From NCBI GenBank assembly GCA_029817715.1, contig JARUPY010000229.1:496001-560000 (forward strand): a DNA stretch of 64,000 bases, in the 5' to 3' direction. The notes under the pieces were generated by a model, which worked only from the letters and a program-made list of their open reading frames with translations, had not been told where the DNA came from and did not search any database. The position numbers and the translations under genes were made by a program. Positions within the stretch are counted from its first letter, which is position 1. Every line of letters begins with the position of its first letter. Below are positions 1 through 64,000 of this stretch, in pieces. Origin of the DNA: Melastoma dodecandrum. Lineage: Eukaryota; Streptophyta; Magnoliopsida; Myrtales; Melastomataceae.

Positions 1-1345
1 TCATTTCTGACATAGGTTGTAGTTTCAGTTGTAGACTCAGAGGATTCTTCGTCAGAATGGAGTCCTCCTTCCCCGACTGGTCAGTTGACCAGTCTTCGCC
101 GGTAGACCCTTCCTATCAAGGGCAAACAAATCAAGATTGAGGACCAACCCCTACCTGAGAAGAAGGTGATTGGCAAGCGAAAGGCGTCATCCCCTCAATC
201 TTCTGACTCCGAGGAGATTCCTATTTTAGTTTTCTTTAAGCAATCGTCCTGCAATTCAGGATCCTGTCCCTATTTCTTTCAAAGCCCCTGAATCTTCTGA
301 GACAAATGCTCAGCATTCAGGAACTCCTTCCCCAAGGTATGCAACACCTTTCTCTTTTAAAAACCATAAATCCTCTTCCAATAAACCATGGGATCTTGTT
401 TTCAGGATTGTGGCCATGACACTGAGTCCGATCCCTTTGAATTCTCAGACAGTGGAGACCCGTCGAGAATTTGAAAAAGATGTAAGTATTCTTATATCAA
501 TGTTGTTTTGTTCTCTCAAAGCCCGAGCAAAAAAATTAAAATATATTACTTTATTCTCAAGGTGCGAATTTCTTCCAGGATCCTTGATCCTGAAAAAGCC
601 TTGGAAACCAACGAAGTTGACCTACCTCCTTCCGAGGTATTCCAGGTCTACATAGACTTTACTCAATTAATAAGATATCCCTTTCCCAAGTCTCGAAGTT
701 TCAGCGTCTGAGAAGCCGGAGGCTATTGCTGTCGTAATAAAGCTACTACTTAGGAGGCGATAGGCGCGATAAATGCTAATCCCTCTAATGTCGCAGATCA
801 GCAAACTATAACGCCGACCACCAATCTCCCTGCCCTCCATCAAGTGAAAATTTTGGAGAAGGTACTTCAGGCAGCTTCAGTGATTATGACTGACTGATAG
901 AGAACGTAGACCGTGTTGGGGATCTCCTCCATAACTGCATCAGGGAGATTGGGAGTTCCCCCGCAGCTACGATCCAAATGTTAGCAGCCTATGAAGACTT
1001 CAAAGGGCAATTCTGGACTGAGTGGCCAGTTTACTTAAAAGACCTCAAGACATTTTGCAGCGCCGAGTCCAAGATTGCTGAAATTCTAAAAAACTCAGGT
1101 AGAGGTAGTAGCTGACGTGAAGCTCCTTAGGCAATAGAGAGATGAGTTGTCTCATCAGCTTTCACAAGTCTAGGCTAGGATTGCAGAACTCTTGGTCCTT
1201 GAGAAAGATCTCAAGGATCGGGTTTCCATAGTTGACTCCCTGCTTGTCGACCGATCTGCTTATGCTTCTGCTTCTGCTCAGCAGAGCCAAGATGAATTAA
1301 AGTCTTGGTTTCGTCAGAAGAACGAGATTACCATGAAGTGAACCC
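1..1345 (+). pseudogene. Antisense ORF remnant of gypsy element A (coiled-coil, plant-mobile-domain type)
   Basis: This stretch lies just beyond the 3' end of the pol region of element A and is readable on the opposite strand, interrupted by stops and frameshifts. Around 150-260 it encodes a Lys/Ser-rich piece (KKVIGKRKASSPQSSDSEE). Around 1120-1340 it encodes a heptad-like coiled coil (for example DELSHQLSQV and RIAELLVLEKDLKDRVSIVD) with internal stops. Tat-lineage Ty3/gypsy elements of plants are known to carry an additional antisense ORF between pol and the 3' LTR, and the position and composition fit that. Element D shows the same arrangement at 61572-62690. The 5' part of the ORF lies left of the window. 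It is non-functional as it stands. A degraded host gene is a less likely alternative. Confidence 0.5.
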
Positions 1346-1600
1346 GGGCCAAGGTTTTGACCTTCCCGTTTGTGGAAGCAGCACGGATGGTGCCGAGACA
1401 TGATGCCAAGGATTCATGCATCCAGGTCCCCAGGAAATGATGCCATTTTATTTCCTTTGCTTATGTTTAGGTCTCAAGGGATGATACCCTTAAAACAAAC
1501 TCAATTTACTTTCCATCTACCAGCTCGAGACGTAAGGTCTCAAGGGATGACACCCTCTAAACAAACTCATTAGTCTACAGCTATGTAATGCTTTTATAAA

Positions 1601-2377
1601 TTAACTTCTTAGTATCCCTTCCCATATAACTGTGAAGCGTTTCCTTAGATTCTTTTCGTGAGATTCCCATATGGTTTTCTTATAGTGTTTCAAGTATTTA
1701 CTGTTAATTTTTGAATGTTGTCTAACTCCTTCAAGCGTTGACAGCCTATAGCTGTTTGCTGAATAGGCTTCGCTTACTTGATATGGTCCTTCCCAATTTG
1801 GGGACCATTTTCCTAAAATCTCGTCCTTAGATTTTAAAGGTAAGATCATCTTCAAAACCAGGTCACCAACTTGAAAGTGTTTATGAACTACTTTCTTGTT
1901 GTAATGTCGGGCTATCCTCTGTTTGTGCACTTCTACCCTGTCTACAACCTCCAATCTTTTCCTTTCCAACTCTTCTAAGGCTATATGCATAGCTTCGTTC
2001 TGTAGACAAGGTTGACTGACACGAAGCGATTCATACTTCATTTCGATGGGTAATACTGCATCATGAGCATAGACTAGTGCGAATAGAGTTTCCCCAGTGC
2101 TTTCGCGTTTTGTAACTCTTAGAGCCCACAATGCATCATTCAGTATTTCATGCCATTTCCTTAGATTAAGTCTGACCATCTTTTGAATATTATTTTTAAT
2201 TATTTTATTGATGGCATCGGCTTGTCCATTTGCTTGAGGATAAAACGGAGTAGAATTCAGAATTGAGAAGCCAAATTCTTTGGCAAATTCCCTTACTCTT
2301 GTGTTGTTAAAAGCCGTCCCATTATCTACGACAATGTTCTGGGGAATGCCAAATCTATAAATGATACAAGCCTGCAA
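1601..2377 (-). pseudogene. Integrase core and C-terminal domain (element A)
   Basis: This 258-codon open frame begins inside the integrase catalytic core. It contains the second catalytic Asp (VVDNGTAFN), then FYPQANGQADAINK 35 residues later, and the GPY/F-type C-terminal domain (KWSPNWEGPYQVSEAY). In active integrases the residue after NGQA is the catalytic Glu of DD35E; here it is Asp. The frame closes shortly after the GPY domain, as expected for the end of pol. The first catalytic Asp lies upstream in another frame, so the domain is split. It is certain as a retroelement integrase and inactive as encoded. Confidence 0.9.
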
Positions 2378-2473
2378 AAAACTAATGACTTCATTATGGT
2401 CAATTTTCTTGTAGACTTGTGCCTCTACCCATTTGGTGAAGTAATCTGTCGCTACTAATATAAACGCATCCCC

Positions 2474-2950
2474 TCAATTAAAATGAGGATGAATTTCCCC
2501 TATCACATCCAGAGCCCAAGTCCTGAAAGGCCAAGGTTTAATTATTGGGGTAAGGTCAGCTGTTGGAGCGCGAGTTGTTGGGCCATGTTGCTGGCACTCT
2601 TGACATCCCTTGGCCATCTCAATGCAATTTTTTATCATTGATGGCCAGTAAAAACCACGTCTATGAATAATCCAACACATTTTAATCCCTGTCTGGTGGG
2701 ACCCACAGAGTCCCTCGTCGGTCTCCAACATTATTGGAGTAGTTTCATCTAAGTCTACGCATCTTAAAAGAACTCCATTCATACCCTTCCTATAGAGAAT
2801 ACCGTCCAATAGGATGTACGACAACGCCTGAACTTTAATTCGTTGTTTCCCTTCCCGACTAGGATCTGATAAGAAATCTATTATAGGTTTCCTCCAATCT
2901 TTATCTTGGCTCATTATGTCTACGGTCATGACGTTGTCATCTGACTGCAA
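2474..2950 (-). pseudogene. Integrase N-terminal HHCC zinc-binding domain (element A)
   Basis: The frame encodes the segment between RNase H and the integrase core. GLCGSHQTGIKMCWIIHRRG supplies the two histidines and GCQECQQHG supplies the CxxC pair of the HHCC zinc-binding domain. It is followed by PWPFRTWALDVIGEIHPH, which enters the core and holds the first catalytic Asp (ALDVIG). The frame then stops, and the rest of integrase continues in another frame at 2377. Element D has the same PWPFRTWALDI block at 60640. It is a piece of pol, not a separate gene. Confidence 0.85.
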
Positions 2951-3187
2951 ATGCGATCATATTTCTGGTATGTTATCTCGTTTGGTCCTGTTTTTGTATC
3001 TCGAGGCTAACTGCGCTAGGTTATTAGCTACTACATTTTCAGCACGTCCCACAAATTGAAAAGTTATATCTTCGAATCGTGCGATTAGCCACTATACCAT
3101 CCAAACATAGGGTAGCAACATGCCTTGACACGCGCACTCCTTGTTAACCTGGTTAAGAACTAACAGAGAATCTCTCCTGATTCGGGC

Positions 3188-3772
3188 TTACCTTGCCTTC
3201 AGTGACATAAGTTCCTTTAACACTGTTATCAATGCTTCATACTCGGTGGCATTATTGGTTGGTATTACTTCTAGACGAAAAGCTAATATGATGTCTTTAC
3301 CCATTGGGGATATTATGTGAACTCCTATCCCAGCTCCATTTTTGGTGGACGAGCCATTGAACCATGCTTGCCAGACTTCTTCAGTTGCTTCTTCTTGTTC
3401 TATAGACATGACTGGGTCATGATCGGCTAGAAAATCCGCCAGCGCTTGTCATTTGACCGACTGTTGAGGTTTATATCTCAAATCGTATGGGGACAAAATC
3501 AAGCTCCATTTGCTAATCCGTCCACCTAATAATGGGCTCTTGAAGAAATATTTGATAATGGGCGACTTGGATACGACATAGACTTCGCTGTTCCTGGTGT
3601 AATGTCTAAGTTTCATAACAGCATAAAATACCGATAGACACAACTTTTCTTTTGGAGCATACCAGACTTCAATTAGTGTCAATTGCCTTGACAGGTAATA
3701 AACGGCCCTTTCACGTCCATTCTCATCCGTTTGTGCTAACATAGCCCCTATAGTCGTTTTAGTGGCAGCCAC
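3188..3772 (-). pseudogene. RNase H region (element A)
   Basis: Two adjacent open pieces (3772-3449 and 3409-3188) encode the RT-linked RNase H and the following second RNase H-like domain. The first contains GAMLAQTDENGRERAVYYLS and ends at LRYKPQQSVK. The second begins near EVWQAWFNGSSTKNGAGIG and includes NNATEYEALI, the Asp and Glu blocks typical of RNase H. A stop lies between them at the position of the usual ADFLADH linker. A dual RNase H arrangement is typical of Tat-lineage plant gypsy elements. Confidence 0.8.
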
Positions 3773-3838
3773 ATAAAGAATGAAAGGTCTCCCTTACTGC
3801 GGGGGTATTAGGACTGGTGGGTGTGTTAAGTAATTTCT

Positions 3839-4620
3839 TTAAGCGTTAAACGCTTCCTCCAGTTTTTCGGTCCACTTGTAATCATTTTTCCCTTTTAACA
3901 GGTCAGTAAATGCCTCTATCTTCCCTGCGACATTTCCAACAAATCTACGTAGGTAATTCACTCTCCCAAGAAAAGCCTGGAACTCCCTTTTACTTCTTGG
4001 TGCCACTAAACTTTGAATAGCTTTTACCTTGTTTTGATCCACTTCAATGCCGCGTTGATGTACTAAGAAACCCAAAAATTGCCCCGCTTTAACTTCAAAA
4101 GCGCATTTAAGTTGGTTTCGATTGAGTTGATGTTTTCTCATTTTTATAAAAGCACTTATGAGATGATCGGCATGTAGTTCTTCTTTCGTTGACTTAACGA
4201 CTATATCGTCGATGTAGACTTCTACTGCCTTGCCAAAAGAAGCGTCAAATATAATATTCATTGCTCGTTGATAAGTAGCGCGAGCATTCTTTGGTCCAAA
4301 CGGCAATACTACCCATTAGAAAATCCCTAAAGGACATCTGAATGCGGTTTTATGTATATCTTCTTCCGCAATGAAGATCTGGTTATAACTAGAGAAACCA
4401 TCCATAATGACATAATCTGATGACCTATTGTCTTGTCTATAAGATTATCCGCAATAGGCATGGGATACTTATCCTTTGGGGTAGCGCAGTTCAAATCTCT
4501 AAAGTCTATACAGACTCTAATTTTGCCGTTCACTTTTAATACGGGTACGATACTAGACATCTACTCTGTATAACGTGATGTCCTTATATACCCTGCTCGA
4601 AAAAGCTTTTTAACTTCTTC
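3839..4620 (-). pseudogene. Reverse transcriptase (element A)
   Basis: Two open pieces (4560-4327 and 4306-3839) encode RT. The upstream piece has VLKVNGKIRVCIDFRDLN (fingers and first catalytic Asp block). The downstream piece has MPFGPKNARATYQRAMN followed by VEVYIDDIVVKS, the YIDD catalytic box, then FLGFLVHQRGIEVDQNK and the connection. A frameshift splits palm from fingers, so it is inactive. The MPFG-KNA-ATYQRAMN wording is shared with element D at 58782. Confidence 0.9.
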
Positions 4621-5398
4621 AAAAACTAACTGTGTTACTTCCCTAGTCATACGTCTCGGTGCTTGTTGAATCGGCTTGAAATCTTTCTTGATGGGAAGAG
4701 TATGTTCTAATAGTCTACGATCTATTCCTGGCATCTCGGTATAATCACAGGCGAAGCAGTCTTTAAATTCTTCAAGTACCCTTTTAATCGCATTAAAAAA
4801 GTTCCTTATTAACTGAAGAACTGATGAAAAGAACCCTAGGGGAATTCTCGCTTCCCAAATTGATACTATCTAATAGGTCACACGGCATCATCAAAGATTT
4901 ATGGTCCTCGCTACTACCTAAATCGGTAGACATTGGCTTATTACAAGTATCGGGCGCTCTAAGCGCCTCCGAATTTATTGAGAGCAGAGAAGTAGGTCGT
5001 TCACGGCAATGATCCCCCTTGTAGACTTGGAGTCGCTGGAGAATATCAGCGACCACTTCGTTCCTTTTTTCACTCTAGTCCATAAGTCCCTTCCTTTAGG
5101 ATTCTATCGGGCTCCAACTATGCGACGACACTCTGCTGGCTCTTCAGAACTTCTTCTTTGCCACCTTCGTCTTCATTTCGGCTGTTTGCTTCTCTCCTTC
5201 CGAGGTTTTCACCTGAATTGACCTCTTATAGGGCTTCCTCTATGTCCTTTGCAGTAAGCTCTTTTCCCTATCCCGATGGAGCGACTTGGTCCATCTCTGG
5301 CTTGGGGTGAGATGTCCCAAAATCCACGATATAATCAAATTTTTCAGATGGTTGACCAAGAGGCCCTACAGTAGGTCGCCTAGCTTATACTGTTGCTC
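4621..5398 (-). repeat. Tandem duplication copy 1 inside element A
   Basis: The segment beginning AAAAACTAACTGTGTTACTT at 4621 recurs at 5399, head to tail, with an offset of 778 bp. It covers the start of RT and the linker between protease and RT. The two copies differ by scattered substitutions and a few indels, for example CATTAAAAAAGTT against CATAAAAGAAGTT near their first 180 bp. A direct head-to-tail duplication of internal element sequence is most simply explained by unequal exchange or template switching after or during insertion. Confidence 0.9.
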
Positions 5399-6176
5399 AA
5401 AAACTAACTGTGTTACTTCCCTAGTCATACGTCTCAGTGCTTGTTGAATCGGCTTGAAATCTTTCTTGATGGGAAGAGTATGTTCTAATAGTCTACGATC
5501 TAGTCCTGGCATCTCGGTATAATCACAGGCGAAGCAGTCTTTAAATTCTTCAAGTACCCTTTTAATCGCATAAAAGAAGTTCCTTATTAACTGAAGAACT
5601 GATGAAAAGAACCCTAGGAGAATTCTCGCTTCCCAAATTGATACTATCTAATAGGTCACACGGCATCATCAAAGATTTATGGTCCTCGCTACTACCTAAA
5701 TCGGTAGACATTGGCTTATTACAAGTATCGGGCGCTCTAAGCGCTCCGAATTTATTGAGAGCAGAGATGTAGGTCGTTCGCGGCAATGATCCCCCTTGTA
5801 GACTTGGAGTCGCTGGAGAATATCAGCGACCACTTCGTTCCTTTTTTCACTCTGGTCCATAAGTCCCTTCCTTTAGGATTCTATCGAGCTCCAACTCTGC
5901 GACGACACTCTGCTGGCTCTTCAGAACTTCTTCTTTGCCACCTTCGTCTTTATTTCGGCTGCTTGCATTTCTCCTTTCGAGGCTTTCCCCTGAATTGACC
6001 TCTTGTTGGAATTCCTCTATGTCCTTTGCAGTAAGCTCTCTTCCCCATCCTGATGGAGTGACTTGGTCTATATCTGGCTTGGGGTGCGATGTCCCAAAAT
6101 TCACGATATAATCAAATTTTCTAGATGGTTGACCAAGAGGCCCTACAGTAGGTCGCCTAGCTTATACCGTTGCTCC
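5399..6176 (-). repeat. Tandem duplication copy 2 inside element A
   Basis: This is the second head-to-tail copy. Its right end (TAGCTTATACCGTTGCTC) matches the right end of copy 1, and sequence then continues into the single-copy protease side of the element. On the minus strand it holds an 85-aa open piece (6104-5847) and a 74-aa piece (5786-5562), both pieces of the PR-RT linker with no recognisable catalytic motif. Confidence 0.9.
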
Positions 6177-6510
6177 AGCGTAAGATCTTTGACAATCTTG
6201 CTCATGTCTACATGCAAGATACCTTTATCACAACAAGAATATTCATCAGCCTTAATAATCTCAATTTCAGAATCGAGCCACAACATCAACTCTCTATGCA
6301 ACATAGACGAGATGGCTGCAGCTTTATGAAGTCAATCGCGGCCTAACGAAGCATTTAAAGTGGGAATTATGTCTATTACGAAGAAAGCAGTTTCCTTCTC
6401 CTAGCGTCCCACCTCTAGGTGCACAGAAAAGACCCCTAAACATTCAGATTTCCTACCGTTAAAACCACTCACGGCAATATTAGTTTTAACCAAATTGTGA
6501 GGTTTACATC
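6177..6510 (-). pseudogene. Protease-region remnant (element A)
   Basis: Reading the minus strand gives pieces such as AVSGFNGRKSECLGVF and RDWLHKA-like words (around 6340-6480). These are flanking blocks of the gypsy aspartic protease also seen in element C (ITISGFNGL at about 45060). The catalytic D-[ST/N]-G block would lie further right but is absent because copia sequence begins at about 6511. It is short and decayed. Confidence 0.55.
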
Positions 6511-7277
6511 CAACCATTCTAAACTTGGACAACGGAAGTCAGCCTACTTCCTCGCATATGAATGCAGTCAAGCGAATATTACGTTATCTCAAGGGAACTC
6601 GATCACATGGCATCACAATTTTGGCTGCGAATTCCTTTGAGATTACGTGTTTCACGGATGCGGATTGGGCGAGTTGTCCGGATGATAGAAAAAGCACAAG
6701 TGGATATTGTACGTTTCTTGGCCCTAATCTCATTTCTTGGACCTCAAATAAGCAGAAGGTGGTATCCCGGTCCAGCACAGAAGCAGAGTTTCGTGCACTT
6801 GCAGACGGAGTTGCAGAAATATTCTGGATACAAGGTCTAGTACGAGAAATGCTTGCTCAGTCAACACCTAGTACTCCAATTCTTTACTGTGATAACTTGA
6901 GCACGATTCACCTCACTGCGAATCCAGTTCTGCATGCACGAACTAAACATGTCGAGATCGACTTTCATTTTGTTCGTGAGAAAGTTGCAGCAGGGCTGAT
7001 ACAAGTTCTTCATGTTAGCTCAGAAGACCAAGTTGCAGACCCTCTAACCAAGATTATATCTGTCCAGCGCTTCCTCAACATAAGGAGTCTCATGACAGTA
7101 ACTCAGAAGCCAAAGCCAACTTTCTCAGACCAGGATGAGAAAATAGATGAAATGAAAAAAGAGGTGGCTGAGGTAGCTGCGGTGGCTTTGCGGAGGAGTG
7201 TTGGACAGTTAGAAGAATTAGAAGAATTAGAAGGAGGGGAGCTAGAAGAGCTGAAAGGAGCTGGACTTGCGGAGGAG
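6511..7277 (+). mobile_element. Ty1/copia RT tail and RNase H (3' end of a copia element)
   Basis: An open frame of 252 codons (6525-7283) encodes the end of copia RT (HMNAVKRILRYLKGTRSHG) and a complete RNase H: DADWA, SSTEAEF, YCDNLS and HARTKHVEID carry the acidic catalytic residues in the normal order. It ends near VADPLTK, as copia polyproteins do. A Glu-rich low-complexity tail follows. The left edge is abrupt: RT, integrase and gag are missing, and gypsy sequence in the opposite orientation abuts at about 6511. The purine-rich GGAGGAG at 7271-7277 is a good polypurine tract. Confidence 0.9.
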
Positions 7278-7665
7278 TGTTGAACTGAGTGTTACTTGGG
7301 CTTGCGAAGGAGGATTGAAGTCTGAAGCCCATATCCAACAAGAGAGTATGGCTTGTTTATGAAAGCCTTACGAAGGGAGCCCAGACGTGGGAATCTGTTG
7401 GTAGCTGTCGGTTGGTAACAACTCACAGACACCGAAAACAGAAACGACAGAAGGAACGGATATGGGAGTACAGAGCAGAGTGGTGATGCGCGCGTACAAA
7501 CAGAAATTTGTTACAAGTCTGGATATTACTATTTATGTAATACTGTTTTGATGTGACATGATACATCGAATTCTCTTCTTTCTTCCTCTGTTTTTCTTCT
7601 TCTCTTCTTTTCTAACTTCCTTCCTTCTGCAGCTCAATCCTTTGAGCTACTTCACCATGTCTGGC
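7278..7665 (+). mobile_element. Probable 3' LTR of the copia element
   Basis: TGTTGAACTG directly follows the polypurine tract GGAGGAG, the expected start of a 3' LTR. A second GCGGAGGAGTGTTGGA lies 80 bp upstream (about 7190), so the true LTR start could be 7198. The right end is not defined because there is no second LTR to compare; the region ends in a pyrimidine-rich stretch before 7680. The boundary is approximate. Confidence 0.5.
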
Positions 7666-7894
7666 ATTTCTCACTTGTTTATCAGTTAATGATTAACGTG
7701 GTGTTGGATTGCACATTAATATCGGTTTCCTTTCCGGAATTGTAAAAAATATTTACATCGTGATTCAGGCACATGAAAAGTTTCTCCTTTGGTGGACAAC
7801 AGGGGGCGACCCTATTTCAAGAAGGGTCTGATTCATGCAACTACGGCAAAAAGATTAGATCTTTACATGTTAAAGAGGTGACGAAAACAGGGAG

Positions 7895-10676
7895 TTAGTC
7901 GCGCCGGCCTCGCTCTTCCTGTATCGACCTGAAGATACGGGCAGCCGACTCTGAGGCTGATTTACGGTTGTGAGGGACGACCTTGATGACACTGCCTCTT
8001 GGCCGGTCGCTGCTCTGTGTCTCGACCGCTGCTTGATCCGATGGTTGTTCCACGGGGAAGAGGAGGAGCGTGGATGCGCCCTTCGTTAGGTCCATGGGAC
8101 TGCTTCCTGTACTCCCCTGCGTCTCGCGGAACTTCTGTGACTTGCTCCCGTGTTTAGAGACTGATACCACTTTGCTTACCTGCGTCGATACATTGTGCGA
8201 GCTCGGGGGATGGAACTGACTTAAGTTGGCTTCCCCAATTGAGAAGCGGCTGTCCGTAGGATTCATCACCGGCAAGCTGATGGGAGGAAAGTAGGAATGG
8301 TTGAGGCCGAATCCCTGATGATGATGATGAGAAGATGGAATCCTGAAGGCAGCGCTTGGGTCCCTGAGAGTAGGACCGCCGCTTATTGGTACACAACCTC
8401 CATAAACTGGTGCCATAAATTCACCACTGATCGGAGGGCAGGGACCTGTGTATGGTTTGTACACTAGACCTTCTGAAGGCAACATGACTGGAACTAACCA
8501 GTGGTTTCCGGCAGCTGGGTAACACATTGGATAAGCCATTTGTTCTGGCCTCTTGGCAAAGAGATCCTTTCTGATGTCACTGTTTATGGGGGAAAGAGGA
8601 ATTTTCGCCGTCGGAGGTTTTCCTGGAGGATTCCCACTTGTTTGATCTTTCCGGGACGACTCAAAAGGACGTTCCGGAGGGGCTTCTATTGTTCGAACGG
8701 TTTCAGCAGGAGGCTTTAAAGTGCCAAGGCCACAACTAACGAGAAGATCAGGAGATCTTGAAAGCAATTTTTGTACCTTAAAAAGGAGCAAAATGACGGC
8801 AGTTTCATCAAATATGAATCACCAATTGATTACATGAAGAGATTTCAAGCAAGGAAGAACTAGAAATTACCTTTATCAATCTGTGCAACTCGAATACTTG
8901 CACTCCGAAAACTCTTTGTTGACTGCAGATAGCAACACAAGCCTTAATATAAGAACTGGCAACATGTGTCTGTGAAGTGTTAACAACATGAAAAAAATGA
9001 TTTTTCTAGTAAAGATCCTCCAATGAGAAATCATTAGACGCACTAACAATAAACATATAACTCGGATATCTCCTACACCAACAAGGCATGACAGTACTAG
9101 CATCGAGAAATCTTGAATTCAACACATTCCTCGGAAGACAGCACATGCCTTGATGAGCTGAAAAATAGTCATAATGTACATATGCCCAAAATAAGAAAGA
9201 ACAGGCAAATTTTTTAGTGTGTGCCATCAAAATGAATTCATTCCTGAGATAAGAAGCTATGCATCCCCTCATAGAGAAGTGGCAGAAAATTGTGACCGAG
9301 GGAAGCTATATAATAACTTCTGTTAGAAAGTGAGTGAAAAGAGTTTCTTACTCGATCATGGCTCTTCTTGTTTTCCAAAATAGCTTTTCACCAATTGCTC
9401 CAACAACATCATCCGGCAGAATACCTATTACGGATGCAGACTCTGCGATGACCATGTCTGGAAACTGACATCTCTTAGTCGCTTTCACATCACATTGCTG
9501 GGCCTCATTGCTCTTGCCATCACCTTCTCGTGTGTCATGGTCTGTTTTATTCTCAGATTTGGCTACACTTGTAGCGTCTCCTCTAACTGAGGTCTCATTT
9601 TTCTGGAAAGAATGACTGTCTTGCAATGGGCCCTTAATTCTGGGCAACTTAGGCGATGCACCTGATGAATTGCTCATACACTCTAAAGTAGCAGATTCGC
9701 GGGGCCGCTTTGGCGGCTTGCATCTACTATTACCATGGGATGGCGATGAAGATGCATTAGATGCAACTCTTGCTGAAAGGGCAGGATCCGGAGTCTCTCT
9801 AGGGCCAAGGCTTTCTGTACACATTTCATGCTCATTCGAAACTGGATCTTGTGAATTCATTCTGCACTGGTTCTTCCCAGGTCTCGCAGGTTCAGCCTTC
9901 TTCTCTAAACAACTCTGCTTTTGGCTGGAAGAACCCAGATTGGAGCAAGGGTTTCGCTCGGATAATTTCTCATTCCAATCATCACAATATGTAATAGGTG
10001 TCAACTTTGCCCGTTCTAGAACCACAGCATCATCTTCCCTTATCCGCTCTCCCCAAACTGGCGCTTTGTCACCTTTCATTCTTTCGAGAAAAGTTGGATT
10101 GGCACTAGAATTCGACGAATGCCGCATTTTCGATGCTCCAAAATGTGTAGTTATTGCAGTCTTTGGATTTCCTTTCTCCTGTGTTGGTGTTAACTTGATA
10201 CCCAGAGTAGTAACATCACGTTTCCCAGAGAGATACTTCACTGGTGAGCTAGAAGTCGGAGTCAGCAGGTTGATCTGATATGCCCCGCTCTACAATCAGA
10301 AGAGTTTGCCACGATTAGGAAGAACGAAATACAGAAACAGAAACAGAGAGATGACCACATACCTCTTATACCAACCACGCATTATGGAATTACATATCAC
10401 AACCTATCAGATCTCAACAAAAATAACAACGACACGTACAGACGTCGGTCGTGCTGGAGAAGCTGAAGAGGCCGCCCCGTTTTGTGACGCAGGGGAAGAC
10501 GGCGACACGGCCGTCGAGCTGAACTTCTGCAAAGGGATGCTGTGTTGCTCATACAGGGCCATCTTGTTCCTCGGGGGAGCCCTCGGACCACCTTTCTCCC
10601 TGTCATTCACATGCAGCCGAGGGAACAGGGGACTCATCTGCTTCCCCTCGTCTTTCACATCTTTCATCATCATCAT
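7895..10676 (-). CDS. ELF3: EARLY FLOWERING 3 (ELF3), evening-complex scaffold
   Basis: Four exons on the minus strand: 10676-10440, 10289-9352, 8922-8871 and 8776-7895, giving 702 aa (Arabidopsis ELF3 has 695). ELF3 is a nuclear scaffold that joins ELF4 and LUX in the evening complex of the circadian clock and represses growth and flowering genes. The family blocks are all present: FPRLHVND and [16 protein letters not shown] (about residues 20-50), the ELF4-binding core region ending in [18 protein letters not shown], then [19 protein letters not shown] across exons 2-4, and the C-terminal block [30 protein letters not shown] opens the prion-like domain. That domain here has a run of only four His and no polyglutamine tract. 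The start was chosen at the first ATG of an ATG run; the conserved block begins about 17 codons later. Introns have GT-AG ends and phases match. Confidence 0.95.
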
Positions 10677-11905
10677 GAATCAACCACTCTCAATCTCATC
10701 CACCGAAAGATTACCCAAAGTCCCAAGAAAGAAGAAAAAAGGAAAAAAAAAAAATACACCCCAACCCCAATTCAATCTCACACGAAGCAGATATCAAAAT
10801 CGCAACTCCTCATCTTCGCCCCAGAGAGGAACAAAATTCCCAAGTTCAACATCAACAGCATGAGAACAAGAAGCGAATCCTCGCCAGTGAAAGAAAAACA
10901 AAAAAAAAGAGAAGAAAAGGAGAAAGGGGATGGATAGATTTGGGTGTGGAGAAAAGGGAATGAAAAAGGGTGCTGCGTGGGAATGCCACTACCGCAATCC
11001 AACAGAGGATCTCATCACCGTCGCCAACAACAACACATTAGAAGTGGTAAGAAAAAAAAACAGTGGGAGAAAGATGCTGCGGGACCCGAGTGGATGGATA
11101 GAAATGAACCGAAAGAAGGAAAAAAGCCAAACTTCAATCTGTGAAAACTTGGGGGCAGAAATATCCTGCCCGTCCTCCCGATCCAAATTTGCAAAGCCAC
11201 TCCCGCGGGGGACCCACAAGTTCCTCTCTGACGACAAATATAACAGGGTTGAGATTCCCGATGAGGAGGAAGCGGAATTCAATCGAAAGGTCGTAACTTG
11301 GGTTGTGGTGGGTCAGGAGAGGGAGGAGTATAAGGACAAAAGGTTGGAATCGGTGGAAGGTTTCGGACCGCATGTTTTTTGTATTTCCCATGGAGGTTTT
11401 TTACCGTTTCCTAGGAAGTTCCTTTGTCCTGATATTTTCTTTCTTGCCGATGGGTCAGTTTTTGGTCTTTACCGAATCTCCTGCTTCTTTCTTTCGTAAT
11501 TTCTGTTCTTTCTTTTGTTTATTTTCTTCCCTCTTGTGTTGTACCAGGTGGGGGGGGGGGGGGTGATGTGATTCCAGTTCTAGAAGAGAGAAGCCATAAA
11601 GTCACTTCCCCACCTGGGTTTTAAAAGTTGGCCTCCCTCTCTTTCTGATCCAATACAGCGGACAACATTATTTTTTAACAATTATGAAACCCTTTTGATG
11701 TTTGGTTCGTTGTAAATTCGACCCCCTTTTATTTGTTTGTCTTATGGGCCAAACTGCGGTTAACCTGGCTTCGGTCCATAATCCTATGGGCCCATCTTCA
11801 TCGCCATTCAGTAAACCGTTCGTCTCACACCATGGGCCTAAGCCCAAAATGCATCATTTGGGGATAATGGTGCGACCGACTCCATGCTCTTAGGAGGAGC
11901 CTAAG
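10677..11905. other. ELF3 5' leader and upstream region; no gene recognised
   Basis: It starts with an A-rich leader (10730-10930) that suits an ELF3 5' UTR and continues into mixed sequence with a 14-base G run at 11550-11563. Several short open frames occur on both strands (for example 10930-11499), but none has recognisable domains or codon character, and they overlap each other. I see no protein gene here. Confidence 0.5.
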
Positions 11906-12400
11906 TGTTGACATGACAAAAATCTTGAACCTAATTATGAAAAGCTCATCAATCCAGACCCATTTAATGAGAAAATCTGCAAAGCCATTTCGCTAACTCA
12001 TAGCAAGTCTACCAAGGTAATGTCAGAAATTTTGGGCCCATTTTACGAAAAACCCGTAAGTCCAAAGGTATATAAGAGTTTTTGGAAGCCCACCATTATG
12101 CGAGCCCGTTAGGGAAAGAACTAAGTATATGAAGGCAAAACCGTCAGCGTCAGAGTCTACGAAGACCAGAAAAGATCTTGATTCCGAGATTTTCGGAAAA
12201 GTAGTTATGGGGCCACGATCCCATGATTTGAAACGACCTTCAGGTGGAGAAAATCCGGGGACACGTCTCTAGTTATCTGATATGATATAAAAGAGGTTAA
12301 GATTCTTCAAAACAAACAACATTTATCTAAGGCCAAAGAGCATTGTTTGTCTAATAACCTTCGGTTCTCAGCCCTCCAGCGTTCTACGTCGATGTGAATG
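11906..12400 (+). mobile_element. Truncated gypsy LTR, plus orientation
   Basis: It begins TGTTGACATGACAAAA, like the sense start of the Tat LTRs in this window. From 11906 to about 12300 it is a diverged inverted match to the LTR at 14420-14040; shared landmarks include AGTCTACGAAGA, CAGAAAAGATCTTGA and the GGGGACACGTCTC block. A TATA-like GATATAAAAG lies near 12285. The right end merges without a clear border into gag sequence of the opposite orientation at about 12400-12480, so this is a fragment from a second element. Confidence 0.65.
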
Positions 12401-12597
12401 AGCATTATTAGAGTAATTATTCGCATACCCATTTACTTTGTAGTCCTTGTCCATGAAGTTTTCTACTTGTGCCGAGATAAAAGAGCTGGGCTGCTGACTC
12501 TATTGGCTCTAGGAGCATACTCGTCCCAATCTACTTCGTCGTCTTCGTAGACTTGATTAGGACTGATCATTCTCGTAGACCCGTCACGAGTCCATTC

Positions 12598-13046
12598 TCA
12601 GTCTATGTATTCAGAGTATGAATTTTCGTAGGGACACATGTCTTTTCTATGGACATCTGACATAAATTGTTCCACCAATGATTTCGCTCTATAGACAGAG
12701 TCGTCTACATGGGGTCTCGCATAGAAACTTTCTCTATAGGGCTGCTCCAGTCTATTGGAACCAGGCGGCCAAGAGGAAGAAGGTCTAGTGGGAGACACTT
12801 CTCGCCATAGACATCCGCATCGCCTTGAGTGGTATTTCCCCATACATCATCCTATCGGAATGACACAACATGTTTCCTAATAGTCGTGCGCCGAGCATCT
12901 CCCATAAAAGAATTAATATGATCGCCCGGTTTTGGGCTAGATGTTGTCTTGAGGAGACTTCTTATCATTTCTTGCATTTCCATATTTTCCTTTTGCATTT
13001 CAGCCATATTTCTTTCCATATTGTGCCTATTTTCCTCTCGTTTCAT
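12598..13046 (-). pseudogene. Gag N-terminal remnant (element B)
   Basis: Two short minus-strand frames (13046-12852 and 12843-12598) lie immediately inside the LTR and primer-binding site of element B. They encode a Met/Glu-rich helix (REENRHNMERNMAEMQKEN) and AFMGDARRTT-like words found at the start of Tat gag proteins; the gag at 28709 carries a similar FMADARRTAQ. The gag core with the retrotransposon-gag fold is missing. Confidence 0.6.
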
Positions 13047-13242
13047 ACTTTTCTTTTGTATTTCTATATTTTTCTATAATTCTTTCGTTAAACTCTATAT
13101 ATTCAATTAGTCGGGAAGTCGAATCTACCTTGAGCCGTACTTCCAACTAAGGATCCTGTCAAACCCTGATTCTCTCCATTTAATGGAGAAGGGAGTAGAT
13201 CCTCATGGTATTTCTTGCCATTCTAAATGGTTAATTTTTCGA

Positions 13243-13259
13243 CTCCCACTGTGGTCGCA
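13243..13259 (-). other. Primer-binding site of element B (tRNA-Arg type, one base short)
   Basis: The plus strand reads CTCCCACTGTGGTCGCA next to the LTR. This is the 3' end of a plant tRNA-Arg ending TCGACTCCCACTGTGGTCG plus CCA, with one C missing from CCA. Intact versions stand at 48250-48267 and, with substitutions, at 28737-28754 and 54543-54560. Confidence 0.75.
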
Positions 13260-13266
13260 AAAAGCG

Positions 13267-14420
13267 TGTTCGCGTCGGAAACGGATTATGTTGGGAATAT
13301 TTGGCTCGAACACTCAATGGGTTCGGATGTGGTCGCCAATAAATGAAATAGATGAATTATATTAATAAAAGATGTTGAACGATGTCTTACAAATAAATCG
13401 AAAAGCTTACAGCCACAAAAATAAAGAAAAGAGTGACGATGTGGATGATGATGACTCCATAGACTCGCTGTTGGTGCCATAGACTTGTGGACTCAAGTGG
13501 TGGAATATGGTCTCTGGAAGTGTGGAGGACAGAGTATGGTCGAAAGTAGCGGTGGATGTGGATGCTAAGGGCCCTACAAGCTCACCCTAGTGACGGAGTG
13601 AAGGCGGGATTAGGTTGTCATGGGCCGGAGGCTCACCCTGACGAAGGAGTGATGGTAGAGTTTTGGATGTCAAGGGTCGGAGGCTCACCCTGACGATGGA
13701 GTGATGGCAGGGTTTTGGTTGTAAAGGGTCGAAGGCTCACCCTAACGATGGAAGGATAGGTCGTAGGCTCACTCTGGTCTGAACGCCTGAAGATTAAAAA
13801 CTAAAAGGGTTGACGATCAATATATTGGTTAGCTTTGAATGTTTGTCGTGTCTTGCTAAGGAGGATCTTTTCCCTTTTATACTAAATCTTAGTGTGCCTG
13901 GGATGTTTGACACGTTTTCAAAGTATCTTCCTAGGTTGTGGTCTTCCTAACTGACTTCTAGAAATCTCGGTGACAAATTGATCCTGGTAGACATGGCTTT
14001 TATCCACATCGTTTATCATTTTGGACTCGCGTAGACTTAACAGCTTCTCTTTCTTATATCAAATCAGATAAATGGAGACGTGTCCCCATATTTCTTCACC
14101 TGAAGATCGTTTCAAGTCATGGGAACGTGGCCCGTAATCTTTTTTATGAAAATCTCGGAGTCAAGATCTTTTCTGATCTTCGTAGACTCTAACCCCGACG
14201 GTCCTTCGTAGACTTAGTACTTCCCTGGCGGGCTCACATAACGGTAGGTTTGTAAACACTCTTAATGACCCCTGAACGTATGAGCTCGTGTAAAATGGGA
14301 CCAAAACTTCTTGCTATTGTCTTGGTAGACTTGATACGAGTCAGCATGATTTTGTTCATAAAATGACTTAAATTTATGAGCTCGTTATAATTAGGCCTGA
14401 TATTTTTGACGGGTCTGACA
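13267..14420 (-). mobile_element. LTR of gypsy element B (minus)
   Basis: The plus-strand sequence starts TGTTCGCGTCGG at 13267, seven bases from the primer-binding site, and ends GGGTCTGACA at 14420. It is therefore the 5' LTR of a minus-oriented element. It shares its first 40 bp with the LTRs at 25217 and 28761 (TGTTCGCGT..GGA and ATATTTGGC). Between about 13560 and 13770 it contains a tandem array with a core of GGCTCACCCTGACGA. No partner 3' LTR and no pol are present, so element B is mostly deleted. Confidence 0.8.
13560..13770. repeat. Tandem subrepeats within LTR B
   Basis: About four imperfect copies of a roughly 60-bp unit, each containing GGCTCACCCT[AG]ACGA[AT]GGA followed by GTGATGG-AG-GTTTTGG. 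LTRs of this lineage appear to carry such arrays; the LTR at 25217 has GACGAAGGCC..GAGCTCACTCTGT copies at the equivalent place. Confidence 0.7.
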
Positions 14421-15106
14421 AATACTAAAACGCAAAAAGTCAAAGTACTTTTTCTTAGGCGGAAACCATTCGCCCACGGAACGCCCCGCGAACGAGAAAT
14501 TGGACGTCGCGGTCGTAATTCTTGCACGCTATTAGAAGGTTGAAATTGATGACATCCAAGGAGCAAAGGTTACGGAATAGAGACTTGTGTACGGCCGACC
14601 AAGTCTTGAAATGACCCGATGCTAATAATCTTAATGTCAAAACAAACTGTTGCGCTGGTCATCCCGCTGAGGCCACGTTAATTTTGCAAGGTTTTGGGAT
14701 ATTATTGACTAGTAAGTACAGTACGGAGCGTTTTCATTTGGGTTATTTTTCATGGGCCTGGGCCGCTGCTGTCGGAAGCCCACGATGATGGGGGGATGGA
14801 GAACTTTTTTAATTGTAAGAAAGCAAGATGTGTATGCATGCATGTGTTGGTTTTTTTTTTTTTTTTTTGGGGGGGGGGGGGTTGGTTTAGATTGTTGGTA
14901 AAAAGTTCATCCTTTTGATGATGAATGTGAATGCAAATAAAAGATTGCCCCCCAACTTTTTCTTCAGTTTCAACCCTTTTTTTTTTGTGTAAGAAGTCCT
15001 GGGTTTGAAATTAAGAGGAGAGAGAAGTTTGCAGAATTCAAAGATAATCAGCTGTAGAAGAAGAAAAATATATATATATATAAAAAAGATTTTGACTTTG
15101 GGCTCC

Positions 15107-15114
15107 TATAAATA
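15107..15114 (+). promoter_or_regulatory. TATA box of the cysteine-rich peptide gene
   Basis: TATAAATA lies 71 bp upstream of the ATG at 15178, within CTCCTATAAATAGATGAC. The spacing suits a start site at about 15140 and a short leader. A separate TA run at 15069-15081 is probably not the functional box. Confidence 0.7.
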
Positions 15115-15177
15115 GATGACAGAAGAAGAGGTTGTATCCGGTTCCAATCCTATCCCTGCACTACTTACACGTCCAGG

Positions 15178-15503
15178 ATGACTACCAGCACCAAGAATAT
15201 CCGAGTTATCGCCTTCCTGGTGTGCCTCGTCGTTCTCGCGGCAGCTGTCCCGAGAATGATCACTCCTGCAGACGCCGCTCGGTTTAACGAGAGAGGTAAA
15301 GGGGATATCCTGTCCCGCTTAAAATTGTGGTCGTGATCGATTTCCCTAGAGATTCATCGTGGATTTTGCCCTCCGCAGGTCTCCAGCAGACGGATGGACC
15401 GATATGCATTGACTGCGTGTGCTGCGAACCCCCGCCTCCGGGGAAGTGCTGTAGCCAGTGCTGCGCTTACCCCAACGAACCGTCGGCCTCCGCCGATCCG
15501 TGA
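15178..15503 (+). CDS. Small secreted cysteine-rich peptide precursor (80 aa), family unknown
   Basis: Two exons, 15178-15295 and 15379-15503, joined in phase 1 by a GT-AG intron of 83 bp, encode 80 aa. Residues 8-24 are strongly hydrophobic (IRVIAFLVCLVVLAAAV) and followed by ITPADAARF, a convincing signal peptide with cleavage near Ala33/34. The mature part is about 45 residues with eight Cys in the pattern C-x2-C-x-CC-x7-CC-x2-CC, the x7 loop being EPPPPGK, and an acidic tail. A TATA box precedes it and AATAAAA follows near 15609. I do not recognise the family: it is not a plain defensin, LTP, snakin or thionin pattern. Metal binding or a disulfide-rich signalling or defence role are only possibilities. 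Because the coding sequence is split, neither exon stands out as an ORF. Confidence 0.75.
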
Positions 15504-15608
15504 GACATCCCGAAATATCCTCTGGAGTGTACTCGTTCACAGTTTTCTGCTGGGGTGTAAAACTGTGAATTTGTCAAACACATAGAATAAGCTTTCCGTA
15601 AGACTTGT

Positions 15609-15614
15609 AATAAA
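15609..15614 (+). terminator. Candidate poly(A) signal for the cysteine-rich peptide gene
   Basis: AATAAAA in TTGTAATAAAACAAC, about 105 bp past the stop codon, matches the plant near-upstream element. Confidence 0.5.
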
Positions 15615-15619
15615 ACAAC

Positions 15620-16682
15620 TACAGGGGAAACTTCATTACAAAGTAAACAAAAGTAGTCTTCAGGCGCGCTCCTTGAGACGTCTCTCGCGAATCGATAATC
15701 CTAACGGACGGTGCAGGCACGATCACGAGATTTACAGTAGAATGTTATGAGACGAGGCTTACTTGGGTTGTTGCTCCCTCTAATAACGTAAAGACAAAAA
15801 TGAATTAGCCATCTAAAACAAAAAAGCAGAGTATTAAGTGTGCTAAAAGTTTAGGATGTCTGTTGGTTCAATGAAATAAATGATCACGTCCAATAATATT
15901 CAATCATGATCTGTTTAATTTGATTCAAGTAATTTGACCACCCGGTCCCTCCCTCCTTCCTTACATTTGACAATCACAAAAAAAAAAAAAAAAAGGAAAT
16001 CAAATCTGGGAATACAATCGTCGGGGTTTGATTCACCTACGGGAATGGCTTTTGGGGATCCTCACCACTCAATAAGGCTCTTATGCAACCATATGTATTC
16101 AGGTGGGTTTGTCTTCATTTGAGCATGTTTGTGCCACAAAATAAGCTATAAAATGGCTTGTCCCCAAACATGGCAGGACGAGCTCTCAATGTAGATGCTT
16201 TCTCGACAAAATCTCATCTCCGCCATTCAAATCAAAGGTGAGGGAGATAATGAGTGGGTTGGCTCGGACAGAAATGTTACGATTGCAACATCATCACCTA
16301 AGGTGTGAAAGTGAACTTGGGGACCGACTTTCTTGGAAGTGGTCTGACTGTCAAGCGAAGGAGACGGTTAATTGAGCGAAAACTAGTGGAGAATTTTGAA
16401 AGATAAAAAAGCAATAGAGGTGGGAAATGATAACGCTCAAGGAAAGGTGAAAAGGTGAAAGGACATTCTATTTCCGGAGGGTTTTAAAGGAAAATGGGCT
16501 ATATGTTTCCCACCGAAAATTTCTAGGTCGTAGGTCCCCAACAAGAATGGATAACCCTGTCCTGGTATACGGAGGTCACCTAATACACCTATCATGACTC
16601 GTTGTCATCGTTTGGACTGCACCCCTCACAACTTGCTGTCATTGTTCGCTAGATAACGAGTGAAGTTTGATTCCAATGATCA
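15620..16682. other. Intergenic stretch with nothing recognised
   Basis: AT-moderate sequence with an 18-base A run near 15978-15995. The only open frame (15934-16122) is short, spans the A run and has no domain. I see no RNA gene or repeat that can be named. Confidence 0.4.
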
Positions 16683-16687
16683 CTTAA

Positions 16688-16977
16688 TGTTGGATATCGC
16701 TTATATCCTATTCGTCCAAAAGAGATTAATAGTTTCCAACTCTTTCAAACAAAAGACATGAGACACATGTCGTTAGATCGAGAAAGTAGTCGAGATTTGA
16801 CTTGACAACTAAGAAAAAAATGCGACTTAGTAAAAGTTAAGATACGACGTGACCAAAACTACTTGACAGAAGATAACTCTGAGATCTTAGACAATTGGTT
16901 GGGATTTTAGTATAAATAGGTTTTTCATGTACAATAAAAACAACGCGATTAAAATTCAATCAGAAAATGAGTTGTCA
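16688..16977 (+). mobile_element. Probable solo LTR (290 bp)
   Basis: The segment starts TGTTGGATATCG and ends GAGTTGTCA. It is flanked by the same five bases, CTTAA, at 16683-16687 and 16978-16982, as a target-site duplication. Inside, TATAAATAGG (about 16911) and AATAAAAAC (about 16933) are an LTR-like promoter and poly(A) pair. There is no internal region, so it would be a solo LTR. The boundaries rest on the TG..CA ends and one 5-bp match. Confidence 0.55.
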
Positions 16978-17104
16978 CTTAAATTTTAATTTTCAGACAT
17001 TCATATTCTTTGTTGTGTTTCTTTGTTGTGTTCTCAGTGTAAGAAAGCCGCTTCCATCGTCAAGGACGGACTCCACTTGGTGAGTGCAGAATTACTTTCT
17101 CTGA

Positions 17105-17279
17105 GGTTTCCCTGAAGTAAGGAGAGGATGCTGCGGCACTGGGACCATTGAAGATAAGTCAACAGGAACTTGCCCCAGTGCCACTCGGTATGTCTTCTGG
17201 GACGGCGTCCATCCTACTCAAGCAGCAAATCAGATCTTAGCCGATGTTTTGATCCTCCAAGGCCTCTCCCTGATATGAA
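17105..17279 (+). pseudogene. GDSL esterase/lipase C-terminal fragment, frameshifted
   Basis: The translation GFPEVRRGCCGTGTIE, then YVFWDGVHPT, is the last exon of a plant GDSL lipase: the GCCGTG block and the block V Asp/His pair (D..H in WDGVHPT) that complete the Ser-Asp-His triad. After HPTQ one extra A (near 17219-17222) shifts the frame; the other frame then gives the expected ANQILADVLI tail and a TGA at 17277-17279. No upstream GDSL exons (block I GDS motif, Gly and Asn blocks) exist in the preceding sequence. It is a dead exon left behind by deletion or transposition. Confidence 0.8.
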
Positions 17280-17609
17280 CAGGAAATTGCTCTGAAACGA
17301 TCCTAACTACAGCATGACATGACGACCCTTGTTCGAGCTTGTCTTCACTTATGTATGATCCTTATCGACAAACCGAATTCTTGTGCCACTGGATATTACC
17401 TTGTTTTGTGACAATTTAAGAAGTCAAGCTGTTCTGAGTCAAGAGCGTTTAGCAGCAGGAACTCAACAGTATGCACGATTCAATGTATCACAGGATTAAA
17501 AGGTAGTAGCTTATTACAGACTATGGAATGGTAGAGGAAGAACTAGCTACTGGCTCTTTGACGAGGGTTTGATTGATTTCCAGCATTTAGGAGAAGCTTT
17601 GAGCGGACT

Positions 17610-20601
17610 TCACCAACCAGTGCCCGCTTCCACATTACTAGTAGAATTAGCCTCCTTCAGCACTTGTTCATCACTACCGGCCTGATCCGGCAACGAATTC
17701 TGAACTTGTAGCATCTTTTGGAGGTCAGATTCATTAATCTCCAGCAGCATTTGTGTCACCCTTGGCCTAGAATCAGGCTACGGCAAGACATAACTTAGTT
17801 TCAGTTAGTCAATTAAAGCAAACACGTTTAAACTACCGTATTCTAATTGAATAAGGACATAGAGAAACCTCGATCTTCTTGAGCAGAGGATAGAAGAGCT
17901 CCTCAAGGTTTCCACCAGTGTTAACTTGGGTAGATGCTGCTGGGGAAGCAGGTGCAACCCATGACCTGTTCACATTCTTCCCATAACCAGGCTTCAAACC
18001 CCCTCGACGACCATGAGGGTGACGTTCCAGAGAGGCTAATGACTAGCAAAGAATTGACGGCAGTCACAATGTCAGTAAAAAATACTACATCGTGCAGAAT
18101 TAGGGAAACTGATAGATATAAAGCTAGAAATAACAGAAAAAAGCTATTTTGCTTGGGAGACAATGTGGCAGCAACATGAATCCCTGCTGAGGATCTTATC
18201 GGCATCAGTAAATAAAAAAAATGAGGCGAACAAATTGTGAGATACCTGACGGGAAGTCTTCTCCTTGTTACCCTCCAACTTCTTCATAAATCTTCCAGAA
18301 AACTGACAGGAATACTAAACAAGAATGAAAGGAAGCAGTAAAAGGTAACCAAGAACAGGGAAGTAATAGTAGACTGATTAACGGGAAAAAAAAAGTTAAT
18401 ATTACATGCGTTGAGGAACTTGAAGGCATACTGTCCTCCGTCATCAGGATATTAGGACGGGGGTGCACATACTGATAGGTGAAGGGTACTGGATGAGATA
18501 CCAAGGGGTGCTGGAAAGATATCAAAGGAAAGTTGTAGCGGTTAGGAGAGTAACGGGCATTCAGATAAGATGGCAGGAAAGGCCGCGATCCAGGATGCAG
18601 TTGATGGTCTTGCAATTTCTGGTGTTGATCCTCCTTTTGCCTTGCGAGAGCCACATATAGAGACTTCCCTTTGAAGGTAGTACCTAAATAGAGAAGCCAA
18701 GAAAAATTCACACTTCCCCTTATCCAATATGCCTAAAACGAGCGAACGCACAAAGCTAATGGTAACATCTCATACCATTCAAAGTACTCAATGCCCTCTG
18801 GGCTTCAGCAGGAGAGGAGAAGCACACAAACCCAAACCCTTTGCTATAACCATTGTTTCCACGCATCACTTTCACGGAAGTTACCTTCCCGCAAGAACAG
18901 AAGTATTCTTGGAGTTTGTTCTCATCGATGGAGAAATCAAGATTCCTGACATACAAATTGCAATCATGCTTCTGAAAATCACTGAGGATAGCCGTCCTGT
19001 GGGAGTTTTTCAGCAGCTCATCCCTTTCGAATCTCTTCTGAGCCCTCCCGACAAATAACTTCTTGGTTCCTGTCCAGTTTCCGCAAATGTGAGTAAAGTC
19101 AGCCATACACGAGTTCTTAACTACAAATACAAAATCAAGTTACCCATTTGGGTGCCATTCAAGGCCTCCACAGCTTTCTTCGCGTCTTCAGTTATCTCAA
19201 AATTGACAAAACCAAATCCTCTTGATTTTCCCCTAGTATCCTTCATTATAACCACATTGGAGACCTTGCCATAGGCAGAAAACTTCTCTTGCAGGAGATC
19301 CTCAGTGACATCTTCTTCCAAGTTTTTCACATAGAGATTTGTAAATTTGGGTTCTTCGCAGTCCAGATGTCTCTCACTTTTCTTGACAAATTTGGACACA
19401 TATCTGCAACAGATTCCAGATTGATTTATCTATATGTGTGTTCGGCTACTCAAACATTCACAGTGAACAGAAATGGGATTCTATCTCAGGATTTCATTCA
19501 CTCGGATGAAAGCAAGAAAGGAGCAGTTGAATGCCTAAAAGATTCTGGACATGGCAACTTCAAATACACGGCATCCGCGTAGATTCGCAAGCACAGGCAT
19601 TGCATTTCCGTTAACATTTTATCAATAAAAATAAAAACTAACAAGATAGTCGCTTACATCTTCTTCCCTTCAAGGGTCGTATCATGGAGTGCATTCAGAG
19701 CTTTCAGAGCAGATTCCTCACAGTCAAACTGGACGAATCCAAAACCTTTACTCCTCCCATTCTCTTCAGCGACCTTGCAGGAAAGAATGGTGCCGAACTC
19801 GCCGAAGATGCTATGCAAGCAACTGCTGTTGATACTAGGGTGCAGGTTCTTCACAAAGAGGTTCGCGGTCCCGGCCTTTCTTGTTGCAGGGTTCCTCTGA
19901 GACCACATTATCCTCATTGGCTTGTCCTTTAAACTCGCATGGTTGAGGCAAGCCAGTGCCTTAGATGCTGTACCCACAAAACGAGACAGCGTCAAGAAAC
20001 CCCAATCACGTTGGAGCTAATTTATCATTTAACACAGCACAGTTTATACTACAGAATAGAAAGTGCTGCAGAGAGGCATAAAAATAAAAGGAGAACTGCC
20101 GGCCTCCGGCCAAGAAATCCGTCTATGTCAAGCGAAATCAAGAAAAGTGGGAGAACAGAACCAGTAACTTGTTTTCCGTCGAAACTAATCAAGTCAATAA
20201 CTCAAACTCAAGAACTCAGTTAGTGTTCTCTCTCATCAACACGCAGCGGCCGAAAAGACTTCCCACAAAGCAGCACTCAGCGTTTCACTTCAATCGAAGT
20301 AAAGAGACCCAAAACAGGGAAAAAGAAAGATCACAAGTCTTGAAACAGAGGGCAAAGAAACCGAGTCAGGACCATGAGAGGGGCTGAAGAAGTTGACGTA
20401 GGCGTAACAGCGGGACTTCCCGGTGAGCGCGTCTGAGCAAACCCTGACGGAGGCGACCCTTCCCATCTCCCCGAACGTTGCCAGCAGGTCAGACTCGGTT
20501 ACCTCAGGGCTGAGGTCTCCGACGTACAGCGAGCCCCTCTTACCGGGGCCGCTATCACCCTCCGCTTCTGGCCCCTCCTTTCTCGGCGTCGTCGTCGACA
20601 T
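17610..20601 (-). CDS. Poly(A)-binding protein (four RRMs plus MLLE domain)
   Basis: Eight exons: 20601-20373, 19967-19658, 19403-19144, 19069-18776, 18683-18406, 18302-18246, 18042-17869 and 17777-17610, giving 589 aa with all phases consistent. Cytoplasmic PABPs coat mRNA poly(A) tails and promote translation and stability. RRM1 has [11 protein letters not shown] and YAYVNF; RRM2 has [11 protein letters not shown] and [11 protein letters not shown]3 has [11 protein letters not shown] and [11 protein letters not shown]4 has [11 protein letters not shown] and KGFGFVCF. These are paired RNP2/RNP1 motifs. After a linker rich in Pro, His and Tyr comes the MLLE domain ([13 protein letters not shown], then [17 protein letters not shown]), the docking site for PAM2 peptides. 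The first intron begins GTCCTG, an ordinary GT but a weak donor. At 589 aa with a short linker it looks like one of the more divergent plant classes; which Arabidopsis paralogue is nearest I cannot say. Confidence 0.93.
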
Positions 20602-20977
20602 CTCCTAGGGATCACTTTGTTCTCTCAGCAAAATTCTGTTGGGATTCGGGAGGAAAAACGAAGGTGACGAAGATGAAGGAACGCGAGGGCTCGTAGTTTG
20701 TTACAACGGTTATGTTGTGCGCGGAGTTGGTACGGGAATGTACGGCCTACGAGGGAGTAATACGCTGCGGCGCCGTCCGCGCTGGAGGGGATATCTTGAT
20801 GGATACTCTCCGCTGGATGATCGACACGTTGCTCTGGACGCTTTTTAATGGTGGGTCATGTCGTACCTGATCAAACAGATAGGTGCGGGAAGGTGGGACG
20901 CCGGGTGGACGATGCCGTTTCTAGATAAGTTATAACCGTCCGTTTTTGTATAAACATCTAAGTAGGAAGAAAAGGTA

Positions 20978-23230
20978 TCAAAAGGAGCTAAACGAATGCA
21001 CTTTCCGGGGCAGCTTAGGTGCCGCACCACCTCGCGTATCCTTGAGGACCATGGCGAAGTTGGCCAACTCCTGCTTCTGCACCGATTCCGAGGACTCTGA
21101 TAATTCCATGTCCTTTGACCGATCTGCAATCCCGACGTCGCTGTTACGTCGACGCATTTGGAACTCCTTCGTGTCCTCCGATTGGAACTCCTTCGCGTCC
21201 TCCGACTTGAAACTCCTAAGCCTTCGGATATCCAAGGAGTGTCTGGACGAGCTGCCCGGGGGGGGCGTGTACCTACAGCTAGTCCAGTGCGCACTTGAGT
21301 CCCCCCCTGTTATCCCGCTCGATGCATCATGGGAGGAATTGAAGGAATAGCTGCCTGGCCCTCCTAGTGACACTGTTCTTTCCACTGATGAGTGGCGGCT
21401 TTCCTCTCTACCGCCTTCCTTCCCTAAGACCAGCCTCCGCAGCTTTCCAAACAGCCTGTTTCTCTTCGAGTGATGATTGGTTTTGACTCCCCTTGGGGAG
21501 TCGACGGATGCCTCGTCGGGATCCCCGGAATCGGTGAGATACGAGGTCTGGGAAGATGACCACTGGTCCGAATCAAAATCTAAGTAGTTGACTGCCTTAT
21601 CCATCGTCCCTTCGGTATGTGCATAGTCAAGAATGAGTTGCTTTGCCTTCTTCTCGGATTTGGGACTAAGCGTCTTGCTCAAGTCCCTGGCAGCTGGCTT
21701 TCCGGGCGGCGGCTGATAATTCCGTAGCTCGTATCTTAAGCAGGCATTTATCCATCGCAGATAAACTAGTTCTTCCAAGTCAGTGCATCGATCGGCTTTT
21801 TGCTGCTCGACTTCCTTCTTCAGACTCTCAATCTCTCGCTTCAAATGGTCACCCTCTCTCTTCAGTGCCTCCCCCTGAAATTTAAGCAAGCCATGATCTG
21901 CAGATCAGCTTCGCCAGCTCGGTCGAAAAATATCAAAGAAACTCGAACATAAAAGAAATCTTACCTCCGGGTCTTCCAAGACACAATTCGCGAGAAGTTG
22001 GGTAGAATCCAGCCTTCTGTTTAGGTCGGAGTTCTCGAGCTGTAACGCAACATTCCTTTTCTTCAGCTCCTCGACTTTCTGCTGCAGATGCTTTATTTCT
22101 TCCGCGTAAGACTGCAATTCAGCATCTGCTTTTGCAGACTTGACCTCGCGATCTTGAAAATTGGAGACTCTTTTCTGAAGAAGCAAAATCTGCTCCCTGT
22201 TCTGCTCAGCCTCTGACTTCAGCTTCTTCTTAAGAACCCTGATTTTCGATCTGGAAAACTCAAGCTCGGACATGACTTTCACATAATCAGCCGTCTTGGC
22301 CTCCAACCTTCGATTCTCGGCATCAAGGGTCTCGATTTTCATGCAGAAAAGCTGAGCCTCCATGTTGTTTATCTTCAGCTGGTTCTGGAGCTCCATAACG
22401 GCGGTTTCCTGCTCTTTAAGTCCATAGTATTCCAGCAACTGAACCTCGAGGCACCTCTCCCTCTCCGTAAGCATCCTCACAGTGTTCCTCAGATGCATTA
22501 TCTCTTGCTCGAAGAGTTCCCTTTCTGCAGCAAGGGATGAACGGGGAGTATCGGTGTCCGATTGAGGGGTTTCGACATATTTCTTTGGCGATACACTAGA
22601 ACCACAACCAGTACACTCTAGTTCCTTCACGAGATCGTCAAACTCGGGTAAGAGTATGCCTGCTTTATCCCCATTGTGACCACTGCTGGGAGAATTGACT
22701 ACAGTAGAAGGATCAACGTAGAGCCTCTGAACGTACGTTTCGTCCTGGCATCAGAAGCAGAAAATCAAAACCAAATTTAACAAGAAGAATAGCACTGTTT
22801 GACGCCTTCAAAGGAGTGGAACTCGGTTTACATTTTTCTCCACAGTAGTCGAAAGGATAATCCTAGAACCATGAGCTGCAGCAGCAATTTGCGGATCGTT
22901 CTTCGGGCCTGCTCTCGGCCTATCCAGGCACGCGGCGGTCTCGTTCCATTGATCTAGATGTGTTTCCTTAAACAATCAACGCAACGCAGAGCAGCACACA
23001 AGAAAGCAAATCCAAACTACATACCTAATCCTAATCCACATCATAGAGGAAATGAATAAAAGTACGTAGAAGGTACCCGAAGGGCGTGAGTTCCGGGGAG
23101 GCAACCCCGGTCTGGATCTATCCGCCCTTCTTCTTTGAATCCGGGCGTAGAGGAACCCAGCGAAAGAAATGGCGATCGCAACTCCGAGCTTGAGCAACGC
23201 GGGCCTTATATTCTTCTTATCACCCAACAT
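20978..23230 (-). CDS. CHUP1-like coiled-coil protein (short form)
   Basis: Four exons: 23230-23077, 22953-22832, 22744-21965 and 21874-20978, giving 650 aa. The N-terminus has a hydrophobic segment (ALLKLGVAIAISFAGFLYA, about residues 10-28) followed by basic residues, suiting a membrane anchor. LLPEFDDLVKEL precedes a long coiled coil (about residues 140-380). Then comes the diagnostic CHUP1-family block DLEELVYLRWINACLRYELRN with LSPKSEKKAKQLILDYA. CHUP1 links chloroplast envelope to short actin filaments for light-driven movement. This protein lacks the proline-rich stretch and the C-terminal actin-nucleating domain of full CHUP1 and ends in a Ser/Arg-rich tail (SSGSSSRHSLD-like). It may act in actin or microtubule organisation like the shorter CHUP1-related proteins. 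For exon 2, the acceptor after CATCTAG was chosen because it is the only one that keeps the frame open. Confidence 0.85.
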
Positions 23231-24200
23231 CGTTGGACTAAGAATCTCTTATCTGGGACCTTTCATTAAACCCGGGAAGAATCCTCCTCGTCATCATCAC
23301 CCATCTGCGTCTCAGCAGAAAGAAGATCAATCCCATTTCATCAAGCTACACTCAACAATAAAAAAAACAGAAACTAAAAGAGACCCCGTTCTTTCCCAAA
23401 GATTCGAGATTTCTGGACAAAGACACGCCAGGAAGGGAAACGGAACACGACCCAGAATCAAGAAACACACCATCTACAGAGGGTCGTAGCGCCTCCTTGA
23501 TCTCCTTCTTCCTTTCCGGGGTTCTTTGAACTTTTTTGCTTAGGAGGGGGAAACAACACCAACGCGGGGAGGCTGTCTCTTTTAATAACAAGAAGAGGCC
23601 AAAAACTGGTCTTCCTTCATTGCTTTCCTCCTTTTAAAAATAAATTAATTTAGAAAAAATCGAGCTTTGGAAGACAAAAACATTTATAACGAAAGCAGGA
23701 TTTAGATGGGAACATCCACAGTGAAAAAGGAAGAATTAGAAAGGGGACAAAATATATAGAAAAAAAGGATAAAATGGAAGAGAGGAGACGGACAACGAAC
23801 GAGGTTGTCGGGAGGGAAGGTTTTAGTTTTAGATTGGTTGGATCCGCCCTGTGCAGCGCCGTCCTGGCTCTTGGTTTTTTGGTTCAATTTTCTTTCCTAC
23901 GAGATGGATTGGATAACAGAATATTCCCCCCACGTGAACAAAGAGTTATCTAATTAAGCATGCGACCTTTCCTGTGACGAGAGATTAAAATTGCGCATTT
24001 TTTCCTGCATATCCAGAGGAGAAGAACGTTTGAAGAGAAAATATATTTTTAAATTTCATTAAATAATACTCTTAATTACATATTATAAACACCGAAATTT
24101 GGTTTGTTAAGAAATCTAATATGTTTAATATTGATTTTACCTTAAAAAGTTAAAAGACATCGAGGACACCTAGTTCTCTACATAGAATTATACTTAATAT
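23231..24200. other. Upstream region of the CHUP1-like gene; no gene recognised
   Basis: Contains the presumed promoter and leader of the gene at 20978-23230, then AT-rich sequence from about 23940. Open frames at 23169-23489 and 23352-23591 overlap the leader and have no domain. The capture element begins at 24211. Confidence 0.5.
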
Positions 24201-24210
24201 TAAAAATAAG
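24201..24210. repeat. Left target-site duplication of the capture element
   Basis: TAAAAATAAG, matching TCAAAATAAG at 29723-29732 with one mismatch. Confidence 0.75.
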
Positions 24211-24475
24211 GGTCAAATTAGTAACTCTATCTGTATCCCATTTTTCCGATTTATCCTTTCGTTTGAAACGTATTCTCCAATAATCCGTACTTAAGGTGTT
24301 ATTTCAACGTCATCCTCGGTTAGCTCCCATTCTGACGGAGTCCGACTTATCGCACACGTGACTTTGACGATATTAAAAAATCACCATTAGAAAAATCGAT
24401 CGGGGAAAAGACAATTTACCCCACCCCTTTCACACCTCTTTCTTACCACATTTTCAAAGCCCTACTACCCCCACC
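24211..24475 (+). repeat. Left terminal inverted repeat of the capture element
   Basis: About 265 bp, pairing with 29463-29722. The shared inner part runs through AAAAGACAATTT, CCCCACCCCTT and TTTACCACA-TTTCAAA, after which GDPD cargo starts at about 24480. Substitutions and small indels are spread along it, so the insertion is not recent. Confidence 0.85.
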
Positions 24476-25216
24476 CCCTAATCACCCCCGAACTTCAGCT
24501 CGACGTTGAATCCGAGGGAAGCTCTACCTTCTGGAAAGCCTCCTGCAGAGTGCAGAGGGCGTCGCCCGCCTCAACCTCCCAGTTCCTGATCTTCCCATCC
24601 TTGGACTTCCTCAGCAAGGGCTTCTCGACCTTCCGCGACTCGCGCTGCAGCCCATAGGAAAGGAATTCCGGCAGGGAGAGTTCCGTCACCGTCTTCTCAA
24701 ATACAGTGCCCTGAAATCAAACCAGGAGCATCTCCACCCGTCAATCACCAGATGAAGAAAGCAGCACAAAAGAAACGTTGTCAGCGCAAGAGAGAAGGGC
24801 AAACTCACGTTGTCCACCGAGAGGATGACGTCGTCGTGGAAGATGGCCGGGCAATCGTCCTTGGTCACCTGGACGGCCAAAAAAGAAACCCACGAAACAC
24901 ATTCAAACTTTCTCCAATCTCCCGATTCGGAAATCGGGCAGAAACAGGAAACAAAGGTTTTCGAATTTCAGATCCACTCGGACATTAATATCATCGGCAC
25001 GTGACGATCGGGAGACGATGTAAAAAGAAAAGAAAGAAAGAAGCCGATTACTGTTGGGCGGACCGACCTGGACATCAAACTCGACGAAGTCGAGGGGGTG
25101 GGTAGCGGCGGTGTTGAAGGAGAGGATGTTGTTCTCTATGAAGGACCTGAACCTCCTGTCGGGGGACTGAACGGCGTTCATGCCATGACCCCTGTGTCCG
25201 ATCACCAAGAACTTGG

Positions 25217-26205
25217 TGTTCGCGTATAGAATGGATCACGTCGGAAATATTTGGCAAATGACTCACAGGAATTAGATTGTGGTCGTCAGTAAGAAGATGC
25301 ATAATTTTATTCAAACAGAATGCAAGTCTTACAATCTTGACGAATTAAGAACAGGGGCTTACAGCCATCAAGAAACGAAAAGGGAGCAAGTGGTGACAAC
25401 GATGTGGAATCCTGTGACGGCGGAGAACTTGTGACGAAGGCCTTGGAAGCTCGCTCCGTCGGTGGCGGTCGCTGACGGGAGGGTGTGACGAAGGCCCTAC
25501 GAGCTCACTCTGTAGGTGGTGTCGCTGGCGGGGGGTTGACGGCAAAGGCCCTAAGAGCTCACTCTGTCGGTGGAAGGGGAGTTGACCTATAAATCGGGTC
25601 AAGGTATCTAATTCCTAAGGTTGACGAACAAACTTCAGAGCATTGGCTGTGTATGGTCGTGCCTTGTCTTGAAAAATTCCTCTGCTATTTATAGAGGACT
25701 TTTACGTGTTTAACAGATAGATCGTGTTGCAGATCGTGTTGTAGATCGTGATCCCTAGTGTCTCAACAACCCCCTTGATATATGGGATCACGTTCCTGGA
25801 TATTAGGATCAGTTACGATCCTTAACAAACGTGATTGAAAATGAATAAATTTATTCCAACCTTGTCGACTTGACTGATCTGTACGGACTACGACCGACTT
25901 GGTCGACTTATCCAGAATTCCGTCGACTTTACCCTACTAGTACACTTAGCTACTGTTGAATCATCTTGGTTGACTTTGATTACCATATTCCTTCGTCGTG
26001 AGTCGACCTAGTCGACTCCGTTCATAAATAGACTTAGTCGACTTCGTCATAAGTCGACCTAGTCGACTTCGCCGTGGGTCGACCTAATCGACTTCGTCGT
26101 GAGTCGGCCTAGACGACTGTATCTTGGGTCGACTCGGAGTGTGACTTGAGCGATTACTGGGTTTCTGTTCTAAGCCCAGGCCCAAAATTATTTGCCATAT
26201 CAACA
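25217..26205 (-). mobile_element. 3' LTR of the gag-only element (989 bp)
   Basis: Runs from TGTTCGCGTATAG to CCATATCAACA on the plus strand. It contains repeated GACGAAGGCC..GAGCTCACTCTGT units (25430-25580) and, at 25880-26130, many alternating AGTCGAC and GTCGACTT motifs. A TATA-like word lies near 25690 (GCTATTTATAGAGG). It is the full-length LTR of the pair. Confidence 0.9.
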
Positions 26206-28709
26206 TAAGCCCCCCTTTTATGCTGGGTAATAAGTATCCGATTGTGGGCGATCAGCTTGCATTTCTGGCACAGTAGCTTCTCGTCCAAGAATTGGGCGAT
26301 AGGAGGTCCCCTCCGCAATTCCTGGGGGTCGACTGTCTGTGACGCATATCGAGGCCTGCGACTTGCAGCCTGTTGGGGTCGGTCTACTCCCTTATACTCT
26401 TCCACAGGTCTTATCTCCTTGACAGGGGTAGTCCTAGTGTACCCCTGCTTGATGACTCTCTGGCCAGACGAGTCCATAAACTCAAGTCGCCGTGCCGGGC
26501 GTTCCGTACCCCGGGCGGCTGCCTCTCCATTCCCCCTATGCCCCTGGGAACCTCCTCTTCCTCCTCGCGAAGCCAGTCGGCGATCCACACTAGGAGGACT
26601 TTTGAGGACGTGAGAAGGTCCTCGGGGGGTAGTCAACGACATTGCTGCTTCCTCGAAAGGGGTCAGGTCATACCAGTCTTCTGTCTTACTGTCCAACAGG
26701 TACTTCTTAAATGTGTGGCATTGGTCCGTCGTGTGAGTGTTGTTCAGGTGCCAGTGGCAAAGCCACTTGTCCCTTCCCTTCGGCAGGATGAAAACCCCAC
26801 GCTCAGCCAGTCGCTTCATCAGGGCATTAACCACCAAGGTCTCGCCAGTTGCTTGCAAATCCTGCGAGGGTATAGCAGAGTCGTTAATGACTTATACAAG
26901 GTTAACCTCAATGTCAAATATATCAAATGTATGAATGGCGACTTCGTCGCCAAATGGATTATCATCCACCATGGCGACTTCATCGACTTCAGGAAAACAG
27001 AGCTCTTTAGACTCTATTAAATCCTGAATTATATTTCTAAAAGACAGGCAGTCCTTGGTAGTATGGGTGAAGGAACCATGCCACTTGCAGTAATTCCTAC
27101 TTTTTTCCCTTTCTGTCTGAGGGACTCGATGACCAGGCTTAAGCCTGATCCTTTTCTTTTGATAAAGCCAGTCAAAAATGGCGTCGACTTTATCTGTGTC
27201 GAAGGAGTATTTCCTTTCCTCGGCATTTTTCTGGGAGGCTTTAGCTTTAGAATTTTTCCTAGTCAAGGGGTCACATATAGTCGACTCTCCCTTAACAAAC
27301 TCGGCCACGTCGACTTCATAAGTATCGACTTGGTAGGCTCGAGTCAGCTTGGCCTCTTCTGTTAGGAGCTGATAGTACTCAGTGGCTCTCCTTGCCAAAT
27401 CATATAGATCGGCAAAGCGCTCCCCTTGTAGCTTTTTCCGGAAAGGAATGGACAACGCATTTAATGCGAGGAGCAACTGGTCTTTCTCCGGTATGGGAGG
27501 CCTACACCGTAATAAGGCCTTTCTAAGTTTCATTAAAAACTGCCCCGGGTGTTCCCCATTAGCCTGTCTAAGGCGCATAACCTCAAACATCGACATGGCG
27601 GTATCGAGTCGAGCAAACGTTTTAACAAACATGGACTGCATCTGAGTCCATGAAGCTACTGACCCCGACGGCAAACTTGCATACCAGGTAAAGGCATCCC
27701 CGGTTAATGAGTTCGGGAAGAGCTTTAGTTTCCAGAAGTCATTCCCGGCCGCCTCGCCAAGTTGATGAGTGAAGCGAGCAATATGCTCAAGTGGAGTCAT
27801 TTCATCTTCGCCCGAGAAACGAGTGAAGTCGGGCACCCTATAACCTCTAGGTAAAGGGAAATCCCTATCAATGTACGCAGGATAAGGAGACCTGTATAAA
27901 CATGTATCATCTCGCCGAGCTATTCCGGGGACGACTTGCTCTATAACCTGAGTTATGGCCTCTCTTAAGTCTGGGGGTACACCGCCTATCGGCCCCTGCC
28001 CTGCGAGTCGAGTTGGCCTTAACGGGCTATACGGAGGCCTTTCTCCCATTGTTTGGCTCGTTGGATCCCTTACATAAAATGAAGGCTCCTCACGATGATT
28101 ACTACTCCGGGGTCCAGGCTCATAGGGATCTCCAACTGCGTCGACCATTGGCTCTTTTCCAGGGCGACGAGACGGAATAAAATCCTCCCCCCGATCTGTT
28201 TCCTCTTGGAAGTCCTCTGCCTCATTCCAATACGTATTCGCTGGTCGATTACGTGAAGAAGATGGTCGACCAGGGGGAACCAGATTCCCGGGTTCAAAGA
28301 GAGCATTCGTCCTTATCTCAGATTGCTCAAAAGTCACGTTACGTGGCCCTTGAGCAGTCCGACGAGCGTCTGCCATGAACGTAGACTCCCTAAAGGGGGC
28401 CTCTCTCATACGAGGTCTCACTCTTTCCTCGTCTCTCGGGCCAGAAAGATGCCCTATTAGAGTTTGGACATCCATTAGAATACCCTTCATATCAGTCAAC
28501 TCCTGACGCACATCCCCCAATTCCTTGTGGAACTCCAGTCTCGAAATAAATTCGGACGGGGCATGTGAATCAAAAGTGGACTGGTTTGTAGCTGCCTGGC
28601 CTCCTAGGGCCGGCGCTTCCAAGTCCATTCCCGGAGGAAGTTCCTGGTCTTCCCCATCTAAGGGATTCTGAGGCTCACGGCCAATAGTACTTCGAGTATT
28701 TCTCGGCAT
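26154..28709 (-). CDS. Gag polyprotein of the gag-only element, divided by one in-frame stop
   Basis: The frame opens at ATG 28709 (MPRNTRSTIG, like element D gag MPRTRRGT) and runs 605 codons to a TAA at 26894-26892. It then continues in the same frame without another stop to 26154, which is inside the 3' LTR. Domains: N-terminal acidic/coiled region, retrotransposon-gag core at about residues 290-430 (PLEHIARFTHQL, FWKLKLFPNSLTGDAFTWY, GQFLMKLRKALLRC), and the Cys/His pieces YCKWHGSFTHTTKDC and LCHWHLNNTHTTDQCHTF, zinc-knuckle-like motifs. The second of these lies after the stop. The equivalent junction in element C has no stop. It may be a simple decay mutation or a leaky stop. Confidence 0.9.
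26206..26219 (-). other. Polypurine tract of the gag-only element
   Basis: On the minus strand AAAAGGGGGGCTTA directly precedes the 3' LTR start TGTTGATATGG. Its adjacency to the gag frame shows how little lies downstream of gag. Confidence 0.8.
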
Positions 28710-28736
28710 TCGAGACTAAGATTTTTTTTTTCTCTT

Positions 28737-28754
28737 CTCCCACTTTGGTCGCCA
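28737..28754 (-). other. Primer-binding site of the gag-only element (tRNA-Arg)
   Basis: The plus strand CTCCCACTTTGGTCGCCA equals the 3' end of a plant tRNA-Arg including CCA, with one substitution (TTT for TGT). It lies six bases from the 5' LTR end at 28761. Confidence 0.85.
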
Positions 28755-28760
28755 AAAACG

Positions 28761-29281
28761 TGTTCGCGTATAGAACGGATCACGTCGGAAATATTTGGCA
28801 AAGGACTCACAGGAATTGGATTGTGGTCGCCAGTAAGAAGATGCACAATTTTATTCAAACAGAATGCAAGTCTTACAATCTTGACGAATTAAGAACAGGG
28901 GCTTACAGCCATAAAAAAACGAAAAGGGAGCAAGTGGTGACAACGATGTGGAATCCTGTGACGGCGGAGAACTTGTGACGAAGGCCTTGGAAGCTCGTTC
29001 CGTCGGTGGCGGTCGCTGGACTTAGCTACTGTTGAGTCATTTTGGTTGACTTTGATTACCATATTCCTTCGTCGTGAGTCGACCTAGTCGACTCCGTTCA
29101 TAAATCGACTTAGTCGACTTCGTCATAAGTCGACCTAGTCGACTTCGTCATGGGTCGACCTAATCGACTTCGTCGTGAGTCGGCCTAGACGACTGTTTCT
29201 TGGGCCGACTCGGAGTGTGACTTGAGTGATTACAGGGTTTCTGTTCTAAGCCCAGGCCCAAAATTATTTGCCATGTCAACA
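28761..29281 (-). mobile_element. 5' LTR of the gag-only element, internally deleted (521 bp)
   Basis: It matches 25217-26205 at both ends but lacks about 470 bp in the middle. The join CGGTCGCTGGACTTAGCTAC near 29018 corresponds to 25473 and about 25948 of the other LTR. The missing part includes much of the subrepeat array and the probable promoter region. Confidence 0.9.
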
Positions 29282-29462
29282 CTTGGGCATGGCCTTCAAC
29301 GCGGCGTTCATGCCATGAGGACGACGACGAACAGATCCGCCATCATCAAGAATGGCGTTCATGCCATGACCCCTGTTGGGAGACGTGGACGGCCTCAGGG
29401 CCATTGGGAATCAGGGCGACGACGAATATCTCCGCCGGAGGCTGCTTGGGAAAAGCCATAGT

Positions 29463-29722
29463 AGTCATGGGAGTTGGGGTTTGAAATTGTGGTAAAGAAG
29501 GAACGAGGAAGGGGTGGGGCGAAATTGTCTTTTCCTGATCGATTGTTTTAACGGTAATTTTTTATCACCGTCTAGCCACGTTTATGATACGTCGGACTCC
29601 GTCAGGAAAGGAGATAACGTCGAAATAATGCCTTGAATACGGGTTACTGTAGAATATGTTTTAAATGACATGATAAATTAGAAAAATGAGGTATAGTACA
29701 TGATATAATTACTAATTTGGCC
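29463..29722 (-). repeat. Right terminal inverted repeat of the capture element
   Basis: Inverted partner of 24211-24475. It ends at CTAATTTGGCC (29722), directly followed by the target duplication. Confidence 0.85.
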
Positions 29723-29732
29723 TCAAAATAAG
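29723..29732. repeat. Right target-site duplication of the capture element
   Basis: TCAAAATAAG, the partner of TAAAAATAAG at 24201-24210. Confidence 0.75.
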
Positions 29733-30465
29733 TGAATTCGATAATTTTTTTATATAAAATTAGAAATATTATCGAAAGAATTTTAAAAATTATTATTCTA
29801 TTTTATAAAATATTTTTCACGTGTAATTTTGAAAATAATACATGAAGTAAGACTTTATACGTTTGACTTCAAAAAACTCTTAAGAAAGTCAAATTTTATA
29901 AATTCGAGTTTAAAAAATAAAAAAAATGAAATTACACTTAAAGTTCGACTTCTTATAATGTTTTTTTAAAGTCGAACTTTATAAATCTGATTTTCTACCG
30001 GAGTGAATCGGACTTATAAAATTTAATTTCGAAATATTATTTTTAAAATTTTGAAATTATTTATTATTTTCGCTAATTTTTTTCCGCTGCACCGCCCATG
30101 AACCATCGTCATGCGTCCCGTTTCCTCCGGACTAAAAATCATGATTTGACGTCAGCGTCAACGGGGGAACGTCTTCTCCGATGATGTAATGAAATTGTCA
30201 ATGCCATCCACCACGCCGGCCCGGTATTTACGTGTGGAACTTTCTGTCTTCACATTAAAAAGTCGACCAAACAGCCTTCCTTTCTTAACTGCATCATGAT
30301 CTCGTGGCCAAGCACGGTCCATTCTAATTGTTCGGTGCCCATTTTTAATACAGGCGGACTTCCTTACACGCATGTGAGCTCTTATTTGCCGCTAAAATAT
30401 TCCCTGGCCACACTAATTCGTCACGTAAGCATCGCTCCTGGTCCTTGTCCGTCGTAAATATTCCC
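29733..30465. other. AT-rich intergenic DNA and PFK 3' flank
   Basis: About 29740-30080 is very AT-rich, with a small inverted repeat AAAGTTCGACTT..AAGTCGAACTTT (about 29940-29980). The rest is the downstream side of the PFK gene. No gene is visible. Confidence 0.5.
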
Positions 30466-33342
30466 TTATTCTATGATATCTCCTGTTGGTTCTGCAGCAT
30501 GGACCTCGTCGTGTTCCGGTTCCTCCGCAGGCTGTTTTGGGTCCAAGAAGCACGGCTGATTTGTCGAGGAGAGGAGCCGAGCCCACATCCGGTCTGTTAT
30601 TACGACCTTGTTCTGATTCTCCGTTATGCGCTGCAAAATCGATGGCGAGAAACAAAGACAGAAATTTAGCTACCACGCGAGGACTATGTAAAGATGGATG
30701 ATTTGAGAGAACGAATGGGTTCCTCACGTAAAATGGAATGTAGGCATGTCTGCCGTTGACGGGGCCGACGGTGAAACCTGTGTATCCGGCCATCGCCCCA
30801 TGGATGGCGCTGTGTGCAAGGAGAGTGCAGTAGACGTTATCAGACGCATTGCTGGGAACGGCACGGATCATGTAAGTAGGATCTGCAAGTCAGAGGGAGA
30901 GAAATGAAATTCCATGATCATCAACCTGGAGAAGATGAATGCACGGTGCCGTGTACTCTGTCCCGTCATAACAAACCTATGTACTTGAGATTTATGGTCA
31001 TCCTTCGTGTTTTAGCAAAATGTTCCTGCAGCATCCCGACACAGAATCTCGATTAAATGCAAGAACAGTTCAAAAATCTTCATTCGGCCAATCCTCCATT
31101 GTTATCCCGGATGAAGAATGTACCTTGATTCGCTGAGATATCCAGAGACCAACGTCCTGGAGCAGCTTGTTTCCAGAGGCATCGGCTTGGTCCATTGTGC
31201 GGATGCTCTCCTTCAAAAGCTCTTGCCCTGCTCCTTCTGCTATGACAATGACCATATGCCCATTCTCTTTAAGCCTTTTCTCGATGTACTCAAATAGCCC
31301 GCCCGGTCCCTCAAGGTAGAATGGAGATTCCGGTATCAAGCAACAGTCCACATCCCGGCTAGCAAGAGTTGCATGCATTGCTATGAAGCCTGCACCAGGT
31401 TGAACATTGTCAATCACGGAAAAAGAGATAAACTATTACATTGAACTCAAGATGATTCAGTCTATGTGAAGCTAACCGCTGTAACGGCCCATTAACTTGA
31501 CAACCCCAACACCATTCTCATGACTTTCTGCCTCGACGTGGGATGCATTGATAGCTCTCTGCGCCTCCTCCACAGCAGTATCAAACCCAAAAGACTTATC
31601 TATCACCTAAAACATCATGCAGAACTTACAAGTGAAAAGGGAAACAAGTGATTCTGGAGAAAAGTCGAGCACTATCGTCGCTCTGAGGATATACCGGGAT
31701 GTCATTGTCGATTGTCTTGGGTATTCCAACAACAGCAACTTTTAGCCCCCGCTTCTTGATTTCCTGACAAGAAGATTCACAGATAAATGATAGTCGATAA
31801 CATTTGGAAGGAAAACATCCGCGATCAAGATGTTAGACCTGAAAAATGACCGAAGCACCTTTCTGTGTTCCATCTCCACCAATAATGTACACCTGGAATG
31901 CAGAACACAAATATGTTTTCAGATAACGTGTCGCTCTGCTCCGCCTTCAGACTATTCATTTTGTGCACAGAGAATCCAGAAACAGAGTTCTACCTGATGG
32001 ATGCCTCGATCTTCTATGCTGTCGACAATCTTTGAGGTGATATGGCCACCTCTTGAAGTTCCAAGAATAGTTCCTCCACGTTTGTGTATGTCGTTTACTA
32101 CCTTGGGGGTCAACATGATTGTGTTTCGGGCATAAAAACCACGATAACCTCCCTGAACAATATACATTGAATGAGTCCAACTGCGAGTGTGCTTCAGATA
32201 TACGAGCTACTGCCGAATTCTCTTACCTCGATCCCAAGAACCCTGCTGACTCCATACATATGGTGCAAGCCGCACACGATCTCCCTGATGACCGTGTTCA
32301 GCCCAGGGCACAGACCTCCACACGTGACGATGCAGGCATGCACGTCATCTGCATCAAAATATACCTGCAGACTAAGAAACGAGTGATTGTCCTGTGCAAC
32401 ACGGACGGTCTCGACACATGTTTAAGAATGATGAGGACCTTCTGTCGGGGTCCAGCTCGTCGGAAATGGGTCCCTCTCGGACTATCCTTTTGAACGACAA
32501 TCTGAGAAAACAAAACTTATAATCAAGATTTCAAATTCATACTAGGGCAGCCCGAAACATTTGGAGATTCGACGGGGACAGCCAGGGCTCATAAACCGAG
32601 CCACAAGATGACAGAGTCAACTAACCTTTTGTGCGACGGTATCATCCATATTGACAAAGTACTGCCTGTTCAACAACAATCAGTCGTACAATCATGCAAA
32701 AGTCATTCCCAAAGATCGACCACAGCTTATCCGAGGATCAAGCAAAAGATAATCTGCAATTTCCAACTTACTTCACCACGGAATACGAAGGATTGTCTTG
32801 CAGGGGATTGGGATATATCTGCCAAAATCAAAATCAGGCAACAGAGTCAGAAACAAAGTCTAGCCGAGCTCGGAAAACCCAAACTACAACCGCAGTGTCG
32901 GCACTTCCGCCGCAGTTTGACTCTATACCACTCGATCCTTGATTTCGCGTGCAGCAATGCAAATTCAAACTTCCCCACCATACTAAACCGCCTAAAGGAC
33001 AATCCGGGAACTCGAATTCCGCGGCCTCTAAAACGGCCACCACATTCTCTCGGAAAAAAAAGGACAGGAAAAGTAAAAGGGAAAAGTAAGAGCCGGAGGG
33101 ATTACGGGGAGTTGAGGGATGTAATCACACAAGTGGGGGACATCCTCGAGGACGTAACCGGCGGGTCCCTCGACGATCTTCCTATCCAGACCGGTGGGGG
33201 AGGAGTGGACGTGGCCGTTGTCGGAGGAGCAACGGCGGTGGTGGGCGGTGGGAGAGGGGGAGGTGTCGGGGTCGAAGCAGCGGACTTTTGGGGTGGCGAG
33301 GCGGGAGGCAGAGGTGGTAGTGGAATTAGAGTAGGTGTCCAT
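30466..33342 (-). CDS. PFK: ATP-dependent 6-phosphofructokinase (plant PFK)
   Basis: Thirteen exons: 33342-33106, 32818-32772, 32665-32626, 32501-32439, 32364-32227, 32152-31994, 31892-31839, 31763-31695, 31606-31477, 31389-31124, 31025-30977, 30882-30728 and 30630-30466, giving 523 aa in consistent phase. It phosphorylates fructose-6-phosphate with ATP in glycolysis. Visible motifs: [10 protein letters not shown] and [18 protein letters not shown] (plant N-terminal region), [50 protein letters not shown] (ATP site), [11 protein letters not shown] (catalytic Asp block), [39 protein letters not shown] and [14 protein letters not shown]. No transit peptide is obvious, which suggests the cytosolic PFK3/6/7-like group. 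One deviation is GGHITSKIV where GGHDTSKIV is usual. The first exon has a Ser/Thr/His-rich low-complexity lead. Confidence 0.95.
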
Positions 33343-34342
33343 GTAGTCGTAGGAAGGTGGATGGTGATTGATGGTAAGAGCGCCGGGGAGTTGGGTGGGG
33401 GGGGGACATAATTTGTAGGATGCCGGTCTGATGAATTTGTGGAGGAGAGGGGAGGGAGGTGGGGAGTTTGACCTGGGGGTAAAGAAAGCGATGTTCTGCT
33501 TTTTTTTCCCTCTTTTTTTTTTCTTGCCGCATACACGTCAGCAGTTTTAAGGGGCTTAGCTCAGCGGGTTTTCGTTCGGTTGTTGTTTGTCCGAATTTCT
33601 GCGCGTGCGTTTGGGGGGGCTACATCAATCAATCTTACGGCCTATTTCTTCTGGGCCCTCCGCAGCAGCATTTGGTAAAAATATTATTTATGCGGGGGGG
33701 ATGCGCGTGCATGATTGCATTGCACCTCTCATGACCAAAAAGGGTGAGGAGGATTTTTATATGTCCGAAGTAGTTTTAAATTCACTATTGTATTGTAATA
33801 ACCAACCGGATTCCCACACTAACGAGATTATCCGAACAACAAGAGGTGCATCACGTGTTGGTGAACCGACGATATGCACATCTTTCAATTTATTTCCCCG
33901 TTAACTACTCGTACATCTTGAATGGCTCCGTTTGGATTTTGGGGAGGGAAAGAAAAAGAACGGAAAACGTAATTCCTCATAATATGCCTCTCAATCCCTC
34001 TAATGTTCATCATCGTTACTGCATTAATGAAAATCTTCTAAACTAATACTCACGTCGGATTGTTCATGTTTACTAGTCAAATATTTATTAAATATTAAAA
34101 AAATTAACTTTTTTATTTAATTTAAAGAAGAAAAATTTTCAAGTTTTGATTTGTTAATGTTAAAAGGAAATTACATAAAGGAGAATATTTCCTGCCGTCT
34201 GTTTTGGGCCCCAACTGAAAGAAGGAAAACCCTGCGGCCATTTTGGGGTCCGTCCCTTGCACTCCTATACCTATCAATCCCCGCCGTCACCGTTCCGGCC
34301 GCCGCGAGCTTCCTAGGGTTTAATCATCTCCTCTCTCTCCTC
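33343..34342. promoter_or_regulatory. Shared upstream region between divergent PFK and alpha-MPP genes
   Basis: About 1 kb separates two start codons pointing away from each other. It has a pyrimidine-rich stretch next to PFK (33500-33530), an AT-rich middle (34050-34150) and a CT-rich leader before alpha-MPP (34320-34340). I see no clear TATA box on either side. The GGGGCTTAGCTCAGC at 33551 is not a tRNA. Confidence 0.4.
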
Positions 34343-37300
34343 ATGTACAGAACCGCTTCTTCCCGACTGCGTTCCGTCAAGGTCAGTCCCTCCCGGTGAT
34401 CCCCAATTTCACCGTTCTCTTCTTCTCCAGCTTCTACTATTAGGCTATAGTCTCTTTGGGATTTGGATTGATTCGGTGGTACCTGCGATAGGGTCGAGTC
34501 GGGAATGCCACTCGTTATGCCACCTCGAGCGCGGCCGTCACGTCGAGTTCGTCCTCTGGGGGTTTGTTTAGCTGGCTGACGGGGGAGAGGTCCAGCTCCC
34601 TCCCTCCCCTTGAGGTGCCGCTGCCTGGGGTGTCCCTCCCGGCCGCTATCCCTGATTATGTCGAACCGTCCAAGACAAGGATAACCACCCTTGCTAATGG
34701 AGCGAAGATAGCTTCGGAGATGTCTACTGTAAGTCTAGGGGGCTTGTGTAGTTGATGGTTGGTTACGTTGTAGCTGCTCGATGGTTCTTATGGTCGCGGT
34801 CCTTGCCCAGAATCCTGCAGCGTCGATAGGGCTGTACCTGGATTGCGGGTCAATTTACGAGACGCCTTCGACGTGTGGGTCCACACACCTCCTGGAGCGA
34901 ATGGCGTTTAAGAGTACAGGGAATAGGAGTCACCTGCGCATTGTTAGGGAAGTAGAGGCAATTGGAGGTAATGTGGCAGCTTCGGCATCGAGGGAGCAGA
35001 TGGGTTACACCTTTGATGCCCTGCGGACCTACATTCCTGAGATGGTGGAGCTGCTTATTGACAGTGTGAGGAACCCTGTGTTCCTGGAGTGGGAGGTCAA
35101 TGAAGAGGTATGAAGTGATGTTTGTTCTGCTGATTACTGGGCTTTTGCTCCGTTTTTCATGTGTAGCATCCAATTCGAACACTGGCTTGTATGTCTTCTA
35201 AGATAAAACTATCTTGGGGCAGATTTAGGCCTTCTCTTTCCAATATCAGGAAAGGTGGTTCCTTAATCAGAAAAGTGACCTGAGTTATACATAATTTTGA
35301 TACCTTTGTCGGCACGGGTTTATGTGTAGAGGTCTTATATGGCTTCGAGTCGGCAATACCAAAACTTGCTTTACTCGCCAGCTGGCAAAATATGATTGAT
35401 TTATTTAAAATTAGTTTAGGCTTTTGACACCTCATGTATGTGTCATTTGTTGTTTATTATAGTTTAGACTTTACTGTAATTGTGCAGCTGCGGAAGTTAA
35501 AAGCTGAACTTGGGGAACTTTCTAACAATCCTCAAGGCTTGCTTTTGGAGGCTATTCATTCCGCTGGTTATTCTGGTGCCCTGGCAAATCCCTTATTGGC
35601 TCCCGAATCGGCTTTAAACAGAATGGATAGCAGCATTTTGGAAGAGTTTGTGGCTGTAAGTTGTTATTTATTTCAGTAAAGCCTAGAATTGCTGCTTAGA
35701 TTATGATTCCTCTGGTCTCTATTATAAAACCTCTTAGTGCTTCTTATCTTGTCGGTAACACAAACAATTTTATTCCTTCTTTCAGAAAAACTATACAGCT
35801 CCTAGGATGGTCCTTGCAGCTTCAGGTGTAGAACACGAAGATCTTTTGTCAATTGCCGAGCCACTTCTTTCTGACCTTCCGCAAGTGCCCCGCCCCACAG
35901 AACCATTTTCTGAATATGTTGGTGGTGATTTCCGACAACAGGCTGATTCACCGGTAACCATCTTGTCTGTTCCGTTGATCCTCACAAAAACACGATGTTG
36001 AAAAAGGGAAATGACTGACCGTTCTCTCACCGTTGTTGACGTCTGATGCAGTGCACACATGTTGCTCTTGCTTTTGAGCTTCCAGGTGGATGGCTCAAGG
36101 AGAAGGATGCCATCATAATGACTGTAATTCAGGTTACGTAACGATTCTTTTACCCCTGAAACATGTTAGAAATCCATTCTGTCTCAACTGTCTGATTTTC
36201 TTTTATGTTATGTTTGGGAGATTGAAGAGGGAAAAGAAAATGGAGCGGAAAAATTGTAAAAAGTAGAGAGAGTTATGTGAGGCCCACGAGAAAAGTGTGG
36301 AAATGGATGGAATTGGAAGATGAGATGAAAAAGTGGGGAAATATTGTGAGGAGGGTTTGGGGGTTTTCCCTCCCCATTTTCTCCCCAACCCCCCTCTCCC
36401 AAACACTGTATTAATCTCAGGATTTGGATTTCTGTGGAATGACTAAAGTAATATTTGGTTGCACATTTTCTTTTCAGATGCTTATGGGAGGTGGCGGTTC
36501 TTTTTCTGCTGGTGGTCCTGGAAAGGGGATGCATTCTAGACTTTGTTAGTTTGCTGCCTCATTTTGTCAATGCGTTTTTTCCTCCTTTTACGGTTTTCCT
36601 TTACCCGGTGATGTTTGAATTGACTGTCTGCAGTTTTGAAATCCCTACTCATATCTCTTTATGATTGCAGATCTGCGTGTCTTGAATGAGTACCAACAGA
36701 TTCAATCCTTTTCGGCATTCAACAGTATTTTCAATAAAACTGGGTTATTTGGCATTTATGCTAGCTCTGTAAGGCACTTTTTTCACAGTAGACATTTCTT
36801 GGAACCCTATTTTATGCACTCTGGGAATTTCTAACCACCTCTTTTTATGCCTTTGTAATCAAAGAGCTCCGACTTCATTGGAAAAGCAGTTGACGTGGCT
36901 GCTGAAGAATTGATTGCACTTGCAACTCCTGGACAAGGTGAATTGACCAACCTTTCCTTGTTTCCCTCATGTAGTAATTTCTGGGCTGACGTTTGCAGAT
37001 TCTTCTTTGATCTCGCAGTAACTCCAGTGCAGCTAAAACGTGCCAAGGAGGCTACTAAGTCGGCTGTTCTTATGAATTTGGAATCCCGGGTAATGCCCCA
37101 TCTTATCTTTAATTTAGACTGACACTGAGCTAGCACAGAGATGGCACAGCCTTCATGTGCTGTGGGGTTGAGCCCAATGAAACCGAGTACAATTAGCTTC
37201 GTTTCCATATATTAGAACTTCCCGTTGTGCTTCTTCTCCCAAGTCGTTATAGGTCTGGGCTGTTTTTGTTGCAGATGATAGTTTCAGAAGACATTGGAAG

Positions 37301-37754
37301 GCAGGTCTTAACATTTGGAGAGAGGTATGAAAACCTTTGGTTTATATAACCAGACATCGTTGCTGTGGAATTATCAGCATTGCCCTCATTATTCTCAAGG
37401 ACTCCTTTTCTCGTCTACATCTGCCTGCAATTTCACCACTTAGCATTTTTGCGCATTAATGAATAAGTCCGCAAGTGCTTGAATCGAAGTGTGTCTTTTA
37501 CCAGGAAGCCCATTGAACATTTCCTGAAAGATGTGGAGAAAATCACCGTAGACGATATCACAAACGTTGCCCGGAAAATGCTGTCGTCACCTCTGACCAT
37601 GGCTTCGTATGGGGATGGTAAGGCGTAAAACTAACGAACAATATGTGATATCATTTCCATCTGGATTCTCATAACTCGGTCGTTGCGTCTCTACTTGTCA
37701 GTGATCCATGTCCCAGGCTACGAATCAGTTAGCAGAAAATTTTATGCGAAATGA
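34343..37754 (+). CDS. Mitochondrial processing peptidase alpha subunit
   Basis: Thirteen exons: 34343-34381, 34492-34728, 34811-35107, 35488-35655, 35786-35953, 36052-36132, 36478-36544, 36671-36768, 36865-36937, 37019-37089, 37275-37324, 37505-37617 and 37702-37754, giving 504 aa (plant alpha-MPP is about 503). In plants this subunit recognises presequences and is also a core protein of the cytochrome bc1 complex in the inner membrane. The Arg/Ser-rich N-terminus ([13 protein letters not shown]) is a presequence. [16 protein letters not shown] opens the M16 fold. The catalytic HxxEH site is degenerate here (THLLERM), as expected for alpha. The substrate-binding glycine-rich loop is [19 protein letters not shown] at exons 7-8. 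The C-terminus [12 protein letters not shown] is typical. Confidence 0.96.
36211..36405. mobile_element. MITE-like inverted-repeat insertion in alpha-MPP intron 6
   Basis: The segment begins TGTTTGGGAG and ends with its exact inverse CTCCCAAACA, 195 bp apart, with further purine/pyrimidine symmetry just inside (GAGGGAAAAGAAAATGGAG against CCCCATTTTCTCCCC). It is non-coding and sits wholly inside the intron. I find no convincing target duplication, so the superfamily is open. Confidence 0.55.
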
Positions 37755-37825
37755 GGGCCGTAATCACTGACTAGCACCGGGGTTGGCTCAAACCCTCTTG
37801 CTGGATGTGTCTAACAACCCAGTGC

Positions 37826-37831
37826 AATAAA
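37826..37831 (+). terminator. Candidate poly(A) signal of alpha-MPP
   Basis: AATAAA in AGTGCAATAAAAGG, about 70 bp past the stop. Confidence 0.55.
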
Positions 37832-37839
37832 AGGTAGGA

Positions 37840-40800
37840 AGAGGTGATTATGCTTGTGCATTGTCTTTGCCGGGAACTGCTCCGCTGCTTTGAGATTGAA
37901 GGGTGGTGCATTTTATCCATTTTCCTTCTTTGTGGGGGGATCCTCGAGGGACCCGACAAAAGATTTTGTTTCACATGTAATTCGACCTTCTCTGTTATAA
38001 TTTCATTTCACAGAACATCAAATGCTAGTTTCTTGTCTATGCTTTTTTCTTTTTCTCTTTAGATTTTACTCAATTTGCAAAATCGATGGGGAAGGTGGTG
38101 GAAGCCCGCGTCAGAGGATGCATTTTGTTAACACATCCACTCGCCTCCACCCCCGAGGGAAAAACCCTAATCCCGACTCCTTTTTATAAAACCTCGCAGA
38201 TGACCCTTCGCCCCCGTCAAATTCTGCAATCCCCTCCTCTTTCGATCTTTCCGTCTCTCTGCTCTTGCAATCGTTTTGAATTGGGGTTCTTCCTGTGTTG
38301 ATCGATTCGTCGCCTTTTTGCCTTTTTTTATTTTAAACATGAAGACAAGCAGGCTGGGCTCGGCATATGGCCGGTCCCATATTTATTTTAAATGTGCTCA
38401 AAAACGGTGCAACCCAAAAATGTGCTCGTGTGTGACCTGTTCAATCCAAAAAGGGTGCTTGTAAGTCTGGGCTTGGGTTTGAGGGGGTGTGTTGAAAAGG
38501 GTTGCTATATAGCAAACCCAATCCCACATGAATAGAGAAATGAATCCGGTTTAGCATATATAGTTTAGGGATTACTCCCTCTAATCCCCTCTATACATGG
38601 AACCCCGCTAGGCTGTGTTTTAGGGGAAGGTGGGCAGTTGTGCTTCAATTTTAAGTTGGACATTCTCAACAATCATCTTCCTTACTTTTTTTTTTGGCAT
38701 CGACAGTTGTATTTGATCTTGGAACGGCTGAAGGTATGCGACTTTGGCTAATAGAACGATCGAATTTGCTGCCCCGAAACATCCCAACGTTTCTGATAAT
38801 CTGAAGAAGAAACTAGAAATTAGGCTTAGAGGACTGAGACCCTGAACAGCAAGAGTGCCATCCCTACATCTAAATCTCGGCAGGGACTTGGTTCTCTCTA
38901 GGAGATTGGACCACCCGGTTAGGAATCCGGCCTGACCCCCCTCATTGGAGTGGGTATCACAGCCACGCTCAGATGAAATCTTTGATGATTCCATCATACA
39001 TGATGGAGTTGCGAAAACTTGGATCCGTTTGCCTTTGTCAGCCCTTGTCTTGTCAGGACAGTATTAGGAAATTTTAGAATTCCCACTACTGGAACAATTG
39101 CAATGGATCAATCTGCATTCATGTGAAGGAATTGCCTCTTGGAGACTTGACGGGTGAATGTGGACTCCCAAAATCCTGCATGTACTACTATTGTATCTTT
39201 CTCCTGCGATATTAGACGAAGGAAACCGTAATACTGTGGAAGGTGATCTCCCCCGAGCAACACCACGCCTGGTGCTGGGTTGTGCTTTGGGTGCAATGCA
39301 AGGGAAGCGTCAGCTGAAGCACTAGATGCTGTCATGTATGCTGTGGGTGATTGAAGCTCTGCATTACTGCTGCTTCGAGGCTGCAAAAGTATTGGGAGAA
39401 CTCCCTCCGGAACCCCAGATCACTACTACTGAACCCGAATGTTGTTCGAATCCTAGCCGAATGAAATTTTTAACTCGGGGTGGACATTACAATCTTAGTT
39501 CCCCGACCAAGGAAGGATACACAAACCACATTTTTCTCTATGTAAAAATTCAAATTCCAATGGTAGATGTCTCTCCTCTCCTCTCCTCCGAATGTTCCAA
39601 GAAAAAAGACCAAAACAATCTCAGTTTCCCTTTATCCGCCTCAACCGAAAAATGGGCGTCCGTTTTCTTTTACTAGTATTTCAAATGTATAGTTAATCGG
39701 ACACGTCAAGTTTTTTATTCATTTCAAATTTTGATAGCATCAGACGAAGGTGGTTTCCTCAATCTGGGCGGTCGTACAATAATAATAATAGATTATTAAT
39801 TTTTTTTTTTTTGAGTGGAAAGACAAGGTGGGATGACGAAAGCAAGGGATCCCATCCCCATCTTCTTACCTTCTCGTAGTACCAAGAGCTATTTGTTTGT
39901 TTGTTTGTTTTTCTTTAATCTTATTCGTATGGTTTGATTTTGAACCAAAACGGGCACATGCACTGTTCCCGTGCTCTTTTATTAATCAGATTGATTCCTT
40001 ATGTTCACCATCAGTAATTACAAAAAAAAAAAAAACCCACAAACATACGTGGATAGATAGATAGATAGACATGTATAGGTCCACTAAAACCATCGTTAAT
40101 TTAAAAAAAAACGATTTGGTAAAATTGCGTGTCTCCATGAAGGGGAGAGCACGTGAGAGGCGTAAAGTAAAAGATGATCGCAAAGTCATGTGGATGGATG
40201 GAGTCCAATAACCCTAAAGAACTTTCTTCTGAACGAACAAGTCCTTTTTAAGGAAATATCAATCATGGACATCACCAACCCCATCAATCACATCAAATCA
40301 TACCCCTAATCATTTGCATTCCCCCCTCTTCTCCTTAATATATATATGTATATATGTGTTTGTCCATAGAACATGGAACACAAGTCACCAATTGGATTTA
40401 AACTTCATCATGATTATGTCTCTCCCTGATATGACTCTCAAAGCATAAACAACTAACACTGTTAAGCACGCCATGTATATACATATATATAGTAAGAGGG
40501 AGTGCCCAGTTCTCTCTCTCTCTCTGATTTTTTTTTTTTAAGTTTTTTCTTTGTTACCCAAAAAATCCCATAATATTAATATTGTTTCCCCAATTCCTGG
40601 AAAGTTTCTCCGAAAACAAAAGGAGGAAATTCCCCCACTGAGATTTGTGGAGTTTTTGATGATTTTACAACATCAATCAGATACACTCTTTCTTTTCTTC
40701 TTTTTTCTTGGCTAATAATGGATGTTGGTGTTTTTGCTCCAAAGAACAATAAGACATTGGAAAAAAAAAACACATCTGGTTGGTTGATGGTTGATGTTTC

Positions 40801-41092
40801 TGCTAGGATTTAGTGGGCTCTTGTTTTGGACTAATGGGCCCTTCATTGAGGCCCATGAAGACGACCATAAAGCCTAATTCCTCAAAGCCCATGCGTTCAG
40901 AAGTCCAGTCCATCAAGGCCCAACATCCCACCTAAATTTCCCTTTCTTCATTGTAGTATTTATTACAAAGGGGGGGGGGGGGGGGGGGGGGGTGCGCCCC
41001 ATGCATGAGTTTCTCCGCTAAAGCTATTTGCATCCTTTCTTTTGCATAGCCGTCCCGTGACTAATTTTATTCTACGTGGGATTGTTTCCGGA
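37840..41092. other. Intergenic DNA with no recognised gene
   Basis: Short open frames at 38086-38301, 38620-38997 (minus), 39108-39386 (minus) and 39326-39676 have no known domain and mutually overlap. Simple sequence is frequent: TA dinucleotides near 40340-40370 and 40480-40495, CT repeats near 40515, and a 23-base G run at 40970-40992. Gypsy element C starts at 41093. Confidence 0.5.
40970..40992 (+). repeat. Poly(G) run of 23 bases
   Basis: Uninterrupted G from 40970 to 40992, flanked by TTACAAA and TGCGCC. It could form a G-quadruplex; its length is also liable to sequencing error. Confidence 0.9.
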
Positions 41093-41573
41093 CGAAACAC
41101 GTCGCGATATAACAGGGACTAACACAGAATTAAAGAAATGTGATCGCTAAGACTTTAAATAGACAGTAATGTAAAGATAAAGAACAAAAGCACACGAACA
41201 TGAACACAAACACTTACTTCCATTTCTGAAGAAAAGATTACAGAGAGACAACTAAATAGCCCTTCAGGGTCTTCGAATGATTGTCGTGTATTTATTACAA
41301 ATGACTACACACATATTTATACTAACATTTATCCTATCTGGACAACAACCGCTAATAAAACCGCTAACGTAACTGCTAATACAACTGCTATACATATTTT
41401 GCACATGTTGTATTTACACTAACTGCACACCATCTACTTCAACTCTTCCGTACTTTGACATGTCCTGCTTCTACTTCTTTGAACTACGATAGAATGCTCC
41501 TTCAACCGCATCTAACATCACAATGATGGGTCTTACCATCATTAAAGCCCAAAATGGCTTTACTGTGTAAACA
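41093..41573 (-). mobile_element. 3' LTR of element C (481 bp)
   Basis: From TGTTTCCGGACGAAACACG to TGTGTAAACA. It matches 48274-48827 through GATGAAACACGTCGCGATAT-like, AAGAAATGTGATC and CCGCTAA-type repeats. Immediately inside, GGGAGGGAGGCTAAA (minus sense) is a polypurine tract. Confidence 0.8.
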
Positions 41574-42559
41574 TTTAGCCTCCCTCCCTCATGTGACACA
41601 TATCACCTTTTCGAAAAAAACGTTTCGACTGTAGGGATTTTAAGTTCGCCTGCCTTTTCCAGAGAGCACACGTTCCATCTTCCTCATTCTTCTCACTCAA
41701 GCCAAGAAAACTCCCGAAACCCTAAAATCACCATGTCCTGCATTCCCATCTGCTCTTTTACTGAAATCAGCAGACTTGTGTTAAGCCTTGCCTATTTTGC
41801 ATCGACACTTAATGCTCATTACTTTCCTTGAAAATTTTGTTGATCATGAATTAATTAGATGGCATTATTACCCATTACATGACACTTATTGCTCGTTACT
41901 TTTCAAAATCTTCACCGTTTCACGAGGTGATAAGGCTAACCAGGTCCTGTATCAATAAATAAAGTTGTTAAGATTCCGAGAATCTCACCACAGTGAATCA
42001 GACAATTAAGATTTTCGAAATCCTGAAAATTAATATTCCGCATTAAATTTTCAACCTATGGATAGAGCCTTTCAGAAGACAAACTCCATCTTCTTCATTT
42101 GCCCTACTTGCTTCTTTCATAATGTTCGTCGAGAAGCTTTTTCTTTGAAAACCATCTCTTCGAAAACAAAGCCTAAGTTCACAACCTTAAATCCCTTTAA
42201 AGCCTAGGTTCACAACCTTAGGCAAGGGATTTCTTGCATTTCTTCTCTCGCCTCCACCTAGGTAGTGGAAGAATGCCGAGTTGAAAAGGAATTTCTTCTA
42301 TTTCATTTAAGATAGAGGAGAACGAGATAGATGGAGAGTTCAAAATTTCTCATTCTCGACCTATCCCACTTGCCGTAGGGGAGGACTTGGTGGTGCTCTT
42401 CAGAAGGATGAGCACAACAACGGGGGAACTAGGAGGGATTCCAAGGATGTAGTGCAACAGAGCCTACTAGGAGGGATTCCAAGGATTCACAACTAATTGT
42501 GAATCGCCATAAATGGTACAACAATGAGCTTTGAGATCGATCAAAGTACGTAAATCCAA

Positions 42560-44580
42560 AATGACAGCTTCATGCTTAAGCGAGTTATTTGTATATTCAC
42601 CATCTACTTTATAAGCTAACTTATGGTGAACTTCCAAAGGAGACAAAATGTATATACTGACACCACATCCATGTGTCGATACAGAACCATCAAATCATGC
42701 TTCCCAATATTCATCTTCTTCTTGTGGAGAATCTAAACTCTCCCCATAGTTAGCAAAAAAATCTGCTAACACTTGCCCTTTGACCGTTGTCTGAGGTCGA
42801 TACTGTAAATCAAAAGGAGAATGAATGAGACTCCATTTGCTTAACCGACTAGTGAGCAATGGGCTAGAAGAATGTCTTCAATATGGGAGTGGTAGAAACT
42901 ATGTAGACAATGCTAATTCTAATATAATGCCGTATTTTCAGCACATAGTAGTATACTGAAAGGCATAACTTCTCATTCTTCGAATATTTGTCCTCAATTG
43001 GAATCAGAATATGGGACAAGTAGCACACAACACGTTCTTTGTGATTTTCATCCTCCTGGGCCAACAGCGACCCAATGACTTATTCTCCGACAGCAACATA
43101 TAGAATGAAAAGTTGCCCAACCTTAGGAGACACCAACACTGGAGGGTTAGTAAGGTAAGCTTTGATTGTTCCAAAGGCCAGCTGATGATCCTTTGTCCAG
43201 ACAAAATCAGCCTTACCTCGCAATAAAGTGGAAAAAATTTTTGTCTTTCCAATGATATTGCCAATAAAACGTCTTAGATAATTTATTGGACCTACGAAAC
43301 CTTGCAGTTGTTACTTTATCGAAGGAGGACAAAGATCTTGAATAGTCATAATCTTTTTAGGATCAATCTAAATCCCCTTTTTATGTACTAAGCAAAAAGT
43401 AAGTCTGCCACGAAACCCGCTGATATAAAAAAAAACAACCAAAGAATTGCCCCGATCGAACGCCGAACGCACAAGGGGTTCAATTTTAGGTTATGTTTCC
43501 TCATGTGTGAGAAAGCTTGTCATAAATATCGTCGTGACAATCATTTGATATGGATTTGACAACAATATCGTCGATATATACTTCTACAGTTTTCTCAATC
43601 GAAAATAAGGTTCATCGCTCTGTGGTATGTTTCCCCTGTGTTTTTCAATCCGAACGGCATGACTACCCATTCGAAAACACAGTTTTGTAAATATCTTCCT
43701 TGGCGATGAAAATTTGGTTGTATCTAGAATATCCATCCGTGAAGGATATGATTGGATGACCAGAAGTTTTGTTGATCAACTCATTGGCAATCGGCAAAGG
43801 ATATTCACTTAAGTGTCTCTTTATTTAAGTATCTGAAGTCGATGCATACTCCCACCCTACCATTTTTCTTCTTTACAAGTACAATCGATGATATTCAATC
43901 GGTATATCTGGAAGTTCAAATATATCTGCGACAAAGAGTTTCTTTACTTCGTCATACACACTTTGGTAATACTGAGCTGGTATGCGTCACGGTGCTTGCA
44001 TGACCACTTTTACATTGGGTTTTGTTGGGAGTTTATGTTCCATGAAACTTATATCTAAACTTGGCATTTCAGTATAATTTCAAGCAAAACAATCTTTAAA
44101 TTCTTACGGAGTTCCCAAGATCGAATGGAAAATGTTCTGTTCCCAAGTTCACCATCTTAAGAGCATCGCACGGTGTCATTAATGATTGTCGATCTTCGGA
44201 AGAACCCAAGTCGAATTGAAGACAAAACGTTGTTTTGTTTATTATAGGATGCATTGCAACACTAGCCAAACCTTTACAATTTTAAACGAAGGATCGACTC
44301 ATCCTCTTCAGCACGCTGGTTGGGACTATCAACGTCCAGCGAACTGGCATCTAAACACAACCCTAGACTTACTTTAGGCCTTGTTAGTCCATACACTCGT
44401 AGTCGCTCCATGACATCTGCGACTACGTCTTCTTTCTCATGGTTAAGCATCACTTTCCTCCCGGATGAGTTTGTCGGGCTCCACATCCGGGTTAGTAATT
44501 TCATTTCCTTTCGCACTATTAACGTTCCTTTCATCATCATCGAGCCCAAGCACTGTTTTTATTGTCTGAAGTCTTTCAGC
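42560..44580 (-). pseudogene. RT and RNase H remnants (element C)
   Basis: On the minus strand the YIDDIVV catalytic box of RT lies at about 43570-43590. RT-connection pieces follow at 43264-43004, and RNase H pieces at 43064-42864 (ENHKERVVCYLSHILIPIE, LCLSVYYYVLKIRHYIR). The second RNase H start, with FDGS wording, is near 42680. Multiple frameshifts break the domain. Downstream of about 42560 I find none of the integrase blocks seen in A and D. Confidence 0.7.
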
Positions 44581-44955
44581 TAACTTTTCCTCACGTTGAG
44601 CCTGCGCAGCGGATTCAACTTCCTCAGGGACTTGGTTAGAATCCCAACCAGTGGGTGCATCGACGTCTGGGTGAGGGGGACATCCATAAGTGACAAGATA
44701 CTCGAAGGTCTCGGATGACTCACAAAGTGGGCCAACATTTGGGTCACCAAGATTATACCTCTTCTTGAAGCTGAGATCTTTAACAGTTCCAAAACAACTT
44801 CTCCTGTAAAGATTTCAACTATGTTAATATTGGAAATAAGAATCGGTTCAGTTGGAATTACTTCCACTTCCGATTCTAGCCAAAATATTAATTCTCGATA
44901 AAGAGTAGAAGGAATAACAATAGCCTTATGCAACCAATCTCTCCCTAACAAAGCA

Positions 44956-45276
44956 TTAAAAGTAGTCGCAACATTGATAACAAAAAAGGCAGTATTCAAC
45001 CAAGTGCCCCACTTTTAGTCGAATAGGGATTGTGCCTATACTCTTTAACATCAAGCCATTGAAGCCACTTATAGTGATGTCTGTGGTGTGAAGGTCATCT
45101 CGACTCGAACCAAGAAAATTAAACGTACTCAAAGGGAGCACGTTCACTGTGGCTCCATTATCAATCAAGACTTTCTTAATTCGAATGTCATTGAAATCTG
45201 CCTCAATATATAAGAAATGTATATGATATTGCATCGAAGCAGTGTCTTTCGAAAACCAGTGAACCGGAAAGCCCAC
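44956..45276 (-). pseudogene. Aspartic protease domain (element C)
   Basis: The 106-codon open frame contains KKVLIDNGATVNVLPLSTF, the retropepsin active-site block (Asp-Asn-Gly here), and ITISGFNGLMLKSIGTIPI, the second conserved block. It lies between gag and RT as expected. The wording is close to the protease of element D, but here the catalytic Asp is kept. Confidence 0.8.
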
Positions 45277-45982
45277 ATGTCAGCGAACAACTTGCGAAGT
45301 CGAATGTCCAGGGTTACCTGTATCTTGTCGACTCATACTTTTGTCCGCAAATTTTGAAGGAAGCATTATCATATTACATTCGACGGGCCAACGTTCGGAC
45401 TCAGGAAACCATCCTTAATAGAATTATAATCCGAGTCATCGAACTCATCGTCACCCAGAGGAGTAGGATGATTGAATCGAATCGTGGGTCTACGGGGTGC
45501 TATGTCAACAGCAGGTTCTTCTGGGTCGACACGACAGACATCGTTAGCCTCTCGATACTTCATCTTTTTTTCCTTTGCACTCCTGCGACGTCTTTCCTTC
45601 CTTCTCTTGTTACTTCGAGTGGTATCAGACCCATGTTTGCTCACCTGTTGCCAACTATCATCGATGTGAGTTCTAACTTTATATGCCTTTGATCGACAAA
45701 AGTCATTAGTGAAATCAGGGTATACCTGGATGTACTGCCTCAAATGAGGATCTTATCCCTCTACAGGAGAAATTACATTATTAACAGCATCGATACAAAA
45801 TATCTGATTAATCTCGCTCGTACCTAATTTTGGCGTCTTTATGCGTGTGATCTCGAACATGTCGGCAGGAAATATGACAATCAACTTCTGGAAATAGTTG
45901 TAAGAGCATAGATTGCAGAGTCGTGAGATCAAGATCCTCTGCCTGAGAATGGGATGACATCTGTTACACACATCATCAGCCT

Positions 45983-47960
45983 CTAGGAATTGAGCAATAG
46001 GTGGGCATCTTTGAGCACTCGTGCATCGAGCCTAGGAGCAGGTCCCAACCTATCTTTAACGTCTCGAGAAGCATACTTAGCAGCTTGGCTAGCCTGACCC
46101 TCAGATATCTTAGAAACATCGGTGGCCTTCTCAGTCGAAGCAGAGTCACTAGTGGCAGGAGTAATCATCCCGCTGTTAGCAACAATGCGAGTGGCCCCCT
46201 TCTGAGGCTTGATAGAGCCTTGCTTTCCTTCGGCCAACCTTCCCTTGTCAAACTTTTTAGCTATGGGTTCAGAAGGGAAATGCCTATCAACAGCCCTTGT
46301 AGGTCCTTTGCGATTGATCCCCAAGGCAACTTTCTCGATCGGAGTAAGATCGAACCACGCTTCAGCTTGGTGGGATTGGCGAAACTTCTTGAAAGTGAAA
46401 CACCTATCCGTGGGATGGGTGTCATCCATATGCCACCAACAGATTTCATTCTTGAGCTTCAAAGTTTGAACAGGGAACAAAACAATTCCATTCTTCAGGA
46501 GTCGTTTGAACAGATTATTAGCCACATAAGTTTCACTCAAAATATGCGATCCCCGCGAGGCAGAATCGACAACATCAACTACGTTTACTTCGAAAGTATG
46601 TACCTCATAATTAGGGAAATATTTGTTATCGACAGAAGTGGGTTCGTCTGACTCTTTAAAATAGAGGACTTTAGACTTAATCAAGTCCTGAATGAGATTC
46701 CTAAAAGTTAAGCAATCGCGGGTTGTATGTGTAAAGGATCCATGCCACTTGCAATAACTCTTCTTCTTTTCCTTATCAGTTTGTGGCAGTCGATGTCCAG
46801 GTTTAAGCTTGATTCGACCCCGATCTTTGAGCCAATTGAAAATTTCGTTTGCTTTGTCCACATCGAACGAATATTTGCGCCCTTCATTCGATTTTTGGGA
46901 AGCCTTCGCTTTGAAGTTTTTCTTGGCTAAAACATCATAGACCGTCAATTCTTCTTTGACGAATTCAACCATGTCTACTTCGATCAGGGAAGTTTTGACA
47001 TGATATGCTGACTGGCCTTCCGATTCTTCTCTTAAGAGGCTTTCGTACTTAGTGGCCCTTTGGGCAAAATTGAATAAATCTTTGAACCTTTCTTCTTGGA
47101 TCCATTTTTGAATCCGAATATCAAGAGCATCTTGTGTTATTTCAACAACTTACTCCTTGGTAACAAAAGTTTTACATCTACGTCGAGCCTTCTGAAACCG
47201 TTGTAAGAATGTTGCCGCCAACTCTCCAGGTTGCTGCTTCATTCGAGTTAATTCGGCTATCGTAATGATTGAATCCAACGTAGCAAACGCTAACATGAAT
47301 GCTTTTACATTTCTTGCCAATTTTGGATCGAGTTGGCAGGCAGGTGAATGTACCAATTGAACGCCAAACCGGTTAAAGAATTAGGGAATAACTGAAGTTT
47401 CCAAAAATCATTATTGGAAGGTTTGTCAGTCTGGTTAGTGAATCGAGCCATGTGTTCCAATGGTGTCACATCATCTTTGCCAGAGAATCTAGTGAAATCC
47501 GAAATTTTGTATCCATTCGGATAAGAATAATCCATGTCGAGGTAATCTGGATAAGGTGTTCTACAAAAGTTCATATCTTCCCTTCGCACTATACCAGGAA
47601 CCATCTGCCTTTTTTCTCTCGACTTGGAGCCTTTCCTTATCGAAAGCTTGCCTTTCGAAAAGGTTCCTTCTCACCGGGAAATCTGCAGGGGGAAACCTTC
47701 CAGCATCTTCGACTATCGATCGAGTGTAAAAACCCTCTCGTCGATGATGGGGTGGCGCATAAGCAGTTGGTCTATACTCGCCCTCACTGTCATCGTTAAA
47801 GTTCTATCCCAAATGTTGACCACGCGAAACTGGAGTATAGGGCCCTCTAATTTCCTGTGGGACCCTGAGCCTACTAGTTCCAACATGATACTCATCACTT
47901 GGTTGAAAATTTTCTTGACCCAAATTCTGATCAAAACCGAATTTGCGCTTTCCTTACAAA
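45983..47960 (-). pseudogene. Gag remnants (element C)
   Basis: Main pieces: 47604-47305 (TPLEHMARFTNQ, FWKLQLFPNSLTGLAFNWY), 47356-47150 (QQPGELAATFLQRFQKARRRC) and the long 46972-45983 frame. The last holds the zinc-finger-like YCKWHGSFTHTTRDC and CWWHMDDTHPTDRCFTF and a Lys/Ser-rich tail. It is homologous to the gag of the gag-only element, but here the region corresponding to that element's internal stop is open. Frameshifts interrupt it elsewhere. Confidence 0.8.
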
Positions 47961-48249
47961 GTTGACGTCAGACTTGCCTCTGCATAACCAACAAATTCTC
48001 CTACATCTGCATCTGCATCCTCAGAATCACATCAATACTGACGGTTCATTGAGAATTCTGATGATCAAATCCTGAGAGAGGCGGATCTTGCAGATTTTCC
48101 TGGGCATTTTGTTGTCCATTCTAGGGATCACCAACAAATTTGGTTTGATCACCCGCATTGTTTGTTTCAGAATCACTACGATTCGTAGCCATTCTCGATA
48201 CGCTCCGCGTTATTGGCATTTCGCGTTTTCACACGAAACTCGTTTCCGA

Positions 48250-48267
48250 CTCCCACTGTGGTCGCCA
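48250..48267 (-). other. Primer-binding site of element C (perfect tRNA-Arg 3' end)
   Basis: The plus strand CTCCCACTGTGGTCGCCA is identical to the 3' terminus of the plant tRNA-Arg whose gene ends TCGACTCCCACTGTGGTCG, plus CCA, as I recall that tRNA. It lies seven bases from the 5' LTR edge. Confidence 0.85.
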
Positions 48268-48273
48268 AAAACG

Positions 48274-48827
48274 TGTTTGTGGATGAAACACGTCGCGATA
48301 TAACGGGGAATAACACAGGATTAAAGAAATGTGATCATCAAGACTTTAAACAGACAATAATGTAAAGAACAAGAACAAAAGCACATGAACACGAACACTT
48401 ACTTCCATTTCTGGAGAAAAGATTACAGGGAGACAACCAAGCAGCCCTTCGGAGTCTTTCAATGATTGTCGTGTGTTTATAACCGCTAATAAAACCGCTA
48501 ACGTAACTGCTAACACAACTGCTATACACGTTTTGAACATGTTTTATTTACATTAACTGCATACCATCTACTTCAACCAAGTCCTGATGAAGTTCCTATC
48601 GAAAATCGGCTAAGTCTTGAAAACTCAATTGAGACTCCTCGTTCGATTATTACTTTCTTCGACGGGGTCTCGATCGAATTTCGCCTCGTCCGTACTTCTA
48701 CATGTCCTGCTTCGATGCGCTCTGTTTCGACGTCTTTGAACTTCGACCGAGTGTTCTTTCGACCGTATTTAACATTACAATGATGGGCCTTGCCATCATC
48801 AAAGTCCAAAATGGCTTTACTTTGTAA
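48274..48827 (-). mobile_element. 5' LTR of element C (about 554 bp)
   Basis: It begins TGTTTGTGGATGAAACACG and ends near TTTACTTTGTAAG. Relative to the left LTR it lacks about 45 bp after GATTGTCGTGT and has about 120 bp extra around 48580-48700. Its outer end does not show the terminal CA expected from the partner LTR (TAAACA). Confidence 0.75.
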
Positions 48828-48830
48828 GAA

Positions 48831-50747
48831 GAAAGCCCCCTTCCTCCCAAACAAAAGGAAACACAAAAGAAGAGTTGCCATTTCTCTAAAAGATGGTTGT
48901 TTTAGTCCACCCAGGTATGAATTTTGCCCTTTGAATACCCTTTTCCTGCTCTTTTCTTTTCTCTTTTACTCGATGCGTCCTTTTGTAGCACTTAAAGCAA
49001 TATTTTCTCATCCCATTTTTCTCTTTTGGAGTACATACTTTCATTCAAAGGCGACAAGGGAATCGACCATGTTCTATATTATGCCACCCCATGACTCCTT
49101 TTTCCAATCAACAACATAATCATCAAAACCGTGTTCCGATTCAACGAAGGAATTTCTACAACAACAATAATGATAGGAAGAAAGTACTCCCTTAGATTCC
49201 TTTTGGAGATGGGGTGTTGTGTCAAGTCATGCATCGAATGGAGGTGGTACCATCTTTTGTCGTCCCTCTCCTCCCCCCACCACCCACAGCAGACCCACCA
49301 CTTTCAGTTCCTTTCCACTTTACCACCTCCCTTCCAATATTCTCATGTAAAACCTGCTTATTCATCCAAACCAACCATGCCTTCTCTCGAGACGACGAAA
49401 GAGACACAGAGCGCGAGAGAGATCCTACGCCACATTTGATCCATCTTCCTTGCCATGCATTTCCACGGCGGAAGAAGAGTTCTTGCTCCTCGCGGCACGG
49501 CAGAGGAAAGGTGGTATGCTGGTGAAAGGCCAGAGCGGCAGAGCCTTTCTGCCACTTCTTTTGCGGTGACCTGAAAAGGGTTTGATGATGAAGGGTGTAC
49601 TAGTGTGTGTGTGTGAGGCATGTAGGGTGAAGCCAGGCAGAAAGACAGAGAGGAAGGTGTTACCAAATCGCCCCGACGGTATTTACTTCTACAGGAATAT
49701 ATCGGCTATCCTTCTTTCAGTTCTCCCCTATAACTAGATTAGAAACACATCAGTGTTCCGGGGGCGGTTGGTAATCTAATGTCGGCTTTAGGCTTTAGAC
49801 ATGCCAAAGCATTCCAATGATATCATTACTAATAAATGTTCTTCACTGATGATGGATGTTCTTCTTTTTCTTTTCTTTTCCTTATGTCTTTCTTGGGGTT
49901 CGTCCATTCGCACACAACTTCATTTACTCCTAAACATTCATGCAGCAGATTCCGAGATCGATAAAGTATGCACCTAATCTCTTTGTATATCCCGGTTGTA
50001 CCAAAGATTATATATCAATGTTCTTCCCTTTTTCCTTTAGGGGGGAGGCGCCATCACTTCTGCACGAGACTTTCCGAAGTGGAGCGAAAATGGGCCTTCA
50101 TTGGGCCGACCAAATAAGCCCAAACAGTCAGCGGTGTGGATAAGCTAAGTTGACATCCTCCTTGTGAGGAGAAGACAAGCATAAAACTCTCTGTAGGTAG
50201 TCTTGTCCGAACGGGACAGGGGGGACACGGCTCCTCGTCCTCCCAAAGTCAAATTTCACGCCGCACTCGTGCTTTTGTCTTTGTACCCCCACGCTTTGGT
50301 TGTGGTTAGGCCGCCGTAGCTTTCAATTGGCAAAGTCTACATGTTCCATAAGTCAAGTATCCCTTCATGTAGAAGGTTTACTCGTTTGGGCAAGACAGCC
50401 ATGGAAAAGGACCGGGCTTGGTTTCGGTTGCCGGGGCATCGTCTGATCACAAAATATGCAGATGGAACAAAAATCTCTCAAAACTCGGGATTCCCATTAC
50501 TCCCCGAAATCAACTTTCAGATTTAACTAACTTCAAAGCGCCATGGCCTAACGATAGTTGCAACTAGACGATCATAAGGCGTATCATACATATGTCCGTG
50601 TCTTAAGGCATAATCTGATGGGCATGCACGCCTCGAGACTCTTTCCCATTTCTAAGCAGATTCACAGGTCAGGCTTGTTCTCTTTTTTCCTCCCCCCAAC
50701 TGCAAAATGCAATATGACACGGGCAGAGAATGTCGGTGAGAAAGAGT
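48831..50747. other. Unassigned region; possible minus-strand exon at 49435-49573
   Basis: Most of it shows nothing I can name. On the minus strand, a good acceptor (AACCCTTTTCAG) at about 49574 opens two long frames, one ending in a Ser/Lys-rich tail (SKNSSSAVEMHGKEDGS) at about 49435. This may be the last exon of a gene or chance. The other open frames (49131-49439, 49214-49525, 49940-50143) are pyrimidine-rich shadows of one another. Confidence 0.3.
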
Positions 50748-50814
50748 CTAGGAGCTAGATGAGCGATATGATAAGTGGCTGTGGCAGTGGGACTCACAGT
50801 TAATGACAGAGAGG

Positions 50815-52289
50815 TCACATCTCTTCAGAACATGCAACCGTTTTTGCCGTGGCCATGAAGATCCTGCGAATAGAGTAGACCGCACGAAATACATAAGACG
50901 AACGGAGGAATTGGTTTCCGTGATTTGATAAGGGCCGGTTCTAGATGCTTACCGCCAGGGTCCATCACCGACAAGCATCATGTCTCCCTCGTGATTCTCG
51001 CACACCAGGGTGTATTCCCCGGTTTCATCCAACAAACCGGTTATGGGTTTCTCTGCTTCGTGGTCAGAGTAATCTGTTTGCGTTGAACCAAATTAGCGGA
51101 ACAATAGGATGTTGTTACCTAGATGCCCCATGTATGCCAAATAAGAGATATAATGTCACGAATTAAAGACATCTACGAACCTGCAAGCAGGCTGCGGAAA
51201 AGCTCGTCCGCTTCCGTTGCCAGCTTCCCGTTGCTTTCGCAGAACTTCAGGTCCACCTTCCTCCCGATAGGGACACCGTCCATATTAATCTTAACAAACA
51301 AGCCCTTCGACTGTACATTTGCGGGCTTCTCGAAATCAGCTTTCTTAGAGGTGACGTTCCGAGTCTCCGAGACGGGTTGCAGCTTCCCGCAACTCGACGC
51401 GACAATGTTTCCCCGGTGCGACCGTATAGGAGGCCAACCGACGACAGCAGCCGGAGCACGCCTGAGTCATTGTCCAGTAACTTGGTCAAAGCCCAACAGA
51501 AGGCACTAGGACTAGTAAAAAAACAAGCACATGGATCAAAGTTATTCCCCAAAGGGCAACACCACTAAATTGCAGATGGCACCAAGTGAGGGGAAGGGAG
51601 ATGTTTGCTTAGAGAAAGGTGATAAAACTGACGGGAAGAAACACTTGGCAAAAAGGGAATAAATTGAATTCTCGATCCACAAAGGAGGAATGTGACACTC
51701 CACCACACTCTTTATTCACACTCCCCATGTATATAAAGAAAAACACATATTCCGAAGACAATAAAAACAAAGAGAACTAGTAGCACAGTACAACTCTGGG
51801 ACCACCCCGAATTGCAGGAAAGCGATGCACAGTGGAATTGTAACCCCATTTTCAGTATTTGTTCTTGTGAGAAAGAGAAAGAATATGCCCATGTCCCAAT
51901 AGGACAACGCAGAGGGCATTGCCACATTCACACCAACAGGGGAGCGGCAAGAAGAGACAAATAGTAAAGAAAAAAACATGGACGTGGTGGGAATAATACC
52001 TTTTCTGGGATTTCTGCACAGCTGTGGGGAGGGGTGGCGGTACAATAGATGATTCCCCACCATCCCCTTCCTTCTCCTTCAGGTAAGGGGAAGGGCGGGT
52101 GGTAGTGGGAGTAGTAGTAGTAGTAGTGGCCAAGGAGAGGAAATGACGAGTCCCTAGATTCCCCTTCTTCTTGCATGGTTCCTCCCCAGGAGGACCAAGG
52201 GTCAGCTCCAAGGCTGAGTTTCCCTCTTCATTCTCCTCCAATCGATGGCATGCCTTGGAGGGGTTGCCGCCCCTCGCAAAGCGCTCCAT
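50815..52289 (-). CDS. Aux/IAA auxin-response repressor, last exon apparently frameshifted
   Basis: Four exons: 52289-52000, 51461-51181, 51073-50953 and 50863-50815, giving 246 aa as read. Aux/IAA proteins repress ARF transcription factors and are destroyed through TIR1/AFB when auxin binds. Domain I (EAR) is LELTLGPPGEE; domain II is the degron VVGWPPIRSHR; domain III starts GLFVKINMDGVPIGRKVDL with the PB1 Lys; domain IV has EYTLVCENHEGDMMLVGDGPW. The ATG at 52289 (MERFARGG) is preferred over an upstream in-frame ATG at 52547 because the latter lies beside the TATA box. The frame ends at TGA 50815. The family tail after FMATAK continues in another frame past a five-A run (T run at 50841-50845), open to a stop at 50748. 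Confidence 0.9.
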
Positions 52290-52548
52290 TCCGCTGTTGC
52301 GCGAAAGGCAAGTTGGGGGCGAGCTTTTCCCGATGCGAACAGAGAGATTCCGGAAAAGGGAGAACTGAGGACAAATCCTGAAACGAGTGACAGGGGAGAG
52401 CGGTGACCCCTGAATGAAAGAAAGAGGGGATTTGACCCCGGAGAATCTGGGAGGGAAATCACTTCGTAGGTAATAATGAATGAAATAGAATGGGCCTAAG
52501 AAAGCAGCGCAGACGCAATCAAACCAAGTAACATCCGAATTCCTCATC

Positions 52549-52558
52549 TCTATATATA
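52549..52558 (-). promoter_or_regulatory. TATA box of the Aux/IAA gene
   Basis: On the minus strand CAGATATATATAGAG lies about 260 bp upstream of the chosen ATG, in an otherwise GC-rich leader. Confidence 0.5.
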
Positions 52559-52695
52559 TCTGGGTGTGATCTGACTCCCTGGCCCACCACTACCTTTTCT
52601 CTTCCCTTTGGGGTTGCGTTTCGTTTCTATCAAAAGCTGTCATTTTTTCTTCTGTTTGTCGTGTTATGATGATGACGCCTATGTTCTTGTTCCCC

Positions 52696-52701
52696 TGTCT
52701 C
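52696..52701 (+). promoter_or_regulatory. Auxin-response-element core TGTCTC upstream of Aux/IAA
   Basis: TGTCTC on the plus strand (GAGACA in gene sense), about 140 bp upstream of the TATA box. ARF factors bind TGTCTC, and Aux/IAA genes are usually auxin-induced. A single hexamer is weak evidence. It lies only about 40 bp from the foldback insertion. Confidence 0.4.
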
Positions 52702-52729
52702 CGTTCGGACCAATCAGATTTTAAAGTGG

Positions 52730-52738
52730 CAGGTAGAT
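52730..52738. repeat. Left target-site duplication of the foldback element
   Basis: CAGGTAGAT, identical to 53856-53864. Confidence 0.9.
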
Positions 52739-53855
52739 GGAAGAGGCTAACGTTACGTGCACGTAACGTTACGTAGTTTACTAAATTTTATTAATCGGTT
52801 AGTAAAATTTACTAACTTTTTTAGTAAATTTTACTAAACAGTGACCATTTTTTTTAGTAAAATTGTTAGTAATCGGATACTAACGAGGTTAGTAAATTTC
52901 ATTAGTAATTTACTAAACCCGTTAGTACCCGATTACTAACGTTACTAACCCCGTTAGTATCCGATTACTAACGTTACTAACCCTGTTAGTATCCGATTAC
53001 TAACCTTTTTACTAAAAAATTTGTCTTGATTCGTAAAATCGGTAGTAATCGGATACTAACGGGGTTAGTAACGTTAGAAATCGGATACAAACGGGGTTAG
53101 TAACGTTAGTAATCGGATACTAACGGGGTTAGTAACGTTAGTAATCGGATACTAACGGGGTTAGTAAATTACTAATGAAATTTAATAACCCGGTTAGTAT
53201 CCGATTACTAACGATACTAACGCCGTTTGTATCCGATTACTAACATTTTTAAAAATTGTTAGTAATCGGATACTAACGGGGTTCGTAACGTTAGTAATCG
53301 GATACTAACGGGGTTCGTAACGTTAGTAATCGGATACTAACGGGGTTCGTAACGTTAGTAATCAGATACTAACGGGGTTCGTAACGTTAGTAATCGGATA
53401 CGAACGGGGTTAGTAACGTTAGTAATCGGATACTGACGGGGTTAGTAACGTTAGTAATCGGATACTGACGGGGTTAGTAAATTACTGTAATTTACTAACC
53501 CCGTCAGTATCCGATTACTAACGTTCCTAACCCCGTTAGTATCCGATTACTAACGTTACTAACTCCGTTCGTATCCGATTACTACCGATTTTACGAATCA
53601 AGACAGATTTTTTAGTAAAAATGTTAGTAATCGGATACTAACGGGGTTAGTAACGTTAGTAATCGGGTACTAATGGGGTTAGTAAATTACTAATGAAATT
53701 TACTAACCCCGTTAGTATCCGATTACTAATAATTTTACTAAAAAAATGGTCACTGTTTAGTAAAATTTACTAAAAAAGTTAGTAAATTTTACTAACCGAT
53801 TGATGAAATTTAGTAAACTACGTAACGTTACGTGCACGTAACGTTAGCCGCTTCC
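52739..53855. mobile_element. Foldback (giant palindrome) transposable element built from 32-bp subrepeats
   Basis: The ends are GGAAGAGGCTAACG and, inverted, GGAAGCGGCTAACG, next to a perfect 20-bp palindrome ACGTTACGTGCACGTAACGT at both ends. Each arm then reads inward through TACGTAGTTTACTAAATTT, AATCGGTTAGTAAAATTTAC, AACAGTGACCATTTTTTT and TGTCTTGATTCGTAAAATCG in the same order, so the arms pair for over 400 bp. The rest is copies of a 32-bp unit, CGTTAGTAATCGGATACTAA followed by CGGGGTTAGTAA, in both orientations; the unit itself is a small hairpin (GTTAGTA and TACTAAC). A perfect 9-bp target duplication flanks it. No coding capacity. Long inverted ends plus a 9-bp duplication suggest Mutator-like mobilisation. 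Confidence 0.9.
53256..53420 (+). repeat. Tandem array of the 32-bp unit at the foldback centre
   Basis: About five consecutive copies with period 32, GTTAGTAATCGGATACTAAC then GGGGTTCGTAAC. The GTTCGTAAC variant is restricted to this central block, which suggests local amplification. Confidence 0.9.
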
Positions 53856-53864
53856 CAGGTAGAT
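53856..53864. repeat. Right target-site duplication of the foldback element
   Basis: CAGGTAGAT, identical to 52730-52738. Confidence 0.9.
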
Positions 53865-53867
53865 ACA

Positions 53868-54536
53868 TGCCCCTAAAATACAGAATTGAAGTACGATAAA
53901 TTTATTAAGGAGGCAGACGTGGAAATACATCGGGTGAAAGTTTACGGACGAAGTGGTTATCAAGTCACGGGGCTATCAGACGACGAGGTTCGATGAAGTT
54001 ATCAAGCAACAGTCAATTGAATGAGCGGGAAAATACTGCGACGAAGACTAATGGGCGATCCGGTCGATCAGTAGCTGTTATGGGAAGATTCCATACGATC
54101 TCAAGACATGGAAGGGAATTGTTGCCAAAATTGCTCAAATGGAAAGGAGATATTCCATGAATATTGGCAACAAGAACACGTAATATATGTGCAATATTTC
54201 ATTTCCGTACATACATAAGTCTAGCCTAGTATAAATAGTTGTTCTTAGGCATTATACAAACACACTTTTCTATAGACGGACATATAGTTCTTTTATCTTC
54301 AAGCAATCCAGCGTTCAAGCATCCTATGCTCCTGCATTCTTACTCCTTCTGAAGGCATCGTCGATGGCATCCGTAAGTGCTTTCGCTTAAGGGTGTCAGC
54401 CCGCTGCCTTCTCCTCTTTTTCTTCATTCATACGACTACCACACAACGAACCTCCGAATACTAGTTGCTCGTAGTGCCAGAAATTTCCGATGTATTTAGA
54501 TCCCGGCTTGTTCAACGGTCACTTTCGGAGCGAACA
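53868..54536 (+). mobile_element. 5' LTR of gypsy element D
   Basis: The right end GAGCGAACA at 54536 is followed at seven bases by the primer-binding site, as in the other copies (CGCGAACA in the gag-only element). A TATA box AGTATAAATAG lies at about 54228, and ACACACTTTTCTATAG follows where transcription would start. The left end is uncertain because no second LTR is visible; TG at 53868 is a guess. Confidence 0.6.
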
Positions 54537-54542
54537 CACCTT

Positions 54543-54560
54543 TGGCGACTACAATGGGAG
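54543..54560 (+). other. Primer-binding site of element D (tRNA-Arg type)
   Basis: TGGCGACTACAATGGGAG is the complement of the tRNA-Arg 3' end, with two substitutions relative to TGGCGACCACAGTGGGAG in element C. Confidence 0.75.
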
Positions 54561-54572
54561 TCTAGACCAATA

Positions 54573-56760
54573 ATGCCGAGAACCAGACGTGGTACCGATT
54601 CAAACGACCTCGGAGATAATCACTCCAACGGGCAAAATAACAGCGATGGAAACAACTCGAACCCAGTCATGACTGAAGAACCTTCTACCATCATGTGTAC
54701 TCTCCAGGAGAGGCTAGTGCTATCGATCAGAAGTACATCGCCTTCAAAGAGAAAATCGTCTCCAAGAAGTATGTCGTCATCCAAAATCTAGAGACCATAT
54801 CAGGAGTGCCCATAAACAGCCCTGGTAAGGAGAAGGGTGAATCGGCCACCAAACACCAACTCGACTAATATGCTCATAGGGCATCAATAGAGGAGGGGAA
54901 GAAAAGGCCGACTTGGGGGACATTCTTATTATCCCCACAGGCCCCAATGGGTTTTGCGCACAATAATCGACCACTTGTGATAAACGAGGGTAAAGCAACC
55001 ATGCTACATGATCATCAGGCTACATATCAACCCTCGTTTCGAAGGAGGGAAGATCCCTATATGCTGGTAGAGAATGAATCTTTTCATCCTTTTGAGGACC
55101 ATCGACACTCTGAGTACATTCCTCAGCTCGTACGAGGAAGATGGATGATCATGCAAGAGGCGATGACTCCACCGGGTCTCATGCCTGAAATAAGAGATTA
55201 TGTAGCCCCACTAGTCGAGCAAGCGATCCCTAGGGCAAACAATATGAATGAGGTTGAACTCTATCGAGCTCCTTACCCTGACAACATGACCGGGACTATC
55301 CTTTTCCAAGGGGATATCGTGTGCCTGAATTGGCCCGTTTCTAGGGCGAAGAAGGCATTTCGCTTGTGGAATATATCGCCCGCTTCACTCACCATGCTGG
55401 AGAAGCCGCCACTAATGGGTTTTGGAAACTTCACCTGTTTCCCACTAATGGTTTATCAACCTTCCCCCGAATTCGGTGAAAAATTGAGAGGATATGCATG
55501 TGCAATTTATTCTGGCACTGACCCAGCTGTGACACTGCAAGACCTTACTCACATTAAGCAGCAGCCTGGGGAACCCGTGGCAGTATTTCTGAACAGACTT
55601 TGGAAGGCAAGGCTGAGATGTAAAACCTTTGCATCTGAAGTCGTGCTCATAGCCATAGCTCAACATTTCCTCCTTCTTCGGCTTAGGAAAAAGTTAGAGG
55701 GAAAAGTGTTCAGGGATTGGGATGAGTTTGCTAGAAGGGCCATTCGATAATGAGAACCTCGTTAGAGAAAAAAACTCGGGCGAAAGGGAGCATGATTACA
55801 ATACGCTTGGTAACCTACCAATCGGAACCAGTTGTAGACGTCGACGTCGTAGAGTATGTAAAGGGGCACCTGACCTATGAAGAGTTGACTAAGAAGAACT
55901 TTCGAGTCAAAGTTTCTCCAAAAACACAGGAGGAAAGGAAATACTCATTCGATGAGGTCAATTCCGATGAAATCTTCGAATTCATGCTTCAAAAACGGGC
56001 GCATTCAACTGAAAATGGGCCATCGATTTCCTCGCACTGATAGAGAGAAGTCTAGAAACTTCTGTAAGTGGTACAGGTCGTTTACCCACACCACTAGGGA
56101 TTGTATCACGTTCAGGAAATTGGTGCAAGACCTAATAGAGTCTAAGGAGTTACACTTCCCAGACTCGGGGTATCAGGCATTAACAGAGTCGCACCCATTT
56201 GGCGACTTGGTTGATATAAATGCCTTTGATGTCAACTGCCTAACTATCTCCCCTTTATTATGCTGGGAGACCGAGACCAATCAATCGAAACTGGTGAGAC
56301 AATCCTCACCAACATGCTGTTCAAGCGGCTCGCGAGCAAGGGAACACTCCAATGTCCCGCTGATCTCAAGAGCATACGACATGATCTTTGTCGCTGGCAC
56401 ATGGATGGTTCCCATACCACTGACATATTTTTAGGAAATACTAGTTGAATGAAAAGAAAGCAGAATAATACGACCTTATCCACCATGAGAATCAATAGTA
56501 GTCCAAGCGTGCGCCCCACCAATTGGAATGAGGGAACTCTACACCCTTAAAGAACTCATGAGACAGGGAATCGTGGGTGAGAGTGAAGAAATTCAAAAAG
56601 AACCTTGTACCAAAAAACTCCACAGGCGACGTGCTATCGACCGCATTTGGCCTCAACAAGCAAAGGAAAATACGAGGCGACAAGATCACCCTCAAGGCGA
56701 CAAGGATGCAATGAGGGAAGGGACTTCGATAGCCTAATTTCTAATAACTGACATGCTTTG
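54573..56760 (+). pseudogene. Gag remnants (element D)
   Basis: ATG at 54573 begins MPRTRRGTDSND, like the gag start of the gag-only element. Further pieces follow: 54947-55750 (YVAPLVEQAIP, LYRAPYPDNM, KQQPGEPVAVFLNRLWKARLR), 55750-56040 (KVSPKTQEERKYSFDEV) and 55952-56434 (FCKWYRSFTHTTRDC, a zinc-finger-like block with Tyr in place of His). Frameshifts at about 54790, 55750 and 56000 break it. Confidence 0.8.
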
Positions 56761-57304
56761 TTACAGGTGTAAGCCTATAGCAGCGCATAAGGTACTCATC
56801 ACCCAGATGTGCTAACTCCGCTGTAATCAGTACTTCCTACTGCTGGCCGACATGGCATCCGAAGGAAAGATCAAGGTGGAGACAGTCGACCGTCCATTAG
56901 ATAATTTGCCTGACTATGAGCCCACCTATCTCTCAGAACCTCCATTAGAAGCAAACCTCAAAACGGGTTATGACCCACATAAGAGGGAATTTGTTCAGGT
57001 CGATAATCGCCTGTAACCTTTCAAACACTCACGCTGCACCAGCGTTCCTGTCACCCTAGCTACATATACATGGCAGAAGGTGGGTCTAGGAGCACAGCTT
57101 CAGGTACCCACTAAGAGGACCAAAAGGCGGAGAGAGAGAAGAGCACGGTGCGCAGCGGAAAAACGCGCCAAACTAGTAGCCTCTGATGCCCAAAAACTAA
57201 ACGAGTCAAGTGAAAGCAACCTTGCGTCCAATACGCTAAGCGACCACAACCCAGTCTAGTCCGGGACTCCACCCGAGGCGAATGGGACTAGTTGCAACGT
57301 TTTC

Positions 57305-57598
57305 ATGCTACCAGCCGAGTTGGCTAAGAAAGAAGACAGCCAGGCAAAAGGTTGTTTGTTGTTCCCTTTCAATCATAATACCATTACTGAAATACCGCGG
57401 AACTTCCCGAGTGGATGTCTGAAAGAGCCTCCTAGATTACTCCGGAAACATATGTTCCCACTGCACATTCAGGCGACGATCAATAACGTTGCGATGCGCC
57501 ATGTCCTTATTAATAATAGAGCAACCATCAATGTGCTTCCCCTTGAAGCGTATGAGCGCTTGGGAGATAACATAACTGATTGGGAAAGATTGACGTGA
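57305..57598 (+). pseudogene. Aspartic protease domain with ruined active site (element D)
   Basis: The frame contains RHVLINNRATINVLPLEAY where element C has KKVLIDNGATVNVLPLSTF. The catalytic Asp is Asn and the Gly is Arg, so the protease would be inactive. The following LTGLLPLV..VSVRL-like and LFGRD*LHKA words (57600-57760) are the rest of the domain in another frame. Confidence 0.75.
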
Positions 57599-58231
57599 GG
57601 GACAGCGGATTTAACCGGACTACTTCCTCTTGTCTAGGCGTAGTATCCGTTAGACTCCGAGTAGGCACACATGAAAAGAAGACGACTTTCTTTATCATTG
57701 ATATAAAGCCTTCATTTAGTGCCCTATTCGGAAGAGATTAGTTGCACAAGGCCGGTGCCATACACTCCACTCTCCACCAGGACTTTCTGTTGTGGGGAAA
57801 ACATGGTTTACATGTTATCACGGAGAGGTGAGTAAGAATACTAACATGCCCTCTGTTTGCGCAAGGGCAGTAAAACAAATCAAAGACATGACACTAGAGC
57901 AAAGATATGCGTTGAGAGACCCAAACGTTGGGCCCTTAGGTGAAGCAGGTTACGAGTTCCTGGTTTCGTATGATGGATCACCCTTGGCACCTCCTCAACA
58001 ACTAATTGTCCCAACTGGATAGGGCGATAAGTTACAGCCTAAAGCTGATGAAGACCTGACCCCGCTTGAGAAAGATATGCGCGAGGCCAGATAGACTTCT
58101 CAACCCGCCTTCGTTCAATGGAGAGTGAAACGCTTGATCAAATATCGGATGTCCTAGAAATACTAGCTAGTTATAAGGCGTCTAGAATAAATGAAGCACG
58201 ATGTAATGTGTTTCCTTAGGCATGTCAAGAC

Positions 58232-59690
58232 ATGCCAAATATTTATTCAATTAATAAAGAAGTTCCTAATGCTTTTGTTATTCCCTATGATCCACTAAGT
58301 GAGATAAACCTAGGGATCACTGATTTACCACGTGTCACCTATCTCAGCTCACTATTAAGCGAGACTGAAGCATGCGACATTAGCAATGTCCTTTGTACAT
58401 ACAAAGATTGTTTCGCCTAGGAATACACAGAGATGCCTGGCATTGATCGAGACTTAGTCGAGCATCGACTCCCGACGTATGACAACTTTAAGGCTGTGAA
58501 ACAAACTCCAAGGAGATGTCACAAGAAGTGGCACAGATGGTCTACGATGAAATTAAGCTATTCAAAGTCAGGATATGTATAGATTTCCACGACTTGAACG
58601 AAACAACACCTAAAGTCGAATACCCAATGTCCATCGCTGACGTCTTATAGACAAATCAACAAGGCATGAGTTAATGTCCTTTATGGACGGATATTCCAGA
58701 TACAATCATATCTTTATCGCGGAAAAGGACATGCATAAGACATCATTCAGATGACTTATCGGGATATTCGAATGGGTCGTCATGCCCTTTGGATTGAAGA
58801 ATGCCGGGGCTACGTACCAGAGAGCAATGAACCTCATCTTTGGCCCTTTGATAGGGACGTCAGTGGAGGTTTACATCGACGACGTGGTAGTAAAATCCAA
58901 GCGAAGGCAGGATCATTATGTTCATCTAAGCGAAGCATTTGAAAAGATCCGAACGCGTAACCTCAAACATAACCCGTTGAAATGCGCCTTTGGAGTCCGA
59001 AAAGGACAATTTCTTGGATTCCAAGTACACCAACGAGGAATTGAAGTTGACCATCTTAAAACTCATGCTATCAGGAACCTCCCTGCTCCTCGGAGCAAGA
59101 AGGAACTCCAAGCCTTTCTCGAAAGGGTCAATTACATATGTTGCTTCATAGGTAATGTGGCGTCTAAACCCAACGCCTTCTCAACAATCTTGAAAGGAAA
59201 GGAAAAGGGACATATAACCTGGACATCCCAACATGAGCAAACGTTCCAAGAAATAAAAAACTATTTGATGGACCCTCTTGTGCTAACGCCACCACATACA
59301 AAGGCGCCATACATCCTTTACGTGGCTGCGTCGCAGTTCAGTATTGGGTCCATGTTAGTGCAAGAGCAAAATGAGGTTGAAAGAGTTGTTTAATACTTGT
59401 CTCGACTCCTCACATAGATGGAGTAGCGATACACCCCAACTGAAAAGATATGCCGGGCTATTTATTACTCATTAGTTAAGCTCAGACATTACATTGGGTC
59501 CAACGATGTGTATGTCGTCTCCAGGACACCTGTAACCAAGGTATTCTTCGACAACCCCCTACTTATGAGAAGGATTGGCAAATGAAGCTTAGTGCTCTCT
59601 GCCTATAATCTATGCCACAAGCCGCAAACTTCAGTTAAAGGGCATGCCTTGGTTGAATTCATCACTCATTATGGTGAAGGTAGCATGGAC
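58232..59690 (+). pseudogene. RT and RNase H, first domain (element D)
   Basis: Pieces in order: EYTEMPGIDRDLVEH (58425), a damaged fingers region, then a 203-codon frame (58782-59393). That frame holds MPFGLKNAGATYQRAMN, VEVYIDDVVVKS (YIDD catalytic box), FLGFQVHQRGIEVDHLK and YILYVAASQFSIGSMLVQEQ. RNase H continues in another frame to HKPQTSVKGHALVEFI at about 59650. The expected second RNase H (FDGSS..) is not found; foreign-looking sequence follows. Confidence 0.85.
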
Positions 59691-60445
59691 TCCTTTCGAG
59701 CTTGAAATCGTGTCGTCCTCTTCGACCAACCTAACAGGTTCTCCGCAGGGGTAACATTCTGTTAGGAAGGTTACGTCGGGGATGTCACGGTCATAGGGCC
59801 TTCTCGAAGGTACAAGCAGCTGGTCGATACGTTCCACAGAGATAATAGTGTTGTGACTGATCGATGGTTACACCTCATCGGCTCAGTCGATACTCGGACT
59901 AATTCATAGATTCCAATCCTTTTCCATTTTTTCCTTCGAAGTTTGGTCCACAGAAATATCCATTCAGGGAATTTATCTACGCCCGTAGTGAGAAATCCAT
60001 GTAGGATTTGGCTAACATGATTGAATCGCCGAAGTCAGGAGATGTGACCACCAATTTCCCGGATCGATGAAGCTTTCTCTATAAATTGGTATGATCGTAG
60101 AATCAGGGAGGAGATAATCGAATGGTATGTTTTTTGTGGTCCTGTGAAGGGTTGAAATGGCCGCCTCTGATAAAAGGGCCCAAGGTAATTTGTCCATTCG
60201 ACCTCGCTTCTCCTTCAGGGTAGTCGTTTGTCTTTTTGGCAATGACATCGGTTACTTGGCTTATGAGGTCTTTGAAGTAGACACCTAACCCTTTCAGCGG
60301 CGTGTGGTTGTAGAACGCTTGACGAGCCATGGGTAGAGTTCCTGCTCAAGAGGAAGGAAAATAACAAGTGGATGGCGTAACGAGGGTAAGAATGTTGAAA
60401 GGAGGCAGACGAGAAAATGCCGAGGGTTTTTATAGAGAAGGATTG
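59631..60445 (-). other. Unidentified minus-strand ORF group with its own TATA box, interrupting element D pol
   Basis: In the minus sense: TATAAAAACCC (about 60440), a pyrimidine-rich leader, ATG at 60330, and a 75-codon frame MARQAFYNHTPLKGLGVYFK.. with SQVTDVIAKKTNDYPEGEARS. An overlapping frame follows (60248-60012), then 59837-59631 (MERIDQLLVPSRRPYDRDIP). It replaces the second RNase H and integrase N-terminal region of element D. I recognise no domain. It may be an inserted gene 5' end, a piece of another transposon, or part of an antisense ORF moved inward. Confidence 0.4.
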
Positions 60446-60547
60446 AAGATGAACGGACGCGTCGAAGGAATGGGGATGGCCAAATGTTTACATAGCAAAC
60501 GTCATTTTGGGCTTTCTGCGATGGGCCGTTAATGGTCAAGAATTGAA

Positions 60548-61490
60548 TTGAAATGGCTCGATTCGAGCCAGGCTTGCCAGCGATGCGGACTATTGAAACG
60601 CACCCCTGCTACAGACATGAACGTCATAGTACAACCATGGCCTTTTAGGACATGGGCACTAGATATCATGGAGGAAATTCATCCTCATTCAAGCAGAGGA
60701 GATGCCAATATACTCGTCGCCACAGAATATTTTACCAAATGAGTTGAGGCAACGGCTTACAAGTTCATCAATCAGAAGGACGTAATTGAATTCATCAAGA
60801 ACATCATACCAATACGTGATTCCTCAAAGTATCATGGTGGACAATGAAAAGGTGTTCAACGGCGAACTTATGGATGAGTTTGCAAAAGACTTTGGGCTTA
60901 AAGTACTCAACTCAACCCCGTATTATGCCCAGTCAAACGGGTAAATGGAGGCTTCCAACAAACTGATAAACCGGGTTATACAGAGAATGATCGGGAATAA
61001 CCAATGCACATGGTATACCCTGCTTCAGGAAACGTTGTGGGCACTCCGGGTCACGAAAAGGGAAAGCATTGGCGTCGCTTCATTCAATCTATTATACAGC
61101 CATGATGCGATGCTTTCAGTGCGATACCGATCGCTCAAACTTCTTAAGCACCTTAGAGAACACAAGTGATATGATGAGGACATGCATATTAAGTTAGAAG
61201 ATCTGGAAACTGCCAGAATCAATGTGCTGAATCACTTAGAAGCTCGTAAGAAGAATATCGCCCGCTACTACAACAAGAAAGTAGTGTCTCGGTCGTTCAG
61301 AAAGGGAGACATGGTTTGGAGACTGAGGCTGCCTGATGGCGTGCGCGATTATTTCCATGGGAAATGGACACCAAATTGGGAAGGCCCCTTCCAGGTAATT
61401 GAAACCCACCTTGGGAATTCATATCGCTTAGGGGGCTCGACGGATCAGTGCACGACCTTAAGATCAATGGCAAATATCTGAAAAAGTATA
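60548..61490 (+). pseudogene. Integrase remnants (element D)
   Basis: Pieces: 60548-60742 (CQRCG, PWPFRTWALDIMEEIHPH with first catalytic Asp), about 60840-60960 (MVDNEKVFNGEL, then STPYYAQSNG, stop, MEASNK, so the catalytic Glu is kept), 60945-61169 and 61182-61481 (IARYYNKKVVSRSFRKGDMV, KWTPNWEGPFQVIETH, the GPF domain). Stops and frameshifts break it at each junction. Confidence 0.85.
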
Positions 61491-61571
61491 TGCCAACAAT
61501 ATGGAAAATGCACAAAAATATCATCTCAAAACGTTTCCCCACTATCTGGAAACAAGTACAAACGTAACAAT

Positions 61572-62690
61572 TTATACAATAGGAAAAGAAGACAGTAGGC
61601 GCTTCGCCCGGTCCAACACTCCGGCCGCCACAACTTTCTTTGCCTCAACCTCTACAACCCTGTCCCAATCCCTCTCGAACGTCTCTCGCTCCTGGTCGAG
61701 GGCTACGCGCTCAGCTGCCTCTTCTGCCTTGGCAACATCTAGGGTTGCGTCAGTCCCAGTGATACGTGCAATTGTGACATCCAACTCCTCTTGGAGGCGA
61801 CGAATGGTGGTGGATAGCTCCTCCTGCTTCTTGTGGAGTTTAGCCCTTTCGAGAGACAACTCATTCACTCGAGCAGAGGATGGAAGTGGCAAGGACCACG
61901 CAAGCTCCTTCTCCTCTGACCTCGCCTTGAGCGCGAGGTCCTCCTGTCGCTCAGCCCATGAACGCCAGAAGGATTTTTGAAGAGGCGAGAGTACAACGCG
62001 CAGCTCGCGCGAATCGGCATCTTCTCGTCCTAACTCTTCCATCACAGATGATAAGACGATAAAGTCGTCCTCAGCATTAACTCCACGCTCGAGAACGACA
62101 ATAAAAGAGACGAGTAAAGAACGCAAGAGCTGTCATGAATGCGCTTGAGTCAGACAATGACTTGAGAACAAATTGCAAGCAAAGCTCAGGATTCCTTACC
62201 GAGGTCGCCTGTACTTGTGGGGCTTGGGGGGCTTCCGTCGCTTCGTCCGGGAAATTATGAACGACAGTAGCATCATCAACCAACGAAGCTCTGGCTTCAT
62301 CCCTCGAAGTTAGGGGCGGGGGGCTCCTCTGTACCCTCATTCGGGTGTCTGCTCAGAGCGGCCGTGGCTGCCCAACCATGAAGCAATAGGAATGTCGTTG
62401 AGGGCATCTTCGCCGATAACAGTCCCCATAGTAGAGGAAACACCGACGACACCTTTACCAAAGGAATTAGTGTTACTTGATTTGGTTCTCCACAATGAAA
62501 CAAATCGTGCGAGAGCTTAATACCTGACACATCCTCAGAGGATATTTCTCGGGGACAGGAGACTCAGTAACAACTTGCGGTAATGATGGAGGAGCTGGTC
62601 TATGAGACACTCTCTTTTTCATGTGAACTTCTTGTGAGGATGAGCCTGCAGGGGAAGACTTCGCCTTTGTCCTCTTAATACCTGCTACAT
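61572..62690 (-). pseudogene. Antisense ORF of element D (coiled-coil protein)
   Basis: A 184-codon minus-strand frame (62126-61572) is rich in Glu, Leu, Arg and Ala with heptad spacing (ARVNELSLERAKLHKKQEEL, TTIRRLQEELDVTIARITG). Upstream pieces at 62340-62077, 62530-62297 and about 62690-62560 include GIKRTKAKSSPAGSSSQEV. Position (convergent with pol, after integrase) and composition match the antisense ORF described for Tat-lineage elements and the remnant at 1-1345. Frame breaks lie at about 62110, 62300 and 62530, or small introns may be present. No plant-mobile-domain core is readable in the window. Confidence 0.6.
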
Positions 62691-62738
62691 AAAAGAGTTA
62701 GCCTATTGTGAATAGGCTAAGCATTAGCAAGTCGTTAC

Positions 62739-63002
62739 TTAAACCGATTCAGCATATCTGAGGAGGACGAATCCGTCGCTTGATGATCGCTTATTCGAAG
62801 ATCTCTCGCTTGGACGGAGAAGAGTCTTTGATGGGGCTGAACTTTCCTTCTGATCAACCTCTACAAGTGAGAGGAAGGTTACATCATCCTCTAGGGATGC
62901 AAAGGTTGTATCTATCATCCCCTTCGTTTGTAATATAAATTTATAAATGAGAAAACACAACAAAAAATAATTGTTCAACTCCCCCATCCCTGACAATTGC
63001 AT
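62739..63002 (-). pseudogene. Possible upstream part of the element D antisense ORF
   Basis: The minus-strand frame contains MIDTTFASLEDDVTFLSLVE and a Ser/Arg-rich segment (PSERSSNKRSSSDGF), composition like the linker of the antisense ORF. The N-terminal part of the frame is intron-like (FLLCFLIYKFIL). No domain is identifiable. Confidence 0.35.
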
Positions 63003-63572
63003 GAATAATTAAGGTTGTATGTAGGAGGGGTTTCCCTTTTGAGTTAGTAAGGAAACGAAGATAGTAAACGATTATCACACACACACACTCCATGTGAATT
63101 TGGTTTTAAAAAAACTACCCTTTCTTTTTTCTTTAATCTTCTTCTTATGATTTTGAGTGGTCCCTAATCTGTTCCGGGCCGGAATCTCCTGGTCCGACGG
63201 CTTTGGTGCAGGCTATCTTTCATTCATATTCCTTCCCATCCTATACACCCTTTTTTTCTGGTAATTGATGATGGCAAATGCAGAAAAAGGTCAACAATAT
63301 TATGTACTGCAGATGCGCTACTATCTTCCTCTTCCTCCCTGAAGATGCGTTACTATCTTCCTCTTCCTCCCACGTTGTTGAACTGACTCTTAACTATGTA
63401 TGTACTGCACAGACATGCAAGGGAGCGCAGAGATTAACTTCAAAGCCTAAAATACCACTGTTCTCTGCCCCAAATCACCCTCCAGCCCAGTCATCAGCTC
63501 CCTCAGGGACGAATGCCTGAGCCGGTAAAAGCTTTTTGCCGCTAGAATGAACTTGTTCCGCCCCAAAACCGC

Positions 63573-64000
63573 TCACTCAGACATGTAATCATCCACCTCC
63601 TCCCTGCTGAATTGGTCCGTCCCTAACTCACGCTGGGATTCCAGACTATCTACATCCTCAGAATGCCCCAACTCGGGACTCAAGGCATATCGCCCCCTTT
63701 TGCTCATACCCACGACCTAGAACATTCTAAAAGAAAGAAAAATGAAGGCATAGGAGAGTGGTCAATGGAAAACCATGAAGAAAACGAAGGAGTGCCATAA
63801 GCTTAGGTCGGTCATACCTCGGGATCCTTCAACTCGACTGCAGAGACCGTTGGTCTCTGCCTCACAGTGATGCTGGCAGGAGCCAGGAACTGTTCGATCT
63901 CGTCGGTGGATCTTCCTTCACTAGCCCTCTTTTTTCTCAAAGTGCGCTTTGTTGGCAAGTGCTGAATCGTGGACTGACAGGGAACAAAGCGCGATAGGGA
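63573..64000 (-). CDS. Last two exons of an unidentified gene (partial)
   Basis: Minus strand: exon from beyond the window edge to 63818, then 63716-63573, joined in phase 0 by a GT-AG intron (donor GTATGA, acceptor GTTCTAG). The first piece is open through all 61 codons in the window (KRTLRKKRASEGRSTDEIEQ, then SITVRQRPTVSAVELKDPE); the second reads VVGMSKRGRYALSPELGHS and ends in an acidic tail EEVDDYMSE. It is basic then acidic, without a domain I recognise. It could be a host gene or an exon of the antisense ORF of element D. Confidence in the splice is moderate. Confidence 0.45.

Follow-up and report, generated by a model that had tools for sequence, protein, structure and literature searches.

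A non-autonomous foldback element upstream of an Aux/IAA gene in Melastoma dodecandrum: a probable derivative of FAR1-type Mutator-like elements with phased TTASTAA heptamers in the ends

Locus and its features

The window analysed here, i.e. the whole stretch of 64,000 nucleotides from Melastoma dodecandrum, contains, upstream of an Aux/IAA gene, a foldback element that is almost certainly a non-autonomous Mutator-like element (MULE). The features concerned are as follows, with the strand in brackets where there is one:

51173–51463 (−): exon of the neighbouring Aux/IAA gene, PF02309 at 3.1e-23
52254–53622 (no strand): segment absent at the allele-like locus of contig C119
52730–52738: left target-site duplication CAGGTAGAT, identical to 53856–53864
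52739–53855 (no strand): foldback element, almost certainly a non-autonomous MULE, 1117 bp
52739–52757 (+): left terminal sequence GGAAGAGGCTAACGTTACG, 19 bp
52739–52975: left arm of the terminal inverted repeat, in-register part, 96–97% complementary
52748–52771: 24-bp perfect palindrome TAACGTTACGTGCACGTAACGTTA just inside the left end, hairpin of −8.6 kcal/mol as DNA
52778–53816 (no strand): array of 53 exact TTASTAA heptamers
52865–52896 (+): one 32-bp unit
52909–53004 (−): three 32-bp units
53043–53480 (no strand): main tract of 32-bp units, plus runs around a minus pair at 53181–53244
53491–53586 (−): three 32-bp units
53620–53855: right arm of the terminal inverted repeat, in-register part, 96–97% complementary
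53623–53686 (+): two 32-bp units
53699–53730 (−): one 32-bp unit
53823–53846: second copy of the palindrome TAACGTTACGTGCACGTAACGTTA, just inside the right end
53837–53855 (−): right terminal sequence GGAAGCGGCTAACGTTACG (reverse complement)
53856–53864: right target-site duplication CAGGTAGAT

Concerning the neighbouring gene, its first exon is presumably placed in the ORF 51852–52589 by an EAR-like LELTLG spotted by eye, no Pfam match having been found in that ORF, and the start codon is likely to be that at position 52289, 450 bp from the edge of the element. With the PF02309 exon and this start codon, the insertion upstream of an Aux/IAA gene proposed in the initial annotation holds. The perfect 9-bp target duplication described there proved exact at both flanks and correctly placed to the base, and the matching inverted ends were borne out by the 19-bp termini; the ends read GGAAGAGGCTAACG and, from the opposite side, GGAAGCGGCTAACG, with no such matching ends expected in 100 shuffles. 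Likewise, the element had been described as devoid of coding sequence, and no open stretch of at least 80 amino acids was found within 52739–53855.

As for the rest of the window, stretches resembling Ty3/gypsy frames were seen by eye to flank the Aux/IAA region, at 44266–47967 (−) and 54465–59393 (+), the latter including a reverse transcriptase match at 58755–59390. The window also holds a CHUP1-like gene exhibiting 96% identity to a protein of Melastoma candidum, the next matches being from M. candidum (84% and 66%) and then from other Myrtales (about 58%). In another melastome, Barthea, Mutator elements are given, in the portion of the source available, as the most abundant TIR transposons (PMC11939994).

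Arms, repeat units and predicted folding

The segment 52739–52854 is 97% complementary to 53740–53855, and 52849–52975 is 96% complementary to 53620–53746, so that the in-register outer arms cover approximately 237 bp. A third pair, 52942–53135 with 53492–53685 (94% complementary), is offset from the preceding one by one 32-bp unit; because of this shift, the initially claimed pairing of the arms over more than 400 bp stands roughly, with the left arm reaching to about 53135, but only if a slip of one unit is allowed. Compared with its own reverse complement, the element is 82% identical over the whole length. Long, internally repetitive terminal inverted repeats thus make up most of the element, as is typical of a foldback.

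The 32-bp unit, GTTAGTAATCGGATACTAACGGGGTTAGTAAC, is present in 23 copies at up to six mismatches, and its occurrence in both orientations, noted from the beginning, is confirmed by the 14 plus and 9 minus copies. Tandem Repeats Finder detected the period of 32 at 52910–53004, 53043–53480, 53492–53584 and 53623–53685. When folded as RNA, the element is predicted to reach −757 kcal/mol with 1002 of the 1117 nucleotides paired, whereas 20 dinucleotide shuffles averaged −278 kcal/mol and reached −291 kcal/mol at best. A lone unit folds weakly as DNA (−3.9 kcal/mol, z −2.1), and the term 'hairpin-forming', originally applied to the repeats, is therefore truer of the blocks than of the single units. 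It may be added that TACTAAC, found on both strands of the unit, resembles the yeast intron branch-point sequence, so that an RNA transcribed across the element might contain branch points.

It is conceivable, albeit rather unlikely, that the main importance of the element lies in a hairpin transcript that feeds the small-RNA silencing of its own family and of the upstream region of the Aux/IAA gene. The near-complete pairing in the predicted RNA fold is in favour of this explanation, as is the statement, in the available part of the source, that long Mutator-like terminal repeats are often a source of siRNA (PMC10398659); on the other hand, it is silent on why the heptamers described below should be phased, and it is compatible with the best explanation given at the end of this article.

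Copies and insertions in the genome

The genome searched comprises 373 Mb in 607 contigs. The 19-bp end gave, at up to two mismatches, 1439 matches (714 and 725 on the two strands), compared with only five (3 and 2) for the control consisting of the same end read backwards, which rules out both a single copy and a chance palindrome. The 32-bp unit was found, at up to three mismatches, at 2226 sites (1122 and 1104 by strand; control 0 and 0) and, among the first 100 of these sites listed, it occurs in small dispersed clusters without any long head-to-tail array. Within the element, too, the units alternate in short blocks rather than running head to tail over long distances as in a satellite, and a satellite captured by a transposon can be dismissed as stated on these two grounds.

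The target duplications were scored in 34 fetched elements, of which L035 and L037 were dropped as their duplications repeat those of L032 and L033. The count also leaves aside the duplicate fetches of loci counted elsewhere (L003–L006, L008) and 15 stretches with one end (L007, L011–L014, L016, L017, L019–L021, L023–L027), eight of the latter (L013, L019–L021, L024–L027) having been refetched wider and counted in that form. The initial annotation had proposed to count the copies with 9-bp duplications, and these amount to 26 of the 32 insertions scored at up to one mismatch, 20 of them being perfect and the remaining six insertions having no duplication in register; L031 and L046, with a common left-flank 9-mer, may be one insertion. 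The elements range from 544 to 9401 bp. In two pairs, L032/L035 and L033/L037, the two members have the same target duplication, one lying on a small contig and the other on a large one, which suggests haplotigs in the assembly. Clustered insertions were also seen, another element end being located approximately 58 bp beyond the complete element in L036 (second start at 9819) and approximately 650 bp beyond it in L045 (second start at 3142).

A single genomic copy with no empty-site allele had been named at the outset as one observation that would speak against the proposal. The first part does not apply in view of the 1439 end matches; as to the second, no empty site of the window copy was found, the joined flanks giving no continuous genomic match. 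That search, owing to the right flank that recurs on contig C119, led to a locus with a deletion (L054, G000:C119:5092600-5094500), which is 100% identical to the window over 50840–52253 and 99.8% over 53623–54104, with a 5-bp filler AATCC at the junction. Relative to the window, this locus lacks the first 12 codons of the Aux/IAA gene together with the 449 bp preceding its start, and the left-hand 884 bp of the element. When segments of C119 were compared with the window, three matched, at 100% (60000), 99.7% (about 40000) and 97.7% (about 16000); another three gave no match, but their offsets place them beyond the window, so that they are uninformative. The similarity would suit a recent duplication as well as the second haplotype; the deletion itself may be an assembly error at a very repetitive site. 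Since the right end and the right target duplication are present on C119, the deletion would have followed the insertion. If real, the C119 locus would illustrate how an insertion of this kind can disable the gene next to it, the start codon of the Aux/IAA gene having been removed by a deletion that begins within the element.

Full-length elements and their proteins

The ends of the window element are shared by elements of approximately 9.3 kb, i.e. L028, L029, L030, L034 and L036. Their terminal repeats measure 1018–1106 bp with 82–96% identity in the first four and 472 bp with 90% identity in L036. Those of L028 are about 1060 bp long and 94.8% alike, with 15 units in each, arranged in the left repeat as blocks of 1 plus, 3 minus, 3 plus, 3 minus, 4 plus and 1 minus; the unit blocks of the full elements are the same as in the window element.

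A transposase-bearing element with the same ends, for which the initial annotation had advised to look, was thus found: L028 contains a stop-free frame of 703 amino acids matching the MULE (PF10551, 8.9e-27), FAR1 (2.3e-16) and PF00872 (1.4e-7) domains. The residues D250, D312 and E416, invariant across eight aligned proteins, are assigned here as the putative catalytic triad. A SWIM-like CxC..CxH is visible in the same alignment, with no SWIM match in Pfam. The full-length stop-free transposase was observed in five of the 21 loci examined (L028, L029, L030, L031 and L034), and the relatives retrieved by the transposase search exhibit 24–45% identity among the matches listed (120 of 134). In the antisense direction L028 carries a second gene, the first long exon of which resembles PMD at 1.1e-4, i.e. 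below the Pfam cut-off, whereas its later exons, joined by hand, match Peptidase_C48 (Ulp1-type) at 2.8e-10; no homologues of the PMD-like exon were found at E 0.001 among 287 candidates. The elements L028 and L029 share 99.3% identity across 9259 bp and have different target duplications, suggesting a fairly recent transposition, while the other pairs are 94.8–97.8% identical, except for L033/L037 with 99.1% and one common duplication.

The common ends, the 9-bp duplications (9–11 bp being expected for a MULE) and the 9.3-kb partners with the FAR1-MULE transposase make it almost certain that the window element is a non-autonomous foldback derivative of this probably FAR1-type family. The non-autonomous, non-coding, MULE-like foldback upstream of an Aux/IAA gene, as outlined initially, is therefore supported, but not the satellite array packaged as a transposon, since the unit forms part of the terminal repeats in 9.3-kb MULEs whose transposase frame is free of stops.

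Distribution of the heptamer TTASTAA

The heptamer TTASTAA is an odd palindrome, and the 32-bp unit is made of it together with near matches. The window element contains 53 exact copies versus 1.65 in shuffles, with 7 in the remaining 62.9 kb of the window and one in the 6.8-kb interior of L028. Two elements with the ends of the window element, L049 and L051, have no 32-bp units and yet carry 39 and 65 heptamers, respectively; it was because of these two that a strict 32-bp periodicity, ruled out as an essential feature, was abandoned.

For the sampling of further ends, 20 lone perfect ends were chosen by eye in list order among the first 100 of the 1439 matches listed; only perfect matches were taken, and ends already fetched, close pairs and one lone end on C89 were skipped. 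These ends exhibit 264 heptamers within 300 bp inside versus 6 within 300 bp outside. At least 10 heptamers are present in 17 of the 20, while the units occur in 12 and are absent from eight. The exceptions are L067 with four heptamers, in which the repeat is broken off, L070 with none, in which just about 36 bp of the end is left, and L073 with four strict heptamers and 12 with a looser motif. A variant, GTAGTAAA, is present in L047a and L073. TTASTAA, retained in sister elements that lack the 32-bp unit, is the constant deeper than that unit. By eye, a further short sequence (AACAGTGA or its complement) was seen to recur among the heptamers in the terminal repeats of L028, L051 and L063.

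This distribution bears on the view that the heptamer array is the target of a sequence-specific anti-silencing protein encoded by the antisense PMD-Ulp1 gene and acting in the manner of VANC21. The Arabidopsis element VANDAL21 is, like the present family, a MULE with a short motif in its non-coding parts, the packaging of which varies between related copies, and its repeated motif YAGTATTAY is the target of VANC21, as far as the accessible text goes (PMC5735166); the VANDALs differ in that their terminal repeats are described as degenerate (available part of PMC10398659). The concentration of TTASTAA in the terminal repeats, the packaging differing between subfamilies and the presence of an antisense gene with a weak PMD and a Peptidase_C48 match agree with such a view. 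It is nevertheless an improbable one: DUF1985 and DUF287, both given for VANC in the same excerpts (PMC5735166), were not found in the PMD-like exon, the next long exon and the joined Ulp1 exons of a partial gene model, and many plant MULEs carry PMD and Ulp1 genes, the portions of the literature at hand containing no mention of such arrays.

Phasing and retention of the heptamers

The gaps between the centres of the heptamers are mostly 7–13, 20–25 and 31–35 bp. A first spectrum, from the window element alone, peaked at 10.8–11 and was confounded by the 32-bp repeat, for which reason it was repeated on segments outside the unit arrays or with few units. The 78 gaps pooled from four segments gave a best period of 10.85 bp, and the 34 gaps longer than 13 bp gave 10.75 bp, none of 5000 random gap sets (7 plus a geometric term) being as strong in either case; the gaps of an array may descend from one another by duplication, so that these counts are not independent trials. 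Taken singly, L051 and L050 were matched by 0 of 2000 nulls each and L047a by 2 of 2000, the segment of L028 after the units being weakly phased (36 of 2000). Gaps falling off the clusters were 15, 17 and 49 in the phase-tested segments and 14 (three times), 15, 17, 44, 83 and 96 in the sampled ends without units, which otherwise show the same clusters. It should be noted that 32 bp corresponds to three turns of approximately 10.8 bp.

As far as the retention is concerned, L065 and L063, two sister ends with a similarity of about 79%, keep 13 of 17 and 13 of 15 whole heptamers as against fractions of 0.18 and 0.12 for other 7-mers, and L062 compared with L063 keeps 12 of 17 as against 0.22. 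When the heptamers were masked before the alignment, 10 of 17 and 10 of 15 were retained, with 0.74–0.76 of the bases versus 0.63. Since the aligner may favour heptamers and the retention represents one pair of subfamilies, the direction of the difference from the spacers stands, whereas its size does not.

These observations have to be weighed against the possibility that the arrays arose neutrally, as a side effect of slippage and hairpin-driven duplication. The number of units does vary between copies and between arms, e.g. 14 and 9 in L032, and the terminal repeats of Tm1 are likewise reported to vary in the number of a short motif in the excerpt available (PMC3169594). Neutral growth predicts, however, neither the same heptamer and phase in subfamilies without the unit nor a faster divergence of the spacers than of the heptamers, and it is hardly probable as the full account. 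Least probable of all appears an action of the phased TTA/TAA steps through the DNA shape, by nucleosome positioning or bending of the ends with no dedicated protein, since, although the period of 10.75–10.85 bp agrees with TA, AA and TT steps every 10 bp favouring rotational positioning, shape needs no single exact heptamer, and whole heptamers are kept above other 7-mers.

Comparison with known elements

Several described systems resemble the present family, each being compared here to the extent of the published portions available. MuTAnT from Medicago truncatula has long modular foldback repeats, 9-nt duplications and a partner with a mudrA-like transposase, and lies near genes, but it targets TA microsatellites and has 144-bp arms in its 292-bp form, a phased heptamer array not being mentioned in the excerpts (PMC4486113). 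FARE from Arabidopsis is similar by description, as a long-repeat foldback of the MULE class with a MULE-domain transposase (PMC4486113, PMC3169594). The Mutator/Foldback element Tm1 from Meloidogyne shares the composite repeats with a varying number of a short internally redundant motif, the 9-bp duplications and the coexistence of transposase-bearing and small members; it differs by a motif of approximately 14 bp, asymmetric 7-bp terminal motifs and a nematode host (PMC3169594).

In Galileo from Drosophila, also possessing long internally repetitive ends, several sites for the DNA-binding domain of the transposase lie within these ends and the binding was measured; this element differs, however, by its transposase of the P superfamily and by having three sites versus the approximately 50 phased ones predicted here from the sequence (PMC3688188). 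Concerning the proteins, the dicot/monocot subgroup of Jittery resembles the present family in the N-terminal FAR1, with SWIM or CCHC in the subgroup, and several plant MULE groups do so in having PMD in antisense; the repeats are given as 39–292 bp in that subgroup and up to 640 bp in any group, compared with about 1.06 kb here (PMC6446971, parts available).

Proposed role of the heptamer arrays

Based on the above results, the best overall explanation, to which we assign a probability of roughly 0.7, is a foldback MULE derivative with helically phased heptamer ends serving as predicted binding sites. The window element is in essence a pair of long terminal repeats with hardly anything separating them, and its insertion, which produced a 9-bp duplication, was presumably due to the transposase of the full 9.3-kb copies acting in trans. 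The terminal repeats are arrays of TTASTAA one, two or three helical turns apart and, the heptamers being placed at whole turns, the sites would face one side of the helix; in the subfamily of the window element, the array has been amplified as the 32-bp unit of three turns in alternating blocks.

The heptamers are probably binding sites of some element-encoded protein. The first candidate is the transposase with its FAR1 domain, by analogy with Galileo, and the second the antisense PMD-Ulp1 protein, by analogy with VANC21; that it is the transposase can be put forward only tentatively, somewhat short of even odds. Such a protein, most likely the transposase through FAR1, would load cooperatively on the ends, so that a copy reduced to its ends could remain mobile. 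An extended version, decidedly speculative and improbable as a whole, regards the ends as a helically phased landing strip with at most about 50 heptamers per kb-long repeat, on which the element protein would form a one-sided filament that synapses the ends and blocks host silencing, the 32-bp unit corresponding to three filament turns and the motif and protein co-evolving between subfamilies.

Modular ends and 9-bp duplications have already been described for foldback MULEs of Medicago, Arabidopsis and nematodes, and FAR1, SWIM, PMD and Ulp1 are likewise known from plant MULEs; in the parts of the literature covered by the search, nothing was found that names the heptamer TTASTAA, nor any terminal repeat that comes down to a single phased heptamer of changeable packaging. 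The function of long repetitive foldback ends is stated as unsettled, and the Galileo paper of 2013, in its available part, gives the binding to the tandem repeats of the Foldback and Phantom elements as untested (PMC3688188). The present family bears on that question: with one heptamer of measurable phase and retention, a stop-free transposase in the partner elements and several kinds of arrays with common ends, the question of binding becomes directly assayable.
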